Of a DNA stretch of 26,186 nt, positions 1 to 26,186 are shown piece by piece. The notes beneath the pieces were generated by a model. That model was not told where the DNA came from, did not search any database, and worked only from the letters and a program-made list of their open reading frames with translations. The DNA is from a virus. A program made the position numbers and the translations under genes. Positions within the stretch are counted from its first letter, which is position 1. Every line of letters starts with the position of its first letter. Location of the stretch: positions 1 through 26,186 of the IMG/VR virus record IMGVR_UViG_3300044998_000712. One strand, given 5' to 3'.

Positions 1-160
1 TTCTTTTTATGGTGAAACTAAGTTTGAATTCGGAATTTGCGGGGTTTCTTTGAAGGTCGTGAGGTTTTTATTGCTTGCTGTGGTTTTCTGGTATTTCTTT
101 CCAAGTTGTTTATTTTCAAGCGGTTACAGAATGATAGCAAAATGCTTGCAAGCGGTTGCG

Positions 161-215
161 CGATGCTTGCGTCGTGCTAGACGCAGTCTAGCACGATGCT
201 AGCATCGTGCTACCG
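161..215. repeat. Phased 11-bp degenerate repeats with nested palindromes (origin- or operator-like)
   Basis: Five degenerate 11-bp units lie head to tail at 161, 172, 183, 194 and 205. Units 1+2 (161-182) and 4+5 (194-215) match at 17 of 22 positions and start 33 bp apart, about three helical turns. Within the array, 172-182 and 186-196 form an 11-bp inverted repeat around a 3-nt loop. Positions 189-212 are a perfect 24-bp palindrome built from TAGCACGATGCT and its reverse complement. Further TGCTTGC copies lie at 72-78 and 143-149, and CAAGCGGTT is repeated at 117-125 and 149-157. Helical phasing plus palindromes is typical of protein-binding arrays such as phage origins or operators. The function is inferred; the repeats are directly visible. 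Confidence 0.75.
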
Positions 216-217
216 CG

Positions 218-247
218 CTCTGTCTCTGTCTCTGTCTCTGCCTCTGC
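218..247. repeat. Five tandem CTCTGY hexamers
   Basis: CTCTGT occurs three times and CTCTGC twice, without interruption, directly after the phased repeat array. The strand is strongly pyrimidine-rich. It may be part of the same origin or regulatory region, or a simple slippage tract. No function can be read from it alone. Confidence 0.7.
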
Positions 248-352
248 AGGTACAGCTCACGGTAAGCTATATTTTCCTATACATAGTATAACGCAAGCCG
301 CGTGCCAAAATATTTTTATACTTCGCTATTACACTAGCAAGGAATTCACGGC

Positions 353-508
353 ATGATTGCGACATGGTCATGGCTTTGCTGTGTCTGGTTGTGGTGTTGT
401 GCTGTGGCGCATCGATTTCGCGCGCTAGTGGCCCTTCCTGCCGCGATATGCCTTGCGAGGGTGACTTTTCCCGGCTCTGCCTCGATCGCGTCCTATAAAC
501 GATTCTAG
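353..508 (+). CDS. Possible small Trp/Cys-rich hydrophobic protein (51 aa)
   Basis: An ATG at 353 follows AAGGA (339-343) with a 9-nt gap and opens a 51-codon frame ending in TAG at 506-508. The first 20 residues hold four Trp and four Cys among hydrophobic residues and could form one membrane segment; a basic, less hydrophobic tail follows. Composition differs from the neighbouring genes, and the frame lies in an otherwise non-coding leader region, so it could be chance. The good ribosome binding site is the main support. No family is recognised. Confidence 0.25.
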   Translation: MIATWSWLCCVWLWCCAVAHRFRALVALPAAICLARVTFPGSASIASYKRF

Positions 509-547
509 CGCGTTTTGCCCTGTGCGCCGAAACATATGATATTATTC

Positions 548-566
548 AATAATGTATTACATTATT
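548..566. promoter_or_regulatory. AT-rich 19-nt palindrome just upstream of the early promoter (operator candidate)
   Basis: AATAATGTA and its exact reverse complement flank a single central T. A second, overlapping inverted repeat, ATTATT/AATAAT around one C, occupies 541-553. The palindrome ends 6 nt before the -35 box at 573, a usual place for an activator or repressor site. An ATG at 552 inside it is in frame with the first gene but lacks a ribosome binding site. It is rejected as a start in favour of 624. Confidence 0.5.
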
Positions 567-572
567 TTGGTA

Positions 573-601
573 TTGACAAGTGGGGCGGGTGGTGGTATTT
601 T
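573..601 (+). promoter_or_regulatory. Extended -10 sigma70-like promoter for the early operon
   Basis: TTGACA at 573-578 is a perfect -35 box. After a 17-nt spacer comes TATTTT at 596-601, a 4/6 match to the -10 consensus, preceded by an extended -10 TGG at 593-595. Transcription would start near 608, leaving a very short leader before the GGAGG at 611-615 and the ATG at 624. Direction, spacing and position fit it driving the whole recombination and replication operon. Confidence 0.65.
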
Positions 602-623
602 GTCGGCATTGGAGGACGGAACC

Positions 624-1463
624 ATGAGTGACTCTGGGGTTGTGGTGCCTCGTTTGTCGCCGACGGTGGCGAAGGCGCTGTTGCGGTGTCCAGCTGAGGC
701 GTGGCGTATTCACCGGATGCTAGGTGGTGAGCGTGATGCGCCGACGCCGGCGATGGTTGATGGTTTGGTGATGGAGCATTGCATTCTGGGTGGTGATGAT
801 CGCCTGGCGGTGATAGATGCTCCTGATTATCGCAGCGCGTCGGCGCGTGAGGCCCGCGATGCTGCGCTGGCGTCGGGGCTCACGCCGGTGCTTCGATCGA
901 GGCTTGACGCCTGTGCTGTTGCGGCCGTTGTGATTCGCGATCGGATTGCCGAGGCTGTCGGTTCCGATCTGTACTCAAGATTATGTTCCGCATCTATTCA
1001 GCATCGTATTGAGTGGGATGATTCCGAGACGTCCTGTGCATGTGTTGGCGTGCTTGATGCGCTTCACATTGCTGATCATGATGCGGTGATATTCGATCTC
1101 AAGAGCGTTTCCGATGCGCATCCCGATAATGTCGTGAACGCGGCGTATCGCGGCGGTTGGCATTTGCAGGCGGCGGCGTACCGTTCCGCCGTGCTGCATG
1201 ATGCTGGCATTGAATTGACCAAGATGATTTTCGTTTGTTTCGAGCGCGAGCATCCGCATTATGTTTCATGCGTGACGTTGTCACGCGAGTGGATGGAGAT
1301 GGGCGATTCCCTGTGGCGTCGCGCATGCGCTGTTTGGCGTGAGTGCGTAGCGCGTGGTTCATGGTCTAGCTATTCGGCGCGTGGTGTTATCGAGCTTGAT
1401 GCGGCGCCATGGCAATTGCGCGCGATGCAGGAGTGCGCGCTGGAGGATGTGATCGATGCGTGA
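624..1463 (+). CDS. RecE-like PD-(D/E)XK exonuclease
   Basis: The 279-residue protein carries the PD-(D/E)XK nuclease pattern of the RecE/exonuclease VIII-like (DUF3799/PDDEXK_1) group. It has a GLVMEH helix near residues 47-52, Asp145 in GVLDAL, Asp158-Leu-Lys160, and Gln182-x3-Tyr186. Such enzymes resect double-stranded DNA ends to give single strands for annealing or recombination. The start at 624 follows GGAGG (611-615) with 8 nt spacing; an in-frame ATG at 552 has no ribosome binding site. It is the first gene after the promoter at 573 and overlaps the Sak4-like ATPase gene by 8 nt, so the two probably form a nuclease-recombinase pair. A RecB/Cas4-like nuclease is the alternative name; the fold call is firm, the exact reaction inferred. 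Confidence 0.8.
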   Translation: MSDSGVVVPRLSPTVAKALLRCPAEAWRIHRMLGGERDAPTPAMVDGLVMEHCILGGDDRLAVIDAPDYRSASAREARDAALASGLTPVLRSRLDACAVAAVVIRDRIAEAVGSDLYSRLCSASIQHRIEWDDSETSCACVGVLDALHIADHDAVIFDLKSVSDAHPDNVVNAAYRGGWHLQAAAYRSAVLHDAGIELTKMIFVCFEREHPHYVSCVTLSREWMEMGDSLWRRACAVWRECVARGSWSSYSARGVIELDAAPWQLRAMQECALEDVIDA

Positions 1464-2409
1464 GTTTACCGATGCGCCTGCGCGGCGTTCATCCAGTCCG
1501 TTGCTGATTGGTCTGGTTGGACCGAGCGGCAGCGGCAAGACGTTTTCTGCATTGCGCCTCGCGTCCGGCATGCAACGTGTGTTTGGCGGTGACACGTTCG
1601 TAATCGATACGGAGGCGGGTCGTGCGCTGCACTATGCGGAGATGTTCAGATTCATGCATGTTCCCTTTTCACCGCCGCATGGTCCCCTGGACTATCGCGA
1701 TGCGATTCGGCATTGCGTGGATCGTGGTGCGCGTGTGATTGTTGTTGACAGCATGACGCACGAGCACAGTGGCGAGGGTGGTGTGCTGTGGCAGTCGGAG
1801 CAGTTGCTTTCTCGATATGGCGACGATGAGTCGGCCCGCAATCGCAATCTTGCGCGGTCGTTCATTGAGCCGAAGCGGCAGCGGAAGGCGTTGATCAATT
1901 CGATCATTCAGATAGGTGCGTCGTGTGCGTTCATATTCTGCTATCGCGCGCACGAGCGATTGGATTTCAGGCGCAAGGATCAGCGTGGCAATCCGCGTGA
2001 AATGGGTTTTCAGCCGGAGACGACCTCGCCGCTGATGTACGAGATGACGCAGCAGTTTCTGTTGCCGCCTGGCGCGGATGGTCATCCGCGCATGCATTCC
2101 GAGTTGGAGGATGAGCGTCGTTTGATCAAATGTCCTGCGCAGTTTCGCGACTGGTTCCGCGACGGCATCCAGCTGGATGAGTCGCTTGGCGAGCGATTTG
2201 CCCGGTGGAGCGTCGGCGATGCTGGCAATTTTGACGTGTCGGCGGCCGTTGCGCGTCTGGATGCCTGCGCGACGCTTGATGAACTTGCGTCGTGTTTCCG
2301 CGAATATGCGTCGCGTCGCGTCGAGATTGGCGATGCGGGCATGGCGCGCATAGTCGAGGCGAAGGATCGTCGGAAGGTCGAGCTGCAACGCAAACCTGTG
2401 GAGGCCTGA
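1456..2409 (+). CDS. Sak4-like RecA-fold ATPase (phage single-strand annealing/recombination)
   Basis: The 317-residue protein has a Walker A motif GPSGSGKT at 22-29, the DTE signature at 51-53 (as in AAA_24/Sak4 proteins), and a Walker B strand VIVVDS at 94-99 followed by His102-Glu103. This matches the phage RecA-core ATPases that promote single-strand annealing together with SSB. Residues from about 245 form an extra helical region resembling tails found on phage annealing proteins, making it longer than minimal Sak4. GGAGG at 1442-1446 precedes the ATG by 9 nt. Its placement directly after a RecE-like nuclease, with an SSB gene later in the operon, supports the recombination role. Confidence 0.8.
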   Translation: MREFTDAPARRSSSPLLIGLVGPSGSGKTFSALRLASGMQRVFGGDTFVIDTEAGRALHYAEMFRFMHVPFSPPHGPLDYRDAIRHCVDRGARVIVVDSMTHEHSGEGGVLWQSEQLLSRYGDDESARNRNLARSFIEPKRQRKALINSIIQIGASCAFIFCYRAHERLDFRRKDQRGNPREMGFQPETTSPLMYEMTQQFLLPPGADGHPRMHSELEDERRLIKCPAQFRDWFRDGIQLDESLGERFARWSVGDAGNFDVSAAVARLDACATLDELASCFREYASRRVEIGDAGMARIVEAKDRRKVELQRKPVEA

Positions 2410-2412
2410 CGG

Positions 2413-2640
2413 ATGAAAGAGTTGGAGCGGATATTGGCGCGGTGTTCCGGGATGAGCGCGGACATGCGTTTGCGCGCGATGTTTCGCTGCGCGAGACTGG
2501 CGCATGCGGCCGGCGACGTTGACCTGTGCCGCGCATTGCGGTGTTGCGCGATTGCCCTGGATCGCGGTGACATCGCGCAATCTGATGTGGAGTTTGATTC
2601 CGTATTCATTCTTTCATGGTATCGTTCGCAGGTGGACTAG
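2413..2640 (+). CDS. Hypothetical 75-aa helical, Cys-containing protein
   Basis: No family is recognised. The protein is predicted mostly helical, with five Cys residues spaced irregularly (not CxxC pairs) and a short acidic segment before a Phe/Trp/Tyr-rich C-terminus. GGAGG at 2400-2404 lies 8 nt before the ATG, and the frame begins 3 nt after the Sak4-like gene stops and ends 3 nt before the next start. That tight packing and good ribosome binding site make it very likely expressed. It may serve the recombination or replication module, but nothing in the sequence says how. Confidence 0.65.
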   Translation: MKELERILARCSGMSADMRLRAMFRCARLAHAAGDVDLCRALRCCAIALDRGDIAQSDVEFDSVFILSWYRSQVD

Positions 2641-2643
2641 GCG

Positions 2644-3195
2644 ATGCCATTGCGCATACGGAACTGGAGCAGGTTTCAGCACTATCGGCGTCGCAACCCG
2701 CCGTGGATCAAGCTGCACTACGATCTTCTTCAGAGCAGGGATTGGATGATTCTGGATGATGCGTCGCGCGTGCTCGCGGTTTCTCTTCTTCTGATTGCGT
2801 CGCGCAACGACGGACGTGTTCCTGATGATGCCGATTACGTGCGCAGGCTTGCGTCGCTGAATGCGCCTCCGGATTATGATCCGCTGATAGCATGCGGTTT
2901 TCTTGAGCGTGTCGAGGATGATGATTTTGATCGAATCTATTCCGCGTTCAGGCGTCGGATATCGGATGATGGTGGATCGGTGCCTGAGGATGGCACGCCC
3001 GAGGAGCGCATGGATCGCGAGATGCTGCATGCGCTGTACCGCATTGATCCGTCGAGCCTTCGCCGTTGTCTTCGCGCGCTGTACGGTTCTGATGCGTCAG
3101 AGCGCGCCATTTCCATTCGTTCCGGTCTGACGGTGCGCGGTTTCTGCGCGTCGTTCGAGCAGATACGCGAGGATGCGGTTCATGGGCGCGATTGA
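2644..3195 (+). CDS. O/DnaD-like replication initiator, winged-helix N-terminus
   Basis: The 183-residue protein begins with NWSRFQHY, then a block around residues 20-95 (IKLHYDLL, RDWMILDD, ASRNDGRVPDD, PLIACGFLE). This is characteristic of the N-terminal winged-helix domain of phage replication organisers of the O/DnaD type. These proteins bind the origin and help recruit the replicative helicase. The C-terminal half is charged and not diagnostic. Location supports the call: it directly precedes an SF2 helicase and a DnaB-like helicase. AGGTGG at 2629-2634 is the likely ribosome binding site. The repeat array at 161-215 is a candidate target, which is inference. Confidence 0.65.
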   Translation: MPLRIRNWSRFQHYRRRNPPWIKLHYDLLQSRDWMILDDASRVLAVSLLLIASRNDGRVPDDADYVRRLASLNAPPDYDPLIACGFLERVEDDDFDRIYSAFRRRISDDGGSVPEDGTPEERMDREMLHALYRIDPSSLRRCLRALYGSDASERAISIRSGLTVRGFCASFEQIREDAVHGRD

Positions 3196-4774
3196 GCTGC
3201 GCGAGTATCAGCGTGCCGCGCTCGATGCGATCGCGTCGGGCTGGCGCGAATTCCGCCGCCAGCTGCTTGTGCTTCCGACGGGCACGGGCAAGACGATTGT
3301 GTTTGCGCATGCGGCAATGAACGAAATTGATCGCGGCGGCAGCGTTCTGGTTCTGGCGCACAGGGATGAATTGATTTTGCAGGCGATTGACAAACTTCGT
3401 GCTGCGTGCGGCATAGATGCGCTTGTGGAGAAGGGTGGATTGCGCGCGCTGGATTCGTTCCGTGCCGGGTCGGTGGTTGTGGCGAGCGTACAGAGTCTTC
3501 ACATTGATCGGCTGATTCGGTGGCCGCGTGATTCGTTCGATTTGATCATCGTTGACGAGGCGCATCATGCGCTGAGCGATTCATATCGGAATATATTCAC
3601 GCATTTTGATGCGGTTGCGGGTGGTGCGACGCGGCTGCTCGGCGTGACCGCGACGCCGGATCGCGGTGATCGCCGTGCGCTCGGCGGCATATTCGAGACA
3701 ATAGCCTACGAATACAGGATGCGCGATGCGATTTCCGCAGGGCATCTTTGCCCGATAGTTGCGTCGAGCATTCCGATAGAGATTGACATGCGCGGTGTGC
3801 GCCGTGTCGGTGGCGATTACGATGCGGAGGCGAGCGCGGCGCGCATTGCGCCGGTGCTTGAGCGTGTCGCTGATGCCGTTGTCGAGTTTGCGCGCGGCCG
3901 GAAGACATTGGTTTTTCTGCCGCTGATCAGCCTGTCGATGGCATTTTCCGATTTGCTCCGCGATCGCGGCATGCATTCGGTTCATGTTGATGGCGAGAGT
4001 CCGGATCGCCGTGACATTCTCGACTGGTTCGCAGGTTCCAGCGATGGCGTGCTGTGCAATGCGTCGCTGCTGCTGGAGGGATACGATTGTCCTGACATAT
4101 CGTGCGTTATCTGCCTGCGTCCGACGCAGATACGCAGTCTGTATCAGCAGATGGTTGGCCGTGGCACGCGCATCGCTCCAGGCAAGAAAAACCTGCTGCT
4201 GATAGATTTTCTCTGGCTGACGGAAAAGCACAGGCTGTGCGTTCCTGCGAGTCTGATTGCGCCGGATGCGCAGCACGCATCTGAGATCATGGATGCGGTT
4301 CGATCGTCGGGCGACGGCGTGGAGGTTGATCTGATCGAGGCGGAGAGTGCGGCGGTGCGCGAGCGGATGCGCAGACTGCGAGACGAGCTGGATCGTCACA
4401 AGCGGAGGCCCGCGCGCCTTGGCTATGATCCGCTCGAATACGGTGCGCGCATGAACGACATCGAGCTGGTGGAGTGGGAGCCGGTGATGCCATGGCATTC
4501 GCTGGCGCCGACGGAGAAGCAGAAAGATGCGCTGACACGGCTTGGTTTCGACGCGAATCGTGTTCGTTTCCGTGGTCAGGCGAGCGCGCTGCTGACGAGC
4601 GCGGCGCGCCGCCGTGAGCTTGGGTTGTGCACGATTCGACAGGCGCGCCTGCTCGAACGTCATGGTCATGCGAATGCGATTAACATGAGTTTTGCGGAGG
4701 CGAGCGCGGCGATAGATGCGATAGCGCGCAGGCTTGGCTGGCGTTCGCATTCGCAGTCCGGAGCCGCGTCATGA
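3182..4774 (+). CDS. SF2 DEAD/DEAH-box helicase
   Basis: The 530-residue helicase shows the ordered SF2 motifs: LREYQ at 6-10, PTGTGKT at 32-38, DEAHH at 125-129, GVTATP at 154-159 and motif VI QMVGRGTR at 323-330. It would use ATP to translocate on or remodel DNA during phage replication or recombination. The C-terminal 200 residues add a basic linker and a small domain starting near PTEKQKDAL, a tail often seen on phage SF2 helicases. The start at 3182 has GAGG (3169-3172) 9 nt upstream; the earlier in-frame ATG at 3173 touches that site and is less likely. It overlaps the initiator gene by 14 nt and the DnaB-like gene by 4 nt. Confidence 0.9.
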   Translation: MGAIELREYQRAALDAIASGWREFRRQLLVLPTGTGKTIVFAHAAMNEIDRGGSVLVLAHRDELILQAIDKLRAACGIDALVEKGGLRALDSFRAGSVVVASVQSLHIDRLIRWPRDSFDLIIVDEAHHALSDSYRNIFTHFDAVAGGATRLLGVTATPDRGDRRALGGIFETIAYEYRMRDAISAGHLCPIVASSIPIEIDMRGVRRVGGDYDAEASAARIAPVLERVADAVVEFARGRKTLVFLPLISLSMAFSDLLRDRGMHSVHVDGESPDRRDILDWFAGSSDGVLCNASLLLEGYDCPDISCVICLRPTQIRSLYQQMVGRGTRIAPGKKNLLLIDFLWLTEKHRLCVPASLIAPDAQHASEIMDAVRSSGDGVEVDLIEAESAAVRERMRRLRDELDRHKRRPARLGYDPLEYGARMNDIELVEWEPVMPWHSLAPTEKQKDALTRLGFDANRVRFRGQASALLTSAARRRELGLCTIRQARLLERHGHANAINMSFAEASAAIDAIARRLGWRSHSQSGAAS

Positions 4775-6189
4775 GCGGCAGGAAGCGGCAGGAAGCGCCG
4801 CCGCAGAATCTCGATGCGGAGCGCGCCGTATTGAGCAGCATTCTGATCAACGGCGATGCGATCGATGTGGCGCGCGCCGTGCTCGGGGATGATGCGTCGG
4901 TTCATTTCATGCATCCGCCGCACGCAGCGGTCTATGAAATGATGGTTTCGATGCGCCGCGATGGCGAACCTGTGGATGTCGTGCTGCTCGCATCGCGATT
5001 TGATCGATGCGGTCGTCTCGCCGAGATAGGCGGCATGTCGTTCCTGTCTGAATTGCTTGGCGCGCAGAAGACGTCCGCGCACGTGCGCGATTATGCCGTG
5101 ATGGTGCGCGACGTTACACTGCGGCGCGAACTTCAGGCGTTGCTGCGCAGTCATTATCTCGCATCGAAAAAGAGCGATTCTGGCGCGGACAGCATCATAG
5201 ATGGATTCATTCTTCGGCTGGAGTCGCTGATGCGCGGGATGGCGGATGCCGATTTCATTCGCATGTCGGACACGCTGCCCGAGCTGCGAGCGCGCATGCT
5301 CGCGATGCTGGATCGCGGTCGCGAGGCGTTCGGTATCAGCACGGGCATAGGCAATCTCGATGCGATCCTGCTCGGCCTTGAGCCGGGCAGCGTGACGGTG
5401 CTCGCGTGCAGGCCTGGCGTCGGCAAGAGTACGCTGAGTCTCCAGATTGCCTCGCATGTCGCGCGTGCCCATGGCAATGCTGCGATTGTGTCGCTGGAGA
5501 TGTCGCGCGAGCAGATCGAGGACAAGGCGGCGTACATGCTCGGCGGCATATCACGTCGCGAGGTGCTGAACCGTTACATTGCGCGTGATGCGCTTGAGCG
5601 CAAGATTGAAGCCGTGTGTTCCGATGCCGCGCTGGAACGCCTTTACATTCTGGATTGTCCCGCGATCACGTCGAACGATCTTCGTCTTCGCATGAAGCGG
5701 TTCGCGGACCGGCGCGGCATTGCGCTGCTCGTGATAGACTACCTTCAGCTGTTGCGGCCCGCGAATACCGGCGCGAGCCGCTACGAGCAGGTGAGCGAGA
5801 TGAGCAGGACGATCAAGCTTCTTGCGCGCGAGATTGGCGCGCCCGTGCTGCTGCTGTCGCAGTTGAACCGTGATGGTGCGGATCGACCGCGTCTGCACAA
5901 CCTGCGCGAGTCCGGCGCGATCGAGCAGGATGCCGACAACGTGATTCTGATGTGGCCCGAGAACGAGGATGGCATCATGCACGTGGACGTCGCGAAGCAC
6001 CGCACTGGCGCGACTGGCGAGTGCGGGCTTTTTTTCCGGTCGGACACGCAGAAGTTTTTCGATGCCGATTTGCCGAAGCCCAAGCCGCGCCGTGGTCGCA
6101 GGGGCGGCGCGAACGACGGCATCATCCAGCGCGTGCCGTCGCCGTCGGAATATGATTTCACCGAGCCGGACGAGGAGTGTCCATTTTGA
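4771..6189 (+). CDS. DnaB-like replicative helicase
   Basis: The 472-residue protein follows the DnaB layout. An N-terminal helical domain begins with PQNLDAERAVLSSIL, and a RecA-like motor follows with Walker A RPGVGKST (214-221) and Walker B LVIDYLQLL (320-328). A LLLSQLNRD segment and the KHRTGATGE loop lie near the C-terminus. Hexamers of this family unwind the replication fork. Length is normal for a bacterial or phage DnaB. It overlaps the SF2 helicase gene by ATGA, so translation is likely coupled. No DnaC-type loader gene is visible nearby; the O/DnaD-like protein may do this. Confidence 0.92.
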   Translation: MSGRKRQEAPPQNLDAERAVLSSILINGDAIDVARAVLGDDASVHFMHPPHAAVYEMMVSMRRDGEPVDVVLLASRFDRCGRLAEIGGMSFLSELLGAQKTSAHVRDYAVMVRDVTLRRELQALLRSHYLASKKSDSGADSIIDGFILRLESLMRGMADADFIRMSDTLPELRARMLAMLDRGREAFGISTGIGNLDAILLGLEPGSVTVLACRPGVGKSTLSLQIASHVARAHGNAAIVSLEMSREQIEDKAAYMLGGISRREVLNRYIARDALERKIEAVCSDAALERLYILDCPAITSNDLRLRMKRFADRRGIALLVIDYLQLLRPANTGASRYEQVSEMSRTIKLLAREIGAPVLLLSQLNRDGADRPRLHNLRESGAIEQDADNVILMWPENEDGIMHVDVAKHRTGATGECGLFFRSDTQKFFDADLPKPKPRRGRRGGANDGIIQRVPSPSEYDFTEPDEECPF

Positions 6190-6407
6190 GCCGACACATG
6201 AAGCGTTTCGATTTGCCGCCTGTGGCGCTGCGTGATGGCGTGCGCGTATACGGTCCTGGGATGCACGTTGGTCCCGGTGATCTGATTTACGAATGCCGTT
6301 ATTGCGGCGAGCCGCATTCACAGCGTCATGATGGCGGCATCTATTTTGTTCTGCGTGGTTTGTGGTGCTGCCTTGCGTGCGGCAGAAAAAACGGAGTGAT
6401 CGAATGA
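6186..6407 (+). CDS. Small zinc-ribbon protein
   Basis: This protein of about 73 residues has two CxxC pairs (CRYC and CLAC) about 30 residues apart, the pattern of a zinc ribbon, with basic flanks. The likely start is TTG at 6186, overlapping the DnaB-like stop as TTGA and lying 8 nt after GGAG (6174-6177). ATG at 6198 and GTG at 6177 are alternatives. Its end overlaps the DUF1064 gene by ATGA. Probably a small nucleic-acid- or protein-binding accessory of the replication module; no specific function is visible. Confidence 0.65.
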   Translation: MSRHMKRFDLPPVALRDGVRVYGPGMHVGPGDLIYECRYCGEPHSQRHDGGIYFVLRGLWCCLACGRKNGVIE

Positions 6408-6733
6408 AATACAAGTCGCAGCCGACCGTGGTTGACGGAATCCGATTCGCATCGAAGGCGGAGGCGCGCCGGTATGGCGAATTGAAAGTGCTCGAACGTG
6501 CCGGCCGGATCAGCGGGTTGCGTTTGCAGCCGTCATATGAATTGCAACCGGCGTTTCGTGACGTGCGCGGTCGTCTGCATCGCGCAATACGGTATGTAGG
6601 CGATTTCGCCTATGTCGAGAACGGTCGCGAGGTGGTCGAGGATGTGAAAGGTTTCGCGACGCAGGCATTCGCGATCAAGTCGAAGATGTTCATGGCGCGG
6701 TATCCCGGTATTGAGCTGAGAGTAGTGAAATGA
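6404..6733 (+). CDS. DUF1064 family PD-(D/E)XK nuclease-like protein
   Basis: The 109-residue protein matches the DUF1064 pattern: GIRFASKAEARRY near the N-terminus with Glu20, then IRYVGDF with Asp67, then Val-Glu79-Asp80-Val-Lys82. These residues give the PD-(D/E)XK active site, so a small structure-selective endonuclease, perhaps acting on recombination intermediates, is expected. Biochemical function across the family is poorly established. GGAG at 6393-6396 lies 7 nt before the ATG. ATGA overlaps on both sides tie it to the zinc-ribbon and HTH genes. An upstream in-frame ATG at 6362 is rejected because it lies inside the preceding gene and lacks a site. Confidence 0.8.
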   Translation: MKYKSQPTVVDGIRFASKAEARRYGELKVLERAGRISGLRLQPSYELQPAFRDVRGRLHRAIRYVGDFAYVENGREVVEDVKGFATQAFAIKSKMFMARYPGIELRVVK

Positions 6734-6933
6734 AAACGGCAGGACATTATTCGGACAGCGAGAGCGTGATGCTGCCGCTGAGCGATGTGGCGGATATTCT
6801 GGATGTGCCGATTAGTGAAGTTCGCGAGCTGATACGGTCCGGTGCGTTGCGCGCCGTTGCCTATTCGCAGTCTGACATCCGTATCAGGTGCATCGATCTT
6901 GATGCTTATCTGAAAACCATATGGGGAGAATGA
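6730..6933 (+). CDS. Small helix-turn-helix DNA-binding protein (excisionase-like)
   Basis: This 67-residue protein contains LPLSDVADILDVPISEVRELI followed by an RSGALRAVAY wing and a final DLDAYL helix. That is the arrangement of the HTH_17/excisionase-type winged helix. It should bind DNA, as a transcription regulator or an Xis-like protein. No integrase is in the window to support an excision role, so regulator is equally likely. It overlaps the DUF1064 gene by ATGA and is followed within 2 nt by the methylase. Confidence 0.7.
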   Translation: MKTAGHYSDSESVMLPLSDVADILDVPISEVRELIRSGALRAVAYSQSDIRIRCIDLDAYLKTIWGE

Positions 6934-6934
6934 C

Positions 6935-7444
6935 ATGAGACAGTTTTCCGTTGAGCATCCGAGGTCCTGCTGGCGTACGCCGGACGCGGTGTATTCGCTG
7001 CTGCATTCCGAGTTTGATTTCAACATTGACGGTGCGGCGGATGCATCGAATGCGAAATGCGCCAGGTGGCTGGATCGCGCATCGGATGCGTTCACGCACG
7101 ATTCATCCGCGAGTGAGCGCATATTTCTCAATCCGCCGTACAGTGGCACAAAATACGGTGAGCACACGCTGAGGCAGTGGGTGGAGCTTGCGGTGCGCTG
7201 GCGGTCGCAGGGCGGCATCGTGGTCATGCTGTTGCCCGCGTCGACATCGGAGCGATGGTTTTCGTTTGCGTCGGAACGGTCTGATCATGTGCGGCTTTTG
7301 ACGCCGCGCGTTCAGTTTGTGCCGCGTGATGGTGTGCGTGCGTCGAGCAATACGATGGGGAGCGCGGTTTTCGTGATGGACGGTGTTGATCGTCCGCAGA
7401 AAATAGTCGTGTGGAACTGGCGCAACCAAAATGGAGGACACTGA
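6935..7444 (+). CDS. Phage Dam-like DNA N6-adenine methyltransferase
   Basis: The 169-residue protein matches the phage Dam-type methylase family (PF05869). It has WRTPDAVYSLL at 13-23, FNIDGAADASNAKC around 29-42 (binding of S-adenosylmethionine), the catalytic Asn-Pro-Pro-Tyr at 66-69, and VVMLLPAST further on. It should transfer a methyl group to adenine in a short site, possibly GATC, protecting phage DNA or marking replication. The target is not readable from sequence. No restriction endonuclease gene lies beside it, so it is an orphan. GGGGAG at 6923-6928 precedes the ATG. Confidence 0.88.
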   Translation: MRQFSVEHPRSCWRTPDAVYSLLHSEFDFNIDGAADASNAKCARWLDRASDAFTHDSSASERIFLNPPYSGTKYGEHTLRQWVELAVRWRSQGGIVVMLLPASTSERWFSFASERSDHVRLLTPRVQFVPRDGVRASSNTMGSAVFVMDGVDRPQKIVVWNWRNQNGGH

Positions 7445-7445
7445 C

Positions 7446-7679
7446 ATGTCGGATGAAGACCTTGATTATGAGCGCTTTTTTGTGCGGCGTGCCGAAGAGG
7501 AATTCAATGAATCGTTCAGCAGGGTTGCGGAGTTGGCGCGGGATATGGGCTTGGATGAGCGCGATGCCATGATGATATTCAGGGCTGGTTGGCTGTCGCG
7601 CGCCATTTTCGATGTAAAAATGCAGGTCAAATGGATGAAGATGATCCGAGGTGTCAATGATGAATCGACAGGAGAATGA
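7446..7679 (+). CDS. Hypothetical acidic 77-aa protein
   Basis: No family is recognised. The N-terminal 30 residues are strongly acidic (SDEDLDYERF and EEEFNESF), and the remainder is predicted helical with a hydrophobic stretch around GWLSRAIF. GGAGG at 7433-7437 is 8 nt before the ATG at 7446. An in-frame ATG at 7431 overlaps this site and is rejected. The 3' end overlaps the following zinc-ribbon gene by about 20 nt. Its acidity and early position would allow a DNA-mimic or accessory role, but that is speculation. Confidence 0.65.
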   Translation: MSDEDLDYERFFVRRAEEEFNESFSRVAELARDMGLDERDAMMIFRAGWLSRAIFDVKMQVKWMKMIRGVNDESTGE

Positions 7680-7878
7680 GCCGATCCACGCCGTGGCGTG
7701 GACACGTTGCGAACGCTGCAATCACTGGCGTGTCAGGTATCAGGTGTTTGTCGCGGCAGGTCATTACGATCGCACGTGCGTGCAGTGCCTGACCGAGGAC
7801 GAGCGGCGCAGGATAGATGCGTGGCGGATGTCATGCATTGAACCGGAAGCGTCGGAAACGATCGAGGATGATGCGTGA
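7660..7878 (+). CDS. Small CxxC-type zinc-binding protein
   Basis: The 72-residue protein has CERC and CVQC pairs 22 residues apart, suggesting one zinc ribbon, followed by an acidic tail with alternating Glu/Asp. Starts at 7657 and 7660 are both preceded by GAGG (7648-7651); spacing favours 7660. It overlaps its neighbours on both sides, including TGATG with the next gene. Function unknown; it is one of three small CxxC proteins in this operon. Confidence 0.6.
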   Translation: MNRQENEPIHAVAWTRCERCNHWRVRYQVFVAAGHYDRTCVQCLTEDERRRIDAWRMSCIEPEASETIEDDA

Positions 7879-8081
7879 TGGCGGAAGCGTCTGAGATATG
7901 GTTTCGTGCGTTCTGCTCGCTGTGCGGTGAGGAGGTGGAGGACACGCTCGACAACGTTGCGGAGATTCTGCGCCAGATGAGCGGCTGGGAATGCGACGGC
8001 GCAGATTTCATCTGCGATCGGTGCATGGAACCGGAGCCGCGTCGAGAGCGTGAACGCGAACCGTGGGATTGGCCTGAATGA
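7878..8081 (+). CDS. Small CxxC-type zinc-binding protein
   Basis: The 67-residue protein has CSLC and CDRC pairs separated by about 33 residues, then a tail of Arg/Glu repeats ending in Trp-Asp-Trp. The ATG at 7878 overlaps the previous stop as TGATG; GTG at 7875 is an alternative. A zinc ribbon is likely and function unknown. It ends in an ATGA overlap with a 39-residue membrane protein. Confidence 0.6.
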   Translation: MAEASEIWFRAFCSLCGEEVEDTLDNVAEILRQMSGWECDGADFICDRCMEPEPRREREREPWDWPE

Positions 8082-8197
8082 TTCGGATTATCATGCAAAT
8101 GCTTTCGCCATACCGGCGCATGCTCGGGCATGTTCTGTTCTGGCTTGGCGCAGGCATGGCGGCTGGTGCGTCCGTGGTATACTGGATGCTGAACTAG
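8078..8197 (+). CDS. 39-aa single-pass membrane protein (holin-like candidate)
   Basis: A frame from ATG at 8078 (ATGA overlap with the previous gene) to TAG at 8195-8197 encodes 39 residues. The first 14 residues are amphipathic and basic. Residues 15-38 are uninterrupted hydrophobic or small residues with a Gly/Ala-rich centre (GAGMAAGAS), one membrane span. It stops 9 nt before the GH10-like enzyme starts. A tiny membrane protein directly before a glycan-degrading enzyme suggests a pinholin-like or export partner, but no lysis family is recognisable. Support is the ATGA overlap, the membrane span and tight packing; GGGA at about 8064-8067 is a weak ribosome binding site. Confidence 0.55.
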   Translation: MIRIIMQMLSPYRRMLGHVLFWLGAGMAAGASVVYWMLN

Positions 8198-8206
8198 GAG
8201 AACATC

Positions 8207-9058
8207 ATGAAATATCTTGGCGCATCTGTGAGCAGCATAGGCAGTGTTGAGCAGTGGTCGAGTTTCCGGTCCATGTTCAACGCGGCCGTCATAATGACAT
8301 TCTGGCGTCAGTTTGATGGTGGTTCCGGTGGGTATCGCGATCAGCCCGTGCGCGAGGTGAACGACTGGATTGTGCGATGCCGTGATTCGGGCATGTACGT
8401 TGCTGGTCATCCTGTCGTCTACAATCTCGCCGCTGCCCAGGGCCCTGACTATGATGCAGCGCAGATGATGCGGCATGTGGAGTGGTACGCTGGAACGTTC
8501 AGCGGTCTGAGCGTGGTGGATGTCGTGAACGAGCACCATCACTATCCGGTTTCGGGATTCGATCAGATGATTGCGCGATGGCGTTCATTGCGTCCTGACT
8601 GCCGCGTGCGATTGAACGAGTATGGATTGAGCATGAACCAGATCGCATTTTCGCGCATCGTGCGCGACGCCTACAGGCCGTGGCTTCACCTTGCCGACGT
8701 AATCGGCATCCAGTGCCATTGGCTGGATCCGCTTGTTGGCGGGAAATTGCCGTCCATCACGACTGTTCAGAGGAATCTTGATGCGCTGGTTGTTCTGGGC
8801 AAGCCGATTCATGTGACCGAGATTTCCATTCCATCGAACCGTGACGGATGGACCGAGTCGAAGCAGGCGGAATGGCTGGATCGCCTGTTGAATCTGTTTC
8901 ACCGCACGCCTGCCGTCGAGGGATGCTGGTACTGGGACCTGAGCGATGCCAACGCATGGAACAGGACATCTGGCCTGTGGCGTGCCGATGGCACGCCCAA
9001 GCCGGCATGGAATGTTCTTGCATCGTGGCGAACTGCTAATCTTCGCGTGAACGTGTAG
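8207..9058 (+). CDS. GH10-like glycoside hydrolase
   Basis: The 283-residue protein aligns in order with glycoside hydrolase family 10. AGHPVVYN at 66-73 corresponds to the GH10 GH-L-x-W strand, and VVNEH at 106-110 places Glu109 as acid/base. RLNEYG lies at 135-140 and IGIQCHW at 166-172. HVTEIS at 202-207 places Glu205 as nucleophile. WYWDLSD precedes Trp251, and GLWRADGTPKPAW is the family's C-terminal signature. No signal peptide or binding module is visible. GH10 enzymes cleave xylan-type beta-1,4 glycans; in a phage the substrate may be cell-wall or capsular glycan. AGGAG at 8196-8200 is 6 nt upstream. The family call is fairly firm, the substrate open. Confidence 0.75.
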   Translation: MKYLGASVSSIGSVEQWSSFRSMFNAAVIMTFWRQFDGGSGGYRDQPVREVNDWIVRCRDSGMYVAGHPVVYNLAAAQGPDYDAAQMMRHVEWYAGTFSGLSVVDVVNEHHHYPVSGFDQMIARWRSLRPDCRVRLNEYGLSMNQIAFSRIVRDAYRPWLHLADVIGIQCHWLDPLVGGKLPSITTVQRNLDALVVLGKPIHVTEISIPSNRDGWTESKQAEWLDRLLNLFHRTPAVEGCWYWDLSDANAWNRTSGLWRADGTPKPAWNVLASWRTANLRVNV

Positions 9059-9091
9059 CGCGAGATTCGCATCAACAACAAGGAGATGATC

Positions 9092-9388
9092 ATGAGGAAA
9101 CGGAATGTCGAAGAGATGCCGGATGCCGACATCGCGGCATTGGAGTGCGCGGAATCGGTCTCGCCGCAATTGACCGGGTACATTGATCGGACTGTCGTGT
9201 TTCCGCCGTACAGCCCGGGTGTTGACGGTGATACCGGCAGCGATCCGATCATTCTGAAGATCGCGGTGCCCAATACGATGTCGGCGCGTCGGATGCTTGC
9301 GGACATGCATGGCAGCCGCGTGGTGATTCATCTGCGCGGATTCGATCAGAGCGAGATGCTGCTAGACGATTCCGATGGTGCGCCATGA
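9092..9388 (+). CDS. Hypothetical 98-aa protein
   Basis: No family is recognised. The N-terminus is charged, a central Pro/Gly-rich segment follows (VFPPYSPGVDGD), and the rest looks like a small alpha/beta unit (ILKIAVPN, MSARRMLADMHG, VVIHLRGF) with an acidic tail. AGGAG at 9081-9085 fits ATG 9092 with 6 nt spacing; the in-frame ATG at 9086 touches the site and is less likely. It overlaps SSB by ATGA, so its role is probably in early DNA metabolism. Confidence 0.65.
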   Translation: MRKRNVEEMPDADIAALECAESVSPQLTGYIDRTVVFPPYSPGVDGDTGSDPIILKIAVPNTMSARRMLADMHGSRVVIHLRGFDQSEMLLDDSDGAP

Positions 9389-9795
9389 GCGGCGTGCGCG
9401 TGCCAGGGTTGAATCACGTCGTGCTCGCCGGTCGTCTCGGTCGCGACGCCGTGCTGCGCAGGACCGCATCGGGAGAATCCTGCTGCTCGTTTTCCATGTG
9501 CAATTCGCGACGGTGGCGTGATGGCGATGCGTGGCGCGAGAAGGCCACGTGGATTGACGTGACACTGTGGCGCGATCATGCCGAGCGGATTGCGCCGCGC
9601 CTGAAAAAGGGTGTTGCGGTCGTGGTCACCGGACGGCTGGAGGAAAACGCATGGACCGGTCGCGACGGGGAGCAGCGGCGCCGCATCGTGCTGGTTGCGT
9701 CCGCCGTTGATCTGCTGGAGCGTGATTCTGATGGTGTTGCGCCTTCGGACTCGCCACCGGTCGCCGGTGTCGAAGACGATGATATTCCATTCTGA
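9385..9795 (+). CDS. ssb: Single-stranded DNA-binding protein
   Basis: The 136-residue protein has the SSB OB-fold pattern: NHVVLAGRLGRDAVLRRT, the CSFSMCNSRRW strand, the ATWIDVTLW strand and VAVVVTGRLEENAW. A short acidic linker ends in DDDIPF at 131-136. That C-terminal tail is the standard docking site for replication and repair partners. It would coat single strands made by the RecE-like nuclease and at forks, and cooperate with the Sak4-like ATPase. It is translationally coupled to the upstream gene by ATGA. Confidence 0.93.
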   Translation: MSGVRVPGLNHVVLAGRLGRDAVLRRTASGESCCSFSMCNSRRWRDGDAWREKATWIDVTLWRDHAERIAPRLKKGVAVVVTGRLEENAWTGRDGEQRRRIVLVASAVDLLERDSDGVAPSDSPPVAGVEDDDIPF

Positions 9796-9810
9796 TTTTT
9801 GCCGTGCACG

Positions 9811-9848
9811 CGGATCGCGGTGCAGTCCTGACCCTGCGCCGCGATCCG
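9811..9848 (+). promoter_or_regulatory. Strong stem-loop between SSB and terminase genes
   Basis: CGGATCGCGG (9811-9820) pairs perfectly with CCGCGATCCG (9839-9848). Inside, a G-T wobble and GCAG/CTGC (9822-9825/9834-9837) extend the stem to 15 pairs around an 8-nt loop. It fills half of the 78-nt gap before terminase. No T-run follows, so it is not a classical intrinsic terminator. It may be an RNA processing or stability element, or part of a packaging recognition site, given the adjacent terminase. Function is inferred only. Confidence 0.6.
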
Positions 9849-9873
9849 TTGCGCGGCAGTCGGGCATCCTGCT

Positions 9874-11964
9874 ATGGCGCGGATGATGCATGCGGTTGGC
9901 GGAGCGCGTGCCGGATATGCGCGGCGACGCGATGCGCATGCGGTGATGTCGCCCGCGCTCCAGATATTTCTGGAGCGCGGCCATTTCTATTGGTTTCTCG
10001 CGGGCGCGGATGAGCTTGGGCTTCGTCTTGGCCTGAGCGAATCCGATGCCGAGCTGCTTCATCTGCACGCCATTTCCGTGTCACCGTTCACGACGGAGAG
10101 CGTGCCTCGTGTCCGAGCGAGCGGCACGGATCGATGCGGTCAGGAAATTGACATTGACTGGCTTGCGCGGCAGTGGCGGCTGCATCGCGATGTCGTGATT
10201 GAGCGTGCTCGCGAACGGTTCGGCGCGGATCGCAGCGTATGGGGTCTGTGCGCGTTCGAGAATGATGCCGCGTGGGATGGTCCTGGCGACTGGCTGATCG
10301 GCGAGCGTGATGGCTGTGAGCAGGTTCGCGGGCATGATACGTTTTCACGCGCAACATGCGGAGCTGGCGCATTGCGATGTCCCGCCGGTCCTGTGCCTGA
10401 TGGTGCGTGGTTCGACGGCATGCTCGCGGATCGTGCCACGTTTTTCATGGAGCGATTCTGTCGACAGAGCAAGGGCGCGTGGGCTGGGCGGCCGGTCGAT
10501 CTGATGCCGTGGCAGCGCGATGATCTGCTGCATCCGGTGTTTGGTTGGCGCCGTGCCGATGGTACGCGCCTGATCCGTCAGGCCTACTGCGAGATACCGA
10601 AGAAGAACGGCAAGAGCACGGTGATCAGTTCATTGATGCCCTACATGCTGATGGCGGATGGCGAGGGTGGTCCAGAGGTGTACACGGCCGGTGTGGATCG
10701 TCAGCAGGCGAGCATCGTATTCAACGAGTCGGCGCGCATGGTTCGCGCGTCATCCGTGCTTTCGCCGCATGTCGAGATCATTCCGAGCGTGAAGACGATC
10801 AAGTGCCGTGCGAACGACGGTGTCATGCGCGCATTGAGCGCGGACAACGAGACGGCGGAGGGATTGAACATCAGCGCGCTTGCGGTGGATGAGGTGCATG
10901 CGCATCGCAGGCCCGATCTGATTGATGCGTTGCGTTACGGTGGCGCGGCGCGCACGCAGTCGCTCGCGTTTTTCATTACTACGGCGGGGCTTTATGACCC
11001 GAATTCGATCGGCTGGATCATGCACGAGCAGGCGGCGAAGCTGATCAGTGGCGCGGCGGAGCTGTCCAGTTTCTGGCCCGTGATTTACGCGGCGCATCCG
11101 GATGATGACTGGCGCGATCCGGCGACGTGGCGCAAGGCCAACCCTGCGCTCGGCACGATCATCAGCGAGGATTCGATGCGATCCGATTGCGCCGAGTGCG
11201 TTGCGAGCGGGCGCCACAACATTTTCCGCCGGTACAGGCTAAACATCTGGACGCAGGACGTTCAGGCCTGGGTTGATGCGGATGTGTGGCGCAGTCTCGC
11301 GCGCGACTATTCGGCCGATTCGCTGATTGGCGATCCATGCGTAGGCGGTCTCGATCTGGCGCACAGCAACGATCTGGCGGCGTTCGTGCTGGTATTTCCG
11401 CCGCATGGCGAGCGCGAGACGTGGCGCATGCTGTCGTGGCATTTCATGGCGCGCGACGTGATGCAGCGCAGATCGCGTGAGCATGGTGTTGATTATGCGC
11501 AATGGGAGCGTGACGGCTGGATTCGCGCAGTTCCGGGCGAGATGATCGATTTATCCGGCGATGGCGCGCTCGCCGGTGAAATCGCTTCCATTGCGGAGCG
11601 ATATTCCGTGTCGGAGATAGCCTACGATCCGTATCTCGCGGCATACATATCTGCGGCGTTGCAGGAGCGGCACGGTCTTCGCATGACGCAGCACCGATTC
11701 GGCGAGGTGAGCATGAACGCGCCGATGCAGGAGACGGAGCGCATGATTCGCGATGGCCTGCTGGAGCACGATGGCAACCCGCTGATGGCGTGGGAGATTT
11801 CCAATGTGATTGCGCGTGTCGGCAGCGGCGGTCTCATGAAGCCGGACAAGAGCCTGTCACGCCGCAAGATCGACGGTCCTGTGGCCCTGATCATGGCGGT
11901 CGGCACCGCGGCAAAATCCGATATTGTGCGTGGTGGAACGAATTACGGCTTTATTGTACTATAA
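9874..11964 (+). CDS. terL: Terminase large subunit with N-terminal extension
   Basis: ATPase and nuclease motifs of HK97-type TerL are in order: MPWQ at 211-214, Walker A IPKKNGKS (241-248), Walker B AVDEVH with Asp339-Glu340, and nuclease-domain acids Asp494, Asp500, Asp585 and Asp667. It cuts and pumps DNA into the prohead. The conserved core begins near residue 175. The preceding 150 or more residues are unusual and include IDWLARQWRLHRDVVIERARER, which could be a helix-turn-helix (about residues 93-114). No separate small terminase gene is seen, so the extension may replace it. No Shine-Dalgarno site precedes ATG 9874; ATG 9883, 9886 or 9946 are possible starts. It ends 23 nt before portal. 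Confidence 0.92.
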   Translation: MARMMHAVGGARAGYARRRDAHAVMSPALQIFLERGHFYWFLAGADELGLRLGLSESDAELLHLHAISVSPFTTESVPRVRASGTDRCGQEIDIDWLARQWRLHRDVVIERARERFGADRSVWGLCAFENDAAWDGPGDWLIGERDGCEQVRGHDTFSRATCGAGALRCPAGPVPDGAWFDGMLADRATFFMERFCRQSKGAWAGRPVDLMPWQRDDLLHPVFGWRRADGTRLIRQAYCEIPKKNGKSTVISSLMPYMLMADGEGGPEVYTAGVDRQQASIVFNESARMVRASSVLSPHVEIIPSVKTIKCRANDGVMRALSADNETAEGLNISALAVDEVHAHRRPDLIDALRYGGAARTQSLAFFITTAGLYDPNSIGWIMHEQAAKLISGAAELSSFWPVIYAAHPDDDWRDPATWRKANPALGTIISEDSMRSDCAECVASGRHNIFRRYRLNIWTQDVQAWVDADVWRSLARDYSADSLIGDPCVGGLDLAHSNDLAAFVLVFPPHGERETWRMLSWHFMARDVMQRRSREHGVDYAQWERDGWIRAVPGEMIDLSGDGALAGEIASIAERYSVSEIAYDPYLAAYISAALQERHGLRMTQHRFGEVSMNAPMQETERMIRDGLLEHDGNPLMAWEISNVIARVGSGGLMKPDKSLSRRKIDGPVALIMAVGTAAKSDIVRGGTNYGFIVL

Positions 11965-11987
11965 CGCTGTGCATGGAGGTGGATGGC

Positions 11988-13598
11988 ATGGCAACGAAAC
12001 GGGCGGGGAATGCCAGAAATGCGCCGAAAAAGCGGCGTGATCCGCGGCATCCGGTGTACATTGTCGAGGGTTCGCGCCACACGCGCAGCGGTGAACTGAT
12101 CAACGAGGAAACGGCGATGCAGTACACGCCGTTTCTGCGGGCCTGCGCGGTCATTGCGCAGACGGTTGCGGTTCTTCCGAAGCGCGTGCGTCGTGCCGTG
12201 GATGCGCGCCGTTACGAGGACATTGCGGGGCATCGCGTGGTGTCGCTGCTGAACCGCAGGCCGAATTCGGAGATGACGGCATATCAGTTCTGGGTCGCGG
12301 TGATGCTGTGGGTGCTGCGCTGGGGCAACGCCTATGTCGAGATAGTGCGGAACGTCGGCGGTGAGATAATCGAGCTGTGGCCGATCGAATCGTGGCGCGT
12401 GATGCCGCGTCGCGATCCCGTTGACGGCGATCTCTATTACGAGGTGTGGAACGGTGATGGTGGCGGGAATGCGATGCTGTCGCGCCGCGATGTTCTTCAT
12501 GTTGCGCAGTTGCCGCTCGGTGACGGGATCATCGGCACCGGATTTGTCGGTCTCGGTCGCGAGGCGCTCGCGTATGGTGTTGCGACGGAGCGCATGGGTC
12601 AGGAGTTTTTTGGAAACGGCGGTGCGCCGGGCAGCATCATTTCATATCCGACCGCGATGCCGAAATCCGAGGCGCAGATCGCTGAGATGCGCGCAAAGTT
12701 CATGGAGGCGCATGGCAAGGGCCGCCGCGGCGGCGTGATGTTCCTGTTTGACGGTGCGACCTATTCGGCGTTGAGCGTGCCGAACAATCAGGCGCAGTAT
12801 CAGGAGACACGCGAGTTTCAGGTGCTTGAGGTTTCGCGGTTGACAGGTGTGCCGCCGTACCTGCTGAGCGATTACAAGAACGCGCCGTACAGCACGCCGG
12901 AGCATCAGCGGATTCAATTCCATGATTCGTGTCTGTTGCCGTGGTGCCGCGCCATCGAGAACGAGATCGACATCAAGCTTCTGGATGATGCGGGACCGCT
13001 CTACTGTCAGTTCGATCTGGGCGAACTCATGAAGGGCGACATTCGCAGTCAGGGCGAGTATTATCGCAATCTTGTCATGAGCGGCATTCTCGAACCGAAC
13101 GAGGTTCGCATTCGCCTTGGTGAGAATCCGAGCGAGAACGCGGCGGCGGATCGGCTGTATGCGCCGGTGAATCTTGCGCCGCTGGAGAGCCTTGGCGAGT
13201 TGAGCGCGGAACGCCGCGCAATTCGCGGCGGCATCAGCGATGGCGGTGATCCGTCAACGACGCGCACGCCTGCGGCGCATCTGCTTCCCGCACTGGTTGC
13301 GTCGATCGAGACGATTGCGCGGCGCGAGCGGCGCAGGCTGGACACGCTTGAGCGCAACGGATGCGCGGAGCAGTTCCGTTCATGGCTGGAATCGCAGTCC
13401 GGATACATGCATGACATTCTTGATCCGGTGCTGCACAGCGCGTACATGGCCTGCGGAATGCGCGGCGACATTGCGGCGTTGAAGGCGCACGAGCATGCCG
13501 AGCGCATGATCGCGATGCGGTTGCACAGGAGCGGCGACAGGATTCAAGACGTGATTGATGCGATGCGCACGCTGGAGGAAATAACGAATGAGGCATGA
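11988..13598 (+). CDS. HK97-type portal protein
   Basis: The 536-residue protein matches phage portal family PF04860: ACAVIAQTVAVLP near the N-terminus, VSLLNRRPNSEMTAYQFW, LRWGNAYVEI, the LWPIESWRV block, and SRLTGVPPYLLSD later. Twelve copies form the DNA channel at the head vertex and the docking site for terminase. The first 30 residues are basic. The C-terminal 120 residues (after LAPLESLGELS) form an Arg-rich helical tail, so it is longer than HK97 portal. GGAGG at 11975-11979 lies 8 nt before ATG 11988. The frame stays open upstream into terminase to 11790, but that part is a shadow. It overlaps the protease gene by 11 nt. Confidence 0.92.
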   Translation: MATKRAGNARNAPKKRRDPRHPVYIVEGSRHTRSGELINEETAMQYTPFLRACAVIAQTVAVLPKRVRRAVDARRYEDIAGHRVVSLLNRRPNSEMTAYQFWVAVMLWVLRWGNAYVEIVRNVGGEIIELWPIESWRVMPRRDPVDGDLYYEVWNGDGGGNAMLSRRDVLHVAQLPLGDGIIGTGFVGLGREALAYGVATERMGQEFFGNGGAPGSIISYPTAMPKSEAQIAEMRAKFMEAHGKGRRGGVMFLFDGATYSALSVPNNQAQYQETREFQVLEVSRLTGVPPYLLSDYKNAPYSTPEHQRIQFHDSCLLPWCRAIENEIDIKLLDDAGPLYCQFDLGELMKGDIRSQGEYYRNLVMSGILEPNEVRIRLGENPSENAAADRLYAPVNLAPLESLGELSAERRAIRGGISDGGDPSTTRTPAAHLLPALVASIETIARRERRRLDTLERNGCAEQFRSWLESQSGYMHDILDPVLHSAYMACGMRGDIAALKAHEHAERMIAMRLHRSGDRIQDVIDAMRTLEEITNEA

Positions 13599-14418
13599 AC
13601 TGTGGGCGATTCGCGACGGCTGTGACTGGGTTTTCGACGATCGCGAGATCGCGAAACATTTCGCGGGCGTATCCCGCGCCGCCGCCGATCAGAATTCGGA
13701 GCGATTGGTGTCTGGCGGCGTGGCCGTGATAGATGTTTTCGGCCCGATAGTGCAGTCCGGCGGAATCGGCGAGCGTTATTTCGGCATGGCAAGTTCACGC
13801 GCCATTGCGGCGCGCGTGCGCGAGGCGATGGCGATGCGTGAAGTTGGCGCAATTCTTTTGCGCGTGGATACGCCTGGCGGCATCGTGAATGGATGCGGCG
13901 AGGCGAGTGATGCGATTTATGAGGCGCGCCGATCCGGCATGCCTGTGGTTGCGCACGTCATGGCGCAGGCGTGCAGCCTCGGCTACTGGCTGGCGTCGCA
14001 GGCGTCCGAGGTCTACGCCGAGCGCACGACCATTGTCGGATGCCTCGGCACGATCATGGTTCTGTATGACACGTCGAAGTATTTCGAGAATCAGGGCATC
14101 GTGCCTCGCGTCATTACGCGGGCGCGGTTCAAGGCCGCCGGCGTCGATGGCGTGCCGCTGGATGATGAGATGCTCGAATATCTGCGTCGCCGCATCGATG
14201 AGGGCGATGCGATGTTTCGCGCCGATGTGCAGCGTGGTCGTGCTGGAATTTCGTGGGACGCCGTCGGTAACGGGCAATACTGGTCGGCCAACGACGCGCA
14301 GATTCTCGGGCTGGTGGACGTCGTGCAGGGCCACGATGCGAGCATGGCCCGCGCGATGTCCCTGGCCTCCATGACATTTTCGCGGCGTAACGCGGCCTTG
14401 CGCGCCCGCATGCTTTGA
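13588..14418 (+). CDS. S49/SppA-like prohead protease
   Basis: The 276-residue protein has the S49 peptidase (SppA/ClpP-fold) signatures: LLRVDTPGGIVNG at 90-102, MAQACSLGYWLAS with the likely catalytic Ser130, and ARFKAAG with the likely general base Lys182. In this position, between portal and capsid, it should be the maturation protease that cuts the capsid scaffolding domain. GGAGG at 13574-13578 precedes the ATG by 9 nt, within the end of the portal gene. Size suits a prohead S49 protease. A 193-nt regulatory gap follows. Confidence 0.88.
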   Translation: MRHELWAIRDGCDWVFDDREIAKHFAGVSRAAADQNSERLVSGGVAVIDVFGPIVQSGGIGERYFGMASSRAIAARVREAMAMREVGAILLRVDTPGGIVNGCGEASDAIYEARRSGMPVVAHVMAQACSLGYWLASQASEVYAERTTIVGCLGTIMVLYDTSKYFENQGIVPRVITRARFKAAGVDGVPLDDEMLEYLRRRIDEGDAMFRADVQRGRAGISWDAVGNGQYWSANDAQILGLVDVVQGHDASMARAMSLASMTFSRRNAALRARML

Positions 14419-14451
14419 TGCGTACTACATCAATGGTGTTTTATTTTCCTG

Positions 14452-14480
14452 TTGACAATGGGATTCGGATGTGTTTTAAT
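14452..14480 (+). promoter_or_regulatory. Extended -10 sigma70-like promoter upstream of capsid
   Basis: TTGACA (14452-14457), a 17-nt spacer ending in the extended -10 TGT (14472-14474), and TTTAAT (14475-14480, 5/6 to consensus) form a strong promoter. The start would be near 14487. It has the same geometry as the promoter at 573-601: perfect -35, 17-nt spacer, TGN extension. It lies in the only sizeable gap within the structural genes, directly before the capsid gene, which needs high expression. Confidence 0.75.
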
Positions 14481-14486
14481 TTGACT

Positions 14487-14592
14487 TGGATTTGAATCGC
14501 TCTGCGCGCAGAAGGCGCGCCGGGCAGCGCAACCCAGAGTCGGGCGCATGTGCGTGGCAATCCTGTTTGCATCGCATGCGCCCGTTTTTTTT
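14487..14592 (+). ncRNA. Possible short leader RNA ending at an intrinsic terminator
   Basis: Transcription from the promoter at 14452-14480 and ending in the T-run at 14585-14592 would give an RNA of about 106 nt. Its 5' part contains a perfect palindrome TCTGCGCGCAGA (14501-14512) and GGCGCGCC (14514-14521), and it ends in the terminator hairpin. It could be a stable small RNA, or the attenuated leader of the capsid transcript. Endpoints are inferred from promoter and terminator only. Confidence 0.4.
14541..14592 (+). terminator. Intrinsic terminator in the capsid leader
   Basis: CGGGCGCATG (14541-14550) pairs perfectly with CATGCGCCCG (14575-14584), with a weaker inner GCAA/TTGC pairing (14557-14560/14567-14570), and eight T residues follow at 14585-14592. 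This is a textbook rho-independent terminator. It lies after the capsid promoter and only 5 nt before the capsid ribosome binding site, so it would act as an attenuator unless read through. Confidence 0.8.
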
Positions 14593-14611
14593 AACCCAGG
14601 AGAGAACATCA

Positions 14612-15991
14612 ATGACACTTGAAGAACTGACTGCACGGCTGACCGCGATTTCGGAGCGCGGCCGCCAGATTCTCGCGGAGGCAGGAGATGCGCCGTTGAG
14701 CGAGGAAGCGACGGCGGAGATTGATGCGCTGGATGCCGAGAAGTCCGAGATCGAGAGGCAGATTCGCGATCACAATGCGCGCCTTCGTGCGCAGCGTCTT
14801 CAGGATTCCTGCATTCGCGGCGAGGTTGCGGAGAGCGGTGTGCGCCGCATGTCTCCGGTGGCATCGAACCGTCCGCGCATCGAGGTTGGTCGCGAAGGTT
14901 TCGAGCGTGATCCGATGTGCGGCTATCGTTCGCCTGCGGAATTTCTCCGCGAGGTGCGTGCCGTGGCGACGGGTCAGACGACAATCGAGCGTTCGCGTCG
15001 TCTGCTGCCGCTGTTTGGCGGCATCGAGCATGCGGAGAACAGGCTGGAGCTGTACGGGATTTCGAGCAGTGAATTCGCTCGGGAGTCTGTCGGCGGCGAG
15101 GGCGGTTTTCTCGTGCCGCCGCAGATGCGCGAGGAAATTTTCTCCGCGATCAACGGCACGACTTCGCTTTTCAATGTTCTGTACAAGGAGCCGATCAGCA
15201 CGAACGCCGTGGAATGGGACGGCGACGAGACCACGCCGTGGGGCGCGTCCGGCATTCGCCCCTACTGGCTTGGCGAGGGCGGTTCGCTCACGGCGACAAA
15301 GCCGAACGTCGAGAAGCGGATCAATCGCCTGCACAAGGTCGGCGCGCTCGTGAACGTGACCGAGGAATTGAACAGCGACGCGACGCGCCTCAACAACGTG
15401 ATCACGCGACAGGCAGGCGCCGCGCTCGACTACGTCATTTCCGAAGGGTTCTATTCCGGTGACGGCATTGCGAAGCCTGTGGGTTTTTTCGGTCACAGTT
15501 CGCAGGTGACGGTTGCGAAGGAGACCGGTCAGGCCGCTGGCACGATCAACGCAGCCAACGTCACGAAGATGCTTGCGCGGCGTCGCACGTCGAACGATGC
15601 GCAGTGGGTGTGGCTGATGAGCGCGAGCGCGTACTCGCAGATCATCACGCTGACCATCGGGTCGTCTCCGGCGTGGACATCGCCCGCGAGCGGATTGAAG
15701 GATGCGCCCGGCGGCATGCTGCTCGGCATTCCGATTGTGATTTCCGAGCATTGCAGCACGCTTGGGACCGAGGGCGACATCGTGCTTGTGAACGCACGCG
15801 GATACTACGGCATCTATCACAGCACGAGCCTGCGGTTCGATTCAAGCATTCACGTGCATTTCGCGCAGGACATCAGCGCGTTCCGCTGGATCATGCGCGT
15901 TGGCGGAATGCCGTTCCTCCAGAATCCTGTTTCGCCGAAAAACGGATCGCTGACGTACAGCGATTTCATTGCATTGCAGACCCGGTCCTAA
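14612..15991 (+). CDS. HK97-type major capsid protein with delta domain
   Basis: The 459-residue protein has an N-terminal helical, charged scaffold-like (delta) segment covering about residues 1-65 (coiled-coil pattern, ISERGRQILAEAG onward). A linker leads to the conserved entry of the HK97 fold, GGEGGFLVPPQMREEIF from 161. Later blocks (LVNVTEELNSD, ISEGFYSGDG, KPVGFF, AFRWIMRVGGMPF) fit the family. The upstream S49 protease probably removes the N-terminal part. AGGAGAG at 14598-14604 is 7 nt before ATG 14612. The same frame is open back to 14486, but that stretch holds the terminator and is not counted as coding. Confidence 0.93.
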   Translation: MTLEELTARLTAISERGRQILAEAGDAPLSEEATAEIDALDAEKSEIERQIRDHNARLRAQRLQDSCIRGEVAESGVRRMSPVASNRPRIEVGREGFERDPMCGYRSPAEFLREVRAVATGQTTIERSRRLLPLFGGIEHAENRLELYGISSSEFARESVGGEGGFLVPPQMREEIFSAINGTTSLFNVLYKEPISTNAVEWDGDETTPWGASGIRPYWLGEGGSLTATKPNVEKRINRLHKVGALVNVTEELNSDATRLNNVITRQAGAALDYVISEGFYSGDGIAKPVGFFGHSSQVTVAKETGQAAGTINAANVTKMLARRRTSNDAQWVWLMSASAYSQIITLTIGSSPAWTSPASGLKDAPGGMLLGIPIVISEHCSTLGTEGDIVLVNARGYYGIYHSTSLRFDSSIHVHFAQDISAFRWIMRVGGMPFLQNPVSPKNGSLTYSDFIALQTRS

Positions 15992-16010
15992 CCGATAGGA
16001 GTTAATCGAG

Positions 16011-16469
16011 ATGAATCTGACAAGCGCATTGGCGCATGAGGTCGTGGTCCCTGTTGGCGATGTCAATCCGGCGTCGTACAGTGCGGGCACGCAGACGACT
16101 GGCTGGATTGCCGCGAAAAATTTCACGAAGTTTCTGGCGGTGATCCAGGCCGGTGCACTCGGCACGAACGCCACGCTCAACGCGAAGTTGCAGCAGGCGA
16201 GCGATGGCAGCGGGACCGGCGCGAAAGACATTACGGGCAAGGCGATCACGCAATTCACGCAGGCCGGTACCGATTACAGCGGGAAGACCGCCGTGATTTC
16301 GCTTGATCCGTCCGAGCTTGATGCCACGAACGGCTTCACGCATTTCAGACTGTCATTTACTGTTGCGACGGCGGCGTCGCTGGTATCCGCGAGTGTGTAC
16401 GGCATTGGTGCGCTGTACACGCCTGCGGAGGACTATGGCGCGTCGGATGTTGTGCAGTATGTGAGCTGA
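16011..16469 (+). CDS. Head decoration-type or minor capsid protein
   Basis: The 152-residue, Ala/Thr/Gly-rich, beta-type protein (FLAVIQAGALGTNATLNAK, then GAKDITGKAITQF and SVYGIGALY) resembles small structural proteins found directly after the capsid gene in many siphoviruses. It is probably a virion decoration or stabilising protein. AGGAG near 15996-16000 serves as ribosome binding site. It shares the capsid transcript and is followed by a 16-bp perfect hairpin. No catalytic motif. The role is inferred mainly from position and composition. Confidence 0.6.
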   Translation: MNLTSALAHEVVVPVGDVNPASYSAGTQTTGWIAAKNFTKFLAVIQAGALGTNATLNAKLQQASDGSGTGAKDITGKAITQFTQAGTDYSGKTAVISLDPSELDATNGFTHFRLSFTVATAASLVSASVYGIGALYTPAEDYGASDVVQYVS

Positions 16470-16497
16470 TCCTCCTGTCGTTCCGTCTCCTCCGAAA

Positions 16498-16534
16498 GAT
16501 GCGGCGGCATAACCCGTAGTTATGCCGCCGCATC
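16498..16534 (+). promoter_or_regulatory. Perfect 16-bp stem, 5-nt loop hairpin after the decoration gene
   Basis: The arms 16498-16513 and 16519-16534 are exact reverse complements around CCGTA. GAAAAC follows instead of a T-run, so it is not a standard terminator on the + strand; on the opposite strand only three T residues follow. It probably marks the 3' end of the capsid/decoration mRNA, blocking exonucleases or damping read-through into connector genes. Confidence 0.7.
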
Positions 16535-16555
16535 GAAAACAGCGGGCGAATAGAG

Positions 16556-17140
16556 ATGACAACAGAATTGATCGAGCCGCCGGTGGTCGAGCCTGTCAGT
16601 GTCGCGGAGGTTCGTTCTCATCTGCGTGTCGATCATACTGATGATGACGCATGGATTTCGTTTGCCATTGGCGCGGCCCGTCAATACATCGAGCGCATAC
16701 AGAACCGCGCCATGATGCGGCAGCGTTGGCGCATGACCGCGCCGTCGTTTGAAAAGATGTTCTGGGCTGGCGTTGCCGCGCTGAGCGTGAATCCTGTCGC
16801 GTCTATTGATGATGTCGCTGTCGCGTACTACGATTCAGAGAACAGCATTCAATCGTTATCGAGTGATGCGCTCGTGTTTATCGGCGGCAGAATAGCCCGC
16901 GTTGCGCTGTCCGGCGATGCGGTGCTGCCTTTGACATATGATCGACCTGATGCGGTTTCTCTGTCATGGTACGCTGGCTATTCGGATTCTAGTGAAGTTC
17001 CATTCGATACGCGCATGGCGATTCTGGAGCATGTGGCGCAGATGTATCACTATCGTGACGGGAATGCACGCGGCAGCGTGAACGCGCTGCGGCACGGATT
17101 GACGGCGATGATCCATTCAGACGCCGATTGGGCAATGTAG
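16556..17140 (+). CDS. Head-tail connector (gp6/phiE125 gp8-like)
   Basis: The 194-residue protein starts with PVSVAEVRSHLRVDHTDDDAWISFAIGAARQYIE, the hallmark of phage connector proteins of the gp6 / phiE125 gp8 type. An aromatic middle and ISW-like strands (VSLSWYAGYSD, MAILEHVAQMYHYRDG) follow. Rings of these proteins sit beneath the portal to seal the head. AGAG just upstream is a modest ribosome binding site. Position after the capsid and before the head closure gene is canonical. Confidence 0.85.
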   Translation: MTTELIEPPVVEPVSVAEVRSHLRVDHTDDDAWISFAIGAARQYIERIQNRAMMRQRWRMTAPSFEKMFWAGVAALSVNPVASIDDVAVAYYDSENSIQSLSSDALVFIGGRIARVALSGDAVLPLTYDRPDAVSLSWYAGYSDSSEVPFDTRMAILEHVAQMYHYRDGNARGSVNALRHGLTAMIHSDADWAM

Positions 17141-17141
17141 C

Positions 17142-17711
17142 ATGGTGCGCGCTGATTTGTTGCGGCAGAGCAGCGGCGCATATCGCACGCGATGTGCCAT
17201 CCTGCGCCCGTCCTACTCGACGGCAAACGACGGCACTAGCGTCGTTGCATGGACGCTCCACGGATGGCGACACATGGCCATTGAGCCTGTCGCGTCGAGC
17301 GAGATGCGGATTGGTCCGCGCGTGCTGGATGAGAGCGAATGCGTTGCGCGCATGCCGTACGAGCGCGGCATCAAGTCAGACATGCGCGTGTTGTTTCCTC
17401 TGCCGTGCGGCTATCTGACCGCTGGCGCATCGAACGTCGACACCGTCGTCATGGTGACCGGCGGCGATTCGCATCCCGAGTTGCGATCCGGTCCGTTCCA
17501 TGCGCGATGCGAGAGCGAGATTCTCCGTGTTACCGGCGGGCACGGCACCGCCACGCTCCATGTGCAGCGAGGCAGATTTGGTACGTCTGCCGCCTCGCAC
17601 GCGGCTGGAGTGATGTTTGTGCCGCTGCGCGAATACAACATTAGCGGCGTTATCGATGTCGATGATGCACATGCCGAGCTGCTGCTCGGACTGAACGGAG
17701 CGCAGAAATGA
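17142..17711 (+). CDS. Head closure/head-tail joining protein with C-terminal extension
   Basis: The 189-residue protein looks bipartite. Residues 1-90 resemble short head-tail joining proteins (YRTRCAILRP, TLHGWRHMAIEPVASSE, then a KSDMRVLFPL strand). The remainder adds a beta-rich segment with HVQRGRFGTSAASHAAG, an RGxxGTxAxxH pattern seen in phage virion proteins. No clear Shine-Dalgarno site precedes ATG 17142, which lies 1 nt after the previous stop, so translation is probably coupled. It overlaps the next gene by ATGA. Function by position is closing the head and presenting the tail-joining surface. Confidence 0.6.
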   Translation: MVRADLLRQSSGAYRTRCAILRPSYSTANDGTSVVAWTLHGWRHMAIEPVASSEMRIGPRVLDESECVARMPYERGIKSDMRVLFPLPCGYLTAGASNVDTVVMVTGGDSHPELRSGPFHARCESEILRVTGGHGTATLHVQRGRFGTSAASHAAGVMFVPLREYNISGVIDVDDAHAELLLGLNGAQK

Positions 17712-18271
17712 TCAGCATGCGCGTTGACGGTGCGTTGATGGCGGATGTGCTGCGCCGCTTCAATGAATTGAACGGCGCGGATGCGCGCCGCGCATTTCAC
17801 GTTGCTGGTGTTCGGGCGAGCGCGCCGATGGTTGCGGCGTTGCGCGCGGCGGTGCCAGTGCGCACGGGCGCGCTGAAAAAGAACATAGGAATCAGGCGGG
17901 CGCGGCGCGGCGTGCCGCGTGACACGCACAGGCTCGTTATCGCGAGCCGCGACGTGAGCTATGCGCTGGTTCCCGTTTCCGACATTCCGGACGGTGCGCG
18001 ATCCGAGTTCATTCGAGCGCTGCGTCGCAGTGGCGCGGCGGGCCGTCGCCGCGTAAATCCATCCAAATACTGGCACCTGGTCTTCGGCGGGACGCGCCCG
18101 CACGCGATCAGGATGAAGCGGAGCGGGATCATTCTTCAGCATCCAGGCGCGCGCGCCAACGATGCGATGCGAAATGTTTTTGCGGCGCAATCCGCCGGTG
18201 TGATCGCTGCGTTCTCCGGCGAATTGCGGCGCGCGATTGAGCGAGTATTTGCGAAAGTGGGGCGCAGATGA
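17708..18271 (+). CDS. HK97 gp10-like tail completion protein
   Basis: The 187-residue basic protein has AALRAAVPVRTGALKKNIGIRRAR around residues 42-65. This is the conserved core of the HK97 gp10 family (PVRTGxLxxSI). WHLVFGGTRPHAI and a C-terminal helix follow. The family acts in tail completion at the head-tail joint. It is linked by ATGA overlaps to the genes before and after. High Arg content is usual for the family. Confidence 0.85.
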   Translation: MISMRVDGALMADVLRRFNELNGADARRAFHVAGVRASAPMVAALRAAVPVRTGALKKNIGIRRARRGVPRDTHRLVIASRDVSYALVPVSDIPDGARSEFIRALRRSGAAGRRRVNPSKYWHLVFGGTRPHAIRMKRSGIILQHPGARANDAMRNVFAAQSAGVIAAFSGELRRAIERVFAKVGRR

Positions 18272-18693
18272 TTACGGCGGATGATGTTTTTCGCGCCGCT
18301 ATTCTCGGAGTGCCGGGCGTCAGCGACGTGATTGGAACGGGGCTGAGCGCGTTCAACGGATTTGCGCCGTCGAGTGCGTATCCATGCGCACAGTACATGC
18401 GCACGTCGAGCGCAAATCCGCATGCGATGGATGCGCCGGATTCCGTGATTGATGCGCGCTACGATCTGCTTTTCTACGCGACCGTGCGCGCCGATGCGTG
18501 GCGCGCTGCGGATGCGGCATCGAGCGCGTTGAACGGATGGCACGGCGTGGTGACGGTTGGCGATGACTCCGCCGATGTGTACGGCATGTTCATGCGTGAC
18601 GCGGCGGAGATTCCAGTTGTTACCGAGGACGGGCAGGAGGTTGGCGATTTTGCGGTGCGCCAGCAGTGGCGCATGTGGGTGAAACTGAACTGA
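18268..18693 (+). CDS. Tail terminator/completion protein (DUF3168-like)
   Basis: The 141-residue protein occupies the slot of the tail terminator, between the gp10-like gene and tail tube. It has the alternating strand and helix pattern of DUF3168-like proteins: YDLLFYATVRADAWRAADAASSALNGW, then a late strand FAVRQQWRMWVKLN. It would form the ring that stops tail tube growth and joins the head. The assignment rests on position and general pattern rather than on a unique motif. Confidence 0.65.
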   Translation: MITADDVFRAAILGVPGVSDVIGTGLSAFNGFAPSSAYPCAQYMRTSSANPHAMDAPDSVIDARYDLLFYATVRADAWRAADAASSALNGWHGVVTVGDDSADVYGMFMRDAAEIPVVTEDGQEVGDFAVRQQWRMWVKLN

Positions 18694-18706
18694 AGAGGAT
18701 TTGATC

Positions 18707-19105
18707 ATGGCATCTACTGCGACTATAGGAAATGGCACCACGATTACATTCGGCACGAGCGCGTTCGCTCCGTCGATCACGGAAATTGCGCAAAGTGGTG
18801 GGCAGACGCGCGCGGCGATCAACACGTCTCACCTTGCCACGAGCGGGTCGCACACGTTTTCGCCGGGCGGCCTGCTCGACAATGGCGCGTTTCGCATCAC
18901 TGGTTTTTTCGATGGTTCGCAGAATCCGCCGGTGAGCGCTGCAGCTGAGACGATCACGATCGCGTGGGCTGGGGGTGGGACTTCGTATGCGTTCAGCGGG
19001 TTCATGACATCGTTCAACATCGAGCCGGTGAAGGTGGATGAACTCATGATGTTCAGCAGCGAAATCAAGATCGCCGGTGCGATTACGAAGGATGTGACGC
19101 CGTGA
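18707..19105 (+). CDS. Major tail tube protein
   Basis: The 132-residue protein is rich in Thr, Ser, Gly and Ala with alternating beta strands (GNGTTITFGT, INTSHLATSG, GAFRITGFFDGS, ETITIAWAGG, FNIEPVKVDELMMFSSEIKIAG). This matches short siphovirus tail tube proteins. Hexameric rings of it build the tail. The likely start is ATG 18707 after GAGGA (18695-18699); an in-frame TTG at 18701 is less likely. It directly follows the tail terminator and precedes the chaperone genes, the usual order. Confidence 0.8.
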   Translation: MASTATIGNGTTITFGTSAFAPSITEIAQSGGQTRAAINTSHLATSGSHTFSPGGLLDNGAFRITGFFDGSQNPPVSAAAETITIAWAGGGTSYAFSGFMTSFNIEPVKVDELMMFSSEIKIAGAITKDVTP

Positions 19106-19458
19106 GTGAATCATTCGTTCGCGTTCGCATATCGAAGCCGGTCGCGCCGCCGCTCGATGCGCTTGCTCCGGACTATCTTGCGAATCATTGCAATCGTTTC
19201 AATGTGCCCGTGTGCGAGGATTTGGAAGTGCTGCAATCGAGGCTTTCGATGTGCAGGGCGATTCCGATATTGCGCGTCGGTCAGGAGGTGGAGCTGCGTG
19301 TTGATGTTGCCGCAGCATATGAGCGCAGCGGCATCGCGGTGGATGCGCGTCTGCCTGTAGAGATCGAGCGGCAGCGCGAGGCGAAGGCGAGGGCAATCAT
19401 AGACGATGCGCGCCGTCGTGTTGCGACCGCGGAGGAGGATGGCAATGAACGCGAGTGA
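19102..19458 (+). CDS. Hypothetical 118-aa tail-module protein
   Basis: No family is recognised. The N-terminal 80 residues are mixed alpha/beta (FVRVRISKPVAPPLDALAP, ILRVGQEVELRVDV). The C-terminal 40 are a highly charged helix (EIERQREAKARAIIDDARRR). The likely start is GTG at 19102, overlapping the tube stop as GTGA, after GAAGGA. It overlaps the chaperone start by 14 nt. Location between tube and chaperone suggests an assembly accessory. Confidence 0.6.
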   Translation: MSESFVRVRISKPVAPPLDALAPDYLANHCNRFNVPVCEDLEVLQSRLSMCRAIPILRVGQEVELRVDVAAAYERSGIAVDARLPVEIERQREAKARAIIDDARRRVATAEEDGNERE

Positions 19459-19795
19459 GCTGCGCCTGAAAATCCTCGCGAGCGATGACATGCGCCCTGT
19501 TGCGGTGTCGGTGCCGGAGTGGGGCGTTGACGTGCACGTGAAGCCGATGAGTACGCGGGCACGCGAGGAATTTGATTTCTGGATCAGCCGCAGCAGGGCG
19601 CAGAACGGGGCGGCGATTCGCGAGCACGTGGTGATGTGGTGCGCGTGTGATTCCGATGGCAACGCGATATTCACGCAGGATGATCTGCCTGCGCTGAGCG
19701 AAAAGTCCTCGGCCGCGATCGATCGAATTTACACGGCAGCATTGGCAATCAATGGTATTGGCGGTGCGGCGGCGGATGAACTGGAAAAAAACTGA
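19445..19795 (+). CDS. Tail assembly chaperone, zero-frame product (G-like)
   Basis: The 116-residue protein follows the tail assembly chaperone pattern: PEWGVDVHVKPMSTRAREEFD near residues 30-50, WCACDSDGNAIFTQDDLPALSEKS, and a final helix. It would bind tape measure protein during tail assembly. GGAGGAGG at 19431-19438 precedes ATG 19445; ATG 19439 overlaps the site and is rejected. The gene ends GAA AAA AAC TGA, creating a slippery site for the extended GT-type product. Confidence 0.8.
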   Translation: MNASELRLKILASDDMRPVAVSVPEWGVDVHVKPMSTRAREEFDFWISRSRAQNGAAIREHVVMWCACDSDGNAIFTQDDLPALSEKSSAAIDRIYTAALAINGIGGAAADELEKN

Positions 19796-20109
19796 TCGAA
19801 CGCCCGGGCCTGATGTTCCGGTGCGATCTCGCGATCGCGCTGGGCAGGACCCTGGCGGAGATAGGCTGCATGACATCTGGCGAGATTTCGATCTGGCGCG
19901 CATATGACGCGGCGGTTGGCCTGCCGCAGCGGCGCGCCGAGTGGCAGATTGCGAAGGCGATGGCGGGCATGGCGGTGATGCATGGTGGCGCGAAAAAATT
20001 CGATCCGATCCCGTGGTTGCCGCGCAATCCCGTTGATGGCGATGTGATGCATCAGACTGCGGAGGAATCGATGCGCGTGTTTGAATCCATCATAGGTGTC
20101 GATTCATGA
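19445..20109 (+). CDS. Tail assembly chaperone, -1 frameshift fusion (GT-like)
   Basis: The heptamer A AAA AAC at 19786-19792 is in the exact X XXY YYZ register of the zero frame, directly before TGA. A -1 slip there continues as CTG ATC GAA from 19792 and stays open to TGA at 20107-20109, adding 105 residues for a 221-residue fusion. The added part (GRTLAEIGCMTSGEISIWRAYDA, then QIAKAMAGMAVMHGG) resembles the T domain of such chaperones. A short hairpin (19823-19828/19833-19838) lies downstream and might stimulate slipping. Nothing supports separate initiation except an ATG at 19813 without a ribosome binding site. Confidence 0.82.
19786..19792 (+). promoter_or_regulatory. -1 ribosomal frameshift slippery heptamer AAAAAAC
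   Basis: A run of seven A residues followed by C (19785-19792) gives A AAA AAC in the correct codon register, one codon before the zero-frame stop. The downstream frame is exactly -1. This is the canonical site type used by lambda-like tail chaperone genes. Confidence 0.85.
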
Positions 20110-21992
20110 GTGTCGCTGTTCTCGCAGTGCGGATCGAGGCGGAGTCTGCACGATTCCGCAGGCAGATGCTCGATGCGTCGAACAGCGTGCGATCGTTCGG
20201 CACGTCTGTCGATCGCATATATGGCGGCGTGCGCAATCTCGCGGCATTGCTCGGCGCCGGCTTCGGCGCATACAAGGCTGTTGATGCGTTCAGGCGCACC
20301 GCGCACGAGATGGAGCAGATACTCGATGTCGCGGAAACATTCGGCCTTGCGACGGAATCCGTTGCGCGACTGAAATATGCCGCCGACAAAAACTATGCGT
20401 CGTTCGAGGCGCTGACAAAGGCGATCGCATTCCAGCAGCGCAGCCTGCGCGCGGCCCGTGATGGCGCGGCGGAGGCGGGTCGCACGTATCAGCGACTAGG
20501 CATCGACATCGATCGCCTTGCGTCGATGCGCCCGGAGGATGCGTTTCTCGAAGTCGCCGAGGCCCTGAAAAACACCATCGACCCTGCGACCAGGACGCAG
20601 TCGATGTTCCGCCTGTTCGGGCGGAACGCGATCGAGATTGCGGATACGGTGCTGCTCGGCGCGGATGGATTGCGTCAGATGTTCGCGGAGGCGGATCGTC
20701 TCGGGCTGACATTCGACGCCGGGATAGGTCATTCCGTGAACGCAATGAACGAGTCGCTTCGTTCCATGCAGGGCGCATTCAGCGGCATGGCGCGCACGGT
20801 CGTATCCGAGCTTGCGCCGGTCGTGACCGGCGCGGCCGATGCGTTTGTCGAGTTCATGACCGGAGGCGAGGGCATGGCGGAGCGCATGCGCGGATGGATC
20901 GACGCCGTGATCGACAGAACAATTGTGCTTGAAAAGTCACTGCGATCGATCATGTCGGCAGTGGATGGAATCAACAGCGCATTCGCAACGGTGTCACGCG
21001 CTGCCGATGTGATTGGCGCGGTGAAGGACGTCGGGATCGGATCGCTGTTCGGGCTAGGCAGCGGCATTGTCGGAGCTGCCGGTTCTGTCACGTCGTGGTT
21101 CGGCAATCTGATCGGATCGGATGCGTTGCGCGCAGCCGGTGCGCAGCTGGATGACGACATGAAAACTTTCATGTACACGACCCAGGCCGCGATGGAAAAC
21201 GCGAATCGGCGCATGAGAAAGATTACCGGTTCCGGAAACGGTGGCGGCACCGACATCAGGCCCGTGTCTGCGGATGAGCTGCTCAATGGCGTGAAGTCAT
21301 CCATTGCGGCATGGCGCGAGGCTGGCGAGCGTCGCATTGCGGAGGCCAATACTGACGCCGCGATCATGGATGTGGCGCGTCAATCCACCATGCTGATGCA
21401 GGAGGAATTCGACGCGGCGGAGCGGCGCATGAACGAATTGCGGATGAACGCGGAGCGGTTGACGCGCGAAACGCGCACGCCTGCGGAGGTATTCGCGGAC
21501 ACGCAGCGCGATCTGAACGAAATGCTGGATGAGGGACTTATTTCGTGGGAGACCTATGCGCGTGCCATGGAGCGTGCGGCGCGCGAGATGGAGGGTGTCG
21601 CCGATGCGACTGACGCAACGCGCCGATCGATCAGTGCAATGGCCGGCAGCGGCGACCTTGACAAGGTCGCGTTTGCGTTTGGCGGCGTTGATCGCGGCGG
21701 TGCGACGGCACAGGATGCGCGATGGATTCGTGATCCGCTCGAAACTCCGATAGGCGGATGGAATCCGATCGCGCTTGCGGATGCCGTGCGTGGCAAGGCC
21801 GCGCATGATTATGCGTTTGCCCGCGCATCGCATTTCATACCCGGCGCGCAATCTGAAATGGCGCTTGCCGGAGCGCGATTGATGTCATCCACGACAGGCA
21901 TGCGCATCGAGCAGCTCGACACGACAAACGAATATCTGCGCATGATCGCGAATGCGATTTCAACGCGCACAATGATGGTGGTTGCGGTCTGA
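20106..21992 (+). CDS. Tail tape measure protein
   Basis: The 628-residue protein is mostly helical with heptad-like Ala/Arg/Glu patterns at both ends and a Gly/Ala/Val-rich hydrophobic centre around residues 300-345 (GAVKDVGIGSLFGLGSGIVG), typical of tape measures. It sets tail length and helps DNA entry. At about 0.15 nm per residue, the usual family rule, it predicts a tail close to 95 nm. It overlaps the chaperone fusion stop by ATGA and precedes the tail-tip genes, as expected. It is short for the class, and no muramidase or peptidase domain is evident. Confidence 0.85.
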   Translation: MSVAVLAVRIEAESARFRRQMLDASNSVRSFGTSVDRIYGGVRNLAALLGAGFGAYKAVDAFRRTAHEMEQILDVAETFGLATESVARLKYAADKNYASFEALTKAIAFQQRSLRAARDGAAEAGRTYQRLGIDIDRLASMRPEDAFLEVAEALKNTIDPATRTQSMFRLFGRNAIEIADTVLLGADGLRQMFAEADRLGLTFDAGIGHSVNAMNESLRSMQGAFSGMARTVVSELAPVVTGAADAFVEFMTGGEGMAERMRGWIDAVIDRTIVLEKSLRSIMSAVDGINSAFATVSRAADVIGAVKDVGIGSLFGLGSGIVGAAGSVTSWFGNLIGSDALRAAGAQLDDDMKTFMYTTQAAMENANRRMRKITGSGNGGGTDIRPVSADELLNGVKSSIAAWREAGERRIAEANTDAAIMDVARQSTMLMQEEFDAAERRMNELRMNAERLTRETRTPAEVFADTQRDLNEMLDEGLISWETYARAMERAAREMEGVADATDATRRSISAMAGSGDLDKVAFAFGGVDRGGATAQDARWIRDPLETPIGGWNPIALADAVRGKAAHDYAFARASHFIPGAQSEMALAGARLMSSTTGMRIEQLDTTNEYLRMIANAISTRTMMVVAV

Positions 21993-22792
21993 TGGCTACG
22001 GTAATCATGGATCGACTTGAGGATGGCGGGGTCCGGCTGACGGAGCAGGATGGCGCGCTGCAATCGCTGGAGCGTCCGTTTTTGATCACGGGATTGTCCA
22101 GCGGCAGCGCGCAGATTGCGCACGAGGCGCTTGCCGCGCTGGATGGCGCCGGATACACGATTGGCAGCGCGCCATCGTGGGCGCCGTCGCTGTATCTGCA
22201 ATCGCGAGAAATCACGGGACTGGTGCAGGCGTCGCCGCAGACGGCGCGATCCGTCAGTGGCTGGTTACGTTACATTCCGATCGGGCAGGAAGAGAATACG
22301 TTTCGTTTTCACGTGTACACCGGGCTTCAGCAGGCGCAGACGCAGAACAACAGATGGGGCGCGCCTCTGCTGGTCGAACATACGTTTTCCGAGGACGATC
22401 CGGAATTCCCTCTTGAGACGCAGCAGCAGATTGCCACAGTGAATTTTTTCGAGCCGCAACTGCGGCTTGGCGCGATCGGTATTCTTTCGCGATGGATTCC
22501 GATCGCGGAGTCGGCGCGGTGGATCGGCGCGGTGAACTCGACCTATTGGGTGGGCGGTGCGCCTGGCACATGGTTGTGCACGAAAGCCGATGCGTCGCCG
22601 GTGTCACTCGACATTGCGGAGCGCAAATGGAGATTCCATTTTGAATTCCAATACAAGCACGGCGGATGGAACCCGGGCGTGTGGTTCGAGGACCCGCGCA
22701 CCGGCAGGCCCGCCGTGAATCTCGTGCCGGGTGTTGGCGTATATCAGGCTGATCTGTATCGCGGGGTCGATTTCAGGATGCTGTTCCCATGA
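21992..22792 (+). CDS. Distal tail or minor tail protein candidate
   Basis: The 266-residue protein lies directly after the tape measure, where siphoviruses carry the distal tail protein. It is beta-rich with many Trp residues and ends in a motif series FQYKHGGWNPGVWFEDP, GRPAVNLVPGVGVYQ and VDFRMLFP. No enzymatic motif is visible. The start overlaps the previous stop as TGATG, with no strong ribosome binding site. Distal tail function is inferred from position; an unspecified tail-tip component is the safe call. Confidence 0.55.
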   Translation: MATVIMDRLEDGGVRLTEQDGALQSLERPFLITGLSSGSAQIAHEALAALDGAGYTIGSAPSWAPSLYLQSREITGLVQASPQTARSVSGWLRYIPIGQEENTFRFHVYTGLQQAQTQNNRWGAPLLVEHTFSEDDPEFPLETQQQIATVNFFEPQLRLGAIGILSRWIPIAESARWIGAVNSTYWVGGAPGTWLCTKADASPVSLDIAERKWRFHFEFQYKHGGWNPGVWFEDPRTGRPAVNLVPGVGVYQADLYRGVDFRMLFP

Positions 22793-23151
22793 GATTGAAC
22801 ATCGAGCGCGGACCGTTTGGAAACTACCGGCGCGGCACGATATTGGATGCGCGCAGGCTCAATCGCGTGCAGGTGGGCGCGCGAGATGCTCCGCAGGCCG
22901 GCCCGGGCGTCGAACGCATACAGATTGGCGACAGCGTGATTTTCGCCGCTGCACAGTCTGGCAACGTGCGACAGCGCAGTCGCGGCACCATGATCGAGCG
23001 CGTCAAATCGCGACCGCCGCTGCCGACCAGTGGAACACGCATCATTTTCTGGCTCGGCCCGGAGCATGGCGGCAACGGCGACAATCAGCACTGGATCGGC
23101 GCGGCGGAGCAGACACGCTGGCATCCGTTGGACAAGCCCACTCTGAAATGA
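22789..23151 (+). CDS. Small tail-tip protein (hypothetical, 120 aa)
   Basis: No family is recognised. The protein is basic and beta-rich (RIQIGDSVIFAAAQ, RIIFWLGPEH) with Gly/Pro turns and a C-terminal WIGAAEQTRWHPLD segment. ATGA overlap with the previous gene argues for coupled translation. Position suggests a tail-tip or hub component. Confidence 0.55.
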   Translation: MRLNIERGPFGNYRRGTILDARRLNRVQVGARDAPQAGPGVERIQIGDSVIFAAAQSGNVRQRSRGTMIERVKSRPPLPTSGTRIIFWLGPEHGGNGDNQHWIGAAEQTRWHPLDKPTLK

Positions 23152-23170
23152 AATATGGAGCATGACCGCG

Positions 23171-24574
23171 ATGGAATGCGGTGGATACGAGACGCGCACA
23201 ATGCCGGATGTCGAGTGGCCCGAGTTCGACACGTGGCTGCAGGATCAGCAGTGGATGCAATGGCTGCGCTGCTTCAACGAGAAAGAGGCGCAGATCGGAT
23301 TGACGCCGACATCATGGAGCCTTGTCGGCGCGAATCCGGACAATGGCGACTGGGCCGCGTACAATTACGGATCGAATCCGGACAAAAACGTGTGGAGCAC
23401 GATCAAGGCGTGGCTTGGTCAGGCGCGCAATTCCGTGTCGCGACATGGATCCGCGTGGTTCGATCTTGACTGCAAACGATGGCAATGGCGCGACCGCGCA
23501 TCAATCTCGCCTGCGCTGACCGCGCTTGGCGCAGTTCCGGACAACAAGGATGAGTGGCTGACATTCATGAATGGACTCATGAATATCGTGGATGAATATC
23601 TGCGCGTGCAGGAATATGCCGGACATACACATCGCGATTACCAGTTGCGGATCAAGCGCAAAAAAACCGTGTGGCGCGGCAGGTATGGAATATTGCCGGA
23701 TGGCGTGCATCGCGACATAGACAGGCTTTACAGCTCGGCATCATCCTCTTGCGGCTACTACACGGATCGCGAGGGTTATCGGTATGTCGTTTCATGCGTT
23801 GATACTTATGGCAAGAACGCATTCCCAGGCGTGGCTACATCTCATGGAACCGAATTTGAATTCGTTAACACCTTTCCATTTGCCGGCTATGATCTTGACG
23901 TATTGATTACGTTTATTGGTGCGTTCGTGTATCCGAACGATCTTCCTGCGGGGCAGGTGCGTTTTTACGAATCATATGATCGCGAGCATGGCGGAATGAT
24001 CTCATTTCTGATTGACACATCCGATCCAATAGCCCATGAAGATTCATACCTGATTGGCAATGCTGAAACATGCGGGATTCAGCACTGGCATGACATGCCG
24101 CTCAGTGGCACGCAGGCACGTTATGCCGGATGGCTGATAGTGGATGAATGCGTAATTACCTACGAAGTCGGCGCGACTACACCAATATCGTATTTTGAAC
24201 CGCTGCCGGAATTCGCGCCTGGTGCGACGCTGACGATCCCGCTTCAGAAAAATTATGTCAATGATGGCGTAAATTGCTCCGATGATGCGCCAAGCGAAAT
24301 TGTTCTCGACTCCAATGCTGGAAATTATTTTGAGTTTGATGTGACAATTACGCTGAATGCGTATCAGTCGTGCGACGGCGCATATCCGTGCACGGAGATC
24401 GAACCTGCTTCAGAAACTTATTTGGGCTCTGGAATATATTCAGGCACGGCATTGAATTTTGGGAAGAGATCTGCGTTGCTTGACATGCGATTTGAGAATG
24501 GGATGTATACGATTGACATTGACGCATGCGTCGACAACTGTCAACGTGTGCACACCGCGGAAATAGATGAATGA
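23171..24574 (+). CDS. Candidate tail-tip/adsorption protein with composition shift
   Basis: No family is recognised. The protein has 467 residues from ATG 23171 (GGAG at 23157-23160, 10 nt away) or 470 from ATG 23162 (1 nt away). Residues to about 200 are Trp-rich and helical (LQDQQWMQWLRCF, NGLMNIVDEYLRVQEY). The remainder is beta-rich with many Cys, Tyr and Thr (SSSCGYYTDREGY, VNCSDDAP, QSCDGAYPCTE, DACVDNCQ). DNA coding this second part is clearly less GC-rich than its neighbours (23/60 at 24301-24360 against 36/60 at 23281-23340). That fits a replaced, fast-evolving receptor-binding or surface domain. It overlaps the next gene by ATGA. Confidence 0.6.
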   Translation: MECGGYETRTMPDVEWPEFDTWLQDQQWMQWLRCFNEKEAQIGLTPTSWSLVGANPDNGDWAAYNYGSNPDKNVWSTIKAWLGQARNSVSRHGSAWFDLDCKRWQWRDRASISPALTALGAVPDNKDEWLTFMNGLMNIVDEYLRVQEYAGHTHRDYQLRIKRKKTVWRGRYGILPDGVHRDIDRLYSSASSSCGYYTDREGYRYVVSCVDTYGKNAFPGVATSHGTEFEFVNTFPFAGYDLDVLITFIGAFVYPNDLPAGQVRFYESYDREHGGMISFLIDTSDPIAHEDSYLIGNAETCGIQHWHDMPLSGTQARYAGWLIVDECVITYEVGATTPISYFEPLPEFAPGATLTIPLQKNYVNDGVNCSDDAPSEIVLDSNAGNYFEFDVTITLNAYQSCDGAYPCTEIEPASETYLGSGIYSGTALNFGKRSALLDMRFENGMYTIDIDACVDNCQRVHTAEIDE

Positions 24575-25146
24575 GTGCGCGGATCACATCGTTTGAAATC
24601 GTCGGCAACAGCGCCGGGCGATGGCGATGGACGGGAACACCGCCATTCTATGTTTTTGGCGCCAACGGCGATGCGCTGCTCAACGGAACGAACGAAACGG
24701 AAATCATGATTGATGCTACGGACTACATGTGGAGCCCAACCATAGAAGTGCTTGATAGCACGCAAATATCGACAAAGGCACCGGCATCCATAGAGAATCC
24801 CGCGTGCGTCGTGCTTCAATGGTTTGGAATCAACGATGCGAGCTATTACAGGATTGACATATGGAACGGCACGGAATGGGAACCTGCGTCGCCGCGATTC
24901 GATCAATATCCACGCCACGTAGGTCAGCGTTATTATCAATGGCGCAGCACGGTGCTCAACGACGGCACGCACGCACGCTATCGCGTGGTGCCGGTGCGCG
25001 AATTCAGCGGCACCATTGTCGACGGTGACCCTATTGAATTTGATGCAGTCATACACCGCAACCCCGAACTCGAAATATACGGCGCGCAGTGGACATATGA
25101 CTGGAACGAAACCACGCACGAGTTGATCATCGGAGTGAATCCATGA
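24571..25146 (+). CDS. Beta-sandwich tail protein candidate (possibly FN3-like)
   Basis: The 191-residue protein is beta-rich: RITSFEIVGNSAGRWRWTG, then YYRIDIWNGTEWEPASPRF, YYQWRSTVLNDGTHARYRVVPV and ELEIYGAQWTYD. The spacing of aromatic strands recalls fibronectin type III or related Ig-like domains of tail tips, but no diagnostic motif settles it. ATGA overlaps on both sides place it in the tail-tip operon. Likely extracellular virion role in adsorption. Confidence 0.5.
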   Translation: MSARITSFEIVGNSAGRWRWTGTPPFYVFGANGDALLNGTNETEIMIDATDYMWSPTIEVLDSTQISTKAPASIENPACVVLQWFGINDASYYRIDIWNGTEWEPASPRFDQYPRHVGQRYYQWRSTVLNDGTHARYRVVPVREFSGTIVDGDPIEFDAVIHRNPELEIYGAQWTYDWNETTHELIIGVNP

Positions 25147-26186
25147 CGGCGGCCCGCACAAAAAACGATGCGATTGGAATCTATCGCACAGGCAATGGCG
25201 GCACCGATGGCAGGCGCATCGCCGTGCAGCAGCCTCGCATCAGCGGCATTTATACGGGAAACCTGAGCGGCGTGCTGATCGAATGTGTTTCCGGGAATTG
25301 TGGCGAAGGCCTTGGCGCGATTACTGCCGTGTCGCAGAACTCGCTCGCGTTCGCAGCGCCTGATGAAAATTTTGGTGACGCCGTAACGATCGAGAGCGGC
25401 GAATCGCGCATTCTGCACAGCGAATCGGCTTCAAAATGGATTCGCGTTCTGCGCGTTTCAAGCAATCCTCTCGGTGAAATGCTCATGCTCGAATTCAATG
25501 CGGTCGCGCTGCGCGACTGCGATGATTCATTTCGCGAATCCGGCGGCATGCTGCACCATCAATTCTTTTTGAAAAATCATTCATCTGCCGATGTTTCAGA
25601 AATAAAAATCCATTTGAATCCGATCGCCGCGGCGGTCGCAACGTCTGTCGCTCAATTGCCAGCGACAGGCGCCGGTGAAATAGAAACATCGGCGTCGCTT
25701 GGTTCGTGGCCATCGCGCGGTGTGGCGCGCATAGTCGATTCCGGCGGTGCGCTGCGCGAAATCATCTACTACGAGCGCGACGGCAATGTGTTGTCGGTCG
25801 CCGAGGCACATCGCGCGCTCGCCGGTACGGCGGAATCGGCTGGCGATTCAACCGACACGGTGCAGCCGATTCCGCCATGCGTGATCGGCATCGAACCGAT
25901 CGACGCAAACGGCTTCATTCAGCCCAATGCCGTGCCGGAGAACGCACCGGCAGGCGTTGAGTTTGTTTCGCCGACAACGATTGCAACTGCTCTTGACGCT
26001 GGAGAATTGCGCTCCGGCGAGAGCATTGGGCTGTGGGTTGCGCTGATCGTGCCGCCGGACATGGTCGGCGGAAAACATCTCGCCTATGATTTCAATGTCG
26101 CATTCAATCATGATGGCGATTCATTCGCAGAGCGCATGCGTGCGATATGGCATGTTCTCGACAGGCGCCTGCAAAAAAATAAACGT
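25143..26186 (+). CDS. Tail-tip/baseplate-type structural protein, partial (cut by window end)
   Basis: A frame from ATG 25143 (ATGA overlap with the previous gene) stays open to the last base, giving at least 348 residues without a stop. The N-terminus is Gly-rich, and the centre is beta-rich with SADVSEIKIHLNP, SWPSRGVARIVD, REIIYYERDGNVLSVAEAHR and TVQPIPPCVIGIEP. A further beta region contains GLWVALIVPPDMVGGKH. The pattern resembles virion structural proteins of the tail tip or fibre. No enzymatic motif is visible. The true C-terminus lies beyond the window, so length and function stay open. Confidence 0.6.
   Translation, partial: MTAARTKNDAIGIYRTGNGGTDGRRIAVQQPRISGIYTGNLSGVLIECVSGNCGEGLGAITAVSQNSLAFAAPDENFGDAVTIESGESRILHSESASKWIRVLRVSSNPLGEMLMLEFNAVALRDCDDSFRESGGMLHHQFFLKNHSSADVSEIKIHLNPIAAAVATSVAQLPATGAGEIETSASLGSWPSRGVARIVDSGGALREIIYYERDGNVLSVAEAHRALAGTAESAGDSTDTVQPIPPCVIGIEPIDANGFIQPNAVPENAPAGVEFVSPTTIATALDAGELRSGESIGLWVALIVPPDMVGGKHLAYDFNVAFNHDGDSFAERMRAIWHVLDRRLQKNKR

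Follow-up and report, generated by a model that had tools for sequence, protein, structure and literature searches.

We propose, at a probability of about one half, that the leader of the major capsid gene in this virus is a conditional terminator (an attenuator or antitermination leader). The window (the whole 26,186-nt stretch of IMG/VR virus DNA analyzed here) carries promoter-like and terminator-like elements in that order ahead of the capsid gene and has no room for a further promoter behind them, and the arrangement recurs, with covarying hairpin arms, in the capsid leaders of its relatives. Judging from this layout, production of the capsid shell probably depends on polymerase passing the terminator.

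Predicted promoter and terminator in the capsid leader

The 26-kb window has the gene order of an HK97-type siphophage (replication genes, SSB, TerL, portal, S49 protease, major capsid protein, head-tail joining, tail genes), and nearly all of its genes are on the + strand. Between the replication genes and the terminase, the gene at 8207-9058 encodes a glycoside hydrolase family 10 domain (E 4e-16), which is unusual for a phage. The protease stop codon and the capsid ATG are separated by 193 bp, within which promoter, hairpin, T8 and Shine-Dalgarno (SD) sequence are all located (Table 1). A second IMG/VR contig carries a letter-for-letter copy of this leader, with zero differences over the common leader, and an assembly artefact in a single record is therefore excluded; being identical, the second contig is uninformative on leader evolution. 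It runs 5.3 kb beyond the window, whose last ~15 bases are an A-rich run, and the 2886-bp overlap at the window end contains one single-base indel. A 501-aa capsid reading from TTG 14486 was rejected in favor of the ATG at 14612, where an SD is present. From the ATG, the capsid frame stays open back to that TTG (14486-14611), across the terminator, probably by chance.

Table 1. Features of the capsid leader and its flanking genes in the window, with an example of the two-hairpin element from a relative.
Feature	Position	Strand	Remarks
S49-type head maturation protease	13588..14418	+	stop codon 14418, 122 nt 5′ of the terminator hairpin
Sigma70-type promoter TTGACA-17-TGtTTTAAT	14452..14480	+	top-scoring site on both strands of the 26-kb window
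First leader hairpin GCTC.TGCGCGC-agaag-GCGCGCC.GGGC	14498..14525	+	energy model only; without comparative support
Candidate alternative hairpin GCGCA.CCC-AGAGUC-GGG..UGUGC	14527..14553	+	−7.6 kcal/mol; weak
Predicted intrinsic terminator	14541..14592	+	12-bp hairpin 14541-14584, T8 14585-14592
Shine-Dalgarno AGGAGAG of the capsid gene	14598..14604	+	5 nt 3′ of the T run
Major capsid protein, HK97 fold (PF05065)	14612..15991	+	ATG 14612
L086-clade two-hairpin element (example)	L082:3876-3929		3′ of the protease stop codon, in the capsid leader

The promoter consists of TTGACA (14452-14457), a 17-nt spacer, TG (14472-14473) and TTTAAT (14475-14480), with an expected transcript start at ~14487. 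The −35 hexamer matches the consensus at 6/6 positions and the −10 hexamer at 5/6, with a TGn extension; at −10 position 2, the most conserved −10 base, T replaces A. Near-consensus hexamers at 17-nt spacing place 14452-14480 in the sigma70-like class, and a sigma70 weight matrix applied to both strands of the window ranked it first (15.3, against 13.8 for the runner-up at 573). An earlier, sequence-only reading of this DNA had described the same promoter ~60 nt 5′ of the hairpin, and its positions were confirmed. A simple consensus scan of the window did not list the site, as its rule requires A at −10 position 2. The runner-up promoter (573-601, TTGACA-17-TATTTT) is located immediately 5′ of the first replication gene, and its start, TTGACAAgTGGG, is similar to the TTGACAaTGGG of the capsid promoter.

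The terminator hairpin comprises 12 bp including one G-U, with a self-pairing loop and a calculated energy of −27.2 kcal/mol. The sequence-only reading had counted 10 bp followed by eight T; the T run is as described, and adding the flanking C-G and a G-U pair brings the stem to 12 bp. In sequence, a G+C-rich hairpin directly 5′ of a T run makes 14541-14592 a predicted intrinsic terminator, and a d'Aubenton-Carafa-type score places it first on both strands of the window (d = 35.9; runner-up 10.6), with scoring that is tuned to E. coli. The simple consensus scan, which allowed loops of <=8, left it unlisted. Promoter and terminator are each the best of their kind in the window and lie ~60 bp apart, giving a predicted transcript of 106 nt (14487-14592). 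The 19 nt between the T run and the ATG are occupied by the SD, located as earlier described, and cannot fit a promoter; every capsid transcript therefore crosses the terminator, in agreement with what had been claimed for capsid expression.

The leader as a whole folds barely better than shuffled sequences (z −1.6), and the signal therefore resides in the hairpin-plus-T arrangement. One main hairpin is predicted 5′ of the terminator. Classical attenuation by rival folds was rejected for the window, as the fold with the terminator (−53.0 kcal/mol) is ahead of that with the terminator forbidden (−26.2 kcal/mol) by ~27 kcal/mol. The 3′ arm of the CCC-AGAGUC-GGG hairpin is the 5′ arm of the terminator; this hairpin has only 3 bp beside the loop, and the energy model presents it as a folding intermediate that precedes transcription of the terminator 3′ arm. 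Its AGAGUC loop is similar to the CCGAGU/AGAGUC loops of related leaders, and the hairpin falls below the criterion that we used for overlapping hairpins.

Predicted terminators in the capsid leaders of relatives

Single-sequence scans with the capsid, terminase and portal proteins recovered nearly no relatives (the capsid scan yielded the identical contig plus a single capsid at 37% identity), so alignments were needed. Two scans of genome contigs for relatives and a DNA-level search of phage records with the leader each returned zero. Using capsid alignments, we assembled four locus collections from IMG/VR, in which capsid starts were predicted by homology and SD.

A terminator is present <=120 nt 5′ of the capsid start in 20 of 72 leaders. 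The same scoring found one at 19 of the 430 other gene starts of these loci and in 10 of 1440 dinucleotide-shuffled controls. Restricting the comparison to gaps of >=60 nt gives 19/62 for capsid and 18/181 for other genes. Eleven of 18 non-capsid terminator gaps are the gap right 3′ of the capsid gene. Strong terminators directly 3′ of the capsid gene are found in L004:~4280-4350, L005:~4395, L324:5654-5671, L040, L077 and L088, with D3 among these phages; the 3′ gap of the window capsid gene is merely 19 nt. After enlargement of the set, a terminator is present in 82 of 204 distinct leaders. When capsids are clustered at 70% identity, 18 of the 86 clusters have one and 68 do not, cluster-level counts being partly non-independent. 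By inspection of the capsid tree, terminator-bearing leaders are spread across distant branches, and relatives have the same architecture in unrelated leader sequence.

To avoid picking hairpins by their pairing, we took the 5 nt preceding the last T run and sought a perfect complement upstream. A complement was found in 13 of 25 clusters, against 2.9 expected by arm swapping (maximum 9 in 2000 swaps). Within the L086 clade the stems vary by member (CCACC/GGTGG, GCCAC/GTGGC, CCGCC/GGCGG, CCCGC/GCGGG), and the T5-7 run and the SD distance stay constant despite the change of stem. Several leaders of this clade (L158, L159, L151, L164, L130, L085) carry a tandem pair of terminators directly 5′ of the capsid SD, an arrangement that would suit stringent termination. 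Some relatives (L058, L208, L199) have a long hairpin 5′ of the capsid without a T run.

Of 98 cluster leaders, 9 contain a promoter scoring >10 bits, an ~8-fold enrichment over randomly chosen positions of these loci (1.2%); the reverse-complemented leaders, as antisense control, gave 0 of 98. Promoter and terminator are found together in several relatives' leaders (L089/L092, L047, L028, L027), and the window is the clearest promoter-plus-terminator leader in the comparison set.

Two further conserved elements were observed in capsid leaders. The hairpin GGGCGCACGCGCCC is conserved in sequence between the terminator and the capsid SD of L224:2738-2790, L234, L248, L314, L068, L056 and L080, and is retained where the T run is gone (L230, L242, L247). 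Leaders of the Bradyrhizobium-phage type have a conserved multi-stem motif, CCCGCGTCGCCGGACAGCGGGAGnGCGGGCTC...GTCCGGC, 5′ of the capsid SD (L053, L004, L059, L061, L066, L074, L081, L084, L088, L090).

Small hairpins with conserved loops

Two copies of C-G-closed hairpins with CRNN loops are found in 10.2% of leaders and 0.2% of controls, and two copies of the related CGAG loops in 4.1% of leaders and 0 controls. Members of the large L086 clade share a pair of small hairpins whose cores, CUC-CGUY-GAG and GACC-CRNN-GGUC, are fixed and whose outer stems covary. As these sequences were selected on their inner pairs, only the outer pairs provide independent evidence; they show 75 double-change cells, against 29.6 for shuffled and 8-25 for slid controls. 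No Rfam family scored above its gathering threshold for the L086 hairpins or the window leader. A covariance model of the L086 hairpins (R1) detects the leaders of L057, L032, L222 and L023, four other clusters outside the clade. R1 did not detect the leader of the window, where its sole hit was a 12-nt match on the opposite strand at 15652, attributable to chance.

A conserved-loop hairpin (CCGAGN or C-CRNN-G) overlaps the terminator 5′ arm in 6 of 24 terminator leaders, against 0.18 expected, a class that was defined after inspection of the same leaders. Any-loop hairpins overlapping the terminator 5′ arm show no excess in relatives' leaders (20 vs 16.2). For both reasons we treat the overlap as a lead only. 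One may tentatively, and with considerable doubt, suppose that in a broad group of HK97-type siphophages the capsid leaders form an undescribed class of attenuators. Their CRNN- and CCGAGU-loop hairpins would be the sites at which some factor of phage or host origin brings about antitermination (a head protein that reports on assembly is one candidate), and would so decide whether polymerase passes the terminator. The window would then be a diverged, promoter-bearing case.

A proposed conditional terminator and its alternatives

Without some form of relief, a strong terminator 5′ of the gene whose product is needed most would be a paradox. In the mechanism we favor, the host-type promoter at 14452-14480 would initiate a short leader RNA, and polymerase arriving from this promoter or from the portal and protease genes would halt at 14585-14592 by default; read-through would lead to transcription of the capsid and downstream tail genes. 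Relief could come from polymerase that becomes termination-resistant late in infection, via a lambda Q/N-like protein or a put-like RNA, or from a bound factor that keeps the terminator 5′ arm in another hairpin. The simplest logic would be that of lambda pR′-tR′, with a constitutive short RNA made until polymerase turns termination-resistant. Termination in vivo, late timing, and the existence and identity of a relieving factor are inferred parts of this model.

The sequence-only reading had suggested antitermination or attenuation control of the head proteins. This suggestion is partly supported. The over-representation of terminators and the covarying arms in relatives speak for it, and the absence of a strong competing antiterminator fold from the leader speaks against it. 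It had also pointed to antiterminator genes as worth seeking. PHROGs and Pfam scans of the window plus a 5-kb extension (31 kb) recognized none of the N, Q or other annotated antitermination families; both records are partial, though, and such scans can readily overlook an antiterminator of small size.

The leading alternative is a boundary model patterned on HK97, without any switch. Transcription would run through the late operon regardless; the hairpin, terminating leakily and delimiting RNA stability, would set transcript ratios around the capsid gene, and the local promoter would act as a booster. We consider this possible and rather doubtful. It fits the putative terminators annotated near the protease, capsid and major tail genes of HK97 (NC_002167), the terminators 3′ of the capsid and of the major tail gene in D3 and Sfi21, the frequency with which relatives' non-capsid terminators directly follow the capsid gene, and the late clusters of SPP1, which are likewise delimited by terminators, with no further late promoter recognized and the required early factor unidentified (PMC6316719). 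A leaky terminator 5′ of the capsid would, however, reduce the most-needed product, and the boundary model leaves tandem terminators and conserved upstream small hairpins unexplained. The leader might instead act as a translational enhancer or 5′ stabilizer in the style of the T7 gene 10 leader, with the hairpin and U-rich stretch protecting the mRNA and recruiting ribosomes and with termination incidental. The contiguity of hairpin, U8 and SD would be expected of such an element, as would the relatives that retain a long pre-capsid hairpin and no T run (L058, L208, L199), but it would require neither a G+C-rich stem flush with a T run nor tandem units, and T runs remain joined to covarying hairpins, which makes this explanation unlikely.

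The sequence-only reading had also raised the 106-nt RNA as a product in itself, for which we obtained no comparative support. A promoter and a terminator would yield a discrete RNA, and this could be a trans-acting small RNA with the capsid gene merely downstream; yet the leader sequence is matched in the one identical contig alone, antisense matches within the window are 12 nt, a chance length, and relatives' terminators lie within unrelated leaders. A conserved trans-acting 106-nt RNA is thus unlikely, and we rate a trans-acting role of the RNA as quite improbable. Least probable of all is that the promoter-like and terminator-like strings arose by chance and have no function. Consensus matches by themselves are weak evidence, the −10 hexamer is without its most conserved A, and the z of the leader is modest, but both elements are the top-scoring ones on either strand, they lie close together, and the same placement repeats across independent lineages.

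The late operons of several phages hold terminators that late transcription must cross. We found no account of terminators or conserved RNA hairpins 5′ of capsid genes in the open-licence literature. The compact leader, with its promoter and terminator and, in relatives, covarying hairpins, offers a reporter-sized test piece for read-through control of head proteins. If relief of the conditional terminator needs a phage protein or the small hairpins, it would represent an added antitermination system, positioned at the capsid gene and not at the start of an early or late operon.

Comparison with known systems

The T7 gene 10 leader resembles the window in having a hairpin and a U-rich stretch 5′ of the capsid SD; it is not a terminator and lacks the conserved coupling of a T run to a G+C stem. 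Some relatives' leaders may resemble the RAT/terminator attenuators (BglG/LicT), in that the 3′ arm of a conserved-loop hairpin is the 5′ arm of the terminator; loop and stem are different, and the window version has 3 bp only. No BglG/LicT-type regulator is known in this phage.

HK022 put, canT and EAR are cis-acting antiterminator RNAs, and put makes polymerase resistant to termination. The put element of HK022 is an RNA of ~70 nt with two stem-loops, located downstream of promoters (PMC9378689; PMC11658703). The L086 clade may resemble put in placing two small hairpins ahead of one or two terminators, whereas its hairpins are smaller, have CRNN loops, are situated beside a late gene and match no Rfam family. 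The window differs from put in being without an L086-type two-hairpin element.

In lambda pR′-tR′, a strong promoter is followed by a short leader, a terminator and the late structural genes, and Q provides antitermination. The window shares this anatomy of promoter, short leader and terminator before late genes. Unlike pR′-tR′, the window module is embedded in the head operon and adjoins the capsid ribosome binding site, with a leader about half as long, and a Q-like gene was not found in the window plus 5-kb extension.

HK97 differs from the window in its protease-capsid gap of 2 nt, and its hairpins are therefore located 5′ of the protease and 3′ of the capsid; the compared stretch of its record has no promoter annotated beside the hairpins. 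Terminators are also annotated on both flanks of the major tail gene (NC_002167), and one of them (L323, 6692-6719; AACCCGCCAGATGGCGGGTTTTCTTTTTCCAGGAG, d = 35.7) adjoins the major-tail SD. The window and HK97 are alike in gene order, in capsid family and in having a hairpin and T run that adjoin a major structural gene's SD, and terminator-like hairpins that abut or flank major structural genes, as in HK97-type late operons, are found in the window as well. Given the precedent at the HK97 major tail gene, the window arrangement is a variation on a known theme.
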